A model generated the notes under the pieces. The model searched no databases and was not told the DNA's origin. It saw nothing but the letters and a program-made list of their open reading frames with translations. From Hydrogenophaga borbori (GTDB lineage: Bacteria > Pseudomonadota > Gammaproteobacteria > Burkholderiales > Burkholderiaceae_C), in NCBI RefSeq assembly GCF_003417535.1, contig NZ_QVLS01000011.1, forward strand, positions 62,001-126,000: a DNA stretch of 64,000 nucleotides. The letters run 5' to 3'. This document shows positions 1 to 64,000 of this stretch, piece by piece. The first letter of the stretch is position 1. Each line of letters opens with the position of its first letter. Made by a program: the position numbers and the translations under genes.

Positions 1-2
1 AA

Positions 3-410
3 GACACACGCCCCAGCGCGATCCGCTGGTACTACGAGGGGCTGAGTGCAGGTGCGTTTCGCGCCATGCGGTGCAGCGCCTGCGGCCGGTTGACGTTCCC
101 GCCCACGGGGTGCTGCGAGCACTGCGGCAGTTGGTCGGTCGAGGGCGCCGAGATCAGCGGCGAGGGCACGCTGCTCTTCGCGACGCACAACATCGCGCCG
201 GCCTGCCACCCGCGCTTCGAGGCGATCGCACCGTATGTCTACGGGCACATCCGGCTGAAGGAAGGCAACATCGTCCAGGCGATCGTGCTGGGCGTCGAGG
301 CGGTGCCGGACCAGTTGCACGCGCTGTTCAAGCGTGGCCCGGTGCCGGTGAAGGCCGAGACGCTGACGATGCAGGACCTGCCGGTGCTGGCGTTTCGGCT
401 CGCCGGCTGA
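3..410 (+). CDS. DUF35-type OB-fold zinc-ribbon protein, 5' end cut by window edge
   Basis: The frame is open from the left edge, so the Met at 66 is probably internal. Upstream in-frame codons read IRWYYEGLSAGAFRAM, which fits the N-terminal helix that precedes the zinc ribbon in DUF35 proteins. A four-cysteine ribbon follows (CSAC, then CEHC), then a beta-rich region compatible with the OB fold. Family members usually sit beside thiolase-like or acyl-CoA-processing genes and act as acyl-CoA-binding partners, so the missing left neighbour may be a thiolase or acyl-CoA gene. The family call is good. The partner is inference. Confidence 0.75.
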   Translation, partial: DTRPSAIRWYYEGLSAGAFRAMRCSACGRLTFPPTGCCEHCGSWSVEGAEISGEGTLLFATHNIAPACHPRFEAIAPYVYGHIRLKEGNIVQAIVLGVEAVPDQLHALFKRGPVPVKAETLTMQDLPVLAFRLAG

Positions 411-435
411 GTCGGGCGTGGCTGCGCCGGGGCGC

Positions 436-840
436 TCAGTCCCGGCAGTAGCCCTCGCCGGTCCGGACCTTCAGGCAGTCCTTCTTGCCGGCCAGCCACT
501 TCATGCCCGTCTGCTCGCCGTTGCTGGCGCGCAGCACCTCCTGCTTTCCATCGCGTTCGAACCCGATCGCATCACCCACCGCCATGCCGACGAAGGTCCG
601 CGGCCCATCCAGGTTCTGTACGGTGACGTCGTAGTGGCCGTTGCCGCCCGTGATGCGGACGAAGGTCCCTTCCGGACCGTTCCACTGACCGATCCATTGG
701 TCGGTGCTGGGGGCGGGAGGAGGGGCCGGCGCCGATGACGCGGGGGCCGTCGGGGCGGCGGCGTCGCGGTCCCCGCAGGCCGCGAGCGACAGGGCCAGCG
801 CAAGAGCCGCTGTCAGATGCCATGGCATTGACGTGTTCAT
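436..840 (-). CDS. Small predicted lipoprotein of unknown function
   Basis: About 134 residues when started at the Met at 840. The frame extends to 879, but the 840 start puts a normal lipoprotein signal at the N-terminus. A hydrophobic stretch ends in a lipobox (SLAAC), followed by an Ala/Pro-rich linker and a small globular part with a GNGHYDVTVQNLDG segment and two C-terminal cysteines (KKDCLKV, GEGYCRD) that could form a disulfide. It is probably anchored to a periplasmic face. No enzymatic family was recognised. It converges on the DUF35 gene. Confidence 0.6.
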   Translation of the reverse strand: MNTSMPWHLTAALALALSLAACGDRDAAAPTAPASSAPAPPPAPSTDQWIGQWNGPEGTFVRITGGNGHYDVTVQNLDGPRTFVGMAVGDAIGFERDGKQEVLRASNGEQTGMKWLAGKKDCLKVRTGEGYCRD

Positions 841-1022
841 GGGAACAGTGTGCCGTGGTGTCCGTCCGATGAGAAGCACCAGCCGTTGAGGCCGCCACTC
901 GCTCCGTTGATTACACCCGCGCCCGGGTCTCGCGACCGCCCCCCCCTAGACTGCCGCACTTCGAGTGGCACGGCGCTTTTGTGCTGGCTGTAGTGCTATT
1001 GTTTTCATAGTGAGACGATCGA

Positions 1023-3521
1023 ATGAACCGGTGTCATGGAACGGGATGGAATGCGGCAGTGGTATTGGCCGGCCTGGCCGCCAGCGGCGTGGCACAAGCG
1101 GCCGCCTTCACAGCCGCCAACGAGGCCGAGCTGATCACCGCGATCAACCAGGCCAACGCCAGCGCAGACCCGAGTTCCACGATCACCCTGACCGCCAACT
1201 TCACGGTCACGGGGGTGCTGCCGCCGATCCGGGGCAACGTGGCGGTCAATCCCGCCGGCAGCAACACGGCGGTGGAGTCTGTCGGCGGGGCCGCGCTGAC
1301 GTTCGAGGGCGGCGCGAGCTACGGAACCCTCGGCAATTTGCAAGTCGGCGACGCGGCGGGCACCACCGGGGCTTTGACCGTGCAGGGTACGGGCAGCTCC
1401 GTGCGGGCTGTGTCGCTTCTTGGCAGCGCCGGGCAGGTCAACATCAGCGTGCTCGACGGCGGGCTGCTGACCGCAACGGGCCCGAGCGGCGTGCGGCTGG
1501 GAGGCACGTCGCCGACGGTGTCGGGCGGTGGTGTGGCGAACGTGCGCGTCAGCGGCGCTGGCTCGGCCTTCACCTCCGGCGTCGGCTTCGTCCACCAGCG
1601 CGGCACCCTGGAGGTGTCCAACGGCGGCACCGTCGAGGGCCGGGCGGCGGTCCATCTCGGGTCCATGCCAGGTGGCTTCACCGGGGTGGTGACGGGAGCC
1701 GGCTCCCGCCTGGCCTCCACCATCGCCACCATCAACCTCGGCGCGTCGGGCTCGGCCACGCTGACGGTGGCCGATGGGGCGGTGCTCTCCGCCAACAACG
1801 GGGCCTCCGCCGTCAACCTGGCCGCCAACGCCGCGGGCGTCGCCGTGCTGAACATCGGCGGGGCCGTGGGCCAGGCCGCGGTCGCGCCAGGCGCCGTGAA
1901 CGCCTCCGTCGTGAACGGTGGCGCTGGCACGGCGGTGCTGAACTTCAACCACAACGCCGCCGCGTACAGCTTCGCGCCGGCCATCACCGGCAGCATCAGC
2001 CTCAACCACGTGGGCAGTGGCACGACCACGCTCACCCGCGCCAGCACCTACAGCGGTGCCACCCACATCACCGGCGGCACGTTGCGCGCGGGCGTGGCCA
2101 ACGCCTTCAGCGCCGCTTCGGCGCACACGGTCGGCGCCTCGGGCGCGCTCGACGCTGGCGATTTCGACCAGACCCTCAGCACGCTGAACAACGCCGGTAC
2201 GGTGTCGCTGTCCGGCGGCACGCTCACCATGACGGGCGCCTACGTGGGCCAAGGCGGCACCTTGCGCGTGGGCACGGCCCCGGGCGCCGGCGGCCTGGCC
2301 AGTGGCCGGCTCGTGCTCAGTGGCGCGGGGGCCAGCGCCACCGGCACCACGCTGCTGGGCATCGCCAACTTCGGCGGCCTGGGCGCGCCCACCACCGGCG
2401 ATGGCATCGAGGTCATCACCGCCACCGGCGGCGCCACCACCACGGCGCAGACCACCAAGGACGCGTTCCGCCTGGCCAATGGCGTGGTGGGCGGCGGCGC
2501 CTACCAGTACCGCCTGTACGCGGCCGACGCCAGCGGCGCGGGCGAGAACTGGTACCTGCGTTCCGACGGCCTTCGCAGCGAAGTGGCGCTGTACGCGGTG
2601 GTGCCCGAGCAGTTCCGCGCGCTCGATATCGCCATGCTGGCCAACCGCCGGCAGCGCATGGGCGAATCGCGCGCCGACACCGACAACAGCGGCCGCGAGC
2701 GCCAGGCCTGGGGCCGCGTCTTCAGCGTGGACCGCGACATCGCCCAACAGGGCACCGTGAGCCCCACGAGCAACGGACGCCTAAACGGCTTCCAGACCGG
2801 CACCGACCTGTGGGCCGCGGGGCGCTGGCGCGCGGGCCTGTACCTCGGCCAGCTCGAGGGCGACATGGACGTGCGCGGCCAGGCCAGTGGCGCCGCGAAC
2901 TACATGTCCGGCCGCAACGACCTGCGCAGCCAGTACCTGGGCGGCTACGCCACCTGGCAGCGCGACAGCCTGAGCCTGGAGGCCGTGCTGCAGCTCGGCC
3001 ACCACCGCTACAGCGCCACGCCGGCGCAGGGCGAAGCGAGCGCCGGCAAGGGCGACAGCCTGATGGCCTCGATCGAAGTGGGCCGAGGCGTTGCCCTGTC
3101 GCCGCGCTGGCAGCTCGAGCCCACGGTGCAGCTGGCCTACCAGCACCTGAGCCTGGACGAGACCCGCCTGAGCGGCGCCACCGTGCAGCAGGACACCGAT
3201 GGCGGCTGGCTCGCGCGCGTGGGGGTGCGCGTGAAAGGGCGCTTCGACGCCGGCCCCGGCGCGCTGCGGCCCTATGCCAGCCTGAACGTCTACAAGCGCA
3301 GCAACAGCACGGACATCACGCGCTTCGTCGGCGGCGCGGGCGGCACCGACATCAGCAGCCGCACCGGCGGCAGCAGCAGTGAGCTGAGCGCCGGCCTGGA
3401 CTGGCAACTCAGGCCCACCGTCAGCCTGTACGGCGAGGTGGGCCGGCTGTGGGACCTGGGCGGCGACGCGCGCACCGACAGCGGCCTCAGCGGTGGCGTG
3501 GGCGTGCGGGTGCTGTGGTGA
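1023..3521 (+). CDS. Autotransporter (type Va) with beta-helical passenger
   Basis: 832 residues. The signal peptide has a hydrophobic core and ends near VAQAAA. The passenger (about 30-520) is Gly/Ala/Ser/Thr-rich with repeated short beta-strand segments. Near 330-355 it has a passenger-associated repeat (GSGTTTLTRASTYSGATHI). The C-terminal part, roughly 560-832, is an autotransporter beta-barrel with alternating hydrophobic strands and ends in VLW, the aromatic terminal residue expected for outer-membrane insertion. No protease or lipase motif was seen, so the passenger role (adhesion or surface display) is open. The gene stands alone, with no clear ribosome binding site before the ATG. 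Confidence 0.85.
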   Translation: MNRCHGTGWNAAVVLAGLAASGVAQAAAFTAANEAELITAINQANASADPSSTITLTANFTVTGVLPPIRGNVAVNPAGSNTAVESVGGAALTFEGGASYGTLGNLQVGDAAGTTGALTVQGTGSSVRAVSLLGSAGQVNISVLDGGLLTATGPSGVRLGGTSPTVSGGGVANVRVSGAGSAFTSGVGFVHQRGTLEVSNGGTVEGRAAVHLGSMPGGFTGVVTGAGSRLASTIATINLGASGSATLTVADGAVLSANNGASAVNLAANAAGVAVLNIGGAVGQAAVAPGAVNASVVNGGAGTAVLNFNHNAAAYSFAPAITGSISLNHVGSGTTTLTRASTYSGATHITGGTLRAGVANAFSAASAHTVGASGALDAGDFDQTLSTLNNAGTVSLSGGTLTMTGAYVGQGGTLRVGTAPGAGGLASGRLVLSGAGASATGTTLLGIANFGGLGAPTTGDGIEVITATGGATTTAQTTKDAFRLANGVVGGGAYQYRLYAADASGAGENWYLRSDGLRSEVALYAVVPEQFRALDIAMLANRRQRMGESRADTDNSGRERQAWGRVFSVDRDIAQQGTVSPTSNGRLNGFQTGTDLWAAGRWRAGLYLGQLEGDMDVRGQASGAANYMSGRNDLRSQYLGGYATWQRDSLSLEAVLQLGHHRYSATPAQGEASAGKGDSLMASIEVGRGVALSPRWQLEPTVQLAYQHLSLDETRLSGATVQQDTDGGWLARVGVRVKGRFDAGPGALRPYASLNVYKRSNSTDITRFVGGAGGTDISSRTGGSSSELSAGLDWQLRPTVSLYGEVGRLWDLGGDARTDSGLSGGVGVRVLW

Positions 3522-3587
3522 TCGAACCGCCACACAAGCGCGCGCTGGCGCGCATTCGCGCGGGCCTCGCGCCGCGGAGGCGACGCT

Positions 3588-4523
3588 TCAAATCAGGTTG
3601 ACGCCGCGCCAGACGCCGTCGCGCACCAGGTCCTTTACCGTCTCCCGCAGTTCCGTTCTCACCACCGCCGCCGCCGGCGACAGCCGCGTCGGGTCCACCG
3701 AGTACAGGTAGTTCGGCCGCTTCATGTCAGCGTCGGAGAAGGCCAACGTGCGCCAGCGCTCGCGCATGCGGCCTTCGAGCAGGGCGGCGGCCATGGGCTT
3801 GATGGTCACGCCCAGGCCGTCGCGCACGCAGGTCATCAGCAGCGAGAGCGAATCGATCTCGGCCACCACATGCGCGGTGAGGCTGCGCTGCTCGAACTCG
3901 GTGGTGATGCGCCGGCGCAGGCCGTGGATGCTGGTGGGCAGGATCAGCGGCAGCGCCGCCGTCTCGGCGCAGCTGATCTTCACACGCCGCTGCGGCACCA
4001 GATCGCTGTTCTGGGGCAGCATCACGAACAATTCCTCCTCCACCAGGGGCTCGCAGGGCAGGTCGGGCACGGCGTCGCGGCTGAAGAGGATGGCCAGGTC
4101 CAGCTGGCCCATGCGCATCATCTGGGCCAGGTGGCCGCTCATGCCCTCCACCACGTTGAGCACGATGCCCGGGTACTTCTCGCGGATGCGTCGCATGAAG
4201 CTCACGCCCACCGCGCAGACCGTGGTGGCCGCCAGGCCCACCGAGACCATGCCGTGCACCGAGCCCGGGTCCTGTCGCGCGATGCTCAGCGCCTGTTCCA
4301 GTTGGCGCAGCATGAAGCGGGCATGGTGATGCAGCGCGGTGCCGCTTTCGGTGGGCGTCACGCCCTTGGCGGTGCGGATCAGCAGGGGCTTTCCCACCTC
4401 CGCTTCCAGCTTGGCGATCTGCTGGCTCAACGCGGGCTGTGCGATGAAGAGCTGGCGAGAGGCCTTGGCCAGGCTGCCACTTTCAACGATCTGAACGAAG
4501 TACTTGAGCTGGCGGAAGTCCAT
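3588..4523 (-). CDS. LysR-family transcriptional regulator
   Basis: 311 residues. The N-terminal winged HTH (MDFRQLKYFVQIVESGSLAKAS, PALSQQIAKLE) is typical of the family, followed by an effector-binding domain. It is transcribed away from the transporter gene starting at 4682, the usual arrangement of a LysR regulator with its target operon. It probably controls the HAAT transporter and the downstream genes to about 18.3 kb. The inducer is unknown. Confidence 0.9.
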   Translation of the reverse strand: MDFRQLKYFVQIVESGSLAKASRQLFIAQPALSQQIAKLEAEVGKPLLIRTAKGVTPTESGTALHHHARFMLRQLEQALSIARQDPGSVHGMVSVGLAATTVCAVGVSFMRRIREKYPGIVLNVVEGMSGHLAQMMRMGQLDLAILFSRDAVPDLPCEPLVEEELFVMLPQNSDLVPQRRVKISCAETAALPLILPTSIHGLRRRITTEFEQRSLTAHVVAEIDSLSLLMTCVRDGLGVTIKPMAAALLEGRMRERWRTLAFSDADMKRPNYLYSVDPTRLSPAAAVVRTELRETVKDLVRDGVWRGVNLI

Positions 4524-4570
4524 GTTCTGCGGTCTCCATCTTCCTCGGGAAAGGGGGTGTCTTCAGGGCT

Positions 4571-4587
4571 ATAGGATTTTCTTCTAT
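4571..4587. promoter_or_regulatory. Candidate LysR operator in the divergent promoter
   Basis: An interrupted palindrome, ATAG-N9-CTAT, lies in the unusually AT-rich gap between the LysR start (4523) and the transporter start (4682). LysR proteins typically bind interrupted dyads of this size between divergent genes. The assignment rests on position and symmetry only. Confidence 0.35.
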
Positions 4588-4681
4588 CCAGTCTCGGAAA
4601 ACAGTATTTTTCATCGCTGTCAGTGCTTCCTATCATGCCGTCCGCATTGAGAAGAGAACCCCTACAACGAGGAGACGAGAC

Positions 4682-5932
4682 ATGGATCGCACACTGGACC
4701 AAGGAACGCGGCGGCGCTCACTGCTCAAGGCGGGCGCGCTGGCCGCCGGCGGCGCGGCGCTGGGTCTGCCCGCGCTGGCGCAGGGCAACGAGCCCATACG
4801 CATCGGTCATCTGACGCCGCTCACCGGTTTCCTGGGCGCGCTCGGTGACTACGCCGTGCAGGGCATCAAGATGGCGGTGGAAGAGGTGAACGCCGCCGGC
4901 GGCGTGAACGGCCGCAGGATCGAACTGATCAGCGAGGACTCGGTGAACCCGCAGACGGCCTCCAGCAAGGCCCAGCGCATGATCGAGCGTGACAAGGTGC
5001 TGGTGCTGATGGGCGAGATCAACTCGGCCTCGGCGCTCACCATCTCGCAGGTCGCGGCGCGCAACAAGACCCTGTTCATGAGCATCGGCGCGCGCTCCGA
5101 CGCGCTGCGTGGAAAGGACTGCAACCGCTACACCTTCCACGTCGACATCCCAGTCACCGTGATGGTCAACGCGGCTGGCGAGGCGCTGCTGCGCGAGGGC
5201 CTGGTCAACGGGAAAAAGATCTACGCGCTGACCTCCGACTACCTGTTCGGCCACGACCTCTCGCGCGCGGCCAAGCGCTTCTTCGCCGCCAATGGCGGCA
5301 CGGTGATCGGTGACGAGCTGGTGCCTACCGATCTGACCGATTTCAGCCCGCAACTGCTCAAAATCCGCCAGGCCCGGCCCGACCTGGTGGCCACCAACCT
5401 GGGCGGCAACCAGGTCACCAATTTCGTCAAGCAGTACGCCGAGTTCGGCCTGCAGTACCCAGTGGCCGGCTTCAATCTCAACACGGCCGACGCATGGGCC
5501 GCGGGCGAAGGCAACCTGGGCGGCATCTGGCCCACGGTGTGGCACCACGAACTCAAGACGCCGGGCTCGGTGGCCTTCGTCGATCGCTTCACCAAGAAGT
5601 ACGGCCGCATTCCCGAAAACCATGCCTGGATCGAGTACGTCTCGCTGATGATGCTGGTGCAGGCGATGAAGGAGACCAAGTCGACCGACACCGACAAGCT
5701 TATCGCCTACTTCGAGTCGGAAGCCCAGTTCGACATCCTCAAGGGGCGCAAGGCCTACTTCCGCCGCTGGGACCACCAGCTCATGCAGGAGGCCTACCCG
5801 TTCACCGTCAAGCCCAAGGGCCAGGCCAGGCACAAGCAGGACTTCCTGCAATTCGGCGAGGCCGTGCCGGCCGCCAATGAGCCGCTGGAGAAGCTCGCGC
5901 CGCCCCAATCGGAGAGCGCCTGCAAGATGTGA
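4682..5932 (+). CDS. Branched-chain-amino-acid-type (HAAT) ABC transporter substrate-binding protein
   Basis: 416 residues. The N-terminus (RRRSLLKAGALAAGGAALG, then PALAQ) is a signal peptide with a Tat-like double arginine. The mature part starts NEPIRIGHLTPLTGFLGALG, the LivJ/AmiC-type periplasmic binding fold. It is followed by LivH- and LivMGF-type genes, so it is the ligand receptor of this uptake system. Members in catabolic operons often bind aromatic or short-chain acids or amides rather than amino acids. The enzyme neighbours suggest such a role here, but the ligand cannot be read. Confidence 0.88.
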   Translation: MDRTLDQGTRRRSLLKAGALAAGGAALGLPALAQGNEPIRIGHLTPLTGFLGALGDYAVQGIKMAVEEVNAAGGVNGRRIELISEDSVNPQTASSKAQRMIERDKVLVLMGEINSASALTISQVAARNKTLFMSIGARSDALRGKDCNRYTFHVDIPVTVMVNAAGEALLREGLVNGKKIYALTSDYLFGHDLSRAAKRFFAANGGTVIGDELVPTDLTDFSPQLLKIRQARPDLVATNLGGNQVTNFVKQYAEFGLQYPVAGFNLNTADAWAAGEGNLGGIWPTVWHHELKTPGSVAFVDRFTKKYGRIPENHAWIEYVSLMMLVQAMKETKSTDTDKLIAYFESEAQFDILKGRKAYFRRWDHQLMQEAYPFTVKPKGQARHKQDFLQFGEAVPAANEPLEKLAPPQSESACKM

Positions 5933-5952
5933 CCGGGTCCTGAGCGACCCCG

Positions 5953-5978
5953 GCCGGCACCCCGCATCGGGTGCCGGC
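5953..5978 (+). other. Intercistronic stem-loop between binding protein and permease genes
   Basis: A perfect 10-bp inverted repeat (GCCGGCACCC / GGGTGCCGGC) with a 6-nt loop lies 20 bases after the binding-protein stop. No T-tract follows directly. Such hairpins after the binding-protein gene of ABC operons commonly stabilise the upstream mRNA or partly terminate, giving excess binding protein. That role is inferred. Confidence 0.5.
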
Positions 5979-6001
5979 GTCCCCACTTTTCCCACCCTTC
6001 C

Positions 6002-6877
6002 ATGCAGATCGTTTTCTTGCTCGAGCAGGTCGTCAACGGCCTGGTGCTCGGGGGCTACTACTTGCTGCTCGCGCTGGGCCTGTCGCTGATCTTCAGCGTG
6101 GGCGGCATCGTCAATCTCTCGCACGGCGCGTTCTACGCGCTGGGCGCCTACCTCTCGCTGGAGGTGATCCGCTTCGTCGGCTTCGGCCCCAGCGTGGTGA
6201 TCACACCGCTGCTGGTGGGCCTGCTCGGCATCGCCTTCGAGCGCTTGCTTCTGCGCCGCTTCTACTCGGCCGACCCCATCCTCAGCCTGCTGGTCACCTT
6301 CGGACTGGCGCTGGTGGCGGAGCAGGCGCTGCGCATGATCTGGGGTTCGGCGCCTTTGCCATCGAATATGCCCGCGACCTTCAAGGGCAGTGTGCTGCTG
6401 GGCGACTTCATGCTCTCCAGGTACCGCCTGTTCATCCTGGTGGTGGTCATCGTGGTCATGGGCGGCATCTGGCTGCTGCTGCACAAGACGGCCTTTGGCC
6501 GCGTGGTGCGCGCGGGCGTGCAGAAGCCCGACATGGTGGCCGTGCTGGGCATCAGGCTGCAGCCCTACATGACGGCCATCGTGGTGCTGGGCGTGGCCAC
6601 CGCCGCGCTCGCGGGAGTGCTGTTCGGCCCCATCGCCATCGTTCACCCCGCCATGGGCATGGAGGTGATGACCGTGGCCTTCGTGGTGGTGGTGATCGGT
6701 GGCCTGGGCAGCTTCTGGGGCGTGGTGGCGGCGGCCCTCCTGGTGGGCGTGGTGCGTGGCGTCACCACGCACTTCCTGCCAGCGGCCAGCGAGGCATCCA
6801 TGTACGTGCTGATGTTCCTGGTGTTGATGTTCCGGCCGCGCGGCCTGCTGGGCGAGCGCATCGAGCGCTTCGAGTGA
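6002..6877 (+). CDS. HAAT ABC transporter permease, LivH type
   Basis: 291 residues of mostly hydrophobic membrane segments. It contains the LivH-type motif GLSLIFSVGGIVNLSHGAFY near residue 25 and a VVVIGGLGSFWGVVAAALL block near the C-terminus. It forms half of the membrane channel, with the LivM-type domain encoded next. No strong Shine-Dalgarno precedes the ATG, consistent with low expression relative to the binding protein. Confidence 0.9.
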   Translation: MQIVFLLEQVVNGLVLGGYYLLLALGLSLIFSVGGIVNLSHGAFYALGAYLSLEVIRFVGFGPSVVITPLLVGLLGIAFERLLLRRFYSADPILSLLVTFGLALVAEQALRMIWGSAPLPSNMPATFKGSVLLGDFMLSRYRLFILVVVIVVMGGIWLLLHKTAFGRVVRAGVQKPDMVAVLGIRLQPYMTAIVVLGVATAALAGVLFGPIAIVHPAMGMEVMTVAFVVVVIGGLGSFWGVVAAALLVGVVRGVTTHFLPAASEASMYVLMFLVLMFRPRGLLGERIERFE

Positions 6878-6888
6878 GAACCACAAGA

Positions 6889-9423
6889 ATGAGTGCCTTC
6901 CTGTCTTCCAAGCACCGCCCGCTGTGGGTCGCGGCGGCCGGCCTGGTGCTGTTGCCCCTGGCGTTCCAGGCCGTTGGCCTCACGCTGGACTCGGCCACCG
7001 TGGTGGTCATCCTGGCCATGGCGGCCATGGGCCTGAACCTGCTGGTGGGCTACACCGGTCTGGTGTCCTTCGGCCACGCGGCCTGGTTCGGCATCGGCGG
7101 CTACGCTGCGGGCCTGGCGCAGTTGCACTGGTTCCCGAACCAGATGCTGCTGCCGATGCTGTTCTCGGTGCTGTTCACGGCCTCGCTCTCGTTGGCGGTG
7201 GGCTTCCTGATCCTGCGCCGGCGCGGTGTGTACTTCTCGCTGCTCACGCTGGCGCTGTGCGCGCTGACTTTCGCCATCTCCTTTCGCTGGACCGGTCTCA
7301 CGGGTGGCGAGGGCGGCCTGGGCGGTATCGAGCGTGCGAGCGTGGGCCCCATCGACCTCAACGGCCACCTGAGCTATTACGTGTTCGCCGCGCTGGTGGG
7401 CTTCGCCGTGGTCTGCGCCCTGCACCGCGTGGTGCGATCGCCCTTCGGCCACGTGCTGGTGGCCATCCGAGAGAACCAGCAGCGCGCCACCTTCCAGGGA
7501 TACGACGTCAACCGCTACAAACTGCTGGCCTTCGTGCTGTCGGCCACGGTCACCGGCCTGGCGGGCGCGCTGCTGGTGTTCCTGCACCGGCTGGCGGCGG
7601 CGGAGTCCACGGCCGTGCACTTCTCGGGTGAGTTGCTGGCCATGGTGGTCATCGGTGGCATGCACAGCTTCCTGGGTCCGGCCTTGGGCGCGCTGTTCTT
7701 CCTACTGTTCCGCGAGCTGTTCTCGATGTGGACCGACAACTGGCTGCTGTACTTCGGTCTGATCTTCGTCGGCTTCATCATCTTCTCGCCGTCGGGCCTG
7801 GCGGGCATCGGGGCGCAGCTGCGCCGTCGCCTGCGGCCGCCGCCCACCGACGGCGCGGCCATGAGCAAACGCAAGATCTACGAAGGCCTGCCGCTGCCCG
7901 AGTTCCTGCGCCCTGCGCGGCGCGAGGGCACGGTGCTGGAGGCGGCCGAGGTCGGCAAGCGCTTCGGCGGCATCCAGGCGGTGCGGGGCGCCAACATCGC
8001 GGTGCAGGCCGGCCAGATCCACGCGCTGATCGGTCCCAACGGAGCGGGCAAGACCACCACCTTCAACCTGATCTCGGGCATGTTCCCGCCCAGCACGGGC
8101 GCGGTGAAGCTGCACGGCGAGGTCGTCCACCACCTGCCGCCCGACCGCATCTGCCAGCAGGGCCTGGCGCGCTCCTTCCAGATCACCAACCTGTTCAAGG
8201 GCCTGACGATCCAGGAAAACCTGCGCCTGTCGCTGCAGGCCCGGCACCCGGCGCGTTTCAACTTCTGGCGCGATATCGACAGCTTCCCGTCCATCCAGGC
8301 CGAGACCGCCGAGCTCATGAAGTTCCTGGGCCTGGAGGGCATGGAGGCGGTGGGCGGGGCCGACCTGTCCTACGGCGGCCAGCGCCTGGTGGACCTGGGC
8401 ATCGCGCTGGGCTCCAAGCCGCAGGTGCTGCTGATGGACGAGCCGCTGGCGGGCCTGGCCGCGGCCGAACGCGAGCGCGTGTCGCGCCTGGTGAAGACCA
8501 TCGCCAGCAACATACCGGTGCTGATCGTGGAGCACGACATCGATCGCGTGCTGGAGCTGTCGCACCGCGTGACGGTGATGAACCAGGGCGAGGTGCTCAT
8601 GAGCGGCACGCCCGACGAGGTGCGCGCCGACCACCGCGTGCAGGAGATCTACACCGGCACCGGCACGCCGCCCGTCACGGGCCGCAGCGGCGCGGTGACC
8701 GGCGAGCGCGCGCCGGTGCTGAACTTCGACCGGGTCGACGCCTTCTATGGCAAGAGCCACATCCTCAACGGCGCGAGCCTGCAGGTGCGCGAGGGCGAGA
8801 TCGTGGCCTTGCTGGGCCGCAACGGCGCGGGCAAGTCCACGCTGCTCAAGAGCCTGGTGGGCCTGGTGCCGCCGGCCAGCGGGCGCGTGGTCTTCAACGG
8901 CCGCGACATCGCCGGCCTGGGCGCGCCCGACATCGCGCGGCTGGGCATCGGCTACGTGCCGCAGGGTCGCGGCCTGTTCGCGGGCATGACCGTCGCCGAG
9001 AACCTGGAGCTGGGCCGCCTGGCACGCCCCACCGACGGCAGCACCGGCGTTGTCTGGGACGAAGCGAAGATCTTCGAATTCTTCCCGCGCATCAAGGAGC
9101 GCATGCACATCGCGGCCGACTACCTCTCCGGCGGCGAGCAGCAGATGGTGGCGGTGGCGCGCGCGCTGTCGGGCAATGTGCGCCTGCTGCTGCTCGACGA
9201 ACCGTTCGAAGGACTGGCGCCCACCGTGGTGCAGGAGCTGTTCACGGCCTTCGATCGCCTGCGCCAGCACGTGTCCATCGTCATCGTCGAACACAACCTG
9301 GACCTGGTGCTCGCCTTGGCCGACCGCGTCTACGCGCTGGAGCGCGGCGCCGTGTTCCACGAAGGGCCGGCCGAGCCTCTGCTCACCGACCTTGACTACC
9401 GCAAGAAGATCCTCTGGCTCTGA
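6889..9423 (+). CDS. LivM-LivG-LivF fusion: permease plus two ATPase domains in one frame
   Basis: One uninterrupted frame of 844 residues. Residues 1-about 322 are a LivM permease (GLNLLVGYTGLVSFGHAAWF near 45; VIGGMHSFLGPALGALFFLL near 250). About 340-590 is a LivG ATPase (Walker A GPNGAGKTTT, LSYGGQ, Walker B VLLMDEP). About 605-844 is a LivF ATPase (Walker A GRNGAGKST, LSGGEQQ, Walker B LLLLDEP). A Met at residue 325 (base 7861) could start a separate LivG, but no Shine-Dalgarno precedes it. The part of the open frame upstream of 6889 is out of register with LivH and is not coding. LivM-LivG fusions are known. A three-way fusion is less usual. Confidence 0.88.
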   Translation: MSAFLSSKHRPLWVAAAGLVLLPLAFQAVGLTLDSATVVVILAMAAMGLNLLVGYTGLVSFGHAAWFGIGGYAAGLAQLHWFPNQMLLPMLFSVLFTASLSLAVGFLILRRRGVYFSLLTLALCALTFAISFRWTGLTGGEGGLGGIERASVGPIDLNGHLSYYVFAALVGFAVVCALHRVVRSPFGHVLVAIRENQQRATFQGYDVNRYKLLAFVLSATVTGLAGALLVFLHRLAAAESTAVHFSGELLAMVVIGGMHSFLGPALGALFFLLFRELFSMWTDNWLLYFGLIFVGFIIFSPSGLAGIGAQLRRRLRPPPTDGAAMSKRKIYEGLPLPEFLRPARREGTVLEAAEVGKRFGGIQAVRGANIAVQAGQIHALIGPNGAGKTTTFNLISGMFPPSTGAVKLHGEVVHHLPPDRICQQGLARSFQITNLFKGLTIQENLRLSLQARHPARFNFWRDIDSFPSIQAETAELMKFLGLEGMEAVGGADLSYGGQRLVDLGIALGSKPQVLLMDEPLAGLAAAERERVSRLVKTIASNIPVLIVEHDIDRVLELSHRVTVMNQGEVLMSGTPDEVRADHRVQEIYTGTGTPPVTGRSGAVTGERAPVLNFDRVDAFYGKSHILNGASLQVREGEIVALLGRNGAGKSTLLKSLVGLVPPASGRVVFNGRDIAGLGAPDIARLGIGYVPQGRGLFAGMTVAENLELGRLARPTDGSTGVVWDEAKIFEFFPRIKERMHIAADYLSGGEQQMVAVARALSGNVRLLLLDEPFEGLAPTVVQELFTAFDRLRQHVSIVIVEHNLDLVLALADRVYALERGAVFHEGPAEPLLTDLDYRKKILWL

Positions 9424-9462
9424 GCCGGCGGACCGAATCCCCTCACCCGATACGACACAGGA

Positions 9463-9861
9463 ATGCCCATGAACCCAAACCCCCGTACCCCCGGCTCCGC
9501 GCTGGTGGAGCAGATGGCGAAGCTGCTGTGGAAGGAGTACCCCGGCCACTTCGGCGGCGCCCTGTCCAAGGAGCTGGCCGGCCCCGAGACCACCGGCAGC
9601 CAACGCCTGGACGTCCGCCTCTCGCGTTACGCGCCCATGGCCTACGTGCAGGAGCACGTGCACAAGATCCAGGAGCAGGTCTACTACGTGCTCGAAGGCG
9701 AGGGCGTTCTCACGCTGGACGAGCAGCGCCACCTGATGCGCCCGAACGACTTTGTCCACGTGCCACCGGGCGTTCGCCACAGCTTCCACAACACCGGCAC
9801 CGCCGGCCTGGTGTTCCTGGTGATCACGACGCCCGCGTCGGACGAAGAGGAGAGCCTGTGA
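9463..9861 (+). CDS. Cupin-domain protein
   Basis: 132 residues. A single cupin barrel with the two conserved motifs: EHVHKIQEQVYYVLEGEG (metal ligands His, His, Glu) and PPGVRHSFHNTG (third His). Small cupins of this type act as metal-dependent isomerases, dioxygenases or binding proteins; the reaction here cannot be assigned. An alternative Met lies two codons downstream. Its stop overlaps the next start (TGATG), indicating translational coupling to the aldehyde dehydrogenase. Confidence 0.8.
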   Translation: MPMNPNPRTPGSALVEQMAKLLWKEYPGHFGGALSKELAGPETTGSQRLDVRLSRYAPMAYVQEHVHKIQEQVYYVLEGEGVLTLDEQRHLMRPNDFVHVPPGVRHSFHNTGTAGLVFLVITTPASDEEESL

Positions 9862-11321
9862 TGGACCGTCAGGCATCGGCCTTGGTGGACGCGGCGCGGC
9901 AGGGCGCCCTGCGCCAGCTTATCGACGGCGAATGGGTGGATGGCCAGGGGCCGCGCGCCAGCGTGCGCGACAAGTACACGCTGCAACCCTTCGCCGAGCT
10001 CACCCAGGCGGACGAGGAGCAGACGCGCCGTGCGGTGGACGCGGCGCACGCGGCCTTTCGCCGCGGCGTGCCCGCCGCCTATGAGCGCGGCGTGGTGCTG
10101 GAGCGCGCGGCCGCGCTGCTGGAAGCGCGCAACGACGCCTTCGTGCGCGCCATGCAGCGCGAGGCCGGCTTCACGCAGAGCGATGCGGCGGGTGAGGTGC
10201 GCCGCTGCCTGCAGACGCTCAAGTTGTCGGCCGACGAGGCGCGCCGCCTCGCGGGCGAGGTCATCCCGCTGGCCGGCGCGCCCGGCGCGGCGGGTCGCAT
10301 CGGCTTCACCATCCGCGTGCCGCTGGGTGTCGTGGCGGCGGTCACGCCCTTCAACTCGCCCCTGAACACCGTCACGCACAAGGTGGCGCCGGCTTTCGCT
10401 GCGGGCAACGCGGTGATCCTCAAACCCTCGACGCACACGCCGATGACGGCCTGCCTGCTGGCCGAGGTGCTGCTGGAGGCCGGCATGCCCAAGGGTTTCC
10501 TGAACGTGCTGCACGGCAGCGGCGAGGTGGTGCGCTGGCTGCAGGCCGACGACCGGGTGCGCTTCTTCGCCTTCACCGGCAGCACCGAGGTGGGCCGCCA
10601 GATCCAGCAGGCCGCGGGCCTGCGCCGCACGCAGATGGAGCTGGGCTCCATCGCCTGCACCATCCTCTGCGAGGACGCGCGCCTGGATGCCGCCCTGCCC
10701 AAGATCGTCAACGCAGGCTACCGCAAGGCGGGGCAGGTCTGCACCTCGGTGCAGCTGCTGCTGGTGCACGAGTCCCTGCGGGCCGAGGTCGAGGCCCGAC
10801 TGGCGGACATGGTGCAGGCCTTGCCGTACGGTGACCCGAGCGACAACAAGACCTTCGTCGGTCCCGTGATCAGCGAAGACGCGGCCATCCGCATCGAGGC
10901 CTGGATCGAGGAGGCCGTGGCCTCGGGCGCGCAGCGCCTGGCCGGCGGTCCGCGCCAGGGCGCGGTGGTGCCGCCCACGCTGCTGACCCGGCTGCGCGAC
11001 GACATGCGCGTGAGCTGCAGCGAGATCTTTGGCCCGGTGGTCTGCATCCTGCCGTTCAGTACGCTGGAGCAGGCCATCGCGCGCGTCAACGCCACGCCCT
11101 TCGGCCTGGCCACCGGCATCTTCACTCACCAGCTCGACGAAGCCTTCGCGGCGGCGCACCAGCTCGAGGTGGGCGGTGTGCACGTGAACGAAACGTCGAG
11201 CTCGCGCGTGGACCTGATGCCCTATGGTGGCTCCAAGGACAGCGGCTTCGGACGCGAGGGCCCGCGCTACGCGGTGCACGAGATGACCGAAGAACGGGTC
11301 ATCACCTTCACGATGAATTGA
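9861..11321 (+). CDS. NAD(P)-dependent aldehyde dehydrogenase
   Basis: 486 residues from the ATG that overlaps the cupin stop. Catalytic residues are visible: Glu260 in MELGS and Cys294 in GQVCTS. The cofactor-binding FTGSTEVGR motif and PFNSP oxyanion-hole Asn region are also present. It oxidises an aldehyde to an acid; the substrate is unknown. With the adjacent ThDP enzyme, a plausible job is to oxidise an aldehyde released by that enzyme. Confidence 0.9.
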   Translation: MDRQASALVDAARQGALRQLIDGEWVDGQGPRASVRDKYTLQPFAELTQADEEQTRRAVDAAHAAFRRGVPAAYERGVVLERAAALLEARNDAFVRAMQREAGFTQSDAAGEVRRCLQTLKLSADEARRLAGEVIPLAGAPGAAGRIGFTIRVPLGVVAAVTPFNSPLNTVTHKVAPAFAAGNAVILKPSTHTPMTACLLAEVLLEAGMPKGFLNVLHGSGEVVRWLQADDRVRFFAFTGSTEVGRQIQQAAGLRRTQMELGSIACTILCEDARLDAALPKIVNAGYRKAGQVCTSVQLLLVHESLRAEVEARLADMVQALPYGDPSDNKTFVGPVISEDAAIRIEAWIEEAVASGAQRLAGGPRQGAVVPPTLLTRLRDDMRVSCSEIFGPVVCILPFSTLEQAIARVNATPFGLATGIFTHQLDEAFAAAHQLEVGGVHVNETSSSRVDLMPYGGSKDSGFGREGPRYAVHEMTEERVITFTMN

Positions 11322-11343
11322 ACGGAAACAAGGGAACACGACC

Positions 11344-13122
11344 ATGCCCCGAATGAAAGGCGGCGAACTGATCGCCCAGTACCTCGTGCAGGAGAAGGTG
11401 CCCTACATCTTCGGCATCTGCGGCCACGGCAACGTCGGCATCCTCGACGCGCTGTACGACGTGCGCGACCGGCTGCAACTGATCTCACCGCGCCACGAGC
11501 AGTGCGCCGGCCACATGGCCGACGCCTACTTCCGCGTGAAGCACCAGCCGGTGGCCACGCTCACCTCCACCGGTCCGGGTTCGGCCAACATGGTGATGTC
11601 CTGCGCGACCGCGCTGTCGGACTCATCGGCCTTCCTGTGCATCACCTCCAACGTACCGACCTCGCAGCACAATCGCGCGCCCTTCCAGGAGCTCTACACG
11701 CACAACCAGGCCGATTTCGCGCAGGTCATGCGCCCGGTGGTCAAGCGCGCCTTCCAGCCCTCGCGCGTGGACATGCTGCCGCTGGCGCTGCGCCAGGCCA
11801 TGGACACCATGGTCACGGGCCGCCCGGGGCCGGTGAACCTGGACATTCCCTACAACGTGTACCAGGAAGAGGCGGATGTCGAGCTGCCTCCGGCCTCCCA
11901 CCTGCAGCGCGCGCACCGCCCGGGCGCGAGCGAGGCCGACCTGGCCCTGGCGCTCGATCTGCTCGCCGCCGCGCACCAGCCCGTGCTCTTCATCGGACAC
12001 GGCGCCACCCTGTCCGAGGCCGGCCCCGAGGTCACCGCGCTGGCCGAGCAGCTGGGCGTTCCTGTCATCACCTCGCCCAACGGCATGGGCTGCATCCGTG
12101 GCGACCACCCGCTGGCCCTGGGCTTCATCGGCCGCAACGGCGCCTATCCCGCCAACGAGGCCGGCCGCCGCGCCGATCTCGTGATCACCTTGGGCACGCG
12201 CTTCGACGACCGCAGCTCCTCGAGCTGGCACGAGGGCTACTCGTGGAACTTCCCGAAGACGCGCCTGGTTCACGTGGACATCGACCCGCAGGAGCTGGGT
12301 CGCAACTACGCGCCCGACCTCGGCGTGATCGCCGACATCCAGGTCTTCATGCGCCAGCTGCTCAAGGCCCTGGCGCAGCGCCCCGAGATCCGGGCGGCGC
12401 GTTATGCGCCTTGGTTGGAGCAGGTGCGCGGCTGGCAGGCGCAGTGGGAGGCCTTCGTGCGGCCGCATTTCGGCGACTCCACTACCCCGCTGCGTCCGGA
12501 GTTCGTGGTGGACACGCTGCAGAAGGTGCTGCCCGATGACGTGATCCTCGCGCTCGATTCCGGCGTGCACCACAACTGGTTCATGCAGTTCTGGCGGTCC
12601 TTGCGCCCGCAAAGCATGCTCAACAGCTGGGGCTACTCCAGCATGGGTTTCGGCGTCTGCGGCGTGATGGGCGCGCAACTGGCCGCGCCGGGCCGACCCT
12701 GCGTGGCGGTGGTGGGCGACGGAGGCTTCACCATGGCGCCCTACGTGCTGTGCACGGCGGTGGAGCACAACCTGCCGGTGGTCTGGATCGTCTGGAACAA
12801 CTTCGCCTGGGGCGCCATCCGCGACCTGCAGTACGGCTTGTTCGACGGCCGCGAGATCGGCACCGCCTTCTACAAGGGCCAGAGCGGCGAGCGCTACAAC
12901 CCCGACTTCGCGGCCTGGGCCCGCGCCTGCGGGGCCGACGGCTACACCGTGACGCGCCCGCAGGACCTGGGCGCCACCGTGCAGCAGGCGCTGAAGAACC
13001 AGCGCCCCTGCGTGATCGACGTGCACGTGGACGCCGACGTGCGCCCGCCTTCAACGGGCACCTGGCAGCTGCCCCCCATTCCGTACAAAGAGCCGGCGTA
13101 CGGCAAGCCCTTCAAGGCCTGA
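11344..13122 (+). CDS. Thiamine-diphosphate-dependent enzyme, acetolactate-synthase-like
   Basis: 592 residues with the three domains of the family. The N-terminal pyrimidine-binding domain has the catalytic Glu52 (RHEQCAGHMADAY). A central domain follows, then the C-terminal diphosphate-binding motif VVGDGGF with a downstream Asn-Asn (WNNF). The GDGG motif is conserved. No regulatory subunit (ilvH-like) lies nearby, and the context is a transport/oxidation operon, so it is more likely a catabolic carboligase, decarboxylase or hydrolase than a biosynthetic synthase. The exact reaction cannot be read. Confidence 0.85.
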   Translation: MPRMKGGELIAQYLVQEKVPYIFGICGHGNVGILDALYDVRDRLQLISPRHEQCAGHMADAYFRVKHQPVATLTSTGPGSANMVMSCATALSDSSAFLCITSNVPTSQHNRAPFQELYTHNQADFAQVMRPVVKRAFQPSRVDMLPLALRQAMDTMVTGRPGPVNLDIPYNVYQEEADVELPPASHLQRAHRPGASEADLALALDLLAAAHQPVLFIGHGATLSEAGPEVTALAEQLGVPVITSPNGMGCIRGDHPLALGFIGRNGAYPANEAGRRADLVITLGTRFDDRSSSSWHEGYSWNFPKTRLVHVDIDPQELGRNYAPDLGVIADIQVFMRQLLKALAQRPEIRAARYAPWLEQVRGWQAQWEAFVRPHFGDSTTPLRPEFVVDTLQKVLPDDVILALDSGVHHNWFMQFWRSLRPQSMLNSWGYSSMGFGVCGVMGAQLAAPGRPCVAVVGDGGFTMAPYVLCTAVEHNLPVVWIVWNNFAWGAIRDLQYGLFDGREIGTAFYKGQSGERYNPDFAAWARACGADGYTVTRPQDLGATVQQALKNQRPCVIDVHVDADVRPPSTGTWQLPPIPYKEPAYGKPFKA

Positions 13123-13148
13123 GCCGCATCCATCCCACAGGAGTTTCC

Positions 13149-13874
13149 ATGAGCAAGAACAAGATCGCCCTGGTGTTCGGCGGCACGCGTGGCATCGGCG
13201 CGGCCACGGTGAAGGCGCTGGCCGAGAGCGGCCATAACGTGGCCTACACCTTCGTGAACAGTGCGCCGAATCTGCCGGCCACCCTCGGCGGCGCCACCAC
13301 CAGGGGCTACCGGGTCGACATCCGCGAGCCCGCGCAGGTGGCCCAGGTGTTTGCCGACGTCGCGAGGGACTTTGGCGCCGCGCCGCATTGCGTGGTGGCC
13401 AACGCCGGCATCAACGTGCCGCCCGGTCCCCTCGCGCAATACGATCCGGAGAACTTCCGCCAGGTGGTGGAGGTGAACCTGGTCGGCGCCTTCAACGTGC
13501 TGAGCGCCGCGGCGAAGCACGTAGCCGACGGCGGCAACATCATCGGACTGACCACCTCTATGGTGCGCGTGGCCGTGCCCGGCGGCGGGGCCTACACGGC
13601 CACCAAGGCCGGCGTTGAAAGCCTGTTGCGTTCCCTGTCGAAGGAGCTCGCGCCGCGTGGCATCCGCGTCAACGGCGTGGCGCCGGGCCCGGTGGACACC
13701 GACCTGTTCCGCGCCGGCAAGGACGAGGCGGCCATCGCCCGCTCGGCCGGCATGAGCCCCTTCAACCGCGTGGGCCGTCCCGAGGAAGTGGCCGAGGTCG
13801 TGGCCTTTCTCGCATCCGACAAGGCCTCGTGGGTACACGGCCAGATCATCCAGCCCAACGGCGGCATGGTCTGA
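13149..13874 (+). CDS. Short-chain dehydrogenase/reductase
   Basis: 241 residues from the ATG preceded by CAGGAG. Cofactor motif GGTRGIG near residue 11, NAG motif (VVANAGIN), and the catalytic Tyr-x3-Lys (AYTATKAG) with an upstream Ser (TTSM). The C-terminus (GQIIQPNGGMV) is typical of 3-oxoacyl-ACP-reductase-like SDRs. It reduces or oxidises an alcohol/ketone intermediate of the operon's pathway. The frame runs open upstream, but that part lies inside the ThDP gene in another frame. Confidence 0.88.
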   Translation: MSKNKIALVFGGTRGIGAATVKALAESGHNVAYTFVNSAPNLPATLGGATTRGYRVDIREPAQVAQVFADVARDFGAAPHCVVANAGINVPPGPLAQYDPENFRQVVEVNLVGAFNVLSAAAKHVADGGNIIGLTTSMVRVAVPGGGAYTATKAGVESLLRSLSKELAPRGIRVNGVAPGPVDTDLFRAGKDEAAIARSAGMSPFNRVGRPEEVAEVVAFLASDKASWVHGQIIQPNGGMV

Positions 13875-13880
13875 ACATGG

Positions 13881-13958
13881 CGCCCCCACGTTCGCGCACT
13901 GCGTGTCGCTCTCTGGCCCCCAAGGGGGCGCGTTTCGCCTTGGGGCGGCCCGGCGGCG
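13881..13958. repeat. Dispersed GC-rich palindromic repeat, copy 1
   Basis: Noncoding segment between the SDR and the next gene. It carries CCCCCAAGGGGGCG, a second snapback around CGCCTTGGGGCGG and the tail CCCGGCGG. A related copy lies at 58045-58124. Elements of this look are scattered between genes in Comamonadaceae genomes, as I remember them; their function is unclear. Confidence 0.5.
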
Positions 13959-13962
13959 AAAC

Positions 13963-14868
13963 ATGATGCGCCTTGCCGTCTTCACCAAGAACCTGACCAA
14001 CCCGGCCTATGGCGCGGCGCGCCTGGGGGCGGAGCGCGCGGCCGCTGCCCTGGGGGGCGCCGAGGTGCTGCACTTCGTGCCGCAGACGCCGGACGACCCC
14101 GAGGAGCAGATCCGGCTGATCGACGAGGCCCTGGCCCTGAACCCGCGGCCCGACGCCTTCGTGCTCTCGCCCGTGCACGCGACCCGGGTGGACCCCGCGA
14201 TCCGCCGCATCGCCGCCGCCGGCATCCCCATGGTCGGCTTCGTCAACCCCATCGACGCCGCGCCCATGGTCGGCTACGTGAGCTCGGACGACTTCGCGCT
14301 CGCACAGGCCATCGCGGACCACCTGCACGCCCACCTCGGCGGGCGCGGGCGCGTGCTGGTGGTCACGGGCCCCGAACCGTCGTACACCAGCCAGGAGCGC
14401 CTGCGCGGCTTTCGCGCGGCGGCCGGGCGCGCGCCCGGCGTCTCGTGGGCGGGCCAGATCGCCGGCGACTACGCGCGCGACGTGGCGCGCGAGCGTGCCG
14501 CGTGCTGGCTGGCCGCGCACGGACCCGTCGACGCCTGCCTGGTGGCCAACGACATCATGGCCATCGGCGTGCTCGACGCGCTGGATGGTGCGGGCCAGCG
14601 CGCTGCCGTGGTGGGCGTGAACGCCATCCCGCAGGCCATTGAGGCCATCGCCGCCGGCCGCATGCTCGCCACGGCCGACTTCAACGCCATGCAGATGGCC
14701 TACCTGGCCACCGAATGCGCCGTGCGCCACCTGCGCGGCGAGGCCATTCCCGCCCGCATCGAACTGCCCGTGCAGATCGTGGACCGCGGCAACCACTCGC
14801 GATGGGACCTGCCCTATGGGCAGCGGCCCGTCGTCACGCTGGACGACTTCCGGAGACAACACGCATGA
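13963..14868 (+). CDS. Periplasmic-binding-protein-like (LacI/RbsB fold) protein lacking a signal peptide
   Basis: 301 residues starting MMRLAVFTKNLTNPAYG, the first strand of a sugar-binding (Peripla_BP_4) fold. Further family segments are visible (DAFVLSPVH, GYVSSDDFALAQAIADHL, VDACLVANDIMAIGVLDAL). There is no signal peptide, no HTH and no cognate ABC permease nearby. A longer start at 13903 would read through the repeat and adds no signal sequence. It may be a cytoplasmic ligand sensor or a binding protein whose export signal was lost. It overlaps the next start by ATGA. Confidence 0.65.
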   Translation: MMRLAVFTKNLTNPAYGAARLGAERAAAALGGAEVLHFVPQTPDDPEEQIRLIDEALALNPRPDAFVLSPVHATRVDPAIRRIAAAGIPMVGFVNPIDAAPMVGYVSSDDFALAQAIADHLHAHLGGRGRVLVVTGPEPSYTSQERLRGFRAAAGRAPGVSWAGQIAGDYARDVARERAACWLAAHGPVDACLVANDIMAIGVLDALDGAGQRAAVVGVNAIPQAIEAIAAGRMLATADFNAMQMAYLATECAVRHLRGEAIPARIELPVQIVDRGNHSRWDLPYGQRPVVTLDDFRRQHA

Positions 14869-15839
14869 ACAAACGCCACTTCCTCCAGGCGGCCGGCGCC
14901 GGCCTGCTCGCCGCCGCGCTGCCCGGCCGGGGCCTCGCGCAGGACTACCCGGCCAAGCCCATCCGCATCGTCGCGCCGCTGGCCCCCGGCGGCGCGGTCG
15001 ACATCCTGGCGCGTCTGATCGCCGAGCGCCTGCAGCCGCTCTACAACCAGACCGTGATCGTGGAGAACAAGCCCGGCGCCAGCGGCCACCTGGGCGCGCA
15101 GTTCGTGGCGCGCTCGCCGGCCGACGGCCATACGCTGATGGTGGGCACCATCGGCATCCACGCCGCCTACGCGAGCTACAGCAAGCTCGCCTACGACCCG
15201 GCGAAGGAGCTTCAGCCGATCCTGGTCATCGGCGAGGCTTCCAACATCGTGGTGGTGCCGGCGAACTCGCGTTTCAAGACCTTCGCCGACTTCCTGGCCG
15301 AGGCCAAGGCCAAGCCGGCGGGCATCAACTACGCCTCGGCCGGGCCGGGCAGTTCCATCCACATGATCACCGAGCTGTTCCAGCTCGCCATCGGCCAGCG
15401 CATGAACCATGTGCCCTACAAGGGCAGCGGCCCGGCGCTGGCGGACCTCATCGGCGGCCAGGTGGACGTGATGTTCGAGAACATGTCCTCTGGCATGGCG
15501 CACGTGCGCGGGGGGCGCCTGCGCGCGCTGGCCGTCACCGGGCCGAAGCGCGACCCGCGCTTTCCCGAGCTGCCCACCATCGCCGAGGCCGGCGTGCCGG
15601 GCTTCAGCGGCACCTCGTGGTTCACGCTGGCGGCGCCCGCGGGCACGCCCACGCCGCTGGTGGACAGACTCAACCGCGACGTGCAGAAGCTGCTTGCCGC
15701 GCCCGACGTGGCCGAGCGCTACAACGCCCTGGGCATGGGCTTCGCGCCCAACTCGCCGGCCGAGGCCCGTGCCTTCATCCAGAGCGAGACCACCAAGTGG
15801 ACGCGCGTGATCGAGGCCGCGAACCTCAAGCTCGACTGA
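14865..15839 (+). CDS. Bug/TctC-family periplasmic solute-binding protein
   Basis: 324 residues from the ATG overlapping the preceding stop. The signal peptide (MNKRHFLQAAGAGLLAAALPG, then GLAQ) is followed by DYPAKPIRIVAPLAPGGAVDILARL, the Bug signature. Further family motifs are VVENKPGASGHLGAQFVA and YKGSGPALADLIGGQVDVMF. These proteins bind carboxylates or amides for tripartite tricarboxylate transporters. No TctA/TctB genes are present, so it is an orphan, a common state in Burkholderiales. The ligand is unknown. Confidence 0.9.
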   Translation: MNKRHFLQAAGAGLLAAALPGRGLAQDYPAKPIRIVAPLAPGGAVDILARLIAERLQPLYNQTVIVENKPGASGHLGAQFVARSPADGHTLMVGTIGIHAAYASYSKLAYDPAKELQPILVIGEASNIVVVPANSRFKTFADFLAEAKAKPAGINYASAGPGSSIHMITELFQLAIGQRMNHVPYKGSGPALADLIGGQVDVMFENMSSGMAHVRGGRLRALAVTGPKRDPRFPELPTIAEAGVPGFSGTSWFTLAAPAGTPTPLVDRLNRDVQKLLAAPDVAERYNALGMGFAPNSPAEARAFIQSETTKWTRVIEAANLKLD

Positions 15840-15864
15840 ACACGACAACGACCGGAGACACCAC

Positions 15865-16839
15865 ATGATCAAGAAGACCGTTTGCGTGGCCCTGCTGGGC
15901 CTTGCCATGAGCGCCGCCGCCCTGGCCGCCACCGCGCAGGACGCTTACCCCAGCAAGCCGATCCGCCTCGTCGTGCCTTACGCCGCCGGTGGACCAGCCG
16001 ACCTGCTCGCGCGCGGCGTGGCCGAGAAGCTCTCACTTCGCCTGGGCCAGAGCGTGGTGGTGGAGAACAAGCCTGGCGCGGGTGGCCATACCGGCGGCGA
16101 GCAGGTGGCCAAAGGAGCGGCCGACGGCTACACCCTGGTGCTGGCCACCATCGCTCACAACGGCGCGACCAAGCTCTACCCCAACCTGCGCTACGACCCC
16201 AACACCGAGCTGCAGCCCGTGATCCTGGTGGCCGAAAGCCCCAGCGTGTTGCTGGTGCGCCAGGACCTGGCCGCGAAATCGGTGAGCGAGTTGCTCGCCT
16301 TGATGAAGGCCCAGCCCGGTAAGCTGAGCTACGGCTCGGCCGGCAACGGATCGGCCATGCACATGGCGGCCGAGCTGTTCCGCTACATGAGCAAAACCGA
16401 GGTGGTGCACGTGCCCTACCGCGGTGGCGCGCCCGCCATGACCGACCTGCTCGGTGGCCGCATCGACTTCATGTTCGACAGCCTGGGCACCGCGCACCAG
16501 CACCTGCCCTCGGGCAAGGTGCGCGCGCTGGCCGTGACCAGTACCACGCGCAACCCCAGCCTGCCCGACGTGCCCACGGTGGCCGAGGCCGGTTTGCCCG
16601 GCTACGCGTCGGTGCCCTGGTACACCATCTCCGCGCCCAAGGGTGTGCCGGTGGCCGTGGTGAACAAGCTCAACACCGACATCAACGCGGTCCTGAAAGA
16701 CGCCGACCTGGTGAAGCGTTGGGACAGCCTGGGCGTGGTGGTGCTGGGCGGCACACCGGCCGAAGCGGCCAAGCGCAACCAGGACGAAACCAAGAAGTGG
16801 AGCGCCGTGATCGAGGCGGCCAACATCAAGCTCGATTGA
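15865..16839 (+). CDS. Bug/TctC-family periplasmic solute-binding protein (second copy)
   Basis: 324 residues. Signal peptide followed by DAYPSKPIRLVVPYAAGGPADLLA, VVENKPGAGGHTGGEQVAKG and YRGGAPAMTDLLGGRIDFMF. It is a clear paralogue of the gene just upstream, but different enough to bind another ligand. No cognate permease is present. It lies 26 bases after its paralogue and 8 bases before the flavoprotein, so it is probably in the same operon. Confidence 0.9.
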   Translation: MIKKTVCVALLGLAMSAAALAATAQDAYPSKPIRLVVPYAAGGPADLLARGVAEKLSLRLGQSVVVENKPGAGGHTGGEQVAKGAADGYTLVLATIAHNGATKLYPNLRYDPNTELQPVILVAESPSVLLVRQDLAAKSVSELLALMKAQPGKLSYGSAGNGSAMHMAAELFRYMSKTEVVHVPYRGGAPAMTDLLGGRIDFMFDSLGTAHQHLPSGKVRALAVTSTTRNPSLPDVPTVAEAGLPGYASVPWYTISAPKGVPVAVVNKLNTDINAVLKDADLVKRWDSLGVVVLGGTPAEAAKRNQDETKKWSAVIEAANIKLD

Positions 16840-16846
16840 GGCACCG

Positions 16847-18286
16847 ATGCACGACGTGATCGTGGTGGGCGGTGGCGGCGCCGCGCTGGCCGCCGCCATC
16901 GAAGCGCGCGAGCGTGGGGCCCGCGTGCTGTTGCTGGAGAAGAATCAACGCCTCGGTGGCTCCACTGCCTGGTCCATCGGCTCGGTCACGTCCACCGGCA
17001 CGCCGCACCAGCGGCGACGCGGCATCGTGGACAGCCCGGCCGACCACTGGGCCGACATGCCGGGCTTCGCGGGCGACCTCGATGCGCGCGACAACCCCGA
17101 GCTGCGCCGCGTGCTGTGCGATCACATCCCCGAGACCTTCCAGTGGTTGCTGGACTCGGGCGTGCGCTTCATGGGCCCCATGCCCGAGCCGCCGCACCGC
17201 CAGCCGCGCATGCACAACGTGCTGCCGAACTCGCGCTCGTTCATCTACCACCTGGAGCGGCGCGCGCGCCGTGCGGGCGTGGAGATCCGCTGCGGTGTGC
17301 GCATCGTCTCGCTGCTGAAAAAGGAAGAGCGTGTCGTGGGCGTCGAAGCGCAAGGGCCCAACGGCCACCTACGCTTCGAAGCGCGCGGCGGCGTGGTGCT
17401 GGCCGCGGGCGACTTCACCAACGACCCGGACTACAAGCGCCGCTTCATGGGCGAGCAGGAATCGCGCGTGGAGGGCGTGAACCCCACGGCCACCGGCGAC
17501 GGCCAACGCCTGGCCGAATCGCTGGGCGCGCGCATCGTCAACGGCGGGCTCGCGCTCGGCCCCGAGATCCGCTTCATCGCGCCCGCCACCGAAACCTTCG
17601 TGCGCCGCCTGCCGCCCTGGCGCTGGCTGGCCAGCCTCATGGGCTGGTCGCTCGCTCACCTGCCGGCGGCCCTGTTGCGCCCGCTGATGATGAAGTTCCT
17701 GACCACCGCGCTGGCGCCGTCGATGGCGCTGTTCGAGGCCGGCGCGGCGCTGGTGAACCGGCGCGGCGAGCGCTTCGGCGACGAACTCGACCGATCGGCC
17801 TGGCGCCTGGCCGACCAGCCGGACAAGCAGGGCTACATCGTGCTGGACCGCGCGCTCGCGCAACGCTTTGGCGCCTGGCCGAACTTCATCTCCACCGCGC
17901 CCGGCATCGCCTACGCCTACATCGACGACTACCGCCGCAACCGGCCCGACGTGTTCACCGAGGCGCCGAGCGTGGCCGCGCTGGCGGCGCGGCTGGGCCT
18001 GGACGCGAACGCCCTGGCCCGCTCGGTGGCCGAGCGTTCGCTGGGCGACGGGCCGTACGTGGCGCTGGGCCCGGTGCGCCCGGTGTTCGTGCACAGCGAG
18101 GGTGGGCTGATGGTGGACACGCGTCACCGCGTGCTCGACGCCGACGACCGTCCCATCGAGGGCCTGTACGCGGCCGGCGCCACGGGGCAGGGCGGCCTGC
18201 TGCTCAAGGGCCACGGCCACCACCTGGCCTGGGCCTTCGTGTCGGGGCGGCGGGCGGGTGCGCAGGCGGCGGCGCGCGGTGGCTAG
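16847..18286 (+). CDS. FAD-dependent oxidoreductase, fumarate reductase/3-ketosteroid dehydrogenase-like
   Basis: 479 residues. N-terminal FAD fold (DVIVVGGGGAALAAAIEA, then LLLEKN at the ribose-binding acid). GGVVLAAGDFTND lies mid-protein, and the C-terminal FAD-contacting segment reads GLYAAGATGQGGLLLKGHGH. This architecture belongs to the succinate dehydrogenase/fumarate reductase flavoprotein group, which inserts or removes a C=C bond next to a carbonyl. The substrate is unknown. Its stop codon overlaps that of the convergent IclR gene (CTAG at 18283-18286). Confidence 0.82.
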   Translation: MHDVIVVGGGGAALAAAIEARERGARVLLLEKNQRLGGSTAWSIGSVTSTGTPHQRRRGIVDSPADHWADMPGFAGDLDARDNPELRRVLCDHIPETFQWLLDSGVRFMGPMPEPPHRQPRMHNVLPNSRSFIYHLERRARRAGVEIRCGVRIVSLLKKEERVVGVEAQGPNGHLRFEARGGVVLAAGDFTNDPDYKRRFMGEQESRVEGVNPTATGDGQRLAESLGARIVNGGLALGPEIRFIAPATETFVRRLPPWRWLASLMGWSLAHLPAALLRPLMMKFLTTALAPSMALFEAGAALVNRRGERFGDELDRSAWRLADQPDKQGYIVLDRALAQRFGAWPNFISTAPGIAYAYIDDYRRNRPDVFTEAPSVAALAARLGLDANALARSVAERSLGDGPYVALGPVRPVFVHSEGGLMVDTRHRVLDADDRPIEGLYAAGATGQGGLLLKGHGHHLAWAFVSGRRAGAQAAARGG

Positions 18287-19071
18287 TCGCGGGCCCGGGC
18301 AGGCCCCGCCGCCTGCACCTCTTCCACGATCACCTTCTTCCACGCCACGATGCGCGACTCCGTGACCATGGTGGCGTGCGCGGCGATGCTGATGGCCAGG
18401 TGCGGCGTGCCCTCGCTCGCGGGCAGGGCGCGGCCCATGCCAAAACCGTCGTCCACCACCGTGCCCTGGCTGATGGCGAAGCCGCTGCGGCGCACCAGGG
18501 TCACGGCGGCGCGCAGGCTGTCGGTGTTCAGGCGCGGGTAGCGTTCGAGCCCCGGTGCCACGGCACGGATCATGTCATCGGCGCGCGCGGGCTCGAGCGC
18601 GGCCAGCAGGGCGGTGGCGCCCGCGCCCACGCCGAGCAGGCGGCGCTGGCCCACGTCCACCGGCACGAAACGCACCACCGCGTTGCCATCCACCTTGAGC
18701 AGGCACACGGCCTCGGTGCCGCTGCGCCGCATCAGGTACGCGGTGACACCCGTGCGCGCCGCCACCGCCTCCACCGCGTGGCGCCAGCGCCTCACGTCCT
18801 GCGAGCCCGCGGCGGGCGTGAGACCGAACTCGTGGATCAACGGGCCCATGCGGTAGCGGCGACCATCGGCGCGCTCGACCAGGCGCTCGTCGAGCAGGCA
18901 GCCCAGGATGCGGTGCACCGTGGAGCGAGGCAATACCAGGCGCTGCGCGATGCCGGCGAGCGAATCGCCTTCGGCGCCGGCCTGGGCGATGGCGCGCAGG
19001 ATGCTGGCCGCGCGGTGCACGGCCTGCGTGCCGTCGGAACTGGGGGGTGGCGGCGCGGCGCTGCGGGGCAT
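18283..19071 (-). CDS. IclR-family transcriptional regulator
   Basis: 262 residues from the Met at 19071; a Met at 19104 is an alternative start. The N-terminal winged HTH (AVHRAASILRAIAQAG, LPRSTVHRILGCLLDE) is followed by the IclR effector domain (TGVTAYLMRRSGTEAVCL, GVGAGATALLAAL, GFAISQG). It is divergent from the acyl-CoA degradation operon at 19259 and probably controls it. Confidence 0.88.
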   Translation of the reverse strand: MPRSAAPPPPSSDGTQAVHRAASILRAIAQAGAEGDSLAGIAQRLVLPRSTVHRILGCLLDERLVERADGRRYRMGPLIHEFGLTPAAGSQDVRRWRHAVEAVAARTGVTAYLMRRSGTEAVCLLKVDGNAVVRFVPVDVGQRRLLGVGAGATALLAALEPARADDMIRAVAPGLERYPRLNTDSLRAAVTLVRRSGFAISQGTVVDDGFGMGRALPASEGTPHLAISIAAHATMVTESRIVAWKKVIVEEVQAAGPARARD

Positions 19072-19108
19072 GGTTCCAGCGTTTCGAGGTTTCGATTCGA
19101 GCATTCTG

Positions 19109-19121
19109 TCCACATTGTGGA
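19109..19121. promoter_or_regulatory. Candidate IclR operator, perfect palindrome
   Basis: TCCACATTGTGGA is a perfect 13-bp palindrome just upstream of the IclR gene in the AT-richer divergent gap. IclR proteins bind short palindromes in such gaps and often autorepress. The binding role is inferred. Confidence 0.45.
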
Positions 19122-19161
19122 ACATTGGGAATGTGTTTTCCCTACGAAGATGGCCGCCAGG

Positions 19162-19172
19162 TTCCATAGGAA
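19162..19172. promoter_or_regulatory. Second candidate operator in the IclR/Bug divergent gap
   Basis: TTCCATAGGAA is a dyad (TTCC-N3-GGAA) lying 53 bases from the first palindrome, closer to the operon start at 19259. A degenerate copy (TTCCTAGAA) follows 9 bases downstream. It may be the activator site of the rightward operon. Symmetry and position are the only evidence. Confidence 0.35.
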
Positions 19173-19258
19173 TAAGGCCGTTCCTAGAATCGCGCCCCAC
19201 TGGCCGCTTCCAGGCATGCAGGTCAGATGTTCCATCAATTGAAACAGGAGACACACCC

Positions 19259-20257
19259 ATGCCCCGCCCGCCGTTCCACCGCCCTTCTTCCCCGTGCCGC
19301 CGCTGGCTGGCGCGCGCGGCCGCCACCGCGCTGGCCCTGGCCACCGCCGCTGGCGGCGCCTGGGCGCAGGCCGATTTCCCGAACCGGCCCGTGAAGCTGG
19401 TGGTGCCCTTTGCGGCCGGCGGCTCCGACACCATGGCGCGTGCCTTCGCCGAGAAGCTGGGCGCGGTGCTCAGGCAGCCGGTGGTGGTGGAGAACAAGCC
19501 CGGTGGCGCGGCCATCATCGGCTCGCAGCACGTGGCGCAGCAGCCGGCCGACGGCTACACCATGCTGTGGCTGGGTGGCGGCAGCCTCACGCCCGTGCTC
19601 ATCAAGGACCTGAAGTTCGACATCCTCAAGTCGCTGAGGTCGGTGGTGAGCATCGCGCGCGGTGGCATGACGCTGATGGTTCCTGGCGCGATGCCGGTGA
19701 ACAACTTCAGCGAGTTCCTGGCCTACGCCAAGGCGAACCCGGGCAAGCTGAACTACTCGCACACGGCCGGCAGCATCCTTCTGGCTACCGAGATGCTGAA
19801 ATCCAAGGCCGGCTTCGAGGCGGTGGCCATTCCGTACAAGGGCTCCACGCAGGTGGCCACGGCGCTGATGACGAACGAGATCCAGATGGGGATCGACGTG
19901 CCGGTGTTCTACCTGGGCATGATCAAAGAGGGTCGCATCAAGGCGATCGCGCACGGGGCGCAGGAGCGCTCGCCTTCGCTGCCCGACGTGCCCACGCTGG
20001 CCGAGGTGGGCGTGCGCGACCTTACGTTCGCGTTCTCGTACGGCATCTGGGTGCCGGCCGGCACGCCCGACGCGGTGGTGGAGAAACTCAACGCCGCCTA
20101 CAACGAGGTCCTCAAGGACGCGTCCATCCGCGAGCGCCTGGCGCAGGCCGGCGTGGTGCCAGTGGGCGGCGGCACCGAGGTGCACGCGCAGACCGTGAAG
20201 GCCGAGCACGACATGTGGGCCGCCGCGGCCAAGCAGATCGGTTACCAGCCGCAATGA
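19259..20257 (+). CDS. Bug/TctC-family periplasmic solute-binding protein (third copy)
   Basis: 332 residues from the ATG after a GGAGA ribosome site. Long signal peptide ending GAWAQA, then DFPNRPVKLVVPFAAGGSDTMA, VVENKPGGAAIIGSQHVA and YKGSTQVATALMTNEIQMGI, all characteristic of the Bug family. It is the first gene of the IclR-controlled operon and presumably captures the substrate degraded by the following acyl-CoA enzymes. No TctAB permease is nearby. Its stop overlaps the next start (ATGA). Confidence 0.9.
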   Translation: MPRPPFHRPSSPCRRWLARAAATALALATAAGGAWAQADFPNRPVKLVVPFAAGGSDTMARAFAEKLGAVLRQPVVVENKPGGAAIIGSQHVAQQPADGYTMLWLGGGSLTPVLIKDLKFDILKSLRSVVSIARGGMTLMVPGAMPVNNFSEFLAYAKANPGKLNYSHTAGSILLATEMLKSKAGFEAVAIPYKGSTQVATALMTNEIQMGIDVPVFYLGMIKEGRIKAIAHGAQERSPSLPDVPTLAEVGVRDLTFAFSYGIWVPAGTPDAVVEKLNAAYNEVLKDASIRERLAQAGVVPVGGGTEVHAQTVKAEHDMWAAAAKQIGYQPQ

Positions 20258-21075
20258 GCGCGGCTGCACTGTTTTCGCTCGCGGGCAAGACTGTCGTGGT
20301 CACCGGCGGCGGCAAGGGCATCGGGCGCGGCATTTCGGACGCGATGGCGCGCTGCGGTGCCAACGTGGTGGTGTCGGGACGCGACGCTGCAGCGCTGGAC
20401 GACACGGTGCGAGGGGTTCAGGCCCTTGGCGCGCAGGCCCTTGCGGTGGCCGGAGACATCACCCGCGCCGAGGACCGCGATCGCCTCATCGCCGCCGCGC
20501 TGGAGCGTTTCGGTGCCATCGACGGCTGGATCAACAACGCCGGCAGCGCCAGCCCCGCCGACGTCGGGCCGCTCGACTCCATCGGCGAGGCGCAGTGGGA
20601 CCGCGTGGTCGACCTCAACCTCAAGGCCGCGTTCTTCGCTGCTCAGGCCGCCGCGCGCGCCATGGCGCGCGGGGGATCGATCGTCAACATCAGCTCGCGC
20701 AGCGCCTCGTACCCCAACCCGGGCACGGGGCACTACGGCGCGGCCAAGGCGGCGCTGGAGAACCTCACGCGCACCATGGCCGCCGAGTGGGGCCATCGTG
20801 GCCTCCGCGTGAACGCGGTGGCGCCCGGCGTGGTGATGACGGATGAGCTGGCGAAGACCTTCGACACGCCCGAACGCATCCGTCGCCAGGTGCAGACCGT
20901 GCCGCTGCGGCGCCTGGGTCGCCCGGAGGACGTGGGGCCGCTTTGTGCCTACCTGGTGAGCGACGCGTCCGCGTGGACCAGTGGAACGGTGATCGGCGTC
21001 AACGGCGGCAGCTTCGTACCCATGGGCTACCTGAGTTACCTGCATCAGGTCAACCGCGACGCCGCACCCGCCTGA
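20254..21075 (+). CDS. Short-chain dehydrogenase/reductase, FabG-like
   Basis: 273 residues. TGGGKGIG cofactor motif near residue 15, NNAGSASPAD, Ser in NISSRSA and Tyr-x3-Lys in HYGAAKAAL. The C-terminus has WTSGTVIGVNGGS. It is translationally coupled to the preceding Bug gene. In an acyl-CoA operon it likely acts as a hydroxyacyl or alicyclic alcohol dehydrogenase; the substrate is not identifiable. Confidence 0.88.
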   Translation: MSAAALFSLAGKTVVVTGGGKGIGRGISDAMARCGANVVVSGRDAAALDDTVRGVQALGAQALAVAGDITRAEDRDRLIAAALERFGAIDGWINNAGSASPADVGPLDSIGEAQWDRVVDLNLKAAFFAAQAAARAMARGGSIVNISSRSASYPNPGTGHYGAAKAALENLTRTMAAEWGHRGLRVNAVAPGVVMTDELAKTFDTPERIRRQVQTVPLRRLGRPEDVGPLCAYLVSDASAWTSGTVIGVNGGSFVPMGYLSYLHQVNRDAAPA

Positions 21076-21093
21076 AAGAACGACAGGACGCAC

Positions 21094-22245
21094 ATGGATT
21101 TCTCGTGGACTGAGGAGCAGACGGCCTTGCGTGAACGCGTGCGCGACCTGCTCGCGCGCGAACTGCCGCCCGATTGGGAGCGCCTGAGCCGCCACGGCCC
21201 GGGCAGCCCGGCGCAGACGGCCTTCTCGCTGAACTTCTGCCCGAAGCTGGCCGAGGCCGGCCTGCTGGTGCCGCATTGGCCAGTGGAGCACGGTGGCAGC
21301 GGCGCGCCCCCCTGGCATCACTTCATCATCGGTGAAGAGCTCTGGGCCGCTGGCGAGCCGCGCGGCGCGCAGTACATGAACGTCAACTTCATCGGCCAGA
21401 CCATCATGCGTTTCGGCTCGGTGGCGCAGCAGCGGCGCTACCTGCCGCCGATGGCCGCGGGCCAGGCGATCTGGTGCCAGGGCTTTTCCGAGCCGTCGGC
21501 GGGCTCGGATCTCGCGGCCCTGCGCACGCGCGCCGAGCGGCGGGGCCAGGACTATGTGATCAACGGCTCCAAGATCTGGACCTCGTACGCCGGCCTGGCG
21601 CAGACCTGCTTCCTGCTCGCGCGCACCGGCGGCGCGGGTCGCCAAGGCATCTGCATCTTCCTCGTGCCGATGGACACGCCGGGCATCACCGTGCGCGGCA
21701 TTCCCTCGTTGATTGGCGAGGGGGACATCCACGAGGTCTTCTTCGACGAGGTCGTGGTGCCGGCGGATGCGCTGCTCGGCGAGGAAGGGCAGGCCTGGCC
21801 CATCATCGGCTGGGCGCTGTCGCACGAGCGCGTGGGCATCGCGCGCTACGCCTTCTCGCGCCGCGTGCTCGACGGCATGGTGCGCCAACTGCAGTCGCAA
21901 GGCCGCTTCGACGATCCGCTGATCCGGGCGCGTGCGGGCCAGGCGCTGGCCGCCATCGAAGCGGCGCGCCTGCTGGTCTACCGCGTGATCGACCAGCGTG
22001 CGCGCGGCCTGCCGCCCATGGCCGACGCCAACGTGGCCCGAACGGCCGTGATCGCGGCCGACCACCTGGTGTCCGATTTCGGCATGCATTTCTTGCCCGA
22101 TACCTACTGCAGCGACGCCTTCCCGCTGCACCTCTCGCACCACGAGCGCGCCATCGCCGCCGGCATCGCGGCGGGCGCGGCCGAGGTCCAGCTCAACCTG
22201 GTGGCGCAGGACTTCCTGAAGCTGCCGCGCGAGGCCCGCGCATGA
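21094..22245 (+). CDS. Acyl-CoA dehydrogenase, large subunit-like
   Basis: 383 residues, standard length. It starts MDFSWTEEQTALRERVRDLL, the helical N-terminal domain. The central FAD-contacting segment reads WCQGFSEPSAGSDLAALRT, followed by YVINGSKIWTSYAG, then a C-terminal helical domain. It introduces a double bond into an acyl-CoA using FAD. It overlaps the smaller homologue downstream by four bases, and such pairs often form heteromeric dehydrogenases. Confidence 0.9.
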   Translation: MDFSWTEEQTALRERVRDLLARELPPDWERLSRHGPGSPAQTAFSLNFCPKLAEAGLLVPHWPVEHGGSGAPPWHHFIIGEELWAAGEPRGAQYMNVNFIGQTIMRFGSVAQQRRYLPPMAAGQAIWCQGFSEPSAGSDLAALRTRAERRGQDYVINGSKIWTSYAGLAQTCFLLARTGGAGRQGICIFLVPMDTPGITVRGIPSLIGEGDIHEVFFDEVVVPADALLGEEGQAWPIIGWALSHERVGIARYAFSRRVLDGMVRQLQSQGRFDDPLIRARAGQALAAIEAARLLVYRVIDQRARGLPPMADANVARTAVIAADHLVSDFGMHFLPDTYCSDAFPLHLSHHERAIAAGIAAGAAEVQLNLVAQDFLKLPREARA

Positions 22246-23141
22246 ACTTTGAACTCAACGACGACCAGCGCGCCCTGCTCGACGCGGTGGAGCAGGTGGT
22301 GCAGCACCACCTCGCGCGAACGCCCGCGCCGGCGCGCGTGGAGTGCGTGCCCGAACTGGACCGAGACTTGGAGCAGGGCGGCTACTTCGAGGCCGTGACC
22401 ACCGAAGGCCTGGGCCCCGTTGCCGCCGCCGCGATGGTGATCGCCCTGGCGCGCCTGCCGTTCTGCACCGAGCTCGGCGCGTCGGCGCTGCTGGCGCCGC
22501 GGCTGGGCCTGCCGCGCGTGTGCGCGGTGCTGGGCGAGGACCGGCACACGCCGGCGCGCTTTCTCGCGCAGGCGGCCTGCGCGGTGGCCATCGAAGCGGA
22601 TGGGGTGTTCGCCGCGGCGTTGGCGCCGGGCGACGCGCGCGAGGTCGAGAGCCTGTGGGCCTACCCCATGGGCGAACTGGTCGCGCCCGAGGCCCTGCCC
22701 TGGCGGCGGCTCGACGCTGACCCGAAGGCGTGCCTGGACCTCTGGCGCGTGGCACTCGCCGCCGAGATCGCCGGCTGCCTGTCGGCCGCGCTGACCAGCG
22801 TGGTGCAGCATGTGAGCGACCGGCGCCAGTTCGGCCGCCCGCTGGGCAGCCTGCAGGCCGTGCAGCACCGGCTGGCGCACAGCGCCGTGGCCGTGGAGGG
22901 CGTGCGCTGGCTGGCGCTGGCGGCGGCGGCGGGCAGCGTGCCGGCCGCGCTGGCCCTGGGCCAGGCGCAGCAGGCCGTGCGCCCGGTGGCCTACGACCTG
23001 CATCAGTTCATGGGCGCCATGGGCCTCACGCTGGAGCACCCGCTGCACCGCTGGACCTACCGCGCGCGGCGCCTGCAATCGGAACTGGGTGCGGCGGATC
23101 GCCAGTTCCAACTCGCGGCCGGTCAGGCCTGGCCCGCATGA
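22242..23141 (+). CDS. Acyl-CoA dehydrogenase-like protein, short partner subunit
   Basis: 299 residues, clearly shorter than a typical family member of about 380. The start MNFELNDDQRALLDAVEQVV is family-like. The middle beta domain looks reduced. The C-terminal helical part (SDRRQFGRPLGSLQAVQHRL and AYDLHQFMGAMGLTLEHPLH) is well kept. Because it overlaps the full-length gene (ATGA), a heteromeric alpha-beta dehydrogenase is likely, as described for cholesterol side-chain dehydrogenases. Heteromer formation is inference. Confidence 0.82.
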   Translation: MNFELNDDQRALLDAVEQVVQHHLARTPAPARVECVPELDRDLEQGGYFEAVTTEGLGPVAAAAMVIALARLPFCTELGASALLAPRLGLPRVCAVLGEDRHTPARFLAQAACAVAIEADGVFAAALAPGDAREVESLWAYPMGELVAPEALPWRRLDADPKACLDLWRVALAAEIAGCLSAALTSVVQHVSDRRQFGRPLGSLQAVQHRLAHSAVAVEGVRWLALAAAAGSVPAALALGQAQQAVRPVAYDLHQFMGAMGLTLEHPLHRWTYRARRLQSELGAADRQFQLAAGQAWPA

Positions 23142-23165
23142 CATGAGTTCAGGAAAGACCCGCAC

Positions 23166-24395
23166 ATGAAACGCCTGCCCCTCACCGGCATCCGGGTCCT
23201 GGACCTCAGCCGCATCCTCGCCGCGCCGCTGGCCGCGCAGTCCCTGGGAGACCTCGGCGCCGAGGTCATCAAGATAGAGCGCCCGGGGCGCGGCGACGAG
23301 GCGCGCCGCTGGGGACCGCCCTTCCTGAAAGACCGCGAGGGCCGCGACACGCGCGAGTCGCCCATGTACCTCTCGGCCAACCGCAACAAGCGCTCCATCA
23401 CCATCGACCTCGCCCGCCCCGAGGGCCAGGACCTGGTGCGCCGACTCGTCGAACGCAGCGACGTGCTGATCGAGAACTACAAGGTCGGCGACCTTCAGCG
23501 CTACGGCCTGGACTACGACTCGCTCAAGCGCGTGAACCCGCGCCTGGTGTATTGCTCCGTCACGGGCTTCGGCCAGACCGGACCCTACGCCGCGCAGCCC
23601 GGCTACGACACGGTGTTCCAGGCCATGAGTGGCCTCATGTCCGTGACCGGCCTGCCCGACGGCGTGCCCGGCGGCGGCCCCATGAAGACCGGGCCCAGCT
23701 TGGCCGACTTCATGGCCGGCCAGTTCGCGACCGCCGGTGTGCTGGCTGCGCTGTACGAGCGCGACACCCACTCGGGCGAGGGCGCGCACATCGACATCGC
23801 TTTGCTCGACAGCACCATCGTGGCGCAAACGCATTCGGTGGCGACCTACCTCGCCACCGGCCAGGTGCCGCCGCGCCGCGGCACCGAGGGCAACGGCGGT
23901 TTGCCTTCGCAGGCCTTTGCCTGCGCCGACCGCAGCGTCATCGTCATTTGCGGCAGCGAAGAGCAATACCGCCAGTTCTGCGAGGTGCTGGGCCATCCCG
24001 AGCTGGCGCGCGACCCCCGCTTCGCCACCAACAGCGATCGCCTGCACCACCGCAAGGAGCTGGCCTCGACCTTCGGCGCCATCACCGCGCGCTGGGCCTC
24101 GGCCGAGCTGCTCGCCGCGCTCAAGAACGCCGGTATTCCCAGCGGCCCGGTCAACACCTACCCCGAGGTGTTCGCCGACCCCCAGGTGCAGCACCGTGGC
24201 GTGGCGCTCACGGCCGAGCACGCGCAGGCCGGCCCCACGCGCTTCTGTGGCAGCCCGATCCGCTTCACTGGCGTGGCCGACCGCGCGCCCATGGCGCCGC
24301 CGGTGCTGGGGCAGCACACCGACGAGCTGCTGCGCGAGGTGCTGGGGCTCGATGAGGCCGCCATCGCGGCCTTGCGCGGGAAGGCCGTGCTCTGA
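23166..24395 (+). CDS. Class III (CaiB/BaiF) CoA-transferase
   Basis: 409 residues. LTGIRVLDLSRILAAPLAAQ near the N-terminus and GAEVIKIERPGRGDEAR are family hallmarks. The catalytic Asp is Asp181 in GPSLADFMAGQ. The GTEGNGGLPSQAFACADR segment is also typical. It would move CoA from a donor acyl-CoA to the free acid substrate, activating it for the two acyl-CoA dehydrogenases upstream. Confidence 0.92.
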   Translation: MKRLPLTGIRVLDLSRILAAPLAAQSLGDLGAEVIKIERPGRGDEARRWGPPFLKDREGRDTRESPMYLSANRNKRSITIDLARPEGQDLVRRLVERSDVLIENYKVGDLQRYGLDYDSLKRVNPRLVYCSVTGFGQTGPYAAQPGYDTVFQAMSGLMSVTGLPDGVPGGGPMKTGPSLADFMAGQFATAGVLAALYERDTHSGEGAHIDIALLDSTIVAQTHSVATYLATGQVPPRRGTEGNGGLPSQAFACADRSVIVICGSEEQYRQFCEVLGHPELARDPRFATNSDRLHHRKELASTFGAITARWASAELLAALKNAGIPSGPVNTYPEVFADPQVQHRGVALTAEHAQAGPTRFCGSPIRFTGVADRAPMAPPVLGQHTDELLREVLGLDEAAIAALRGKAVL

Positions 24396-24409
24396 ACCCG
24401 GGGGCAGCG

Positions 24410-25204
24410 ATGGACACGTACGAAACCCTGCTGCTCGGCGTCAACGGCGGCGTGGCCCGCCTGACACTCAACCGCCCCGAGGCGCGCAACGCCATCAGCC
24501 GCCGCATGGCCGATGAGCTGACCGAGGCGCTGCAAGCGCTGCGCGCGCGCGAAGACGTGCGCGTCCTGGTGCTGCACGGCGCGGGCGAACACTTTTGCGC
24601 CGGCGGCGACGTCAAGGGCATGGGCGAGGCCGGTCCTCGCGGCGCGCCCGAAGCCCGGGCGGGCATGGCGCGCTATCGCCACATGACCGAGGCCCTGCAC
24701 GGTTTCGACAGGCCGGTGATCGCCGCCGTGGACGGCGTGGCCTATGGCGCCGGCTTCAGCCTGCTGCTGCTGGCGGATCTGGTGCTGCTGAGCGCGCGCG
24801 CGCGCCTGTGCATGGTGTTCGGGCGCGTGGGCCTGGTGCCCGATTGCGGCGCGCTGCACACGCTGCCGCGTGTGGTGGGCCTGCAGCGCGCCAAGGAACT
24901 GGTGTTCTCCGCGCGCGAGGTTCACGCGACCGAGGCGCTGGCGCTGGGGCTGGCGATGGAGGTGCTGCCCGCGCAGACCCTGCTCGACCGCGCCATGGCG
25001 CTGGCGGCGGCGCTGCGCGAGGCCTCGCCGCTGGCCTTGTCGCTTGCCAAGCGCGCCTTGAACCGGTCCTTCGACCAGGACCTCGCGGGCCTGCTCGACA
25101 CGGAGGCCGATGCGCAGGCGCTGGCCTTGTGCAGCGAAGCGCACGCCGAGGCGGTGCGGCGCTTCGTGCACAAGGCGCCCGCGCGTTTCGCCTGGCCGGA
25201 CTGA
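24410..25204 (+). CDS. Enoyl-CoA hydratase/isomerase family protein, PaaG-like active site
   Basis: 264 residues of crotonase fold. The oxyanion-hole segment reads GAGEHFCAGGDVKGMG, and VDGVAYGAGFSLLLLADLVL follows. The active-site segment GLVPDCGALHTLPRVVG has an Asp where classic hydratases have one of two Glu, as in PaaG-type isomerases, which use a single acid. It is therefore more likely an isomerase or ring-epoxide/oxepin-type enzyme than a plain hydratase. It is the last gene of the operon and converges with the aldolase gene. Confidence 0.82.
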   Translation: MDTYETLLLGVNGGVARLTLNRPEARNAISRRMADELTEALQALRAREDVRVLVLHGAGEHFCAGGDVKGMGEAGPRGAPEARAGMARYRHMTEALHGFDRPVIAAVDGVAYGAGFSLLLLADLVLLSARARLCMVFGRVGLVPDCGALHTLPRVVGLQRAKELVFSAREVHATEALALGLAMEVLPAQTLLDRAMALAAALREASPLALSLAKRALNRSFDQDLAGLLDTEADAQALALCSEAHAEAVRRFVHKAPARFAWPD

Positions 25205-25214
25205 TCGGGCACGC

Positions 25215-25937
25215 TCAGAGGCTGCGCCGCAGCGCCTCGAAGAACAGCTCGGACTGCAGGCGTTCGCCCAGGGTCTGTTCGGCCACGCGCGCCGCCATCT
25301 CGGGCGTGCTGGGCGCCAGCGCCAGGCCGCTGGAGGCGGCGAGCACCTGGGCCATGCAGGCGCGCTCCAGGTAGTAGAGGTCGTCGAAGGCGTGGTCGAT
25401 TCGCGCGCCGCAGACGATGACGCCGTGGTTGGCGAGGAAGGCCACGTCGGCGCCGCCCATGGCGCGCGCGATGCGCTCACCCTCGGCGTGGTCGAGCGCG
25501 AGGCCGTTGTAGACCGGGTCGCTGCCCACGCGGCCGTGGAAGCGCATGGCGTTCTGCGACAGCGTGGTGTCCAGCGCGCGCTCGCGCGTGAGCGTGAGCG
25601 CCGTGGCGTAGGGCATGTGGGTGTGCAGCACCACGGCCTGGCGCGCCACGCGGTGCACGCCGGCGTGGATGTGCATGGCCGTGCTCTCCACCGGGTGGCG
25701 GCCGGCAAGCGCGCGGCCCTGCGTGTCCACCATGACGATGTCCTCGGCCTGAACCTCCTGCCAGAGCAGGCCGCGCGGGTTGAGCAGGAAGCGGCCCGAG
25801 GCGTCGGGCAGCTCCACGCTGAAGTGGTTGCACACGCCCTCGGACAGACCGAAGTGGGCGGCGGCGCGCAGCGCGAGCGCGAGGTCGGCGCGCAGGCGGC
25901 GCACCGGTTCGGTGTGGAAGTCTTGTTCGTGGTTCAT
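25215..25937 (-). CDS. Class II aldolase/adducin-family protein
   Basis: 240 residues from the Met at 25937, which overlaps the upstream gene's stop (ATGA). The domain contains GLSEGVCNHFSVELPD, zinc-ligand histidines in STAMHIHAGVHR and VLHTHMPYATAL, and a third His in FLANHGVIVCG. Members are metal-dependent aldolases or decarboxylases (fuculose-phosphate type), or have lost activity. With a cyclodeaminase-like protein upstream, it may act on a keto acid derivative. The substrate is unknown. Confidence 0.85.
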   Translation of the reverse strand: MNHEQDFHTEPVRRLRADLALALRAAAHFGLSEGVCNHFSVELPDASGRFLLNPRGLLWQEVQAEDIVMVDTQGRALAGRHPVESTAMHIHAGVHRVARQAVVLHTHMPYATALTLTRERALDTTLSQNAMRFHGRVGSDPVYNGLALDHAEGERIARAMGGADVAFLANHGVIVCGARIDHAFDDLYYLERACMAQVLAASSGLALAPSTPEMAARVAEQTLGERLQSELFFEALRRSL

Positions 25938-26857
25938 GCCTGTGTTCCGATGAGCCCGGCCGCCACCAGCCGCGCGGCCGCGAGGTCCCAGCCCGCCCAG
26001 CCGCAGTTCTTGAAGAACACCGGGCCTGCCGGGCGCGGGCGCGCCAGCCAGTCGGCCAGCGTGGGCACGGTGGGCACGTCGAGGCCGGCCTGCAGCAGGT
26101 CGCCGGCCTCGTGATCGGCGTCGCGGGTGTCCACGGCCAGCGCGCCGCGCGCGGCGACATGGCGGCAGACGTCGGGCGCCCATTCGAGCATGGTGGGTGT
26201 GAAGGCACCCACGGCGGCGATGAAGGCGTCGTCGCGCGGCAAGGCGTGCAGCGACGCGGCCTGTGCCGGCGTGGCGCTCACCACCAGCGGGCAGTCGGCC
26301 AGCGCGGCGTCGGCATCGTCCACGCGCCGGGCGTCCAGGCCGAGGCGGCGCGCGTGCGCGACCAGGGCCTCGGCGCTGGCCGCGCTGCGTGAGGCCACGC
26401 GAACCTGCCGCACGCCCAGGCCGCTGGCGAAGGCCTCCAGGTGGGCGCGCCCCTGCACGCCAGCGCCCACGATGAGCAGCGGGCCGTCGGTGCGCGGCGC
26501 GAGCGTGCGTGCGGCCAGCAGCGAGACGGCAGCGGTGCGCCGCGCCGTCACCGTGGGACCGTCGAGCAGGGCCAGGCGGCGGCCGTCGCGCGCGTCGAAC
26601 ACCACCACGTCGCCCTGGATCGCGGGCAGGCCGCGCGTGGCGTTGTCGGCGACGAAGCTGATCAGCTTGGTGATGGCCACGCGCGCGTCGGTGGCGGGCA
26701 TGGCGAAGAAGGTGCCGCCCGCGGGCAGCGGCAGCACGGTGCGCGCCGGCACCTTCACCGTGGGGTCGCGCAGCAGCGCGGCGATGGCGTCGGCGAGCGC
26801 GGGGTAGGGCAGGGCGGCGGCCGTGGCCTCGGCGGCGTACAGGCGGGGTGGGCTCAT
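25934..26857 (-). CDS. Ornithine cyclodeaminase/mu-crystallin family protein
   Basis: 307 residues from the Met at 26857; a Met at 26875 is also possible. It contains VKVPARTVLPLPAGGTFFAMP, a KLISF segment, GPTVTARRTAAVSLLAAR and the NAD-binding LLIVGAGVQGRAHLEAF. The family includes ornithine cyclodeaminases, ketimine reductases and alanine or delta1-pyrroline-2-carboxylate dehydrogenases. It likely processes an imino or keto acid. It is translationally coupled to the aldolase and separated by a terminator from the TRAP gene upstream. Confidence 0.85.
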   Translation of the reverse strand: MSPPRLYAAEATAAALPYPALADAIAALLRDPTVKVPARTVLPLPAGGTFFAMPATDARVAITKLISFVADNATRGLPAIQGDVVVFDARDGRRLALLDGPTVTARRTAAVSLLAARTLAPRTDGPLLIVGAGVQGRAHLEAFASGLGVRQVRVASRSAASAEALVAHARRLGLDARRVDDADAALADCPLVVSATPAQAASLHALPRDDAFIAAVGAFTPTMLEWAPDVCRHVAARGALAVDTRDADHEAGDLLQAGLDVPTVPTLADWLARPRPAGPVFFKNCGWAGWDLAAARLVAAGLIGTQA

Positions 26858-26894
26858 GGACCGATGATGCGGCATGGCGCCGGCCCTGCGGAAG

Positions 26895-26920
26895 AAAAAA
26901 GCCCGCCGGGCGGCGGGCTT
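26895..26920 (-). terminator. Rho-independent terminator after the TRAP binding-protein gene
   Basis: A GCCCGCC / GGCGGGC stem with a 4-nt loop is followed, on the minus strand, by a run of T (six A on the plus strand at 26895-26900). It lies 20 bases after the TRAP gene stop. This suggests that the TRAP transcript mostly ends here rather than reading into the cyclodeaminase gene. Confidence 0.8.
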
Positions 26921-26939
26921 CGTCTCGGGGCCGGACCGT

Positions 26940-28022
26940 TCAGATCTTGGCCGAGGTGATGTAGCTGTCGTAGCGCCACTCGGAGAAGCGGCTCCACAGG
27001 ATCTGGTCGCGCTGGAAGGCGCGCATGTCCTGGTGGATCTTCTTGAACTCGGGCGACTTGGCCTCGTGCTCGGCGAACACCTCCATCGCGGTCTTGAAGC
27101 CGGCGTCCATCACGGCCTTGGGGAAGGCGACGAGCTTGGTGCCCGAGGCCACCAGGCGCTTGAGGGCGATGGGGTTCTGTGCGTCGTACTTGGCGGTCAT
27201 GTCGCGCGCGGCCACGGCACCGGCGGCGCGCACGATGGCCTTGTTCTCGGCGGACAGGGCGTCGAAGGCCTTCTTGTTGATGAAGAACTCCAGCTCGGCG
27301 CCGCCTTCCCACCAGCCGGGGTAGTGGTAGAAGGGCGCGACCTTGTTGAAGCCCAGGCGCTCGTCGTCGAAGGGGCCGACGAACTCGGTGGCGTCGAGCG
27401 TGCCCTTCTCCAGGGCCTGGTACACCTCGCCGGCGGGCATGTTCTGCGCCACCACGCCCAGCTTGGCCATGGACTCGCCGAACAGGCCGCCGCCCATGCG
27501 CATCTTCAGGCCCTTGAGGTCGGCCACGGTCTTGATTTCCTTGCGGTACCAGCCGCCCATCTGGGTGCCGGTGTTGCCGGAACTCATGGAGAGGATGTTG
27601 TACTTGGCGTAGAACTCGTCCATGAGCTTGCGGCCGTTGCCGTGCTCCATCCAGGCGTCCATGTGGCGCGCGGTCAGGCCGAAGGGCACGGCGCAGCCGA
27701 AGGCGAAGATGGAGTCCTTGCCGGTGAAGTAGTAGGACGCGGTCTGCGCCATCTCGATGGTGCTGTCCTGGATCGCGTCGACCACGCCGAAGGCGGGCAC
27801 GATCTCGCCGGCGGCGTGGATGGAGACCTCGAACTTGCCGCCGGACAGCGCCTTCACGGTCTCGGAGAACTTTTCGGCCGAGCCGAAGATGGTGGGCAGC
27901 GATTTCGGGAAGCTCGACGCCAGGCGCCAGCGAACGGCGGCCTGGGCATGCACCGCGGGTGCGATGCCGGTGGCGAGCACGCCGGCGATGCCGGCGTTCT
28001 TGATGAGGGAACGGCGATCCAT
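26940..28022 (-). CDS. TRAP transporter solute-binding protein (DctP/TakP type)
   Basis: 360 residues from the Met at 28022. The signal peptide begins MDRRSLIKNAGIAGVLATG and ends VHAQA, with a Tat-like start. The family ligand-binding region is GLKMRMGGGLFGESMAKLG, and PGWWEGGAELEFFINK resembles the 2-oxo-acid/lactate-binding TakP branch. No DctQ or DctM gene adjoins, so it is an orphan that must borrow a permease. The frame extends upstream to 28178, but that part lacks a signal sequence at its start. Confidence 0.87.
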   Translation of the reverse strand: MDRRSLIKNAGIAGVLATGIAPAVHAQAAVRWRLASSFPKSLPTIFGSAEKFSETVKALSGGKFEVSIHAAGEIVPAFGVVDAIQDSTIEMAQTASYYFTGKDSIFAFGCAVPFGLTARHMDAWMEHGNGRKLMDEFYAKYNILSMSSGNTGTQMGGWYRKEIKTVADLKGLKMRMGGGLFGESMAKLGVVAQNMPAGEVYQALEKGTLDATEFVGPFDDERLGFNKVAPFYHYPGWWEGGAELEFFINKKAFDALSAENKAIVRAAGAVAARDMTAKYDAQNPIALKRLVASGTKLVAFPKAVMDAGFKTAMEVFAEHEAKSPEFKKIHQDMRAFQRDQILWSRFSEWRYDSYITSAKI

Positions 28023-28113
28023 GGAAATTGACTCCTCGGGAAACGGGGATTGGGGTTGCGGACGCAACCACCTATAGGGAGGGGCAGTATGCCACCCCCC
28101 ATTCCTAGGGTTT

Positions 28114-28128
28114 TCACTAGATCGCGCC
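28114..28128. promoter_or_regulatory. Candidate regulatory motif in the TRAP/IorA divergent gap
   Basis: CTAGGGTTTTCACTAG-like sequence in the 272-base gap between the divergent TRAP and dehydrogenase genes. The core TAGGRTTTTC recurs upstream of the transporter genes at 4682 and 44710. Nothing else in the gap identifies a regulator. Confidence 0.3.
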
Positions 28129-28229
28129 CCACCCCGCGGGCCCGGGCCGCGTGCGCCCTGGCCTGGAGGATCAGGCAAGCATCTCGCAGCCCTGTGCTAA
28201 CACCCCGGGAGGGCGTTGGCCAACACTCT

Positions 28230-28264
28230 CGGCCATGCCGGCGGCCTGGGCCCCGGCATGGCCG
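28230..28264 (+). other. Strong leader stem-loop upstream of the dehydrogenase operon
   Basis: A perfect 12-bp inverted repeat (CGGCCATGCCGG / CCGGCATGGCCG) with an 11-nt loop lies 30 bases before the small-subunit start. Five T follow ten bases after the stem (28275-28279). It could be an attenuator, an RNA-stability element or a protein-binding dyad. No riboswitch consensus was recognised. Confidence 0.4.
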
Positions 28265-28294
28265 ATCCGCCTGCTTTTTCCCTTGGGAGACCCC

Positions 28295-28768
28295 ATGACC
28301 ACCCTTCAAGTCAATGGCCGGAACCACACGCTCGATGTGGACCCCGGCACCCCCGTGCTCTGGGCCCTGCGCGACAACCTGGGCATGACCGGCACCAAGT
28401 TCGGCTGCGGCGCGGCGCTGTGCGGCGCCTGCACCGTGCATCTCGATGGCCAGGCCATCCGCTCCTGCATCACGCCCGTGGGCAGCGTGGAGGGCCGCGC
28501 GATCACCACCATCGAGGCCGTGGCGCAAGGCGAGGACCGCGTGGGCCGCGCCGTGCACGAGGCCTGGGTCAAGCACGACGTGGCGCAGTGCGGCTACTGC
28601 CAGAGCGGCCAGATCATGAGCGCCACGGCCTTCCTCAAGTCCCTGCCCAAGGGCCAGCGGCCGAGCGCCGCCGATATCGACGCGGCCATGGCCGGCAACG
28701 TGTGCCGCTGCGGCACCTATGAGCGCATCCGCGCCGCGGTGGCCGAGGCCGCGCGCGCCATCGCCTGA
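28295..28768 (+). CDS. (2Fe-2S)-binding small subunit of a molybdenum dehydrogenase, IorA-like
   Basis: 157 residues from the ATG after a GGGAGA ribosome site. The ferredoxin-type cluster reads [15 protein letters not shown], and the second cluster comes from [12 protein letters not shown] and [12 protein letters not shown]. This is the electron-transfer subunit of xanthine-oxidase-family enzymes such as isoquinoline 1-oxidoreductase or aldehyde dehydrogenase. It is followed after 13 bases by the matching molybdopterin subunit. Confidence 0.92.
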
Positions 28769-28781
28769 CGGAGGAACGGAC

Positions 28782-31028
28782 ATGCTGCCCGCCACCTTCA
28801 CCCCCGAACTGCCCCGTGCGCTGCAGCTGATGCTGGCGCGCGACGGCGCACCCGCCGAGGGCGTGGCCGAGCTGCCGCGCCGCGGCTTCCTCAAGCTCGC
28901 CGTGGCCAGCGGCTTCGCGCTGGGCCTCGCGCCGCTGGCCGCCCAGGCCCAGGGCGCGGGCGGGCCCGACCTGGCGCTCAAGCCCACGCAACAACCCGGC
29001 GCCTTCGTCGCCATTGCCACCGATGGGACCGTCACCGTCACCGTGAACCGGCTCGAATTCGGCCAGGGTGTGCAGACCGCGCTGCCCATGGTCCTGGCCG
29101 AGGAGCTGGACGCCGACTGGTCCCGGGTGCGCAGCCAGCTCGGCAGCAATGACCCGGCCTACGCCGATCCGTTGGCGGGCATGCACCTCACCGGCGGCTC
29201 CACCGCCATCAAGAACAGCTTCACGCAGTACCGCGAACTCGGCGCGCGCACGCGCGCCATGCTGGTGGGCGCGGCCGCCGCGCGCTGGAAGGCCGACCCG
29301 GCCACCCTGCGCACCGAGGCCGGTCACGTCGTCGGCCCCGGTGGCCGCCGCGCCAGCTACGGCGAACTGGCCGAGGCCGCGATGCAGCAGCCCGTGCCCG
29401 AGCGCGTGGCGCTGAAGGACCCGAAGCGCTTCAAGCTCATCGGCCAGCCCACCACGCGGCTGGACGCGCGCGCCAAGAGCAGCGGCCGGCAGGACTTCGG
29501 CATCGACGTGCGCCGCCCGGGCCAGCTCACGGCCGTGATCGCGCGCCCGCCGGTGTTCGGCGCCCGCTTGCGCTCGGTGGACGACGGTGCCGCGCGCGCG
29601 GTGAAGGGCGTCAAGGCCGTGCTGCGCGTGCCGCTGGACCGCGGCGCCGAGGGCGTGGCCGTGGTGGCCGAGGGCTACTGGCCCGCCAAGCTGGGGCGCG
29701 ACGCGCTCAAGATCGACTGGGCCAGCGACGCGGTGGACAAGGTCGACAGCGAGCGCCAGCTCGCCCAGTACCGCGAGCTCGCGGGCCGGCCCGGCGCGAC
29801 GCATTTCGACGCCGACATGGCGCCGCTGGCCACGGCGCCGAAGCGCATCGAGGCCGAGTTTGTTTTTCCCTACCTCGCGCACGCGCCGATGGAGCCGCTC
29901 AACTGCACGGTGGAGCTCGCCGAGGGCGGCGCCACGCTGTGGGTGGGCACGCAGATGCCGGGCCTGGACGGCATGGCCGCGGCGCGCGCCCTGGGGCTCA
30001 AGCCCGAGCAGGTGCGCGTGAACGTGCAGGCGGCCGGCGGTGGCTTCGGCCGGCGCGGCGTGCCCAGCAGCGAGTACGTGGTCGAGGCCTGCCAGATCGC
30101 CCGCGCCGCGCGCGAGGCGGGGGTTCGCGCACCGGTGCGCACCGTCTGGAGCCGCGAGGACGACATCAAGGGCGGCTACTACCGCCCCATGCACCTGCAC
30201 CGCGCGCGCATCGGCTTCGACGAGCGCGGCCGCGTGCTGGCCTGGGACCACGTGATCGTGGGCCAGTCCATCATCGCCGGCAGCCCCTTCGAGCCCTTCA
30301 TGGTGAAGAACGGCGTGGACCAGACCGCCGTGGAAGGCATGCGCGCGCCTTACCCCGTGCCCATGCGTTTGACCGTGCACCATCCCAAGGTCAATGTGCC
30401 GGTGCTGTGGTGGCGCAGCGTGGGCTCCACGCACACCGCCTTCGTGATGGAGACGCTGATCGACCAGATCGCGCGCGAGACGAACCAGGACCCGGTGGCC
30501 TACCGGCTGGCGATGTTCGGCGATCAACACCCGCGCCACCGCGACGCCCTGAAGCTCGCGGTGGACAAGAGCGGCTACGGCAGGCGACGGCTGGCCGAGG
30601 GCCGCGCCTGGGGCGTGGCGGTGCACGAGAGCTTCGATTCGGTGGTGGCCTACGTGGTCGAGGCCTCGGTGAAGGACGGCGAACCCGTGCTGCACCAGGT
30701 GACGGCGGGCGTGCACTGCAACCTCGTCGTCAACCCGCGCACGGTGGAGGCGCAGGTGCAGGGCGCGGCGCTGATGGGCCTGGGCATGTGCCTGCCCGGC
30801 GCGGCCATCACGCTCAAGGACGGCGTGGTCGAGCAGGGCAACTTCGGCGACTACCGCGTCGCGCGCATCACCGAGATGCCGAAGGTGGCCGTGCACACCG
30901 TGCCCAGCGCCGACCCGCCCACCGGCATGGGCGAGCCCGGCCTGCCGCCGCTGGCGCCGGCGTGGGCGAACGCGCTGGCGAGGATCACCGGCAAGCCCTT
31001 GCGCGATCTGCCCTTCAAGCTGGCCTGA
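28782..31028 (+). CDS. Molybdopterin-binding large subunit, IorB-like aldehyde/N-heterocycle dehydrogenase
   Basis: 748 residues. A twin-arginine segment (PRRGFLKLAVASGFALGLAP) near residue 33 predicts Tat export with the small subunit. Cofactor-binding segments include RLEFGQGVQTALPMVLAEEL, QAAGGGFGRRGVPSSEYVVE and the C-terminal GMGEPGLPPLAPAWANAL, whose Glu matches the catalytic base of the family. No cytochrome c subunit follows, although many relatives have one. The substrate is either an aldehyde or an aromatic N-heterocycle; this cannot be decided from sequence. Confidence 0.9.
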   Translation: MLPATFTPELPRALQLMLARDGAPAEGVAELPRRGFLKLAVASGFALGLAPLAAQAQGAGGPDLALKPTQQPGAFVAIATDGTVTVTVNRLEFGQGVQTALPMVLAEELDADWSRVRSQLGSNDPAYADPLAGMHLTGGSTAIKNSFTQYRELGARTRAMLVGAAAARWKADPATLRTEAGHVVGPGGRRASYGELAEAAMQQPVPERVALKDPKRFKLIGQPTTRLDARAKSSGRQDFGIDVRRPGQLTAVIARPPVFGARLRSVDDGAARAVKGVKAVLRVPLDRGAEGVAVVAEGYWPAKLGRDALKIDWASDAVDKVDSERQLAQYRELAGRPGATHFDADMAPLATAPKRIEAEFVFPYLAHAPMEPLNCTVELAEGGATLWVGTQMPGLDGMAAARALGLKPEQVRVNVQAAGGGFGRRGVPSSEYVVEACQIARAAREAGVRAPVRTVWSREDDIKGGYYRPMHLHRARIGFDERGRVLAWDHVIVGQSIIAGSPFEPFMVKNGVDQTAVEGMRAPYPVPMRLTVHHPKVNVPVLWWRSVGSTHTAFVMETLIDQIARETNQDPVAYRLAMFGDQHPRHRDALKLAVDKSGYGRRRLAEGRAWGVAVHESFDSVVAYVVEASVKDGEPVLHQVTAGVHCNLVVNPRTVEAQVQGAALMGLGMCLPGAAITLKDGVVEQGNFGDYRVARITEMPKVAVHTVPSADPPTGMGEPGLPPLAPAWANALARITGKPLRDLPFKLA

Positions 31029-31030
31029 TC

Positions 31031-31963
31031 TCAGGCCGGGGCGTCGGCCAGGGCCACGTAGCCCTGGCCGTTGCCCCGCGCGCTTTCCAGGTCGCGCAGC
31101 GGCGACAGACCGAACTGGCGGCTGTACTCGCGGCTGAACTGGGAGGCGCTCTGGTAGCCCACGCGGTAGCCGGCGCTGCCCACGTCCAGCCGCTCCACCA
31201 GCATCAGGCGGCGCGCCTCCTGCAGGCGCAGGCGCTTCTGGTACTGCAGCGGCGTCATGGCGGTGACCAGGCTGAAGTGGTGGTGCAGGGACGAGGCGCT
31301 CATGCCCACCTGGCTGGCCAGGGCCTCGATGCGCAGCGGCTGCCTGTAGTTCTGGCGCAGCCAGGCGATGGCCTTGGCGATCTTGTTGCTGGGGCTGTTG
31401 GCCGAGGCGATGCGCAACAGGGCGGGGCCGTGCGGACCCGTGAGCAGGCGGTAGAGGATTTCCTGTTCGATCAGCGGCGCCATGGCCGCGATGTCCTGCG
31501 GGCGCTCGAGCAGGCGCACCAGGCGCAGCATGGCGTCGAGCAGCTCCAGCGGTGCCTTGTGCACGGCCACGCCGCGCGGGCTGTCGCCAGGCAAGGCTTC
31601 GCTGGGCAGGCTCACGCGCGACAGGACCTCCTGCAGGCGCGCGCCGTCGATGGCCATGCCCAGGCTCAGCTTGGGCCGCTCGGGCGTGGCCTGCACGATG
31701 CACGAGATGACGGGCAGGTCCAGCGTTACCACCAGGCAGTCGCCGACGCCGTAGTGGTAGACCTCCTCGCCCAAGGTGAGGCGCTTGGCGCCCTGCGTGA
31801 CCAGCGCGAAGCAGGGCCACTGCGCCGTGTGCATGGGCAGCGAGGGCGAGCTCTGGCGGGCGAAGAACAGGTGGTCCACCGCGGTGGGTGTGAGGCCGTC
31901 GCGGTCGGTGGATCGGGCAATGATGCCGTTGATCTCGCTCAGGTAGTCGTCGGGCTTGAGCAT
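31031..31963 (-). CDS. AraC-family regulator with AraC_N domain (YqhC-like)
   Basis: 310 residues from the Met at 31963. The N-terminal cupin-like domain reads LPMHTAQWPCFALVTQGAKR and YGVGDCLVVTLDLPV. The C-terminal double HTH has IEALASQVGMSASSLHHHF and YRVGYQSASQFSREYSRQFG. This architecture matches regulators such as YqhC that respond to aldehydes and control nearby oxidoreductases. It converges on the IorAB-like operon with a 2-base gap, so it may sense a substrate of that enzyme. The stated effector is inference. Confidence 0.88.
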   Translation of the reverse strand: MLKPDDYLSEINGIIARSTDRDGLTPTAVDHLFFARQSSPSLPMHTAQWPCFALVTQGAKRLTLGEEVYHYGVGDCLVVTLDLPVISCIVQATPERPKLSLGMAIDGARLQEVLSRVSLPSEALPGDSPRGVAVHKAPLELLDAMLRLVRLLERPQDIAAMAPLIEQEILYRLLTGPHGPALLRIASANSPSNKIAKAIAWLRQNYRQPLRIEALASQVGMSASSLHHHFSLVTAMTPLQYQKRLRLQEARRLMLVERLDVGSAGYRVGYQSASQFSREYSRQFGLSPLRDLESARGNGQGYVALADAPA

Positions 31964-32112
31964 GGGGCCTTCATTCGTGGGGGGGCGCCGGGATGATCCC
32001 GCAAATGACCCGATCCTCCACGCCAGTGGGGTCAAACGGACGCGGGTTCGCAGGATCGGGCAAGCCCGGCGGAGGATCGTGGCAGCCGCCCGTCGGGCTG
32101 TCGCACGGCCCT

Positions 32113-32139
32113 GGTCACAATCGCTCCCTCCGATCCGTC
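32113..32139 (+). promoter_or_regulatory. Predicted ECF41-type promoter of the sigma-factor gene
   Basis: GGTCACA, a 16-base spacer and CGTC match the ECF41 promoter signature (TGTCACA at -35, CGTC at -10) with one mismatch. The predicted transcript would start about 7-11 bases after the -10 element, at or next to the ATG at 32149. That implies autoregulation and a leaderless mRNA, which fits the lack of a Shine-Dalgarno there. Confidence 0.6.
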
Positions 32140-32148
32140 TGGCGCGTC

Positions 32149-33093
32149 ATGAACGATCACTCCCTGGACAGCTTCCTTCGCCTGCGGCCCCGGCTGCGTG
32201 GCATCGCCTACCGCATGCTGGGCTCGGCCGCCGACGCCGACGAGGTGGTGCAGGACGCCTGGCTGCGCTGGCACGGCACCGACCCTGCGGCGGTGGCCAA
32301 CGCCGAGGCCTGGCTGGTCTCCGTCACCACGCGCCTGGCCATCGACCGGCTGCGCGCGGCGCAGTCGCGGCGCGAGCAGTACGTGGGCACCTGGCTGCCC
32401 GAGCCCATCCTCACCGAGGCCGAGGCACCGCACACGCCCGAGCAGATGCTGGAGCGGGCCGACCAGCTCTCGCTCGCCTTCCTCGCGGTGCTCGAGCGCC
32501 TGGCGCCCGAGGCGCGCGCGGCCTTCCTGCTGCGCGACATCTTCGAGGCCGAGTACGGCGAGGTGGCGGCGGCGCTGGGCAAGAGCGAGGCGGCCTGCCG
32601 CCAGCTGGTGCACCGCGCGCGCACCCTGCTCAAGGACGGGCGCGCGCGCCAGACCGTGCCACCCGAGGACCAGCGGCGCCTGCTGAGCGCCTTCGCCGAG
32701 GCGGCGTCGCGCGGCGACATCAGCGGCCTGAAGGCCGTGCTGGCCGAGGACGCGCGGCTCATCAGCGACGGCGGTGGCAAGGTGCCCAGCTTCGGCGTGC
32801 CCCTGCTGGGCGGCCAGCGCATCGCGCAGCTCTACCTGGCCACCAGCCTGCGCTTCGCGGGCCGCGTGCACTACGAACTGGCCCCGCTCAACGGCGAATG
32901 GGGCCTGTTGCGCTTCATCGACGGCGCGCTGGAGTCGGCGCAGGCGCTGCGGATCGAGGACGGTCGCGTCGTTGGCATCCATGTGCAGCGCAACCCCGAC
33001 AAGCTGCGGCACATCGCGCAGGCACTGGGTCACGCGCAACTGGACCCGTCGGTCACGAACTACGTCACAGGAGACGGCGCCGCTTCGTCTTGA
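32149..33093 (+). CDS. ECF41-type RNA polymerase sigma factor with SnoaL-like C-terminal extension
   Basis: 314 residues. Sigma region 2 spans about 8-75 (RLRGIAYRMLGSAADADEVV) and region 4 about 115-170 (AFLLRDIFEAEYGEVAAALG). A SnoaL-like extension follows. The ECF41 hallmarks are all visible: YVGTWLPEP in the linker, DGGGK in the extension and NPDKL near the C-terminus. In this group the fused extension replaces a separate anti-sigma factor. The next gene encodes the usual carboxymuconolactone-decarboxylase-like partner. The frame extends upstream to 31993, but the family N-terminus fits the 32149 start. Confidence 0.92.
   Translation: MNDHSLDSFLRLRPRLRGIAYRMLGSAADADEVVQDAWLRWHGTDPAAVANAEAWLVSVTTRLAIDRLRAAQSRREQYVGTWLPEPILTEAEAPHTPEQMLERADQLSLAFLAVLERLAPEARAAFLLRDIFEAEYGEVAAALGKSEAACRQLVHRARTLLKDGRARQTVPPEDQRRLLSAFAEAASRGDISGLKAVLAEDARLISDGGGKVPSFGVPLLGGQRIAQLYLATSLRFAGRVHYELAPLNGEWGLLRFIDGALESAQALRIEDGRVVGIHVQRNPDKLRHIAQALGHAQLDPSVTNYVTGDGAASS
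33063..33089 (+). promoter_or_regulatory. Predicted ECF41-type promoter of the partner gene
   Basis: CGTCACA, a 16-base spacer and CGTC, overlapping the 3' end of the sigma gene. The layout and spacer are the same as at 32113-32139. It lies about 50 bases before the partner gene start, leaving room for a normal leader with a GAAAGG ribosome site. Confidence 0.6.
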
Positions 33094-33140
33094 GGGGTGA
33101 AGGCTTCCTTCATTCCTTCTGACAACGAAAGGTGATTCCC

Positions 33141-33599
33141 GTGAACGCTCCCCGTCTCCCCTGGACCGAGATCGCGCCCAAGACCTACCAGGCCATGGCC
33201 GCCGTCAAGGCCAGCACCCTGCGCTCCACGCTGGGCAAGGGCCTGATGTCGCTGATGGACCTGCGCGTGTCGCAGATCAATGGCTGCGCCTTTTGCGTCG
33301 ACATGCACACGCGCGAGCTGCGCCAGCACGGCGAGGCCTGGCAGCGCATCAACAGCCTGTGCACCTGGCGTGAGACGGTGCTGTACAGCCCGCGCGAACG
33401 CGCGGCGCTGGCCTGGGCCGAGGCATTGACGCGCCTGCCGGACGGGCACGCGGGCCACGACAGCGCCTTCGACGCGCTGCGCGACCAGTTCAACGACCAG
33501 GAGATCGTTGAACTCAGCTGGACCATCGCCCAGATCAACACCTGGAACCGCATGGCCGTGGGCATGCACGCGCCGCTGCCCGACAAGCCGATCGAATAA
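33141..33599 (+). CDS. Carboxymuconolactone decarboxylase/AhpD-like protein, ECF41 partner
   Basis: 152 residues from the GTG at 33141, chosen because GAAAGG lies 8 bases upstream; a GTG at 33132 is in the same frame. The AhpD-type redox motif is CAFCVDMHTREL, with Cys49, Cys52 and His56. Genes of this kind are the standard and often only targets of ECF41 sigma factors, and the predicted promoter here agrees. The physiological reaction of the family partner is not settled, but thiol redox or peroxide chemistry is likely. Confidence 0.9.
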   Translation: MNAPRLPWTEIAPKTYQAMAAVKASTLRSTLGKGLMSLMDLRVSQINGCAFCVDMHTRELRQHGEAWQRINSLCTWRETVLYSPRERAALAWAEALTRLPDGHAGHDSAFDALRDQFNDQEIVELSWTIAQINTWNRMAVGMHAPLPDKPIE

Positions 33600-33614
33600 C
33601 GGTAGCCGCTGCGC

Positions 33615-34505
33615 TTAAGCGGTCCCGCGCGCGTCGGCCAGCAGGACTTCGGCCAGGCGCTGCGCGGCCGGGCCGGCGCCCTCGCGGTCCCCGAACACCA
33701 GGTACAGGTCGGCGAAGCGCTCGCCGCCGCGCCGCATGGGCAGGGGCTTGAGCCGGCCCGCGTCCAGGTCCGGGCGAATCAACTCCTCGGGCAGCCAGGC
33801 GAAGCCGTGGCCGCCGCGCGCGGCCTCGATGGAGGTGGAGATGTGGCTCACCGTCCAGCGGCGCGGCGTCTGCACCGCCGGCTCGTGGCCGCGCTGCGGA
33901 CTGGTCTCGCGCACCACCAGGTGGCGGTGCTGGCGCAGGTCGCGCAGCGTGACGGCGCGGCCCAACTGGTGCAGGGGGTGGTCCGGGTGGGCCACCAGCA
34001 GGAAGCGCACGCGCATCAGGTGCTGACCCTCATAGCCCGTGGGCACGGTGCCGTAGATGGCGATGTCGATGCCGCCTTCTTCCAGCAGCGAGCTGCGGTG
34101 GCCCAGCACGGCCTCCACCACCTCGACGCGCGTGTGTTCGGCGCTCTGGCCGAAGCGCTCCAGGCAATCGAACAGGCGCCGGTTGGGGTAGATCACTTCC
34201 ACCGCCAGCCGCAGCTCGGCCTCCCAGCCCAGCGACAGGCAGGCCGAGGCCGATTCCAGCGCGGCGGCCTCGGCCACCAGGTAGCGCGCGCGCTGGTACA
34301 GCTGCTCGCCGGTGGGCGTGAGCCGTGCCTTGCGGCCCTCCAGCTCGAACACCTGCACGCCAAGCTGCGCCTGGATCTGCTGCACCGCGTAGGTGACGGA
34401 GGACTGGCTGCGGCTGAGCTGCTCGGCCGCGCGCGCGTAGCCGCCGGCCTCCACCACGGCCACCAGGGCATTCCATTGATCGAGCGTGACGCGGGGGTGG
34501 GCCAT
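33615..34505 (-). CDS. LysR-family transcriptional regulator
   Basis: 296 residues from the Met at 34505. HTH: LDQWNALVAVVEAGGYARAA and SQSSVTYAVQQIQAQLG. The effector domain includes RLAVEVIYPNRRLFDCLERF and GGHGFAWLPEELI. It is divergent from the FMN-dependent reductase gene at 34607 and probably regulates it. The roughly 100-base gap is AT-rich compared with its surroundings and must hold both promoters. Confidence 0.88.
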   Translation of the reverse strand: MAHPRVTLDQWNALVAVVEAGGYARAAEQLSRSQSSVTYAVQQIQAQLGVQVFELEGRKARLTPTGEQLYQRARYLVAEAAALESASACLSLGWEAELRLAVEVIYPNRRLFDCLERFGQSAEHTRVEVVEAVLGHRSSLLEEGGIDIAIYGTVPTGYEGQHLMRVRFLLVAHPDHPLHQLGRAVTLRDLRQHRHLVVRETSPQRGHEPAVQTPRRWTVSHISTSIEAARGGHGFAWLPEELIRPDLDAGRLKPLPMRRGGERFADLYLVFGDREGAGPAAQRLAEVLLADARGTA

Positions 34506-34606
34506 GGCTTTTATTATCGATTGAGTAGATGGTTTTGAGCGGAATTTTGCGCTTTTTAATTCAATACGTCGATGTTTCAATGGCGCATCCCAACAAGGAA
34601 CCCGCC

Positions 34607-35221
34607 ATGAAAACCCTGCTCCTGATCCGCTCCAGTCTCCTGCTCGGCAACGGCCAGTCCAACCGCCTGGCCGACCGCTACGTCGCCGCCTGGCAGGCCG
34701 CCCACCCCGAGGGCCGCGTCGTCGTGCGCGACCTCGCGACCCACCCCGTGCCGCACCTGGACCTGGCGCGCGTGGGCGCCTTCTCCACGCCAGCCGAGCA
34801 GCGCACGCCCGAACAGCAGGCCCTGGTGGCCGAGTCCGACGCGCTCATCGCCGAGCTGCAAAGCGCCGATGTGGTGGCGCTGGGCCTGCCGCTCTACAAC
34901 TTCGGCATCCCGTCCACGCTCAAGGCCTACTTCGACCACATCGCCCGTGCCGGCGTCACCTTCCGCTACACCGCGGCCGGCGCCGAGGGCTTGGTCAAGG
35001 GCAAGCAGGTGCTGGTGTTCGCTGCGCGCGGCGGTCTCTACCAGGGCCAGCCGCACGATACGCAGACGCCCTACGTGCGCAACTTCCTGGGCTTCCTGGG
35101 CATGACGGACGTGCGCTTCGTCTTCGCCGAGGGCCTGAACATGGGCGAGGAACCGCGCCGCGAAGGCCTGCGCGCCGCCGAGGCGGACATCGACGCGCTG
35201 CTGGAGCCGGTGGCCGCCTGA
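34607..35221 (+). CDS. FMN-dependent NADH:quinone/azo reductase, AzoR-like
   Basis: 204 residues from the ATG with AAGGAA about 8 bases upstream; an in-frame ATG at 34580 is less well placed. The flavodoxin-like fold starts MKTLLLIRSSLLLGNGQSNR and contains LPLYNFGIPSTLKAYFDHI, the flavin-binding loop of AzoR proteins, and a VFAARGGLYQ segment. It reduces quinones or azo compounds by two electrons, protecting against quinone stress. Divergent LysR control is likely. Confidence 0.88.
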   Translation: MKTLLLIRSSLLLGNGQSNRLADRYVAAWQAAHPEGRVVVRDLATHPVPHLDLARVGAFSTPAEQRTPEQQALVAESDALIAELQSADVVALGLPLYNFGIPSTLKAYFDHIARAGVTFRYTAAGAEGLVKGKQVLVFAARGGLYQGQPHDTQTPYVRNFLGFLGMTDVRFVFAEGLNMGEEPRREGLRAAEADIDALLEPVAA

Positions 35222-35234
35222 GCGCCGCAGCCGC

Positions 35235-36155
35235 TCAGGTGGCGCCGGCGGCCGAGCGGCCCAGGTGCTGCACCAGCGCGCGCAGCAGTGGCGCCGCGGC
35301 GGGCGTGAGCGGCGCGCCGCGGCGTGCGATCGAGAAGAACTCCATGGCCACCATGGGTTGGCCCATGCGGTGCACGTCCACCGCATAGCGCCGGCAGGTG
35401 CTGGCCACGAAGGCCGGAAGCACCGCCACGCCCTGGCCGGCCTCGGCCATCGCGATCAGCGTGTGCAGGTGGGCGAACACCGGCCGATCCTCGCGCGGCA
35501 GCGCGGGCGCGAGGCGGGCGTCCACGAGCTGCTGGATCGCGTTGTCCGCGGGCAGCGCCAGCAGCGGCAGCGGCAGCGCCCGCAAAGCGGCCCAGCTCAA
35601 GGTGCCGCGGCCATTGAGGGCGGCGGTCAGCGCGCCGCGCGCGCCCACGGCCACCAGCGGCAAACGCAGCAGCAGCTCGCGCGTGGTGGTGGGTGACTCG
35701 CGCAGCAGCACACCCACGCCCACATCCACTTCGCCGCGCTCCACCATCGGCTGGATCTGTCGGCGGTCCACGTCCTTCACCACCACGCGGATGTCGGGGT
35801 GCGTGCGCGCGAGCTCGTGGCAGGCCTGCGGCAGAACGTCGGCCGCGACCAGAGGGGTGGCCGCCAGGTGCACGGTGCGCGCGGCGTCGGCCGACAGCTG
35901 GCTCAGTTGGTCGGCGACCTCGCGGAAGTCGCGCAGCGTGCGCTCGGCCAGCGGCAGCAGGCGCTCGCCTCCCTGGGTGAGCGACACCGAACGCGTGGTG
36001 CGCTCGAACAGCCGGCAGTCGAGCTGGGCCTCCATGTCGCGCAGCATCAGGCTCAGTCCGGCCTGGGTGATGTGGATCTGTTCCGCCGCGCGCGTGAGGT
36101 TGCGCCAGCGCGCGATGGCGGCGAAAGCCTCAAGTTGGCGCAGACTCAGATTCAT
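35235..36155 (-). CDS. LysR-family transcriptional regulator
   Basis: 306 residues. HTH: MNLSLRQLEAFAAIARWRNL and ITQAGLSLMLRDMEAQLDC, followed by an effector domain (TPLVAADVLPQACHELA, VKDVDRRQIQPMVERGEVDV). It is divergent from the aromatic hydroxylase gene at 36244, which it probably controls. A strong dyad sits 3 bases from its start codon. Confidence 0.9.
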   Translation of the reverse strand: MNLSLRQLEAFAAIARWRNLTRAAEQIHITQAGLSLMLRDMEAQLDCRLFERTTRSVSLTQGGERLLPLAERTLRDFREVADQLSQLSADAARTVHLAATPLVAADVLPQACHELARTHPDIRVVVKDVDRRQIQPMVERGEVDVGVGVLLRESPTTTRELLLRLPLVAVGARGALTAALNGRGTLSWAALRALPLPLLALPADNAIQQLVDARLAPALPREDRPVFAHLHTLIAMAEAGQGVAVLPAFVASTCRRYAVDVHRMGQPMVAMEFFSIARRGAPLTPAAAPLLRALVQHLGRSAAGAT

Positions 36156-36158
36156 AAG

Positions 36159-36178
36159 TGATCAATATTAATTGATCA
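36159..36178. promoter_or_regulatory. Candidate LysR operator, 8-bp perfect inverted repeat
   Basis: TGATCAAT-N4-ATTGATCA in an AT-rich gap, 3 bases upstream of the LysR start codon and 66 bases before the hydroxylase start. Perfect arms and the divergent position fit a LysR autorepression/activation site. Confidence 0.6.
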
Positions 36179-36220
36179 GATAACAAAACTTCCCTTGTGG
36201 AATTCGCCTGGTTCCAATGG

Positions 36221-36240
36221 CACCTCTTCAACGAGAGGTG
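36221..36240 (+). promoter_or_regulatory. Stem-loop covering the hydroxylase ribosome binding site
   Basis: CACCTCT / AGAGGTG form a perfect 7-bp stem with a 6-nt loop. The downstream arm is the Shine-Dalgarno-like AGAGG located 5-9 bases before the ATG at 36244. If formed in the mRNA it would hide the ribosome site. It may be coincidental. Confidence 0.4.
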
Positions 36241-36243
36241 CGC

Positions 36244-37467
36244 ATGGCGAAGGACATCAGCGTCGCGGTGGTCGGCGCGGGCATTGGCGGGTTGACGGCG
36301 GCGCTGGCGCTGCTGCGAGCGGGCATCGACGTCGAGGTGTTCGAACAAGCCACGCGCTTCGGCGATGTGGGCGCAGGCATCCAGATGAGCGCCAACGGCA
36401 CGCGCTGCCTGTTCGACCTGGGACTGGAAGAACCGTTGCGTGCCGTGGCAAGCGTGCCGGCGGGCAAGCAGATCCGGCTCTGGAGCACGGGGCAGCGCTG
36501 GACCCTGTTCGACCTGGGGGAGCGCTCGGTGGAACGCTATGGCTTTCCCTACCTGATGCTGCACCGTGCCGACCTGCACGCGGTGCTGGTGCAGGCGGTG
36601 CGTGCGCTCAAGCCCGACGCCATCCGCCTGGGCGCCCAGGTCCAGGATCATCACGAGCGCGAAGAGCGGGTCTGGGTGAAGGCCGAGGGCGCACCGATCG
36701 CCGGCTTCGACGCGCTGGTCGGCGCCGACGGCATTCATTCCCATTGCCGCGCGCGCCTGTTCGGCTCCGCCACGCCCTGGTTCACCGGGTGCATGGCCTG
36801 GCGCGGCCTGGCGTCGGCGAAAGACCTGCCCGACCACCTGTCGGCGCCCGTGGGAACCAACTGGGTCGGGCCGGGTGCGCACGTCATCACCTACCCGGTG
36901 CGGCGCGGCGAACTGATCAACGTCGTGGGCGTGGTCGAGCGCGGCGACTGGACGCACGAATCCTGGAACAGCCCCGGCCGCGTGGAAGACTGCTTGAGGG
37001 ATTTCCGGGGCTGGCACGAGGACGTGCAGCGATTGCTCCGCGCCATCGAAACGCCGTACCAATGGGCGCTGCTGGGCCGCGACCCCATGCCCCGCTGGAG
37101 CAAGGGGCGCGCGACCTTGCTGGGCGACGCCTGCCACCCGACGCTGCCTTTCCTGGCGCAGGGAGCGATGATGGCCATCGAAGATGGCGTGGTGCTCGCG
37201 AGATGCCTGGCGGCGTCGCCGCGGGACCCGGCGTCCGCCTGGCGACGCTATGAGTCGCTGCGTCACGAGCGGACGGCGCGCATCGTGCGCGGCTCCGCCG
37301 ACAACGCGCGGCGCTTCCACAACCCCGAACTCGCCCATGCCGAAGGGGCTGCCGCCTACGTCGACCGCGAATGGTCGCCCGAACAGGTGAGCCGCCGCTA
37401 CGACTGGCTCTTTGCCTACGACGCCGCGCGCGCCGCCGACGCAGCGGACACGCCGGTTCGCACCTGA
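36244..37467 (+). CDS. FAD-dependent aromatic monooxygenase, salicylate/3-hydroxybenzoate hydroxylase-like
   Basis: 407 residues from the ATG after GAGAGG; the frame extends to 36217. FAD fold SVAVVGAGIGGLTAALALL with Glu at EVFEQA, a GADGIHSHCR motif (DG fingerprint, altered to ADG) and RATLLGDACHPTLPFLAQGA (GD motif). It would hydroxylate an aromatic acid with NAD(P)H and O2. It is 163 bases upstream of a TRAP binding-protein gene, but a new operator lies between them, so it belongs to the LysR module. Confidence 0.88.
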   Translation: MAKDISVAVVGAGIGGLTAALALLRAGIDVEVFEQATRFGDVGAGIQMSANGTRCLFDLGLEEPLRAVASVPAGKQIRLWSTGQRWTLFDLGERSVERYGFPYLMLHRADLHAVLVQAVRALKPDAIRLGAQVQDHHEREERVWVKAEGAPIAGFDALVGADGIHSHCRARLFGSATPWFTGCMAWRGLASAKDLPDHLSAPVGTNWVGPGAHVITYPVRRGELINVVGVVERGDWTHESWNSPGRVEDCLRDFRGWHEDVQRLLRAIETPYQWALLGRDPMPRWSKGRATLLGDACHPTLPFLAQGAMMAIEDGVVLARCLAASPRDPASAWRRYESLRHERTARIVRGSADNARRFHNPELAHAEGAAAYVDREWSPEQVSRRYDWLFAYDAARAADAADTPVRT

Positions 37468-37514
37468 GCGCGCGTTTGCGCCTCCCGGTGTGATCTGTCA
37501 AGAGGGGAATCTAC

Positions 37515-37546
37515 ATGTTGCTACGTCAACGTTGAGGTAGCAACAT
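37515..37546. promoter_or_regulatory. Shared 32-bp operator, copy 1 (two tandem dyads)
   Basis: Two back-to-back 14-bp dyads, GTTGCTACGTCAAC and GTTGAGGTAGCAAC, flanked by AT on both sides. The whole 32 bases read the same on both strands apart from one mirror position. It lies 85 bases before the TRAP binding-protein gene. A copy with the same spacing is at 42661-42692. MarR proteins bind TTGC/GCAA dyads of this size, and a MarR gene lies in the same module. Confidence 0.7.
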
Positions 37547-37630
37547 CATTTCCACAACAACCAGATCCGGCAGGGAAGGCGCGGCATTCGCCGCAACCAC
37601 CAAAGCCTGTTCAAACCCCAGGAGACAGAC

Positions 37631-38671
37631 ATGATCCGCAGACGCAGCCTTCTCAAGACCGGTGCCGCCGCCGCGGTGGCCGGGCCCATCTTCCAAAGCT
37701 TCTCCCAGCAGGCGGTGAGCCTGCGCATGCACACGTTCATGGCGCCCACGTCCAACGTCTGGACGATCATGCTCAAGCCCTGGATGGACAAGGTGGAGAA
37801 GGAGTCGGGCGGACGCATCCGGTTCGAGGGCTATCCCGCCATGCAACTGGGTGGCACGCCGCCCCAGCTCTACGACCAGGCGCGCGACGGGGTGGCCGAC
37901 ATCGTGTGGACGCTGCCGGGCTACACGCCGGGCCGCTTCGTGCGCGGCGAGGTCTTCGAGCTGCCGTTCATGATGAACGAGGCCGGCGCCACCTCGCGTG
38001 CCTACTGGGAGTTCATCCAGACCCAGGCGCCCGACGAGTTCAAGGACACGAAGGTGCTTGCCCTGCATGTGCATGGCCGCGGGTCCTTTCATTCCACGCA
38101 GCAGATCAAGACGGTCGCCGACCTCAAGGGCATGAAGCTGCGCGCGCCCACGCGCCTCATCACGCGCCTGCTGGCCATGTACGGTGCGGTGCCCGTGGGC
38201 ATGCCGCTGCCGGGCATTCCGGACGCGCTGTCCAAGGGGACCATCCAAGGCGTGGCGACGGCCTGGGACGTGGTGCCGTCGGTGAAGGTGCACGAACTCA
38301 CCAAGTACTCGACCGAATTCGCCGATGACGTGCCGGCCTTCTATACGGGCACCTTCGTCATGGCCATGAACCGCGGCAAGTACGAGTCGCTGCCGCCAGA
38401 CCTGAAGAAGGTGATCGATGCCAATTCGGGCATCGACACCTCGGCCCAGTTCGGGACCATCACGCAATCGAGTGACGCGATCGGTCGCAAGGCGGTGATG
38501 GACCGGGGCAATCCGATCTACACGATCCCGAAGGCCGAGGCGGCCGAGTTCATCCGCCTCGCCGGGCCGCTGAAGGATGAGTGGGTGGCCGACATGAACA
38601 AGCGCGGTTACGACGGGCAGAAGCTGCTGGCCTCGGCCAAGTCGCTGATCGCCAAGTACGCCAAGACCTGA
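37631..38671 (+). CDS. TRAP transporter solute-binding protein (DctP type)
   Basis: 346 residues. Tat-like signal (MIRRRSLLKTGAAAAVAG). The mature protein has the DctP fold, including GYPAMQLGGTPPQLYDQARDG, LHVHGRGSFHSTQQIKTVAD and KGMKLRAPTRLITRLLAMYG with the ligand-carboxylate Arg. No permease genes adjoin. The nearest dctQM pair is at 45.8-47.6 kb, with its own binding protein. It probably captures the acid processed by the Rieske system immediately downstream. Confidence 0.88.
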   Translation: MIRRRSLLKTGAAAAVAGPIFQSFSQQAVSLRMHTFMAPTSNVWTIMLKPWMDKVEKESGGRIRFEGYPAMQLGGTPPQLYDQARDGVADIVWTLPGYTPGRFVRGEVFELPFMMNEAGATSRAYWEFIQTQAPDEFKDTKVLALHVHGRGSFHSTQQIKTVADLKGMKLRAPTRLITRLLAMYGAVPVGMPLPGIPDALSKGTIQGVATAWDVVPSVKVHELTKYSTEFADDVPAFYTGTFVMAMNRGKYESLPPDLKKVIDANSGIDTSAQFGTITQSSDAIGRKAVMDRGNPIYTIPKAEAAEFIRLAGPLKDEWVADMNKRGYDGQKLLASAKSLIAKYAKT

Positions 38672-38712
38672 AGCCGCCCGCGGGGCGGAGGAATGAGAGA
38701 AAGGACCTTCCC

Positions 38713-39798
38713 ATGTTCATCCTGAACACCTGGTACATCGCGGCCTGGGGCCACGAGATCGCCGACAAGCCGCTGGCGCGGCGCATCTGCGACCAGCCCG
38801 TCGTGCTGTTCCGTGACCTGAAGACAAAGCAGATCGCGGCGCTGGAGGACAAGTGCTGCCACCGCGCGGCGCCGCTGTCCATGGGTGTGGTGGTCGAGAG
38901 CGGCCTGCAGTGCGGCTACCACGGCGTGGTGCACGACTGCGCCGGCCGCTGCGTGCACATCCCTGGGCAGGACAAGATCCCCGCGCGCGCCAAGGTGCGC
39001 GCCTATCCCGTGGTGGAGAAAAACGAGTTCATCTGGATCTGGATGGGTGACCCCGAACTCGCGGACGAGTCGGCGATCGTCGATTACCCCTTCAACGACG
39101 ACCACCGGAACTGGCCCCACCACCGCGGCTTCTATCACATCAAGGCCGGCTACATGCTCATGGTGGACAACCTGATGGACCTGACCCATCTGGGCTACGT
39201 GCATGGTTCCACCATCGGCGGGAATCCGCAGACGCACGTGGAAGCCTTGATGGATGTGACCAAGACCGAGGACAGCCTGAAGTACGTGCGCTGGATGCTC
39301 AACTCGGTGCCGCCGCCGACCTACCTGGCCGCCGTGCCCTTCAAGGGTCGGGTGGACCGCTGGCAGGAGTTTGAGTTCTCGCCGCCGAGCAACGTGCTGC
39401 AGTGGAGCGGCGCGGTGGACGCCGGCACCGGCGCGCGGGAGAACGGCAACCGTTCGGGCGGCTTCTCGCTGCGCATCTTCCACGGCCTCACGCCCGAGAC
39501 CGAAAACACCTGCTTCTACTTCTACGCGCCGGCCAATGGCTACCGACCCGAGGATGAGGCGGCGACGGCCGCCCTGATGGACCACATCTCGGAGGCCTTC
39601 ATGGAAGACAAGCTGATCTGTGAAGGCCAGCAGGCGAGGCTCGACGAGCTGGGCGACGGTGGTCTGGTGGACATCGTCTCCGACGCCACGCGCGTGCAGC
39701 TGCGCCGCATCATCCGGCGCATGGCCGAGGCGGAGGCGCGTCAGAACGCCGCGCGCGCGCAAGAGGCGGCGCCGCGCGCGGCCGTGCCGCAGGCCTGA
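38713..39798 (+). CDS. Rieske oxygenase component, vanillate O-demethylase VanA-like
   Basis: 361 residues from the ATG after AAGGA. N-terminal Rieske domain: CCHRAAPLSMG and CGYHG (Cys-x-His and Cys-x2-His ligands). The mononuclear iron site is DNLMDLTHLGYVH (Asn/Asp bridge plus two His). Length and MFILNTWYIAAWGHEIADKP match the VanA/dicamba-demethylase branch, which demethylates or hydroxylates aromatic acids. Several active-site surroundings differ from vanillate enzymes I recall, so the substrate is left open. It pairs with the reductase that starts 16 bases later. Confidence 0.87.
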   Translation: MFILNTWYIAAWGHEIADKPLARRICDQPVVLFRDLKTKQIAALEDKCCHRAAPLSMGVVVESGLQCGYHGVVHDCAGRCVHIPGQDKIPARAKVRAYPVVEKNEFIWIWMGDPELADESAIVDYPFNDDHRNWPHHRGFYHIKAGYMLMVDNLMDLTHLGYVHGSTIGGNPQTHVEALMDVTKTEDSLKYVRWMLNSVPPPTYLAAVPFKGRVDRWQEFEFSPPSNVLQWSGAVDAGTGARENGNRSGGFSLRIFHGLTPETENTCFYFYAPANGYRPEDEAATAALMDHISEAFMEDKLICEGQQARLDELGDGGLVDIVSDATRVQLRRIIRRMAEAEARQNAARAQEAAPRAAVPQA

Positions 39799-39814
39799 GC
39801 GGGCGGTCGCGGAC

Positions 39815-40771
39815 ATGCAGGCTTTGCGTTTGCGCGTGGCGCGCAAGTCCCGGGAGGCGGCCGGCGTGGCCGCCTTCGAATTGCGCTCGCTCGATGGTTC
39901 GGCGCTGCCGCCATTCACGGCGGGCGCGCACGTGGATGTGCTGCTGCGCGAGGGTCTGGTTCGCCAGTACTCGCTGTGCAATGCGCCCTGGGAACGCGAC
40001 CGCTATGTGCTGGGCGTGCAGCGCAAGGTCGACTCGCGCGGCGGCTCCGTCGCCATGCACGACGAGGTGCATGAGGGCGCCATCGTGGACATCGGCCTGC
40101 CGCGCAACCTGTTTTCCATGGCACCGGCGAAGCGATCGCTGCTGTTTGGCGCGGGCATTGGCATCACCCCGTTGCTGTCCATGGCCGAAGTGCTGCACGC
40201 GAGCGGGCGGGCCTTTGAACTGCACTACAGCGCGCGCTCGCCCGAGCAGGCGGCGTTTCGCGCGCGGCTGGCCGCCGCAGCCTACGCCGATCGCGTGCGC
40301 TTTCACTTCAGCACGGGCCCAGGCGCCAACCGGCTGGAACTGCCACCGCTGCTGGCCACGCCCGATCCCGAGGCGCGGCTCTATGTCTGCGGCCCCCCCG
40401 GCTACATCGGCGACATCACCGACTTTGCCGCCGCGCACGGCTGGCGCGCGGACCAGGTGTGCGTCGAGCGGTTTGGCGCCACCACCGCCAGCAGCGGGGC
40501 CGATCGGGCCTTCGATGTCGTGCTGGCGCGCAGCGGGCGGCGTTTCACCATCGCGCCGGGTCAGGCCATTCACGAGGTGTTGCTCAGCGAAGGCGTGGAG
40601 GTGCCGCTGTCCTGCGAGCAAGGGGTCTGCGGCACCTGCCTGACGCGGGTGCTGTCCGGCGTGCCGGACCATCGCGACAGCTTCCTGGACGCCAGTGAGC
40701 ACGCGCGAAACGACTGCATGACCGTGTGCTGTTCGCGCGCGACATCGCCCGAGCTGCTGCTCGACCTTTGA
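39815..40771 (+). CDS. Oxygenase reductase, VanB-like flavin/(2Fe-2S) protein
   Basis: 318 residues. Flavin-binding domain with RQYSLCN, NAD-binding domain with LLFGAGIGITPLLSMAEVL and YVCGPPGYI, and a C-terminal plant-type ferredoxin cluster CEQGVCGTC. It passes electrons from NADH to the Rieske oxygenase encoded just upstream. The order FMN-NAD-2Fe2S is that of phthalate dioxygenase reductase and VanB. Confidence 0.92.
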   Translation: MQALRLRVARKSREAAGVAAFELRSLDGSALPPFTAGAHVDVLLREGLVRQYSLCNAPWERDRYVLGVQRKVDSRGGSVAMHDEVHEGAIVDIGLPRNLFSMAPAKRSLLFGAGIGITPLLSMAEVLHASGRAFELHYSARSPEQAAFRARLAAAAYADRVRFHFSTGPGANRLELPPLLATPDPEARLYVCGPPGYIGDITDFAAAHGWRADQVCVERFGATTASSGADRAFDVVLARSGRRFTIAPGQAIHEVLLSEGVEVPLSCEQGVCGTCLTRVLSGVPDHRDSFLDASEHARNDCMTVCCSRATSPELLLDL

Positions 40772-40780
40772 TCCACGCCC

Positions 40781-41506
40781 ATGACCGAAGCCGACATCGA
40801 CATTCCCACCGCCGACGGCGCGATGAACACCCGCGTGGTGACGCCCGCCGGCGCCGGTCCGCACCCGGTGGTGCTGTTCTACATGGACGCCTTCGGCGTG
40901 CGCGAGGAGCTGCACGAGATGGCGCGACGCCTCGCCGCCGAGGGCTACCTGGTGCTGCTGCCCAACCTCTATTACCGAGAGACGCGCCGCTTCGTCATGA
41001 AGCCGGGCGAAGAGGGCATGAACGAGTTGCGCGCCATGATGGGGCGGCTGGACATCGGGGCCGTCAACCGCGACACCCAGGCCCTGTTGAATGCCCTGGA
41101 GACCCTGCCCGCTGCCGATGCGCGCCGCGTGGGCGCGGTGGGCTACTGCATGAGCGGACCCTTCGTGTTCGCAGCGGCCACCGAGCACCCGGACCGGATC
41201 ACCGCCATCGCGTCCATTCACGGGGCGAACATGGTGACCGAGCGCGCCGACTCGCCGCACCGCATGGCCGAGCGCTTGCGCTGCGAGACCTATGTGGCCT
41301 GTGCCGAAGTGGACAAGTGGGCGTCGGCCGCCGACATGGCTGTGCTGGAAGGTCGGCTGCGGGCCAGTGGCGCGCCGTTCCGGCTGGAGTGGTACCCGGG
41401 CGCGCAGCATGGTTTCGTGTTCCCTTCGCGCAGCGGCGCCTACGAGCGTGCGAGCGCCGAACGCCATTGGCAGCGCCTGTTCGATCTCTTCGGGCGCCGG
41501 CTCTGA
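40781..41506 (+). CDS. Dienelactone hydrolase family protein
   Basis: 241 residues of alpha/beta-hydrolase fold. Nucleophile Cys123 in GYCMSGPFVFAA, and a C-terminal His in QHGFVFPS; a Cys rather than Ser nucleophile is characteristic of dienelactone hydrolases. It would hydrolyse a lactone or ester formed after ring attack. It is separated by 9 bases from the reductase gene and ends the rightward operon. The GST gene converges on it. Confidence 0.88.
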   Translation: MTEADIDIPTADGAMNTRVVTPAGAGPHPVVLFYMDAFGVREELHEMARRLAAEGYLVLLPNLYYRETRRFVMKPGEEGMNELRAMMGRLDIGAVNRDTQALLNALETLPAADARRVGAVGYCMSGPFVFAAATEHPDRITAIASIHGANMVTERADSPHRMAERLRCETYVACAEVDKWASAADMAVLEGRLRASGAPFRLEWYPGAQHGFVFPSRSGAYERASAERHWQRLFDLFGRRL

Positions 41507-41535
41507 GAGGCTGGGGCGCACCGCGCCCCAATCCT

Positions 41536-42147
41536 TCAGCCCACGCGCCGCACCGCGGGCCGGGCCGCCACGGCCTGCAGCCAACGATCGATCGCCGGCG
41601 TGTCGCCGAGTTGGCCGTCCGAGAGCTGCTTCACGCGCTGCAGCCAGCCCGCCGTCGAGCAGAAGGTGGGAATGTCCGCAATCGAGTACTCACCGCAGAT
41701 GTACTCGTTCGCCTGCAGGCGCCGCTCCAGCACCTTGAACAGGCGCACCGCCTCGGTGGTGAAGCGCTCCACCGTGCCGGGCACCGGCACGGGCAGGTCC
41801 GCGTAGTGGTGCAGTTGCGGCAGCGTGCCGCCCACCGAGCCCGTGCCCCAGACCAGCCAGGCCAGCACGTCGAAGCGCTTCGCGCCCGCGGCGGGCAGGA
41901 GCCGGCCGCTCTTTTCCGCCAGGTAGGTGAGGATGGCCGCCGTCTCGAACACGGGCACCTCGCCTTGCGGCGTGTGGTCCACGATGGCGGGGATCTTGTT
42001 GTTCGGCGAGATCGCGAGAAAGGCCGGGTCGAACTGTTCGCCCTTGGTGATGTCGATCTTGCGCGTGTCGTAGGCCTCGCCGGACTCCTCCAGCATGATC
42101 TGCGCCTTGCGGCTGTTCGGGCCGGGGTAGGTGTAGAAGGTGATCAC
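41536..42147 (-). CDS. Glutathione S-transferase
   Basis: 203 residues. Thioredoxin-like N-terminal domain (MITFYTYPGPNSRKAQIMLE; SPNNKIPAIVDH; the glutathione-binding PVFETAAILTYLAEKSG) and an all-helical C-terminal domain (ICGEYSIADIPTFCSTAGW). It resembles bacterial catabolic GSTs, which conjugate or isomerise epoxides and other electrophiles. It is cotranscribed leftward with the glyoxalase gene 9 bases upstream. With an epoxide hydrolase in the same module, a role against an epoxide or activated intermediate is plausible. Confidence 0.9.
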   Translation of the reverse strand: MITFYTYPGPNSRKAQIMLEESGEAYDTRKIDITKGEQFDPAFLAISPNNKIPAIVDHTPQGEVPVFETAAILTYLAEKSGRLLPAAGAKRFDVLAWLVWGTGSVGGTLPQLHHYADLPVPVPGTVERFTTEAVRLFKVLERRLQANEYICGEYSIADIPTFCSTAGWLQRVKQLSDGQLGDTPAIDRWLQAVAARPAVRRVG

Positions 42148-42156
42148 GCCCGCTCC

Positions 42157-42594
42157 TCAGCCCGCCACGGTCTTGGAATCGATCAGCTCGATCTTGTAGC
42201 CGTCGGGGTCTTGCAGGAACGCCAGGTGCAGCGTGTCGTTCTTCATCGGGCCGGCCTCGCGAATGATGTGGGCGCCCTTGGCCTTGAGGTCCGCGCAGGT
42301 GGCGTAGATGTCGTCCACCGCGATGGCGATGTGGCCATAGCCGCTGCCCAGCTCGTAGGGCTTGTCCTGGTCCCAGTTGTGGGTCAGCTCGATCACCGCG
42401 TGGTCGATCTCGGCGCCATAGCCCACGAAGGCCAGGGAGAAGCGGCCTTCGGGATAGTCCTTGCGGCGCAGCAGCTTCATGCCCATCAGGCGCGTGTAGA
42501 AGTCCAGCGACCGCTCCATGTCCTTCACGCGGATCATGGTGTGCATCACGCGGTGCCGGGGCTGGTGGCCCGGCGTCGTTTCCGTCTGGCTCAT
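42157..42594 (-). CDS. Glyoxalase I/lactoylglutathione lyase-family protein
   Basis: 145 residues. VMHTMIRVKDMERSLDFYTR, MKLLRRKDYPEGRFSLAFVG, ELTHNW and GYGHIAIAVDD match GloA-type glyoxalases, with His at the N-terminal motif and Glu at IELTHN as metal ligands. It may detoxify a 2-oxoaldehyde-glutathione adduct or isomerise a glutathionyl intermediate made by the neighbouring GST. Its promoter region shares the 32-bp operator with the divergent epoxide hydrolase. Confidence 0.9.
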   Translation of the reverse strand: MSQTETTPGHQPRHRVMHTMIRVKDMERSLDFYTRLMGMKLLRRKDYPEGRFSLAFVGYGAEIDHAVIELTHNWDQDKPYELGSGYGHIAIAVDDIYATCADLKAKGAHIIREAGPMKNDTLHLAFLQDPDGYKIELIDSKTVAG

Positions 42595-42660
42595 GTCTGT
42601 CTCCGTTCAATGGGGGAAGGCCGGATCGCGCGCCTTTCCGTGGGTGGTGGTCATCTCTTG

Positions 42661-42692
42661 ATGTTGCAATTGCAACGTTGAGGTGGCAACAT
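42661..42692. promoter_or_regulatory. Shared 32-bp operator, copy 2 (two tandem dyads)
   Basis: GTTGCAATTGCAAC and GTTGAGGTGGCAAC back to back, flanked by AT on both sides. The left dyad is a perfect palindrome. It sits between the divergent glyoxalase (start 42594) and epoxide hydrolase (start 42742) genes. The right half CAACGTTGAGGT is identical to copy 1 at 37515-37546. Confidence 0.7.
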
Positions 42693-42741
42693 TATGCGAA
42701 GAATTCCGATAACCGCCAACTACCTTTTCGAGGAGACACGC

Positions 42742-43875
42742 ATGGCCATGGCCATCCCGTTCAAGCACGTCACCGACGACGCCATGCTGGATCGCATCGC
42801 GCGGCAGGTGGCCGAATACCGCTGGCCCCGCACGCCCGCGGGCGCCAGCTGGCCGCAGGGCGCCGATCCGGCGACCATGCGGTACATCGTTCAACGCTGG
42901 CGCGACGGCTTCGACTGGCGCGCGCAAGAGGCCAGACTCAACGAGCGGCCTCAGTTCCAGGCGAGCGTGGCCGATCTGCGCCTGCACTTCGTGCACCAGC
43001 GGGCCGCGGCGAAGGCGGAACGCCTGCCGGTGTTGCTGATGCACGGTTGGCCGGGTTGCTACCTGGAGTACCTCGATGTCGCGGACCGGCTGGTGGCCGC
43101 CGGCCACGACGCGGTGGTCGTGTCCCTGCCCGGCGCGGGACATTCGGACGCGCCCGAGCAAGCCATGGGGCCGCGCGCCATGGCGGGCCTGATGCACCGC
43201 CTGATGACCGAGGTGCTGGGCTGCCCGCGCTACCTGGCGCACGGCGCCGACTGGGGCTCCCTCATCGCGGGCTGGCTGGGCTTCGAGCACCCGCAGGCGT
43301 GCGCGGGCGCGCACATGACCATGGTGAGCCCGCGCTTCGTCGCCGGCGCGGCGACCGCGCCACAGGAGCAGCAATGGCTGGCGGCCTTTCGCGAGCGCTT
43401 CGAGGACGATGGCGCCTACTTCCGCCTGCAGACCTCGCGCCCCCTCACCGCGGGCTATCTGCTCAACGACAACCCGGTCGGTCTGCTGGCCTGGATGCTG
43501 GAGAAGTTCGCCGCCTGGGGCGACCCGCTCGAGGCCGGCCAGCCGGCGGCGTTCCAAACGCCCGAGCGCGCCGACCGCTTGCTGCGCAACGTGATGCTCT
43601 ACCTGGTCACCGGCAGCGCGGCCACGTCCACCTGGATTTACCGAGGCCTGACCACCGAAGGCCCGCCCGGCTACCCCGGCGGTCAGCGCGTGGAGGTGCC
43701 GGTGGCGATCGCCGCCACGCGCGACCCCATGTTCCAGCTGCCGCCGCGCAGCCTGGTGGAAAAGGCCTACCGCGTCACCCGATGGACCGAGCTGGCGGGG
43801 GGAGGGCACTTTCCGGGCTATGAAGTCCCCGACGCGCTCGGCGAAGACATCCGCGCATTCGCCGCCGGCCTGTGA
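42742..43875 (+). CDS. Epoxide hydrolase, microsomal (EHN-domain) type
   Basis: 377 residues from the ATG preceded by GAGGAG. N-terminal EHN-like segment with ARQVAEYRWPRTPAG and QRWRDGFDWRAQEARLNERP, then an alpha/beta-hydrolase with HGWPG oxyanion motif near 105 and the Asp nucleophile in HGADWGS. A C-terminal His in GGHFPGYE completes the triad. It opens an epoxide to a diol. It is divergent from the glyoxalase-GST operon and shares the operator. Confidence 0.88.
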   Translation: MAMAIPFKHVTDDAMLDRIARQVAEYRWPRTPAGASWPQGADPATMRYIVQRWRDGFDWRAQEARLNERPQFQASVADLRLHFVHQRAAAKAERLPVLLMHGWPGCYLEYLDVADRLVAAGHDAVVVSLPGAGHSDAPEQAMGPRAMAGLMHRLMTEVLGCPRYLAHGADWGSLIAGWLGFEHPQACAGAHMTMVSPRFVAGAATAPQEQQWLAAFRERFEDDGAYFRLQTSRPLTAGYLLNDNPVGLLAWMLEKFAAWGDPLEAGQPAAFQTPERADRLLRNVMLYLVTGSAATSTWIYRGLTTEGPPGYPGGQRVEVPVAIAATRDPMFQLPPRSLVEKAYRVTRWTELAGGGHFPGYEVPDALGEDIRAFAAGL

Positions 43876-43943
43876 GCGCCCTGGGCGCCGCCGGGCCAGC
43901 TTGTACAGTACGTCTCTGTTGAATCCACGCTAGGGACTACTGA

Positions 43944-44501
43944 ATGGCAACGTCGGTGAAAAAGGCCGCCACGGACCAGAGCAAGAAGAAGCGCGAGGTG
44001 CTCAATCTTGCCCACTACGTCACCTATTTCTTCACGGTCCTTGCGAATAAGCTGTCGAGCGGCGCCTCGCGGCTGTACCTCAAGCGCTTCGGCATCGGAA
44101 TCATCGAGTGGCGGGTGATGGCCATGGTCGCGATCGAGCCCGACATCGCGCCGGCCCGCATCACGCAGATCATTGGTCTGGACAAGGCCTCGGTGAGCCG
44201 GGAATCGCGCCGGCTGGAAGAGAAGGGTTACCTGGCCGTGGCCGAAGACCCGAGCAACCAGCGCCGCAAGCTGCTGAGCCTCACGCCCCTGGGCTACGAA
44301 CTGCACGACCGCATCATCCAGGTGGCGCTGGAGCGCGAGCGCCGCCTGCTGTCGGACCTGAGCCCCGACGAGGTGGAAACCCTGGTGGATCTGCTGCAGC
44401 GCACCACCGCCAAGATCCCTCACGTCAACGAGTTCGACCCGGGCTCAACGGCGGCGGCCACCACCAAGCCGCGGCACCGCAAAAACACCATGATGCGCTG
44501 A
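43944..44501 (+). CDS. MarR-family transcriptional regulator
   Basis: 185 residues. Lys-rich N-terminus, then the winged HTH: IIEWRVMAMVAIEPDIAPAR, ITQIIGLDKASVSRESRRLE and the wing EDPSNQRRKLLSLTPLG. A Lys/Arg-rich tail ends the protein. It is the only non-LysR regulator in the module and follows the epoxide hydrolase. It is the best candidate to bind the two 32-bp operators, because MarR dimers bind TTGC-type dyads. That link is inference. Confidence 0.88.
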   Translation: MATSVKKAATDQSKKKREVLNLAHYVTYFFTVLANKLSSGASRLYLKRFGIGIIEWRVMAMVAIEPDIAPARITQIIGLDKASVSRESRRLEEKGYLAVAEDPSNQRRKLLSLTPLGYELHDRIIQVALERERRLLSDLSPDEVETLVDLLQRTTAKIPHVNEFDPGSTAAATTKPRHRKNTMMR

Positions 44502-44525
44502 GCCAGCCCCCCGTCGGCTCGGCCG

Positions 44526-44561
44526 AGGCCGGTCGCCTTTTTGGGCGATCGGCCTTTTTTT
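44526..44561 (+). terminator. Rho-independent terminator after the MarR gene
   Basis: A 12-bp stem (AGGCCGGTCGCC / GGCGATCGGCCT, one G-T pair) with a 6-nt loop, followed by seven T. It closes the 37.5-44.5 kb module and separates it from the TRAP operon that starts at 44710. Confidence 0.92.
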
Positions 44562-44607
44562 ACGCGTCTCCATTGAATGTGAGTGCCAGCTTCAGTCTTT
44601 GGTCTGA

Positions 44608-44625
44608 ATCTAGGGTTTTCCCGAT
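44608..44625. promoter_or_regulatory. Candidate regulatory motif upstream of the TRAP operon
   Basis: CTAGGGTTTTCCCGAT lies in the AT-richer 150-base leader of the TRAP operon, after the terminator. The TAGGRTTTTC core also occurs upstream of 4682 and near 28114. TATATAG at 44646-44652 may belong to the promoter -10 region. Confidence 0.3.
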
Positions 44626-44709
44626 CTTCTGCAGAGCTATGGTCCTATATAGTTCATCGCAGTTGGCGCAGATCAACGCACCCATCCACCACCAGATCCA
44701 GGAGACAAG

Positions 44710-45753
44710 ATGTCCAGCACATTCGCTCGAAGGGCGGCATTCGCCGCCCTCGCCACCGCCGGGGCGCTGGTCGGCGGCCTGTTCGCCACCGCGGCCTCGG
44801 CCCAGGAAATCACCATCAAGTACGCCAACGTCATGGCGCCGGCGCACGACACCAGCAAGGGGGTGGACAAATTCGCCGAACTGGTGGCGAAGAAGTCCAA
44901 CGGCCGGATCAAGGTGCAGCACTTCCCGGGCGGCCAGCTGGGCAGCGACAAGGAAACCTACGAGGCCGCGCAGCAGGGCCTGCTGCAGATCGCCGGCGGC
45001 TCGTACGCCAACCTCGTCACCATCACCCGCGCCTTCGAGGTGCTGCACCTGCCCTACATCTTCGACAGCCGCACCGAGGCGCACCGCGCGCTCGACTCGG
45101 CCAAGGTGCGCGAGGCCATCAACAAGGAGCTCGATCAGGTCGGCCTGCGCTGGCTGATGACCTTCGAATTCGGTTTCCGCGACATCAATACCACCAGCAA
45201 GAAGGTGCTGGAGCCCGGCGACCTGGGCGGCCTGAAGATCCGCGTCTCGCGCTCGCCGACGGAGGTGGGTGGCGTGAAGGCCTTCGGCGGCACGCCGGTC
45301 ACCGTCGACTGGCCCGAGGTCTACAACGCGCTGCGCTTCAAGGTGGTCGATGGCGAAGCCCAGCCCTTCGGCACCATGGTCAGCGCCAAGCACCACGAGA
45401 TCATCAAAGAGCACCTCGAGCTTGACTGGCAGTACTACGGCTTCGTGGGAATGATCAGCACCAAGCAGTGGAACGCCTATCCACAGTGGGCGCGCAAGGT
45501 CATCGAAGAGGCCGCGACCGAGGCGGAGCAATACCACCGCCGCATCTGGGCCGAGGAAGACGAGAAGGCGAAGGCGGCCTACCTCAAGGCGGGCGGCCAG
45601 ATCACCGTGCCCACGCCGTCCCAGCGGGCCCTGTGGGTGAAGGCGGGCCAAGGCATGTGGGGGTCGTCCGGCATCGACAAGGCACTGATCGACCTGGTCC
45701 GCGCGGAGGCCACCGCCACCGCGCCCGCCGCCGGCGCCACCGCCGCCAAGTGA
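44710..45753 (+). CDS. TRAP transporter solute-binding protein (DctP type)
   Basis: 347 residues. Signal peptide ends ASAQE. The mature protein begins ITIKYANVMAPAHDTSKG, with the family segments HFPGGQLGSDKETYEAAQQG, HLPYIFDS and GGLKIRVSRSPTEVGG (ligand-binding Arg). It is followed by the small and large permease genes, making a full TRAP transporter for a carboxylate, probably the acid used by the ALDH/Rieske genes downstream. An Ala/Thr-rich tail ends the protein. Confidence 0.92.
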   Translation: MSSTFARRAAFAALATAGALVGGLFATAASAQEITIKYANVMAPAHDTSKGVDKFAELVAKKSNGRIKVQHFPGGQLGSDKETYEAAQQGLLQIAGGSYANLVTITRAFEVLHLPYIFDSRTEAHRALDSAKVREAINKELDQVGLRWLMTFEFGFRDINTTSKKVLEPGDLGGLKIRVSRSPTEVGGVKAFGGTPVTVDWPEVYNALRFKVVDGEAQPFGTMVSAKHHEIIKEHLELDWQYYGFVGMISTKQWNAYPQWARKVIEEAATEAEQYHRRIWAEEDEKAKAAYLKAGGQITVPTPSQRALWVKAGQGMWGSSGIDKALIDLVRAEATATAPAAGATAAK

Positions 45754-45806
45754 AGCCCCGGCCCCGCCCGGCGTTCGGGCGGGGCGCCACCCTAGGGATG
45801 CACCCC

Positions 45807-46292
45807 ATGGAAAAGCTGCTCGATCGCGCCACCGCCGCGCTGGTGGCCCTGCTCGTCGCGACGATGGTCGCCGTCATCCTCGCCTCGGTGTTCACGCGCT
45901 ACGTGCTCAACGACCCGCTGAGTTGGGCCGAGCAGGTGGCGAAGTACCTGATGATCTGGGCCGCCTTTCTCGGCGCCAGCATCGGCATCAAGGAGGGCGC
46001 GCACATCGCGGTGACCGTGCTGGTCGATGTGCTGCCGCCTTCGCTGCAGCGCCTCTGCTCCTACCTGGGGTACGCGCTCACCGCGGCTTTCCTGTCGGTG
46101 GCGCTGTACCAGGGCGTGCTGTTCACGAACAAGGTGCGGCCGCACTCCGATCCACTGGTGTGGGAGATGAGCATGGCCTGGGCCTACGCCGCCATCCCGG
46201 CCGGCTGCCTGCTCATGCTGTTGCAGCTGGCCTTCGTGTTCTTCAAAGGCGATGGCGGCCAGAAGATGTCTTCCTCCGCCAGCATGACATGA
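45807..46292 (+). CDS. TRAP transporter small permease subunit (DctQ type)
   Basis: 161 residues from the ATG at 45807, chosen because AGGG lies 9 bases upstream; an ATG at 45798 is in frame. Four hydrophobic segments with VFTRYVLNDPLSWAEQVAKY, WAAFLGASIGIKEGAHIAV and a C-terminal AIPAGCLLMLLQLAF fit the DctQ pattern. It bridges the binding protein and the large permease. Confidence 0.88.
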   Translation: MEKLLDRATAALVALLVATMVAVILASVFTRYVLNDPLSWAEQVAKYLMIWAAFLGASIGIKEGAHIAVTVLVDVLPPSLQRLCSYLGYALTAAFLSVALYQGVLFTNKVRPHSDPLVWEMSMAWAYAAIPAGCLLMLLQLAFVFFKGDGGQKMSSSASMT

Positions 46293-46358
46293 GTCCGGCG
46301 CCTCCCCGCGGTCCGATGCCCTGCTTTCCCTTCATTCCTGTCTGACACGAGGTTGCTC

Positions 46359-47645
46359 ATGGGTGCCACCCTGATGCTGACGTTCCTGGGCGTGCTCGCC
46401 ATCGGCGTGCCCGTCGCCTTCGCCCTGGGCATCGCCGCCATGGTCATCTTCGCGGTGATCAATCCTTCGCTGCTGGCCCTGGTGCCGCAGCGCATCTTCA
46501 CGGGCATGGACCTGTTCGCGCTGGTGGCCGTGCCCTTCTTCATCCTGGCCGGCGAGCTCATGGGCGGCTCGGGCATCCTGGACCGCATCATGGCCTTCTC
46601 GCGCATGGTGGCCGGCGGCATCCGCGGCAGCGTGGCGCAGGTCACCATCCTGGTGAGCATGATCTTCGGCTGGATCAATGGCTCGGGCGTGGCAGGCGCC
46701 AGCGCCGTGGGCTCGATGATGATCCCCACGGCGACCAGGCAGTACGGCAACGCGGGCTTCGCCTGCGCGGTCACCGCCTGCGCCTCGACGGTGGGGCCCA
46801 TCATTCCGCCGTCCGTGCCGATGATCATCTACGCCTTGGTGGCGCAGAACGTCTCGGTGGGCGCGCTGTTCGCCGCCGGCGTGGTACCGGGCCTGCTGAT
46901 CGGCCTGGGGATGATGGCCATCGTGTACCTCATCGCGCGCCGCCGCAACTACCCGGCCGACGGTGGCCACTACACCCTGGGCCAGCGCTTCGTGATCTCG
47001 CGCCAGTTTCTGGTGGCCCTGTTGCTGCCGCTGATCATGGTGGGCGGCATCGTCTCCGGGGCCTTCACCCCGGTGGAGTCGGGCGCCATCGCCGTGCTCT
47101 ACGCGATGCTGGTGGGCTTCTTCGTCACGCGCACCCTGGACCTGAAGGGGCTCTATGCCGCGCTGCGCAAAACCGGGGTGATCTCCTCGGTGGTGTTCCT
47201 GATGATGGGCGTGGCCAACGTCGCCGCCTGGATCATGACCACCGAGCAGGTGCCGCAGGCCGCGGCCGAGGCCATCCGCGCGTTCACCGACAACCCGCTG
47301 GTCTTCCTGCTGCTGGTCAACCTCATCCTGCTGGTCGTCGGCTGCCTGTTCGACACCGTGGCCGCGATGGTGATGTTCGGCCCCATCCTGATCCCCATGG
47401 CCGAGGCCTTCGGCATCGACCCGCTGCACTTCGGGGTGATCGTCTGCATCAACCTGATCATCGGCATGGTCACGCCACCCGTGGGCATCTGCCTGTTCGT
47501 GGTGTCGGGCATCGCCAAGACGCCGATCGAGCGCGTGGTCAGGGAGAGCCTGCCCTTTCTCTTCTGGCTGCTGGCGGTGCTGGCCATCGTCACCTACCTG
47601 CCGCAGAGCTACCTGTGGCTGCCCCGGCTGATGGGCTACGCCTGA
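46359..47645 (+). CDS. TRAP transporter large permease subunit (DctM type)
   Basis: 428 residues from the ATG with GAGG 6 bases upstream. About a dozen hydrophobic segments. Typical DctM motifs are AVPFFILAGELMGGSGI, FGWINGSGVAGASAVGSMMI, ACASTVGPIIPPSVPMIIYA and TPPVGICLFVVSG near the C-terminus. It carries the Na+-coupled transport path. It may also serve the two orphan TRAP binding proteins in this window, though that is speculative. Confidence 0.93.
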   Translation: MGATLMLTFLGVLAIGVPVAFALGIAAMVIFAVINPSLLALVPQRIFTGMDLFALVAVPFFILAGELMGGSGILDRIMAFSRMVAGGIRGSVAQVTILVSMIFGWINGSGVAGASAVGSMMIPTATRQYGNAGFACAVTACASTVGPIIPPSVPMIIYALVAQNVSVGALFAAGVVPGLLIGLGMMAIVYLIARRRNYPADGGHYTLGQRFVISRQFLVALLLPLIMVGGIVSGAFTPVESGAIAVLYAMLVGFFVTRTLDLKGLYAALRKTGVISSVVFLMMGVANVAAWIMTTEQVPQAAAEAIRAFTDNPLVFLLLVNLILLVVGCLFDTVAAMVMFGPILIPMAEAFGIDPLHFGVIVCINLIIGMVTPPVGICLFVVSGIAKTPIERVVRESLPFLFWLLAVLAIVTYLPQSYLWLPRLMGYA

Positions 47646-47679
47646 GCGGCCGTCCTTCACGCCTTTGCCTCTATTCAAC

Positions 47680-49134
47680 ATGAACGACAACGCCTATCCC
47701 TCAAGCCTCGAGCTGCTGGTGGCCGGCCAATGGCGCGGCCTGGCGGGCCGCGACAGCCTGCCGGTGGTCAACCCCGCCACGCAGCAGGAAATCGGCCGCC
47801 TGCCGGTCGCCACCGACGCCGACATCGACGAAGCCCTGGCCGCCGCGCAAGCGGCGTTCGAATCCTGGTCGCGCACCAGCGCCTGGCAGCGCGCCGCGGT
47901 GCTGCACCAGGCCGCCAGGCTCATCGATGCGCGGCGCGATCGCATCGCCCATCTGCTGACACTCGAGAACGGCAAGCCGCTGGCCGACGCGCAGGGCGAG
48001 ATCGACCGCGTGCTGGAGGCGCTGCAGTACTGCGCCGAAGAGGCCAAGCGCGCCTACGGCCGCATACTGCCGCCGCGCGCGCCGCTGCTGGTGCAGTCCA
48101 CGGTCAAACGCGCCATCGGGCCGGTGGCCGCGCTGGTGCCCTGGAACTTCCCCGTCTTCCTGGCGGCGCGCAAGGTGGCGGCGGCGCTGGCGGCGGGCTG
48201 CACGGTGGTGCTCAAGCCCGCCGAAGAGACCCCGGCCGCCTGCGTCGAGCTCGTGCGCGCCTTCGTCGATGCCGGCGTGCCCCCGGGCGCGCTGAACCTG
48301 CTCTACGGCGTGCCGGCGCGCATTTCGCAGCGGCTGATCGCCTCGCCCGTGATCCGCAAGATCTCCTTCACCGGCTCGGTGCCGGTGGGCCGGCTGCTGG
48401 CCACGCAGGCCGCGCAGCACCTCAAGCCCTGCACCATGGAGCTGGGCGGGCACGCGCCGGTGATCGTGTTCGACGACGTGGACGTGGACAAGGCCGCGCG
48501 CGCCTGCGCGGCCTTCAAGTTCCGCAACGCCGGCCAGGTCTGCCTGTCGCCCAGCCGCTTCTATGTGCAGTCGGGCGTGCAGGAAGCCTTCACGCGCCGT
48601 CTCACCGAACTGGCCAAGGCCCTTCGCGTGGGCGACGGCCTGCTGCCCGACACGCAGATGGGGCCGCTGCAGAACGCGCGCCGCCTGGAGGCCGCCAGCC
48701 GCCTTGTCGAACAGGCGCACGGCGAGGGCGCGCGCGTCGAAACCGGCGGCGGCCGCCTGGGCCGCCAGGGCTTCTTCTTCGCGCCCACCGTGCTGAGCCA
48801 GGTGCCCGCCAGCGCACGCATCCTGGCCGAGGAGCCGTTCTGCCCGGTCGCGCCCATCGTGGGCTTCGACACCTTCGACGAGGCCATCGCCCAGGCCAAC
48901 GCCACCGAGTTCGGGCTGGCGGCCTACGCCTTCACCCAGCGCCTGGACCGCGCCGCCGAATTCACCGAGCGCATCGAGGCCGGCTGGATCGGGGTCAACA
49001 GCTTCACGCCCTCGCTGTCGGACGCGCCCATCGGCGGCATGAAGGACAGCGGCCTCGGTTACGAGGGCGGCCCCGAGGGCCTGGACGCCTACATGCACAT
49101 CCGCTTCATCAGCCAGGCCAACGCGCTGGCCTGA
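47680..49134 (+). CDS. NAD(P)-dependent aldehyde dehydrogenase, succinate-semialdehyde-type
   Basis: 484 residues from the ATG at 47680. VPWNFPVFLAARKVAAALAA, the cofactor motif FTGSVPVGR, Glu254 in MELGGHAP and Cys288 in GQVCLSP are all in place. Overall it resembles GabD/glycolaldehyde-type enzymes that act on short aldehydes with an acid or hydroxyl group. It lies between the TRAP and Rieske genes and probably oxidises an aldehyde formed in that pathway. Confidence 0.9.
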   Translation: MNDNAYPSSLELLVAGQWRGLAGRDSLPVVNPATQQEIGRLPVATDADIDEALAAAQAAFESWSRTSAWQRAAVLHQAARLIDARRDRIAHLLTLENGKPLADAQGEIDRVLEALQYCAEEAKRAYGRILPPRAPLLVQSTVKRAIGPVAALVPWNFPVFLAARKVAAALAAGCTVVLKPAEETPAACVELVRAFVDAGVPPGALNLLYGVPARISQRLIASPVIRKISFTGSVPVGRLLATQAAQHLKPCTMELGGHAPVIVFDDVDVDKAARACAAFKFRNAGQVCLSPSRFYVQSGVQEAFTRRLTELAKALRVGDGLLPDTQMGPLQNARRLEAASRLVEQAHGEGARVETGGGRLGRQGFFFAPTVLSQVPASARILAEEPFCPVAPIVGFDTFDEAIAQANATEFGLAAYAFTQRLDRAAEFTERIEAGWIGVNSFTPSLSDAPIGGMKDSGLGYEGGPEGLDAYMHIRFISQANALA

Positions 49135-49162
49135 TCGATCGACTTATTCAGGAGAACATCCC

Positions 49163-50584
49163 ATGACCCACCAAGCCAAGGCCCAACCCCTGCGATTCAC
49201 GGGTTACCAGCAACGCAACAAGCCCGGTCCCGACCTGGAGCTCACCAGCACCGAACCCGGCACGCCCATGGGCGAGTACATGCGCCGCTACTGGCAGCCG
49301 GTGTGCCTGTCCGAGGAACTGAAGGACGTGCCCAAGGCCATTCGCATCATGAGCGAGGACCTGGTGGTGTTTCGCGACAAGAGCGGCGACATCGGCGTCA
49401 TGCACCGGCACTGCTCGCACCGCGGTGCCTCGCTCGAGTACGGGATCATCGCCGAGCACGGCATCCGCTGCTGCTACCACGGCTGGCACTACGGCATCGA
49501 CGGCCGCCTGCTCGACGCGCCCTGCGAGGCCGACCCCACGCGCCTGAAGGAGACCGTCTGTCAGGGGGCCTACCCCGCCTTCGAGCGCCACGGCCTGGTG
49601 TTCGCCTACATGGGCCCGCCGGAGTCGCAGCCGCCTTTCCCCGATTTCGACAGCTATGGCTTTCCCGCCGACACCAAGCTGGTGCCGTTCTCCAACGTCT
49701 ACCCCTGCAACTGGCTGCAGGTGTACGAGAACATCATGGACCACATGCACACCGCCGTGCTGCACAACAAGATGGTGGTGGATGGCGTGGACGCGGCGGT
49801 GGCCGACGGTGTTTCGCTCGAAGGCTTTGGCGACATGCCCGTCATGCAGTGGGAGCCCACCCGAACGGGCAACGGCTGCGTCTTCGTGGCCGGCCGGCGC
49901 CTGCCCGACGACAAGGTCTGGGTGCGCATCACCGAGATGGTCTTCCCCAACTACCTGCAGATCGGCTCCCTGCTGCCGACCGCCGCGCGCGAGCGCCACG
50001 GCACCTCGGGCTGCACGCGCTGGAACGTGCCGGTGGACGACGAGCACATGATCATCTTCGGCTACCGCCACTTCAACAGCACGGTGGACCCGGATGGGCT
50101 CGGCGTGGAAGCGGACTGTGGCGTCGACAAGATCGACTTCCTGGAAGGCCAGACCGGCAACCGCAGCTACGAAGAAGGCCAGCGCGCCCCGGGCGACTGG
50201 GAGGCCCTGGTGAGCCAGCGCCCGATCGCCGTCCACGCCCTGGAACACCCCGGCAGCTCCGACGTGGGCGTGTACCTGTGCCGCAAGCTGTTGCGCGAAG
50301 CCGTGCGCGGCAAGTCGTCGCCCGACCCCTTGTACGAGCGCCTGATCGCCGAGGGCCGCAGCCTGCCGTTGTACGCGCAGGACAGCGTGCTGCACGCCGC
50401 GGAACTGCCGCGCGCCGAGGACCGCAAGCTCGTGCTCTCGCTCGGCAAGCGCGTGCTCGACATCATGCGAGCGGCGGACGACCTGCCCACGCCCGCGCAG
50501 CGCGACGCCTTCGTGCGCGAGCAGCTCGACCGCATCGACGGTGGCCTGCAGGCGCTGGGCCAGGCCGAGACCCAGGCGGGCTGA
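49163..50584 (+). CDS. Rieske aromatic-ring oxygenase, phthalate-dioxygenase-like
   Basis: 473 residues, longer than VanA types. Rieske motifs CSHRGASLEYG and CCYHGWHYG; mononuclear iron site ENIMDHMHTAVLH. GEYMRRYWQPVCLSEELKD near residue 37 is typical of the phthalate 4,5-dioxygenase/Pht3 group. It would hydroxylate or O/N-dealkylate an aromatic acid. It is followed after 20 bases by its reductase. The ribosome site AGGAG precedes the ATG. Confidence 0.88.
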   Translation: MTHQAKAQPLRFTGYQQRNKPGPDLELTSTEPGTPMGEYMRRYWQPVCLSEELKDVPKAIRIMSEDLVVFRDKSGDIGVMHRHCSHRGASLEYGIIAEHGIRCCYHGWHYGIDGRLLDAPCEADPTRLKETVCQGAYPAFERHGLVFAYMGPPESQPPFPDFDSYGFPADTKLVPFSNVYPCNWLQVYENIMDHMHTAVLHNKMVVDGVDAAVADGVSLEGFGDMPVMQWEPTRTGNGCVFVAGRRLPDDKVWVRITEMVFPNYLQIGSLLPTAARERHGTSGCTRWNVPVDDEHMIIFGYRHFNSTVDPDGLGVEADCGVDKIDFLEGQTGNRSYEEGQRAPGDWEALVSQRPIAVHALEHPGSSDVGVYLCRKLLREAVRGKSSPDPLYERLIAEGRSLPLYAQDSVLHAAELPRAEDRKLVLSLGKRVLDIMRAADDLPTPAQRDAFVREQLDRIDGGLQALGQAETQAG

Positions 50585-50604
50585 TCCCGAGCAGGAGCCG
50601 TTCC

Positions 50605-51567
50605 GTGAAGCTGCGAGTCCGATCCATCACGCACGAGGCCGAGGGCATTCTGTCCTTCGACCTGGTCGACCCGGCCGGCGCGCCGCTGCCGGCCTTCGAG
50701 GCCGGCGCGCACCTGGACGTGCGGGTGCCCGGCACCAGCATGTCGCGGCGCTATTCGCTGTGTGGCCCCACCGGGGACACGCGGCGCTGGCGCATCGCCG
50801 TGCTGCGGGTGGCCCACAGCCGCGGCGGCTCGCGCGCCATGCACGAGCGCGTGCGCCCCGGCGATCTGCTGGAGGTGTCCGGGCCGCACAACTTCTTTCC
50901 GCTGCAGGAACAGGCCGAACGCAGCCTGCTGCTGGCGGGTGGCATCGGTGTCACGCCGCTGCTGGCCATGCTGCACCGTCTGCGCGCGCTGGGCCGGCCG
51001 GTGGTGCTGCACTACTGCGCGCAGAGCCCCGAGCGCACGGCGTTTCGGGAACTGCTCGAGCCCCTGGTGGGCGAAGGCCTGGTCCACTTCCACCACGACA
51101 ACGGCGACCCGCGGACCGGGCTCGACATCGAGGCCCTGCTGCGGCAGGCACCCGATGGCACGCACCTCTACTACTGCGGGCCGGGCGGCTTCATGCAGGC
51201 GGTGCAGCGGGCCAGCGCCCACTGGCCCGAGGGCAGCGTGCACTGTGAGTACTTCGGCGCCGTGCCCGCGGCGCCCGCTCCGTCGGCGGCGCCGGGAGCA
51301 GGGGATGGCGACGGCGTGCCGGTGCGGCTGCTGCGCTCCGATCGGACCCTGCGGGTGCGGCCGGCGCAAACGCTGCTGCAGGCCTTGCGCGAGGCCGGCG
51401 TTGATTGCCCCAGCTCCTGCGAAGCCGGTGTCTGCGGCACCTGCCAGGTGGCCTACCGCGACGGCACCCCCGAGCACAACGACCTCATCCTGAGCGAAGA
51501 GGAACGCGCGTCGCAGGTGCTGGTGTGCTGCGCCCGCGCCCGTGAACCCTTCAGCCTGGACATCTGA
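50605..51567 (+). CDS. Oxygenase reductase, phthalate-dioxygenase-reductase-like
   Basis: 320 residues from a GTG start, supported by AGGAG 7 bases upstream. Flavin domain RRYSLCGPTG, NAD domain LLLAGGIGVTPLLAMLHRL and YYCGPGGFM, and the C-terminal ferredoxin cluster CEAGVCGTC. It delivers electrons from NADH to the oxygenase just upstream. A proline/alanine-rich linker (near 225-240) separates the NAD and ferredoxin domains. Confidence 0.92.
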   Translation: MKLRVRSITHEAEGILSFDLVDPAGAPLPAFEAGAHLDVRVPGTSMSRRYSLCGPTGDTRRWRIAVLRVAHSRGGSRAMHERVRPGDLLEVSGPHNFFPLQEQAERSLLLAGGIGVTPLLAMLHRLRALGRPVVLHYCAQSPERTAFRELLEPLVGEGLVHFHHDNGDPRTGLDIEALLRQAPDGTHLYYCGPGGFMQAVQRASAHWPEGSVHCEYFGAVPAAPAPSAAPGAGDGDGVPVRLLRSDRTLRVRPAQTLLQALREAGVDCPSSCEAGVCGTCQVAYRDGTPEHNDLILSEEERASQVLVCCARAREPFSLDI

Positions 51568-51609
51568 GCACCGGCATGATCCGCACGGCTTTTCACACAC
51601 GATCCGCAT

Positions 51610-51626
51610 CCGGGCCAGGGGCCCGG
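51610..51626 (+). other. GC-rich stem-loop before the GntR gene
   Basis: CCGGGCC / GGCCCGG with a 3-base loop, no T-tract. It lies between the reductase stop and the regulator start. It might weakly terminate the upstream operon, or be part of the regulator's leader. GATCCGCA occurs twice just upstream, at 51578 and 51601. Confidence 0.3.
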
Positions 51627-51657
51627 GCACACGCCACCAAGAAGGGAGGGGCGCGCC

Positions 51658-52431
51658 ATGAGCACCGTTGAAGAATTCTTCCAGGTCCTGCAACTGCCCG
51701 ACCGCAGCGGCCGGCCCAAGTACCAGCGTCTGGCCGACACGCTCGTGGACGCGATCCGCCAGGGCCTCTGGCGGCCCGGCGACCGCCTGCCGCCCGAGGA
51801 GGAACTGACCCAGCTCACGCCGTTCAGCCTGGGCACGGTGCAGCGCGCCCTGCGCGACCTGTCGGAGCAGGGCCTGGTGATCCGCCAGCACGGACTGGGC
51901 AGCTTCGTGGCCGACCCCCCGCGCGAACTGCAGGACCCCTGGCACTGCCGCTTCGTCGGCGACGACGGCGAAACCCTGCTGCCCATCTTCTCGCAGGCGG
52001 TGGCCCGCGTCGCGGTACAGGGGCACGGGCCCTGGACGCGCCACCTCGGCGTGGAGGCCGAGGTCATGCGCCTGGACCGCGTGATCATCGTCAACGACGA
52101 GTTCCGCATCTTCAGCCGCTTCTATGGCGACCGCCGCGTGCTGCGCCACCTGTGGGAGATGCCCATGGAGGAGCTGCATGGCGCCAACTTCAAGAAGGTG
52201 ATCGTGCGCCAGTGCCAGCTGCCCATCACCGAGATCACGCACTGCGTGAGCACGCGCGCCTTCGACGACGAGGCCTGCGAACGCATCGCCATGCCCGCCG
52301 GCACCAGCGGCCTCTACATGTACGCCAGCGCCTACGCCGGCCGCGAGCGCTGCGTCTACTTTCAGGAATTTTCGATCGCGCCCAACGGGCGATCGCTGCA
52401 ATTTCCCGAGACCACCGTCTCGCCGTTCTGA
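51658..52431 (+). CDS. GntR-family regulator (HutC/UTRA subfamily)
   Basis: 257 residues with a strong AGGGAGGGG ribosome site. N-terminal winged HTH: KYQRLADTLVDAIRQGLWRP and LTPFSLGTVQRALRDLSEQG. The C-terminal UTRA-like domain contains ITEITHCVSTRAFDDEACER and YAGRERCVYFQEFSIAPNGR. The effector is likely a metabolite of the adjacent pathway. It leads an apparent operon with sulfatase, GMC oxidoreductase and TauE genes, and could be its autoregulated repressor. Confidence 0.85.
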   Translation: MSTVEEFFQVLQLPDRSGRPKYQRLADTLVDAIRQGLWRPGDRLPPEEELTQLTPFSLGTVQRALRDLSEQGLVIRQHGLGSFVADPPRELQDPWHCRFVGDDGETLLPIFSQAVARVAVQGHGPWTRHLGVEAEVMRLDRVIIVNDEFRIFSRFYGDRRVLRHLWEMPMEELHGANFKKVIVRQCQLPITEITHCVSTRAFDDEACERIAMPAGTSGLYMYASAYAGRERCVYFQEFSIAPNGRSLQFPETTVSPF

Positions 52432-52464
52432 CCCGACCGACCCCTTTCCCGAGGCAAGACCGCC

Positions 52465-53922
52465 ATGAAAACCCCCGCCCGCAACCTGATCGTCATCATG
52501 TCCGACGAGCATTCGCCCAAGGCCCTCGGCTGTTACGGCAGCGAGATCGTGCGCACGCCGAACCTCGACGCGCTGGCCGCGCGCGGCACGCGCTTCTCGG
52601 CCGCGTACTGCAGCAGCCCGGTGTGCATTCCCGCGCGCGCCTCGTTCGCCGTCGGCAAGTACATCCACCAGGTGGGCTACTGGGACAACGCCGACGCCTA
52701 CGACGGCGCCATCCCGAGCTGGCACCACCACCTGCGCGAGCGCGGGCATGACGTGGTCTCGATCGGCAAGCTGCACTTTCGCAAGACCGGCGAAGACCAT
52801 GGCTTCAGCGACGAAATCATCCCCATGCACATCATCGAGGGCAAGGGCGACCTGATGGGCCTGGTGCGCAGCGAACTGCCGGTGCGCAAGGGCGCCTACA
52901 AGATGGCGCGCTACGCCGGCCCCGGCGAGAGCCAGTACACCTTCTACGACCGCGAGATCACCGCGCGCGCCCAGGTGTGGCTGCGCGAGGCGGTGCGCCG
53001 CGAGTCCGACAAGCCCTGGGTGCTGTTCGTGTCGCTGGTGGCGCCGCACTTCCCGCTCACCGCGCCGCCCGAGCACTATTACCACTACTACGAGCAGAAC
53101 CTGCCCATGCCCAAGCTCTATGAGAAGGGCGAGCGGCCCACGCACCCCTACCTGGTCGATTACGCGCGCAGCTTCAACTACGACGACTACTTCGACCGCG
53201 AGACCGTCAAGCGCGCGGTGGCCGGCTACTACGGCCTGTGCTCATTCCTCGACGAGAACATCGGCAAGATCCTGCGCACCCTGGAAGAGACCGGCCTGGC
53301 CGACAGCACGCGGGTGATGTACACCTCGGACCACGGCGACAACATGGGCACGCGCGGCCTGTGGGGCAAGTCCACCATGTTCGAGGAGACCGCCGGCGTG
53401 CCGCTGATCATGGCGGGTGAAGGCATCCCGCGCGGGCACACCGTGGACACGCCGGTCAGCCACGTCGACGCCTACCCCTTCATCCTGGACGCCGTGGGCC
53501 ACACCGAGCCCTCGCTGCGCGAGGGCTACCCCGGCGTCTCCCTCTTCGACACCGCCGCCGGCGCGGTGCCCGAGCGCAACGTGCTGGTCGAGTACCACGG
53601 CATGGGCTCCACCACCGGCGCCTTCATGATCCGCCACGGCCGCTACAAGTACGTGCACTACATCGGCTACCCCGCGCAGCTGTTCGACCTCGAAACCGAC
53701 CCCGAGGAGCTGAACGACCTGGCCTCGAACGGGCGTTACGCGGCCGTGCTCGACGAATGCCACCAGCGCCTGCTGAGCGTGTGCGACCCCGATGAGGTGG
53801 ACCGCCGCGCCAAGGCGCGCCAGGCCGAGCTGCTGGCGCAGAACGGTGGCCGCGAGGCGGTCATCGAACGCGGCGACCTGGGCTTCACGCCGGCGCCGGG
53901 CGCCGTCATCGCGTTCGATTGA
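52465..53922 (+). CDS. Sulfatase (formylglycine-dependent, Cys type)
   Basis: 485 residues, no signal peptide. The sulfatase signature Cys54-I-P-A-R (C-x-P-x-R) provides the Cys converted to formylglycine. Metal and sulfate ligands are visible in IVIMSDEHSPKALGCYG and YTSDHGDNMGTRGLWGKSTM. The enzyme hydrolyses a sulfate ester in the cytoplasm, as do choline-sulfatase relatives. A formylglycine-generating or anaerobic maturase is not in the window. The following GMC and exporter genes suggest release of an alcohol and sulfate. Confidence 0.88.
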   Translation: MKTPARNLIVIMSDEHSPKALGCYGSEIVRTPNLDALAARGTRFSAAYCSSPVCIPARASFAVGKYIHQVGYWDNADAYDGAIPSWHHHLRERGHDVVSIGKLHFRKTGEDHGFSDEIIPMHIIEGKGDLMGLVRSELPVRKGAYKMARYAGPGESQYTFYDREITARAQVWLREAVRRESDKPWVLFVSLVAPHFPLTAPPEHYYHYYEQNLPMPKLYEKGERPTHPYLVDYARSFNYDDYFDRETVKRAVAGYYGLCSFLDENIGKILRTLEETGLADSTRVMYTSDHGDNMGTRGLWGKSTMFEETAGVPLIMAGEGIPRGHTVDTPVSHVDAYPFILDAVGHTEPSLREGYPGVSLFDTAAGAVPERNVLVEYHGMGSTTGAFMIRHGRYKYVHYIGYPAQLFDLETDPEELNDLASNGRYAAVLDECHQRLLSVCDPDEVDRRAKARQAELLAQNGGREAVIERGDLGFTPAPGAVIAFD

Positions 53923-53934
53923 CGGGGGCCGGGC

Positions 53935-55572
53935 ATGAGCGACCAGGGCTATGACTTCATCGTCGTCGGCGCGGGTTCGGCCGGCGCCACGCTCGCCTCG
54001 CGCCTGGCCGAACGGCAGCGCGGCCGGGTGCTGCTCGTGGAGGCCGGCGCCTCGCGCGAGCGCGACTTCTGGATCCGCGCGCCCATCGGCATCGCGCGCG
54101 TGGTGGGCGATCCGCGCTACGTGTGGACCTTCCGCACCGAGGCGCAGAACGCCCTGGTGGGGCAGAACGTGTACTGGCCGCGCGGGCGCATGCTGGGGGG
54201 CAGCAGCGGTGTCAACGGCACCATCTACGTGCGCGGCGAAGCGGACGAGTTCGACCACTGGCGCGAGCTGGGCTGCGAGGGCTGGGGCTATGCCGACCTG
54301 CTGCCGTACTTCCGGCGGCTGGAGACCACGGCCGTGGGCGACGCGGCCTACCGCGGGCGCGAAGGCCCGGTGCACGTCAGCACGCTGGGCGACATGCGCG
54401 ATCCCTTGTCCGATGCCTTCCACGCCGCCTGCGTGAGCGCCGGCATTCCCGCCAACCCCGACTACAACGGCGAACGCTACGAGGGCGTGGGCTACCTGCA
54501 GCTCAACACGCGCCACGGCCAGCGCTGCGACACGGCCACGGCCTACCTGAACGGGCGGCGCGCCGACCACCTGCACGTCGTCACCGAAGCCACCGTCACG
54601 CGCGTGCTGTTCGATGGCCGCCGCGCGGTGGGCATCGAGTACCTGCAGGGCGGCCAGCGCCGCCAGGCGCGGGCCGCGCGCGAGGTGATCCTGTCGGCCG
54701 GTCCGATCAAGTCGCCGCAGCTGCTGGAGCTCTCGGGCGTCGGCCAGGCCGAGCGCCTGCGCGCCCTGGGCATCGGTGTGGTCCATCACCTGGCGGGCGT
54801 CGGCGAGAACCTCATCGACCACGTGCAGACGCGCGTGACCTACGAGGCCAACCGGCGCGTCGGGCTGAACCAGGTGGTGGGACACCCCATCCGCCAGACC
54901 CTGATGGGCCTGCGCTACCTCACCACGCGCAAGGGCCTGATGGCCACGCCCGCCTTCACCATCCACGCGCTGGCGCGCACCGCGCGCGATCAGCAACTGG
55001 GCCGCGCCCGCCCCAGCGTGAAGATCCAGCTCGCCCAGCTGAGCGGCAACGCCCGCTTCGAGATGACCACCGGCGGCACGCCGGGCGCCATGCTGGACGA
55101 CTACCCGGGTTTCTCCATCGGCTGCTTCCAGCTGCGCCCGCGCTCGCGCGGCCAGGTGCACGCGGCCAGCGCGGACGCGATGGCCGATCCCGTCATCGAC
55201 CCGCGCTACCTCACGCACGAGGACGATTGCGCGGACGTGGTGGCCTCGGTCCGCCTGGCGCGCCAGGTCGCCTCGCAGCCGGCGCTGGCCGGCTTCATCG
55301 TGCGCGAGACGCGCCCGAGCGCGCAGGCGCGCAGCGACGACGAGCTGCTGGCCTACGTGAAGAAATCCGCCGCGACCTCCTTCCACCCCGTGGGCACCTG
55401 CCGCATGGGCGCCGATGAGCAGGCCGTGGTCGACGCCGCGTTGCGTGTGCGCGGCGTGGAGGGCCTGCGCGTGATCGATTCGTCCGTGATGCCGACCATG
55501 CCCTCGTCCAACACCAACGCGGCGTCCATCATGGTGGGCGAGAAGGGGGCCGACCTGGTCCTGGGGCGCTGA
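53935..55572 (+). CDS. GMC-family FAD oxidoreductase (choline/alcohol dehydrogenase-like)
   Basis: 545 residues. FAD fold YDFIVVGAGSAGATLASRLA and VEAGASRERDFWIR, GMC signature GRMLGGSSGVNGTIYVRG, and the C-terminal catalytic region TSFHPVGTCRMG with PTMPSSNTNAASIMV. It oxidises a primary alcohol to an aldehyde. It follows the sulfatase after 12 bases, so the alcohol may be what the sulfatase releases. The sequence does not specify choline. Confidence 0.9.
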   Translation: MSDQGYDFIVVGAGSAGATLASRLAERQRGRVLLVEAGASRERDFWIRAPIGIARVVGDPRYVWTFRTEAQNALVGQNVYWPRGRMLGGSSGVNGTIYVRGEADEFDHWRELGCEGWGYADLLPYFRRLETTAVGDAAYRGREGPVHVSTLGDMRDPLSDAFHAACVSAGIPANPDYNGERYEGVGYLQLNTRHGQRCDTATAYLNGRRADHLHVVTEATVTRVLFDGRRAVGIEYLQGGQRRQARAAREVILSAGPIKSPQLLELSGVGQAERLRALGIGVVHHLAGVGENLIDHVQTRVTYEANRRVGLNQVVGHPIRQTLMGLRYLTTRKGLMATPAFTIHALARTARDQQLGRARPSVKIQLAQLSGNARFEMTTGGTPGAMLDDYPGFSIGCFQLRPRSRGQVHAASADAMADPVIDPRYLTHEDDCADVVASVRLARQVASQPALAGFIVRETRPSAQARSDDELLAYVKKSAATSFHPVGTCRMGADEQAVVDAALRVRGVEGLRVIDSSVMPTMPSSNTNAASIMVGEKGADLVLGR

Positions 55573-56376
55573 GTGCCGCCGGGGCTGTCCGAGCTGGCGC
55601 CGCTGGCCTGGCCCCACGCGCCCTGGCTGCTGCTCCTGGCGGTGCTGGTGTCCTTCCTGGCCGGCGTGGTGCGCGGCTTCGCCGGCTTCGGTTACTCGGC
55701 GCTGGTGGTCGCGGCCTTGTCGCCCTTCGTGCCGCCGGGGCCGGTGGTGGTGGCGGTGCTGGTGCTGGAGGTGCTGGCCTCGCTGCGCGTGCTGCGCCAG
55801 GCCGGGCCTCTGATGGACCGGGGCTGGCGCGACGCCCTGCTGGGCGGCAACCTGCTGTTCGTGCCGCTGGGCATGGCCGGCCTGGCCTGGCTGGACCCGG
55901 GGGTGGTGCGCGTCGTGGTAGCGGCCCTGCTGCTGGCCGGCGCGCTCGGCGTGCGCCTGGTGATCGGCCGCCGGCTGCTGGCCACGGCCTCGCTGCGCGC
56001 CACGGCGGCCGCGTCGTCGGGCCTGCTGAACGGCTTCGCGGCCTCGGGCGGCATCGTCGCGGCGCTGCTCATGGCGGCCACGGGCATGCCGGCGGCCACG
56101 CTGCGCGCCACCATGATCAACCTGCTGATGTGGATCAGCGCCTACGCCTTGCTCTGGGGCGCGGCGCTGTCCTTCGTGGGCCGCTCGCCGCTGTTCGGCG
56201 CGCAGGCCCTGGGCTGGCTGCTGCTGTTGTGGGCGCCCCTGCTGGTGGGCATGCGCGTGGGCGGCCGCGCCTTCGAGCGCACGGACGCGCGGCGCCAGGC
56301 GCGGTTGGTGCTGGACGTGCTGATCGGCGCCGCCGCGCTCGGGCTGCTGGTGGCCTGCCTGGCCCGCCCCGCCTGA
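55573..56376 (+). CDS. TauE/SafE-family sulfite/organosulfonate exporter
   Basis: 267 residues from a GTG that directly follows the GMC stop, a sign of coupling. Seven to eight hydrophobic segments and VSFLAGVVRGFAGFGYSALV near the N-terminus match the TauE/SafE family, which exports sulfite, sulfoacetate or other anions. Placed after a sulfatase, it could expel sulfate or sulfite. No CoxM/TSUP-specific residue was checked. Confidence 0.83.
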   Translation: MPPGLSELAPLAWPHAPWLLLLAVLVSFLAGVVRGFAGFGYSALVVAALSPFVPPGPVVVAVLVLEVLASLRVLRQAGPLMDRGWRDALLGGNLLFVPLGMAGLAWLDPGVVRVVVAALLLAGALGVRLVIGRRLLATASLRATAAASSGLLNGFAASGGIVAALLMAATGMPAATLRATMINLLMWISAYALLWGAALSFVGRSPLFGAQALGWLLLLWAPLLVGMRVGGRAFERTDARRQARLVLDVLIGAAALGLLVACLARPA

Positions 56377-56380
56377 GGCC

Positions 56381-57142
56381 TCACAGCGTGCGCGCCAGCG
56401 CCTGCGCCGCCTGCGCCAGCCGCGGCAGGAACGCGGGCAGCCGCGCCAGCGGCACACGCGCCGACGGCGCCTGCAGCGCCAGCGCGCAGCGCAGGCCGCG
56501 CTCGCCGGGGGCGCGCACCGGCACCGCGATGCAGACCAGGCCATCGACGAACTCCTCGGCGTCGAAGGCGTGGCCCTGGCGGCGGATGGTCGCCAGTTCG
56601 GCCTCCAGCGCCTCGCGCCGCACCAGCGTGGTGGCCGTGTGGTGCGTGAGGCTCAGTCCATCGAGCAGGGCCCGGCGCCGCGACGGATCCAGGTGCGCCA
56701 GGAACAGCTTGCCGCTGGCCGAGCAGTGCAGCGGCACGCGCGTGCCCGGGCGCAGCTCCAGCCGCAGCGGAAACGCCGACTCCACCCGGTCCAGGTAGAC
56801 CACCTCGGCGCCCGACAGGGCCGTGAGGTTGCAGCTCTCGCCCAGCTCGGCCACCAGCTGGCGCAGCACCGCGTGGCGCACGCCGTGCTGCGTGCTCGCG
56901 CCCAGCGCGTCTTCGCCCAGGCGCAGCAGGCGCGGCGCCAGCGCGTAGCGCCGGCCGTCGGGTTCGCGCTGCAGCCAGCCGCCGGCCTCCAACTGCTGCA
57001 GCATGCGGTGCACCGTGGGCTTGGGCCAGCCGGTGCCGGCCACCACCTCGGGCAGGGCCAGGGGCCGGCCCTCGCGCACCAGGTGCTCGATCAGGTCCAT
57101 CAGGCGCAGGCCCGGGCTGGTGGGGGAGTCAGGTTCTTCCAT
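56381..57142 (-). CDS. IclR-family transcriptional regulator
   Basis: 253 residues from the Met at 57142. HTH: LRLMDLIEHLVREGRPLALP and WPKPTVHRMLQQLEAGGW. Effector domain: LGESCNLTALSGAEVVYLDR, VPLHCSASGKLFLAHL and GLVCIAVPVRAPG. It is divergent from the SDR/monooxygenase operon. Its own start codon lies inside the candidate operator, which suggests autorepression. The gene converges tightly on the TauE gene (4-base gap). Confidence 0.9.
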   Translation of the reverse strand: MEEPDSPTSPGLRLMDLIEHLVREGRPLALPEVVAGTGWPKPTVHRMLQQLEAGGWLQREPDGRRYALAPRLLRLGEDALGASTQHGVRHAVLRQLVAELGESCNLTALSGAEVVYLDRVESAFPLRLELRPGTRVPLHCSASGKLFLAHLDPSRRRALLDGLSLTHHTATTLVRREALEAELATIRRQGHAFDAEEFVDGLVCIAVPVRAPGERGLRCALALQAPSARVPLARLPAFLPRLAQAAQALARTL

Positions 57143-57160
57143 GTCTCGAATTCCGAGACA
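57142..57160. promoter_or_regulatory. Candidate IclR operator overlapping the regulator start codon
   Basis: TGTCTCG-N5-CGAGACA, a perfect 7-bp inverted repeat, begins on the last base of the IclR start codon. A further half-site CGAGAC lies at 57177-57182, closer to the divergent operon. The arrangement fits autorepression of the IclR gene. Confidence 0.6.
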
Positions 57161-57239
57161 AATCAATAAAAGTTTTCGAGACGCAGTGTAGGCGCCCCCT
57201 ACAGTCGCCCGCAACACGAGAACAGAGGAGGCCCGCGCC

Positions 57240-58043
57240 TTGCGATTCCACAACGCCGTGCTCACCGGCGCCTGCGGCGGCTTCGGCCAGGCGCTGGCGC
57301 GCCAGCTCATCGCGCAGGGCGCCCGGGTGGCGCTGATCGGCCTGAACCGCGCGGCGCTGGACGAACTCGCCGCGCTCGCGCCCGAGCGCTGCGCCGTCTA
57401 CACGCCCGACGTGAGCGACGCCGCCGCCATGGCCGCCGTGGGCGCCGACTGGCTCGCCCGCTTCGGCGCGCCCGACCTCGTGATCGCCAACGCCGGCGTG
57501 GCCGGCGGCTTCGAGACCGCCCGCCCCGACGACCTGCGCGTGATGCGCCGCATGCTGGAGATCAACCTGCTGGGCGTGGCCACCACGTTCTCGCCCTTCC
57601 TGGGCGCGATGCAGGCGGCGGGCCGACCGGCCGCGCTGGTGGGCGTGGCCAGCATCGCCGGCTGGCGCGGCATGCCGGGCAACGGCGCCTACTGCGCCAG
57701 CAAGGCCGGCGTCATCGCCTACCTGCAGAGTCTGCGCGCCGAGCTGCGGCCCACGGCCCTCACCGTGCACACCGTGAGCCCGGGCTACCTGCGCACCGCG
57801 CTCACCGCCGGCAACCGCTTCGCCATGCCGGGCCTGCTGGAGCCCGACGAGGCCGCGCGCCGCCTGTTCGCGGGCGTGGCGCGCGGCACCGAACACATCG
57901 TGCTGCCGCGGCGCATTGGCTGGCTCTCGCGCCTGCTCGACCTGCTGCCCGAGAAGCTGCACGACAAGATCCTGCTGGGCCAGCCGCGCAAGCCGCGCGC
58001 GGGCGAGCCCGGCGCCACCGACATCCCCGGACTGAAACAATGA
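57240..58043 (+). CDS. Short-chain dehydrogenase/reductase
   Basis: 267 residues from a TTG start, supported by GAGGAGG 8-10 bases upstream. Cofactor motif TGACGGFG, NAG motif, Ser in VASIAGW and Tyr-x3-Lys in AYCASKAG. The C-terminal tail (PEKLHDKILLGQPRKP) is longer than in FabG-like members and resembles membrane-associated or lipid-handling SDRs. It is followed by the flavin monooxygenase gene after the repeat; the substrate is unknown. Confidence 0.85.
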   Translation: MRFHNAVLTGACGGFGQALARQLIAQGARVALIGLNRAALDELAALAPERCAVYTPDVSDAAAMAAVGADWLARFGAPDLVIANAGVAGGFETARPDDLRVMRRMLEINLLGVATTFSPFLGAMQAAGRPAALVGVASIAGWRGMPGNGAYCASKAGVIAYLQSLRAELRPTALTVHTVSPGYLRTALTAGNRFAMPGLLEPDEAARRLFAGVARGTEHIVLPRRIGWLSRLLDLLPEKLHDKILLGQPRKPRAGEPGATDIPGLKQ

Positions 58044-58044
58044 C

Positions 58045-58124
58045 CACCCCTGCCGCGCTTCGCGCGACCCCCTCAAGGGGGCGACACCAGCCGTCTGGCC
58101 AAGCCAGCCCGGCGGTGTCCCTGG
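58045..58124. repeat. Dispersed GC-rich palindromic repeat, copy 2
   Basis: Noncoding 80-base segment between the SDR and monooxygenase genes with CCCCCTCAAGGGGGCG, and CCCGGCGG in the tail, like 13881-13958. The middle part (GTCTGGCCAAGCCAG) also snaps back. Both copies follow an SDR gene in the same orientation. Confidence 0.55.
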
Positions 58125-58143
58125 GTCACACCCGCTGATTCCC

Positions 58144-59460
58144 ATGACCGCTCCCACCGAACAACAGATCGCCCTCATCGGCGCCGGCCCGTCCGGCCTG
58201 GCCGGCGCGCGCTGCCTGCAGAAACACGGCGTGCCCTTCCAGGGCTTCGAGGCGCACGGGGACGTGGGCGGGCTGTGGAACATCCACAACCCGCGCTCCA
58301 CCGTCTACGAATCGGCGCACCTGATCTCCAGCAAGCGCATGACGGAGTTCCTGGAATTCCCCATGGGCGAGGGCGTGGCCGACTACCCCAGCCACCGCGA
58401 GCTGCTGGACTACTTCCGTGCCTTCGCCGACCACTTCGGCCTGCGCCAGCACTACCGCTTTCACACCCGCGTGCTCCAGGCCGAGCCCGTGTCCGACGCG
58501 CCCGACACCCTGTGGCGCCTGACCACGCAGACCGGTGACGCCGAACCCCAGACCGCGCTCTACAAGGGCGTGGTGGTCGCCAATGGCACCCTGGCCGAAC
58601 CCAATATTCCGCGCTTCGAGGGCTCGTTCAGCGGCGAGATCTGGCACACCGCGCAGTACAAGTCGGCCACGCAGCTCGCGGGCAAGCGCGTGCTCATCGT
58701 GGGTGCGGGCAACTCGGGCTGCGACATCGCCGTCGACGCCGTGCACCACGCCAGAAGCATCGACATCTCGGTGCGGCGCGGCTACTACTTCGTGCCCAAG
58801 TACGTGTTCGGCAAACCGGCCGACTCGGTGGGCGGCAAGCTCTCGCTGCCGCCCTGGCTCAAGCAGCGCATCGACAGCACCATCCTGCAATGGTTCACCG
58901 GCGACCCGGTGCGCTTCGGCTTCCCCAAGCCCGACTACCTCATGTACGAGTCGCACCCGGTGGTGAACTCGCTCATCCTGTACCACATCGGCCACGGCGA
59001 CGTGGCCGTGCGCCCCGACATCGCGCGCCTGGACGGCCCCACCGTGCACTTCAAGGACGGCAGCGCGCGGGACTACGACCTCATCCTCACGGCCACCGGC
59101 TACAAGCTGCACTACCCCTTCCTGGACCACGCGCTGCTGAACTGGCAGGGCATGGCGCCGCGGCTCTACCTCAACATCTTCGCGCCGCGCTTCGACCGCC
59201 TGGCCGTGCTGGGCATGGTCGAGGCCAGCGGCCTGGGCTGGCAGGGCCGCTACGAACAGGCCGAGCTGGTGGCGCGCTACCTCAAGGCCCTGGACGCGGG
59301 CGCGCCGCAGGCCGCCGCGCTCAAGGCCGCCAAGGCCGGCCCGCCGCCGGACCTGTCGGGCGGCTACCGCTACCTCAAGCTCGAGCGCATGGCCTACTAC
59401 GTGCACAAGGGCACCTACCGCAAGGCCGTGCGCGAGGCCGCCGACGCCTTCCCGCAATAA
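58144..59460 (+). CDS. Flavin-containing monooxygenase (FMO-type)
   Basis: 438 residues. FAD motif LIGAGPSGLAGARCL, FMO fingerprint FSGEIWHTAQY (F-x-G-x3-H-x3-Y) and the NADP motif VGAGNSGCDIAVD. This fingerprint is the FMO form (Tyr at the last position) rather than the Baeyer-Villiger form, so heteroatom oxidation or an FMO-like Baeyer-Villiger reaction is likely. It is flanked by an SDR and a BASS transporter in the same direction; the substrate is unknown. Confidence 0.88.
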   Translation: MTAPTEQQIALIGAGPSGLAGARCLQKHGVPFQGFEAHGDVGGLWNIHNPRSTVYESAHLISSKRMTEFLEFPMGEGVADYPSHRELLDYFRAFADHFGLRQHYRFHTRVLQAEPVSDAPDTLWRLTTQTGDAEPQTALYKGVVVANGTLAEPNIPRFEGSFSGEIWHTAQYKSATQLAGKRVLIVGAGNSGCDIAVDAVHHARSIDISVRRGYYFVPKYVFGKPADSVGGKLSLPPWLKQRIDSTILQWFTGDPVRFGFPKPDYLMYESHPVVNSLILYHIGHGDVAVRPDIARLDGPTVHFKDGSARDYDLILTATGYKLHYPFLDHALLNWQGMAPRLYLNIFAPRFDRLAVLGMVEASGLGWQGRYEQAELVARYLKALDAGAPQAAALKAAKAGPPPDLSGGYRYLKLERMAYYVHKGTYRKAVREAADAFPQ

Positions 59461-59472
59461 GCAAGGACCCCC

Positions 59473-60399
59473 ATGCTGCCCGTCGACGAGATCCGCCTGA
59501 ACTTCAACCCCGCCTCGCTCGCCGTGCTGAACGCGGTGCTGGCCTTCCTGATGTTCGGCATCTCGCTGGACACGCGCATCGACGACTTCAAGCGCGTGCT
59601 GCGTTTGCCCCTGGCCTTCACCGTGGGCATCGTGGCGCAGTTCCTGTTCCTGCCCGCCATCACCTTCGGGCTCACGCTGCTGCTGGGCGTGGCGCCCAGC
59701 ATCGCGCTGGGCATGATCCTGGTGGCCTGCTGCCCGCCGGGCAACGTGAGCAACATCCTCACCCACCGCGCCAACGGCAACGTGGCCCTCAGCGTGTCCA
59801 TGACGGCGGTGTCCAACGCCGTCGCCATCGTGGCCATGCCGCTGAACTTCGCTTTCTGGGGCGGCCTTCATCCCACGGCCTCGACCCTGCTCAAGACCAT
59901 CGCGCTGGACCCGGTGCAGATGGTGGGGCACATCCTGCTCATCATCGGCATTCCGTTCGCGCTGGGGCTGTGGGTGGCGCACCGCTTCCCCCGGGCCACC
60001 GCGCGCTTCAAGAAGCCGGTGCGCATCCTCAGCTTCCTCGCGCTCATCGGCTTCATCGTCGGTGCCATCGCGGGCAACTGGCGCTACTTCCTCGACTACG
60101 TGGGCCTGGTCATCGTGGCCGTGGCCATCCACGACGCGCTGGCCTTCGGCATCGGCTGGCTCAGCGCGCGCGCCGTGGGCCTGCCCGACTACGACCGCCG
60201 CGCCCTGTCCATCGAGGTCGGCATCCGCAACGCGGGCCTGGGCCTGGTGCTGATCTTCAGTTTCTTCGGCGGCCTGGGCGGCATGGCCGTGGTGGCCGGC
60301 GTCTGGGGCTTCTGGGACATCATCGCCGGCATGCTGCTGGCGGGCTGGTGGGGCAGGCGCCCGTTGCGGGGCGGTGTGCCCGGGCAGGCGCGCGCATGA
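59473..60399 (+). CDS. Bile acid:sodium symporter (BASS) family transporter
   Basis: 308 residues with about eight to nine hydrophobic segments. The BASS signature ACCPPGNVSNILTHRANGNV lies near residues 90-110, and a second crossing region contains EVGIRNAGLGLVLIFSFFGG. Bacterial members take up or export organic anions such as steroid acids, keto acids or pantoate with Na+. Given the monooxygenase and SDR genes before it, it likely transports their substrate or product. Confidence 0.87.
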   Translation: MLPVDEIRLNFNPASLAVLNAVLAFLMFGISLDTRIDDFKRVLRLPLAFTVGIVAQFLFLPAITFGLTLLLGVAPSIALGMILVACCPPGNVSNILTHRANGNVALSVSMTAVSNAVAIVAMPLNFAFWGGLHPTASTLLKTIALDPVQMVGHILLIIGIPFALGLWVAHRFPRATARFKKPVRILSFLALIGFIVGAIAGNWRYFLDYVGLVIVAVAIHDALAFGIGWLSARAVGLPDYDRRALSIEVGIRNAGLGLVLIFSFFGGLGGMAVVAGVWGFWDIIAGMLLAGWWGRRPLRGGVPGQARA

Positions 60400-60406
60400 G
60401 GGCCGC

Positions 60407-61381
60407 ATGAAAGCGAAAGGCATCCTCATCACCGGCGCCGACGGCTTCCTGGGCCGCGGCCTGGTGGCCGCGCTGGCAACGCGCGGCGACACCGACACGG
60501 TGGTGGCCACCGACGTGCGCGAGGTCGAGCCCGCGCGGCGCCTGCCCGGCGTCACCTACCGCCGCGTCGACGTGCGCGACGAGGGCCTGGGCGCGCTGCT
60601 GGCCGAGCACCGCATCGACACCGTGGTGCACCTGGCCTCCATCGTCACGCCCGGCAAAGGCTCCACGCGCGCGCTGGAGTACGCGGTGGACGTGGGCGGC
60701 ACGCGAAACGTGCTCAATGCCTGTCTGGCGCAAGGCGTTCGGCACCTGATCGTGTCGTCCAGCGGCGCGGCCTACGGCTACCACGCCGACAACCCCGCCT
60801 GGATCACCGAGGACCACCCGCTGCGCGGCCACGAGGCCTTTGCCTACGCGCACCACAAGCGCCTGGTGGAAGAGATGCTGGCCGAGGCGCGCCGCCAGCA
60901 CCCCGCGCTGGCGCAGACCGTGCTGCGCATCGGCACCATCCTGGGCGAGCGCGTGGACAACCAGATCACCGCCCTGTTTCAGAAGCCGCGCCCCATCGCC
61001 ATCGCCGGCAGCGACAGCCCCTTCGTCTTCGTCTGGGACGAGGACGTGGTGGGCGCGCTGCTGCACGCGCTGAGCGGCGACGCACCGGCCGGCTGCTTCA
61101 ACCTCGCGGGCGACGGCGCACTCGGCATCCATGAGATCGCCGCGCGCCTGGGCAAGCGCGCGCGCGTGCTGCCGGCCGGCCTGCTGCGCGCCGCGCTGGC
61201 CGTGGGCCACGCGCTCGGCGTGTCGCGCTACGGGCCCGAGCAGATCGACTTCCTGCGCTACCGCCCGGTGCTGCTCAACACGGCCCTGAAGGAACGCTTT
61301 GGCTACGTGCCGAAGAAGACCAGCGCCCAAGCCTTCGAGGCCTTCGTCGCGGCGCGGCGGGCGCAAGGGCGCCCGCTGTGA
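60407..61381 (+). CDS. NAD-dependent epimerase/dehydratase, extended SDR
   Basis: 324 residues from the ATG at 60407, 8 bases after the transporter stop. Rossmann motif ITGADGFLGRGLV, Asp at VVATDV, SSSGAAYGYH and the active-site Tyr-x3-Lys in AYAHHKRLVEEML. Many such proteins in catabolic operons act on hydroxylated rings or sugars rather than nucleotide sugars. Its last bases overlap the next gene start (GTGA). Confidence 0.88.
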   Translation: MKAKGILITGADGFLGRGLVAALATRGDTDTVVATDVREVEPARRLPGVTYRRVDVRDEGLGALLAEHRIDTVVHLASIVTPGKGSTRALEYAVDVGGTRNVLNACLAQGVRHLIVSSSGAAYGYHADNPAWITEDHPLRGHEAFAYAHHKRLVEEMLAEARRQHPALAQTVLRIGTILGERVDNQITALFQKPRPIAIAGSDSPFVFVWDEDVVGALLHALSGDAPAGCFNLAGDGALGIHEIAARLGKRARVLPAGLLRAALAVGHALGVSRYGPEQIDFLRYRPVLLNTALKERFGYVPKKTSAQAFEAFVAARRAQGRPL

Positions 61382-62277
61382 GCGCCGCCCTCCCGTTCTC
61401 GCGCGGCGATGCGCTGCGCGCCCTGGCCGTGGTCGTGATCTGGGGCCTGAACTTCGTGGTGATGAAGCTGGGCCTGCAGGCCGTCAGCCCCATGCTGCTG
61501 GGCGCGCTGCGCTTCGCGGCGGCCTCGCTGCCCTTTCTGCTGTTCGTGAAGCCGCCGCCGCTGCCCTGGCGCTTCATCGCCGGTTACGGCCTGGTGCAGG
61601 GCCTGGGCCAGTTCGGCTTTCTGTTCCTGGGCCTGCAGCTGGGCATGACGGCCGGCATGGCCTCGGTGGTGATGCAGACCCAGGCCTTCTTCACCCTGCT
61701 GCTGGCCGTGCCGCTGCTGGGCGAGCGCGTGCGCGCCCACCAGTGGCTGGGCCTGGGCGTGGCGCTGGCCGGCCTGCTGCTCATCGCCTCGGCCCACGGC
61801 GAAGGCCCGGGCCAGATGACGCTGGCGGGCTTCGTGCTCACGCTGTCGGCCGCGGCCATGTGGGCCTTGTCGAACATCGTGGCGCGCCGCGCCAGCCAGA
61901 TCGCGCGCTACGAGCCCTTTCCCTTCGTGGTGTGGAGCAGCGTGTTCCCCATCGTGCCCTTTGCGCTGATCGCGCTGGCCACCGACGGCCCCGCCAGCCT
62001 GCAGCGGCAACTGCACGGCATGGGCCCCGGCGCCTGGTTCGCGGTGGTGTACCTGGCGCTGGCCGCCACGCTGCTGGCCTACAGCCTGTGGACGCGGCTG
62101 TTGCAACGCCACGCGGCCACGCGGGTCACGCCGTTTTCTCTGCTGGTGCCGGTGGTGGGGCTGTGGGCCGCCTGGGTGGCGTACGGCGAGGCGCCGCTGG
62201 GGCTGCAGTGGCTGGGAACGGGGGCGGTGCTGCTGGGCTTGGTGGTGAATCAGGTGGGGGGACGGCGGGCGGGGTGA
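61378..62277 (+). CDS. EamA/DMT-family transporter
   Basis: 299 residues from a GTG overlapping the epimerase stop. About ten hydrophobic segments in two EamA repeats; VVVIWGLNFVVMKLGLQAVS starts the first and VLTLSAAAMWALSNIVARRA the second. Members export metabolites or amino acids. Its 3' end overlaps the convergent unknown gene by 28 bases. Confidence 0.87.
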   Translation: MSAALPFSRGDALRALAVVVIWGLNFVVMKLGLQAVSPMLLGALRFAAASLPFLLFVKPPPLPWRFIAGYGLVQGLGQFGFLFLGLQLGMTAGMASVVMQTQAFFTLLLAVPLLGERVRAHQWLGLGVALAGLLLIASAHGEGPGQMTLAGFVLTLSAAAMWALSNIVARRASQIARYEPFPFVVWSSVFPIVPFALIALATDGPASLQRQLHGMGPGAWFAVVYLALAATLLAYSLWTRLLQRHAATRVTPFSLLVPVVGLWAAWVAYGEAPLGLQWLGTGAVLLGLVVNQVGGRRAG

Positions 62278-62735
62278 TCGGCTGATCCTGGTCCTGCAGG
62301 GCGCGCGCGAACCGCTTCATACAGCAGGCGCCGGCCGGCGGCCTCGCCCACGGGCAGCAGATCGATGTTGCGCAGTTGCGGGTCGGTGCCCAGCTGGAGC
62401 AGCAAGGGGCCGAGGGCCGGTGACTCGCCCGGTGCGGGCGCCCACAGCGCGCCGATCCACTCCAGGGCCCAACTGGGGCCCGCCTCGCGGCGCCGGCCCA
62501 GGCGCGCGATGCCGCTGAGGTCCGCGACGGGTATGCGGGCCAGCAGGTCCAGCAGCGTCGTGTCCCAGGCCACCAGCGAGGTCTGCGACAACTTGCGGCC
62601 ATTGCAGGCGACCTCATGAACCAGCAGGTACCAGGGCCGCTCCAGCGCGAGCGTGATGGCCGGCCAGTGCGTTTGGGGCGGGGCGACCTGGGTGGGGTGG
62701 AGGTGCTGGACGAGGCCGGGGGCGGTGATGAACAC
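62250..62735 (-). CDS. Protein of unknown function, divergent from the tandem-HTH regulator
   Basis: 161 residues from a GTG at 62735, supported by GGGAG about 10 bases upstream on the minus strand. The open frame extends to 62948, but that part lies under the regulator gene. Visible segments include a hydrophobic-aromatic PWYLLVHEVACNGR and a region with LSGIARLG followed by GPSWALEWIGALW. No family was recognised. Its 3' end overlaps the EamA gene by 28 bases, and its last residues (ADHPARRPPT) may be a product of that overlap rather than of the original gene. Confidence 0.45.
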   Translation of the reverse strand: MFITAPGLVQHLHPTQVAPPQTHWPAITLALERPWYLLVHEVACNGRKLSQTSLVAWDTTLLDLLARIPVADLSGIARLGRRREAGPSWALEWIGALWAPAPGESPALGPLLLQLGTDPQLRNIDLLPVGEAAGRRLLYEAVRARPAGPGSADHPARRPPT

Positions 62736-62757
62736 GGTGGGACTCCCAAAAATCCGA

Positions 62758-62783
62758 CCGCAAATTGTGCCGCAAACTAGCAC
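62758..62783. promoter_or_regulatory. Candidate operator upstream of the tandem-HTH regulator
   Basis: Direct repeats CCGCAAA at 62758 and 62770 (12-base period) and GTGC-N9-GCAC at 62767-62783 lie in the 50-base divergent promoter, ending directly at the regulator ATG. They may be the regulator's own binding sites. Confidence 0.35.
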
Positions 62784-63275
62784 ATGGCCTGTGTTCGGTG
62801 CCACCCTTTTTTGGTGCCTGAACAAGCCTCTGACTCCCAGCTCCTTCTTGCCCAGTTGGCGGCGAACCTTCGCGCGCTTCGAGCCAAGGACAACTGGACT
62901 GCCAGCGCGCTGGCGGAGCAAGCGCACATCAGTCGGCGAATGCTTCAACTGTTGGAGCAGGGGGGCGTCAACGTCTCATTGGGTGCGGTGAACAAGCTGG
63001 CGCGGGCCCTGGGCGTCACAACGGGTTCACTGCTCGGGAAAAGGCCCATGGCCCGACAGGACGGTGCTGCCTTGATCGAGCAGGTTCTGGCAACGAACCT
63101 CGTCTCGGCGAGAAGGCGGTTGAACCTGACCCAGGAAACCCTGGCTCAGCAATCCGGCATCAGCAGAGCCGTCATCGCGCACATCGAACGACAGGCGCGC
63201 AACCCATCGCTTCACACCTTGGCGAGGCTGGCGGCTGCGCTCGATCTATCGCTTGAGGCCTTGTTGAGCCAATAG
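62784..63275 (+). CDS. Regulator with two tandem XRE-type HTH domains
   Basis: 163 residues. First HTH about 22-85 (LAANLRALRAKDNWTASALA, HISRRMLQLLEQGGVNVS) and second about 102-163 (LVSARRRLNLTQETLAQQSG, SRAVIAHIERQARNPSLHTL). No effector domain. No Shine-Dalgarno precedes the ATG; GTG at 62814 is an alternative start. Two linked HTH domains suggest binding to two adjacent half-sites. It is divergent from the unknown gene at 62735, which it may control. Confidence 0.8.
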   Translation: MACVRCHPFLVPEQASDSQLLLAQLAANLRALRAKDNWTASALAEQAHISRRMLQLLEQGGVNVSLGAVNKLARALGVTTGSLLGKRPMARQDGAALIEQVLATNLVSARRRLNLTQETLAQQSGISRAVIAHIERQARNPSLHTLARLAAALDLSLEALLSQ

Positions 63276-63406
63276 ATCGGGCTGGGTCGAACGGGTTGTA
63301 CTGATTGGCCGAGAGTCGGATTTGCAGCGATCTCGGACACTGGCCCTCAATGACAGAACGGCTGATCACGGCCAGGAGCGGCCGGATGGCCAAGTGGAAA
63401 GCAGTC

Positions 63407-63466
63407 GCTCAACGTTCGAGCTGAGCGGATGGCCGCGTTAGGCCGCTCTCGAGCGAGGGGTTAGGC
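63407..63466 (-). other. attC-like integron recombination site
   Basis: On the minus strand the 60 bases begin with GCCTAAC (fits RYYYAAC) and end with GTTGAGC (fits GTTRRRY). Between them, CTCGAG-AGCGG and CCGCT-CAG-CTCGA pair imperfectly with unpaired bases, as in attC hairpins. It begins 1 base after the stop of the gene at 63468, the normal cassette position. The length is within the attC range. No integrase is in the window. Confidence 0.7.
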
Positions 63467-63467
63467 G

Positions 63468-63999
63468 TCACTCCCCCGGGGCGAGTTCTTTCGTGGCCGC
63501 CGCCACCGCAGCAATGCGGCGACTGTGCCGAACCGAGAGCGCAATGGCGGCGAACCTTGCAAAGTTCTCCAGCACTTCGATAGGCGCGAGAGCATCCAAG
63601 TCTCCCCGGTGCCCAAATCGCAGGAGTCGTGAGAACGTTTGACACGCAAGAAGGGCTGCAGCGTCATCAGCAGTGACCGCGGCGTCACTCTGGTGCGACA
63701 AGCGGTTCCGGATACGGTTCATCGCTCGTATTCCTGACACAGCGGCGGCCACATCAGGGTCACCCGGGTTCAGGAGTTCGATCTTTTTGAGCGAAGGTCA
63801 ACCTTGCCTTCTCGACCGGTCCGAGTGCTGGGTTCGCGCGTTGCAGGTTCTCTGTCATGAAGCGCTCGACAAAAAGATGCGCTCTAAGTATTCGACCGAT
63901 AGCGTCGGTGTCTTGGTTCCAACGGCGCTGTACTTCGTTGACCTCTTCGGTCGCAAGTCTTTCGTACTCGGCTTGTCCGCCAAGCAGCTCCGCGGCGCG
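63468..63999 (-). pseudogene. HEPN-like protein in an integron cassette, frameshifted and cut by window edge
   Basis: Two overlapping frames on the minus strand join into one protein. The upstream part (63999 to about 63783) reads AIGRILRAHLFVERFMTENL and ends at a premature stop after FAQKDRTPEPG. The downstream part continues naturally as KIELLNPGDPDVAAAVSG and carries RNRLSH, matching the HEPN RNase motif R-N-x3-H. One extra base in the A-run at 63784-63788 explains the break; it could be a real mutation, a sequencing error, or programmed slippage. The gene runs off the right edge, and its stop abuts the attC-like site. Confidence 0.6.
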
Positions 64000-64000
64000 A

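Follow-up and report, generated by a model that had tools for sequence, protein, structure and literature searches.

MexR of Pseudomonas aeruginosa is a MarR-family repressor with two operators, PI and PII, each containing inverted GTTGA repeats; according to the available part of the source the sites overlap promoters and one dimer per site is suggested (PMC9892617). CouR of Rhodococcus jostii is a MarR repressor of aromatic catabolism, with an inverted ATTGA..TCAAT sequence over the -35 box, one operator serving divergent promoters and a pathway intermediate that releases the protein (available part of PMC4737184). BhbR2 of Pigmentiphaga kullae, the MarR protein of a catabolic operon, is described in the accessible text as an activator (PMC12016517).

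The two putative operators reported here (A and B, Table 1) resemble those of MexR, as far as the latter are covered, in the MarR-family protein, the two sites with inverted GTTGA and the promoter overlap, and those of CouR in the inverted repeat and in one site serving divergent promoters. The GTTGA repeats of MexR are separated by 5 bp (GTTG-N7-CAAC form), a spacer present at neither A nor B, where the form is GTTG-N6-CAAC, and the MexR target is an efflux pump (PMC9892617, in part); CouR likewise differs by a 5-bp spacer and by a single inverted repeat per promoter (PMC4737184, in part). BhbR2 shares the catabolic operon and a TTG...CAA palindrome over the -35 box, but its site is TTGATT-N5-AATCAA (17 bp) and its action is activating (PMC12016517, in part). 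By analogy, A and B would work like the operators of MexR and CouR with a different spacer. The type of control is ordinary; the regulator-operator pair was previously unrecognised here. No description of the operator was found in the open-licence literature searched, which does not prove its absence from print, nor do the available parts of PMC9892617, PMC10609311, PMC12016517, PMC6018408, PMC5343134 and PMC4737184 describe it.

Table 1. Features of the module and its putative control elements (window positions).
Feature	Position	Strand	Remarks
LysR protein	35235-36155		
Conserved element TGTCAAGAGGGGAA	37496..37509	+	its GTCAA starts 20 bp upstream of the first dyad of operator A
Operator A (putative)	37515..37546	.	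two abutting 14-bp dyads, 37517-37530 and 37531-37544; 5' of the DctP/Rieske/reductase/hydrolase operon
TRAP substrate-binding protein (DctP, PF03480)	37631..38671	+	
Rieske oxygenase, VanA C-terminal domain	38713..39798	+	
Reductase, 2Fe-2S domain (PF00111)	39815..40771	+	
Dienelactone-hydrolase (DLH) family protein	40781..41506	+	
Glutathione S-transferase (GST) family protein	41536..42147	-	
Glyoxalase I-like protein	42157..42594	-	TIGR00068, 166 bits, cut-off 120
Operator B (putative)	42661..42692	.	two abutting 14-bp dyads, 42663-42676 and 42677-42690; in the intergenic gap from which the glyoxalase-GST and epoxide hydrolase genes diverge
Possible epoxide hydrolase promoter TTGCAA-N17-TATGCG	42670..42698	+	-35-like hexamer lies within operator B
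Promoter-like pair TTGGCG-N17-CATAAT for glyoxalase-GST	42691..42719	-	-10-like hexamer touches operator B
Epoxide hydrolase family protein (EHN + alpha/beta hydrolase)	42742..43875	+	
MarR-family regulator	43944..44501	+	proposed binder of operators A and B

The first-pass annotation of the window (the whole stretch of 64,000 nucleotides analysed) had proposed two copies of a 32-bp site agreeing at 25 or more positions. Both copies were found, with 27 of 32 positions identical, and their build is as claimed: two GTTGM-N4-KCAAC dyads per site in 14-bp register with outer AT. Site A in its entirety forms a 32-bp inverted repeat without spacer, 15 of its 16 arm positions being paired, a property absent from the first-pass annotation. 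With up to three mismatches the tandem occurs at two places only in the 4.58-Mb genome of this Hydrogenophaga-like bacterium, A and B (one place for the reversed control), and the exact GTTG-N6-CAAC tandem is absent from 298 other family genomes. Since the tandem is found nowhere else in the genome, a chance origin of the sites was ruled out. With B set aside, the 32-mer in the window most similar to site A shares 18 of its 32 positions, and the top matches in ten single-letter shuffles of the window (one strand) reach 18-19. The rarity belongs to the tandem, and the single dyad is not unusual: dyads with at most one mismatch occupy six places in the window (6.75 expected), a fifth exact dyad stands alone at 28055-28068, and the whole genome has 27 GTTG-N6-CAAC words, the reversed control occurring 16 times. 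No further dyad with zero or one mismatch lies before the MarR gene, in the gap between the LysR and FAD monooxygenase genes or before a second TRAP operon at 44710; once two mismatches are allowed, the LysR/FAD monooxygenase gap holds two dyads and the MarR gene still none of its own.

The MarR product carries a MarR-type winged helix-turn-helix (PF12802, 35.1 bits, cut-off 27; PF01047, 29.5 bits, cut-off 24.6). Among nine named NCBIfam MarR equivalog families (Saro_0803, BilQ, HpaR and others) the best score is 46 bits against a cut-off of 200. The nearest solved structures by sequence are 3nrv (E 8e-25) and 2fa5 (E 2e-22), for neither of which the structure search yields an operator or function; the MexR chain 1lnw is a distant match (E 1e-4).

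The tandem recurs at the same promoters in 4/4 relatives found to combine the module with a MarR of 73-92% identity (L003, which shares its contig with L042, L028, L004 and L005). At A it is present in all five aligned regions, the window counted, the second dyad of L003 and L028 ending in GAAC, not CAAC; at B it is also found in L003, L028 and L005. In L004 the glyoxalase and GST genes lie inside the main operon in the same direction, and a single operator is left, this gene order needing only one. These same-promoter sites and the single operator of L004 support the claimed operators and two-promoter regulon. In L029 (MarR 66%) the module is kept with no DLH match, and the dyads are complete and 34-41 bp apart, with separated dyads at the B position and one dyad each upstream of the MarR and FAD monooxygenase genes.

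Around 21 related MarR loci (tblastn above 90 bits, the window being one of them) the N6 dyads number 50, whereas 16 other spacers average 6.1 and the MexR form GTTG-N7-CAAC reaches four; at least one N6 dyad is present at 19 of the loci. This count, run over 34 loci in all, takes every match, chance ones included, with L003 not counted beside L042. The loci being related, the nominal Poisson P of 2e-28 overstates the significance. On the MarR tree a group of 23 rows (support 90/94, without the tool's star) has dyads in 21, versus 1/11 outside it. No dyad lies within about 10 kb of L030 (MarR 61%, no module) or L043, two loci of genome G418, and genome-wide G418 has no excess of dyads (28, control 28).

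Searching from the DNA, the exact tandem in 16-bp register was found at eight places in eight of 399 family genomes (two genomes for the reversed control). One is a known MarR locus, and within 10 kb of each of the seven new ones lies a related MarR sharing 64-77% identity with a member of the clade; together with the N6 enrichment this supports the MarR protein as the regulator, as had been claimed. With one mismatch allowed within the genus, 1/7 tandem-14 and 3/10 tandem-16 places have no MarR match nearby and behave as chance matches would. The lack of a MarR at L106 is weak evidence because this contig is 7.5 kb long with the site at 266. Gene calls are crude, several sites called within genes sitting in over-long ORFs. 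Protein searches with at most eight first-look candidates scored per genome returned the window's own MarR alone from 399 family genomes (E 1e-40) and three MarR matches from 399 order genomes (E 1e-20), and the genus search at E 1e-15 gave 30 matches in 20 of 67 genomes, all 30 taken with flanks. The wider clade, which shares only about 40% identity with the window's MarR, was recovered by the genus search and the DNA-first search.

Sequence comparison gives good support for ownership of both operators by the module's MarR, first guessed from proximity: it shows the sites themselves, finds them again at these promoters in relatives and links the dyad with the MarR clade; by association, an inverted-repeat site lies at or near promoters of MarR-linked genes. 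The whole reading of the sites as operators of a MarR repressor is very probably correct. That they belong to a different regulator, for example the LysR protein, is barely credible: although its homologue and the FAD monooxygenase travel with the module in L003, L028, L005 and L029, L004 keeps operator and MarR with no LysR match in its 20.5 kb (tblastn E 1e-15), for which reason LysR was rejected as owner, dyads also occur where distant MarR homologues have other gene neighbours, and the seven new DNA-first places all have a related MarR. There is slightly more, though still very little, to be said for the 32-bp palindrome as one unit, whether as the target of a single protein centred on the CAAC-GTTG axis or as an RNA hairpin. 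The paired arms of site A would suit it, but L029, L038, L041, L058 and L044-L047 hold whole dyads 21-61 bp apart, so that it was rejected; terminator-like structure is absent from A and B, and a terminator or attenuator hairpin there was likewise ruled out.

The TTGGCG-N17-CATAAT-type pair has one offset to B in 4/4 B sites examined (window, L003, L028, L005), and since it is conserved and abuts B on the glyoxalase side, repression is most likely. The TTGCAA-N17-TATGCG form is present in 2/4 B sites (window, L028) with a weak consensus and is a possible epoxide hydrolase promoter. No sigma-70 promoter is recognisable at site A; upstream of this site TGTCAA-N-AGGG is invariant in 5/5 aligned A regions, and L029 has a looser GTCAAGGGAG at a distance equal to that of the TGTCAAGAGGGGAA element. 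This lack at site A could mean that bound protein is needed, and because BhbR2 provides a precedent for a MarR activator that lies over the -35 box and remains bound in the presence of ligand (PMC12016517, in part), repression is not certain. It is nevertheless unlikely that the MarR protein binds the sites as an activator or dual regulator, as operator and -10-like hexamer touch in all four B sites examined, a blocking position, and repression is usual among characterised MarR proteins (PMC4737184, in part).

Under the favoured MarR repressor, we infer physical binding in which each GTTG-N6-CAAC dyad would be one dimer site, placing two dimers side by side at each promoter, an arrangement that fits the separable dyads. 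Ligand-free dimers would occlude the promoter against RNA polymerase, and a substrate or intermediate of the module would release them, switching on the DctP/Rieske/reductase/hydrolase operon, the glyoxalase-GST pair and the epoxide hydrolase gene. The regulator itself is probably switched on too; as its gene has no dyad, its only way into the regulon would be read-through from the epoxide hydrolase promoter.

The copy-to-copy distance of dyads among relatives varies from 14 to 61 bp, which shows the 14-bp dyad, rather than the larger palindrome of site A, to be the recurring unit. By sub-clade the distances would be 14, 16, 21, 34-41 and 61 bp; genome G427 holds the 14-bp and 39-bp kinds together and G414 the 16-bp and 21-bp kinds. 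We tentatively suggest that a fixed 14-bp word is used repeatedly within one MarR clade and that a sub-clade-specific distance, perhaps read via contacts of neighbouring dimers, helps to keep paralogous regulators apart by limiting their binding to each other's operators in one cell. A pure spacing code is argued against by the inner bases, which differ as well and alone class 41/53 dyads correctly (three larger spacing classes, L029 and L038 omitted). The outer letters of the 62 dyads used are uninformative because the set was chosen as exact matches. This set omits L032 (near-copy of L035), L042 (contig of L003), the dyads of L104-L107 and the mismatched dyads (second A of L003/L028, third of L004, distal of L032-L035), as well as those judged chance by position (window 28055, L031 3305, L034 15211, L041 2389, L044 2295, L057 8918, L100 18585 and L102 13997).

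For the Comamonadaceae MarR clade that lies beside transport and oxygenase genes, the dyad supplies a DNA word for reading target operons off genomes, and the natural series of dyad spacings offers a test bed for the cooperation of neighbouring MarR dimers. The module is predicted to be one regulon with one inducer, which would narrow the search for its substrate.

The two copies that the first-pass annotation had described, each of two adjacent 14-bp dyads, were confirmed in coordinates and form (operators A and B in the table) and are identical at 27 of 32 positions. No 32-mer in the window other than B exceeded 18/32 identity with A, which is the level of shuffled sequence. Single dyads with at most one mismatch occur six times in the window against 6.75 expected, and the whole genome contains 27 single GTTG-N6-CAAC dyads against 16 for the reversed control; a lone dyad is frequent enough for chance. 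The tandem, unlike the single dyad, is not. A genome-wide tandem search (4,583,034 bases, 37 contigs), proposed earlier as a check, gave A and B as sole matches within three mismatches, and one match for the reversed control.

Features at and near the two operators
Feature	Position	Strand	Sequence	Remark
Element before A	37496-37509		TGTCAAGAGGGGAA	at fixed distance before first dyad
Operator A	37515-37546		ATGTTGCTACGTCAACGTTGAGGTAGCAACAT	two abutting 14-bp dyads GTTG-N6-CAAC
TRAP substrate-binding protein	37631-38671	+		first named gene downstream of A
Rieske oxygenase, VanA-type C-terminal domain		+		downstream of A
Reductase		+		downstream of A
Dienelactone-hydrolase family protein		+		downstream of A
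Glyoxalase I-like and GST genes		-		one flank of B
Operator B	42661-42692		ATGTTGCAATTGCAACGTTGAGGTGGCAACAT	two abutting 14-bp dyads GTTG-N6-CAAC
Epoxide hydrolase gene		+		other flank of B
Word upstream of MarR gene	43900-43919		TGTACAGTAC	common to window, L003 and L028
MarR gene	43944-44501	+
TRAP set, aldehyde dehydrogenase, second Rieske gene	44710-47645

The MarR gene follows the epoxide hydrolase gene at a distance of 68 bp. The TRAP binding protein of the operon behind A has no adjoining membrane subunits. The separate TRAP set from 44710 has no dyads in front, and the 20.6 kb analysed for L003 contain nothing that matches it.

A search with the MarR protein gave three named loci, L003 (91%), L004 (77%) and L005 (73%), to which a genus search added, among others, L028 (77-79%), L029 (66%) and L030 (61% identical to the MarR protein of the window). 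Conservation of the sites in relatives carrying the module, also suggested as a check, was found in L003, L028 and L005, where tandem dyads stand at both the A and the B place; at A it is imperfect, the second dyad ending in GAAC in L003 and L028. In L004 a row of three dyads, the third with one mismatch, precedes the single operon; the glyoxalase, GST, epoxide hydrolase and MarR genes of this locus are all co-oriented with the main operon, and a second operator was not found there, so that the site tracks promoters and not the mere presence of the genes. The dyads of L029 are complete yet separated, which identifies the 14-bp dyad as the unit: a pair upstream of DctP is spaced by 40 bp, three lie between the glyoxalase and epoxide hydrolase genes at distances of 41 and 34 bp, and one each is located before the MarR gene and the FAD monooxygenase gene. 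Neither module nor dyads were detected in the 18.8 kb of L030, and its genome (G418) shows no dyad excess. The recognition helix of the L030 protein is close to that of L029.

Counts of GTTG-Nk-CAAC for every spacer length from k = 0 to 16 covered 34 loci. One was the 64-kb window; the other 33 were regions of some 12-20.6 kb surrounding MarR homologues. The set included every one of the 30 genus-search matches, along with two matches from an order-level search and two of the named loci. Among the 21 loci whose tblastn score exceeds 90 bits, 50 dyads have k = 6, against 1-14 (mean 6.1) for the other 16 spacers, and 19 of these loci hold at least one k = 6 dyad. The remaining 13 loci contain five, four of them in L046 and L047, which fall inside the dyad-bearing group of the tree. 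This tree, built by maximum likelihood from all 34 MarR proteins and unsure in its outer part (long branches), contains one group of 23 with support 90/94, below the tool's star. Dyads accompany 21 of the 23 members, and one of the 11 proteins outside, with a single dyad. Spacing classes follow the sub-groups, with seven changes against a minimum of six and 0/200 shuffles as low, a figure to which near-copies contribute. In L032-L035 one dyad is accompanied by a degenerate second at a distance of 16 bp. In L058 (G414:C1:900780-901253) the MarR match has one TGA within the aligned stretch, and this copy is perhaps truncated or disrupted; the dyads of the locus, at a distance of 21 bp, are intact.

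Starting from DNA, the exact tandem at 16-bp register (tandem-16) was found at eight places in eight of 399 family genomes (reversed control, two genomes). One place, in G091, was already known via its MarR; the other seven were fetched blind to gene content. All seven had a MarR gene within 10 kb, related to the clade by sequence identity (64-77% to a clade member), and two had two such genes. In both L102 and L103, the 20 kb that surround a lone exact tandem-16 operator contain two MarR genes of the clade kind. With one mismatch allowed in the genus, 7 of 10 tandem-16 and 6 of 7 tandem-14 places (14-bp register) were loci known from the MarR search. The four leftover places, one mismatch each and one on a short contig, have no MarR match nearby and look like chance matches. 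Comparison of sequences thus supports assignment of the dyad to a MarR clade, as an association with predicted binding. The first-pass interpretation, with the MarR protein at 43944 as regulator, is supported and sharpened; in its favour are conservation in relatives, the N6 excess in the clade and the DNA-first test.

On the glyoxalase side of B a -35-like/N17/-10-like pair reads into the glyoxalase gene at one offset in the window, L003, L028 and L005 (TTGGCG, TTGGCG, TTGTTG and TTGAAA with CATAAT, CATAAT, CATAAT and CAGAAT, respectively), its -10-like hexamer in contact with the operator. The opposite strand shows TTGCAA, part of the distal dyad, followed after 17 bp by TATGCG in the window and by TATGCT in L028, an arrangement not present in L003 or L005. 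TTGCAA also occurs 17 bp before CATAAT, AATAAT, CACAAT or CAAAAT in 6 of 11 tandem-16 operators examined (L031, L036, L037, L101, L102, L103). Repression is favoured because protein bound at the operator, probably as two dimers, would cover these promoter-like elements; control would be ligand-responsive, with read-through into the MarR gene. A promoter of B's kind is not evident at A. There a TGTCAA-N-AGGG core is invariant in 5/5 aligned regions, with GTCAA starting 20 bp before the first dyad, and has a looser form in L029; this element may belong to a promoter or bind an activator. The word upstream of the MarR gene may be a -10 element belonging to an independent promoter of that gene. 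L004 has TGTAAAGTAC upstream of its MarR gene, and similar words occur in L029 and L030.

The two sites bound by MexR contain GTTGA repeats with a gap of 5 bp (PMC9892617), CouR recognizes ATTGA-N5-TCAAT over -35 boxes, one site serving two divergent promoters (PMC4737184), and BhbR2 activates from TTGATT-N5-AATCAA (PMC12016517). The present operator would work like these with another spacer; the MexR spacer corresponds to GTTG-N7-CAAC, a form found four times in the 21 loci above 90 bits, against 50 for N6. No NCBIfam equivalog matched the MarR protein at cut-off. Within the searches made, this is probably a new regulator-operator pair of the ordinary, known MarR type.

Across the wider clade, twenty proteins adjoining or near dyads were checked (15 loci), and 19 had a family match, namely five Peripla_BP_6 and one TctC periplasmic binding proteins, one ABC permease, two Rieske oxygenases, five flavin monooxygenases, two alpha/beta hydrolases and three short-chain dehydrogenases. 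From these families the clade appears to serve the uptake and oxidation of organic compounds, and its dyad spacings represent an interesting natural series.
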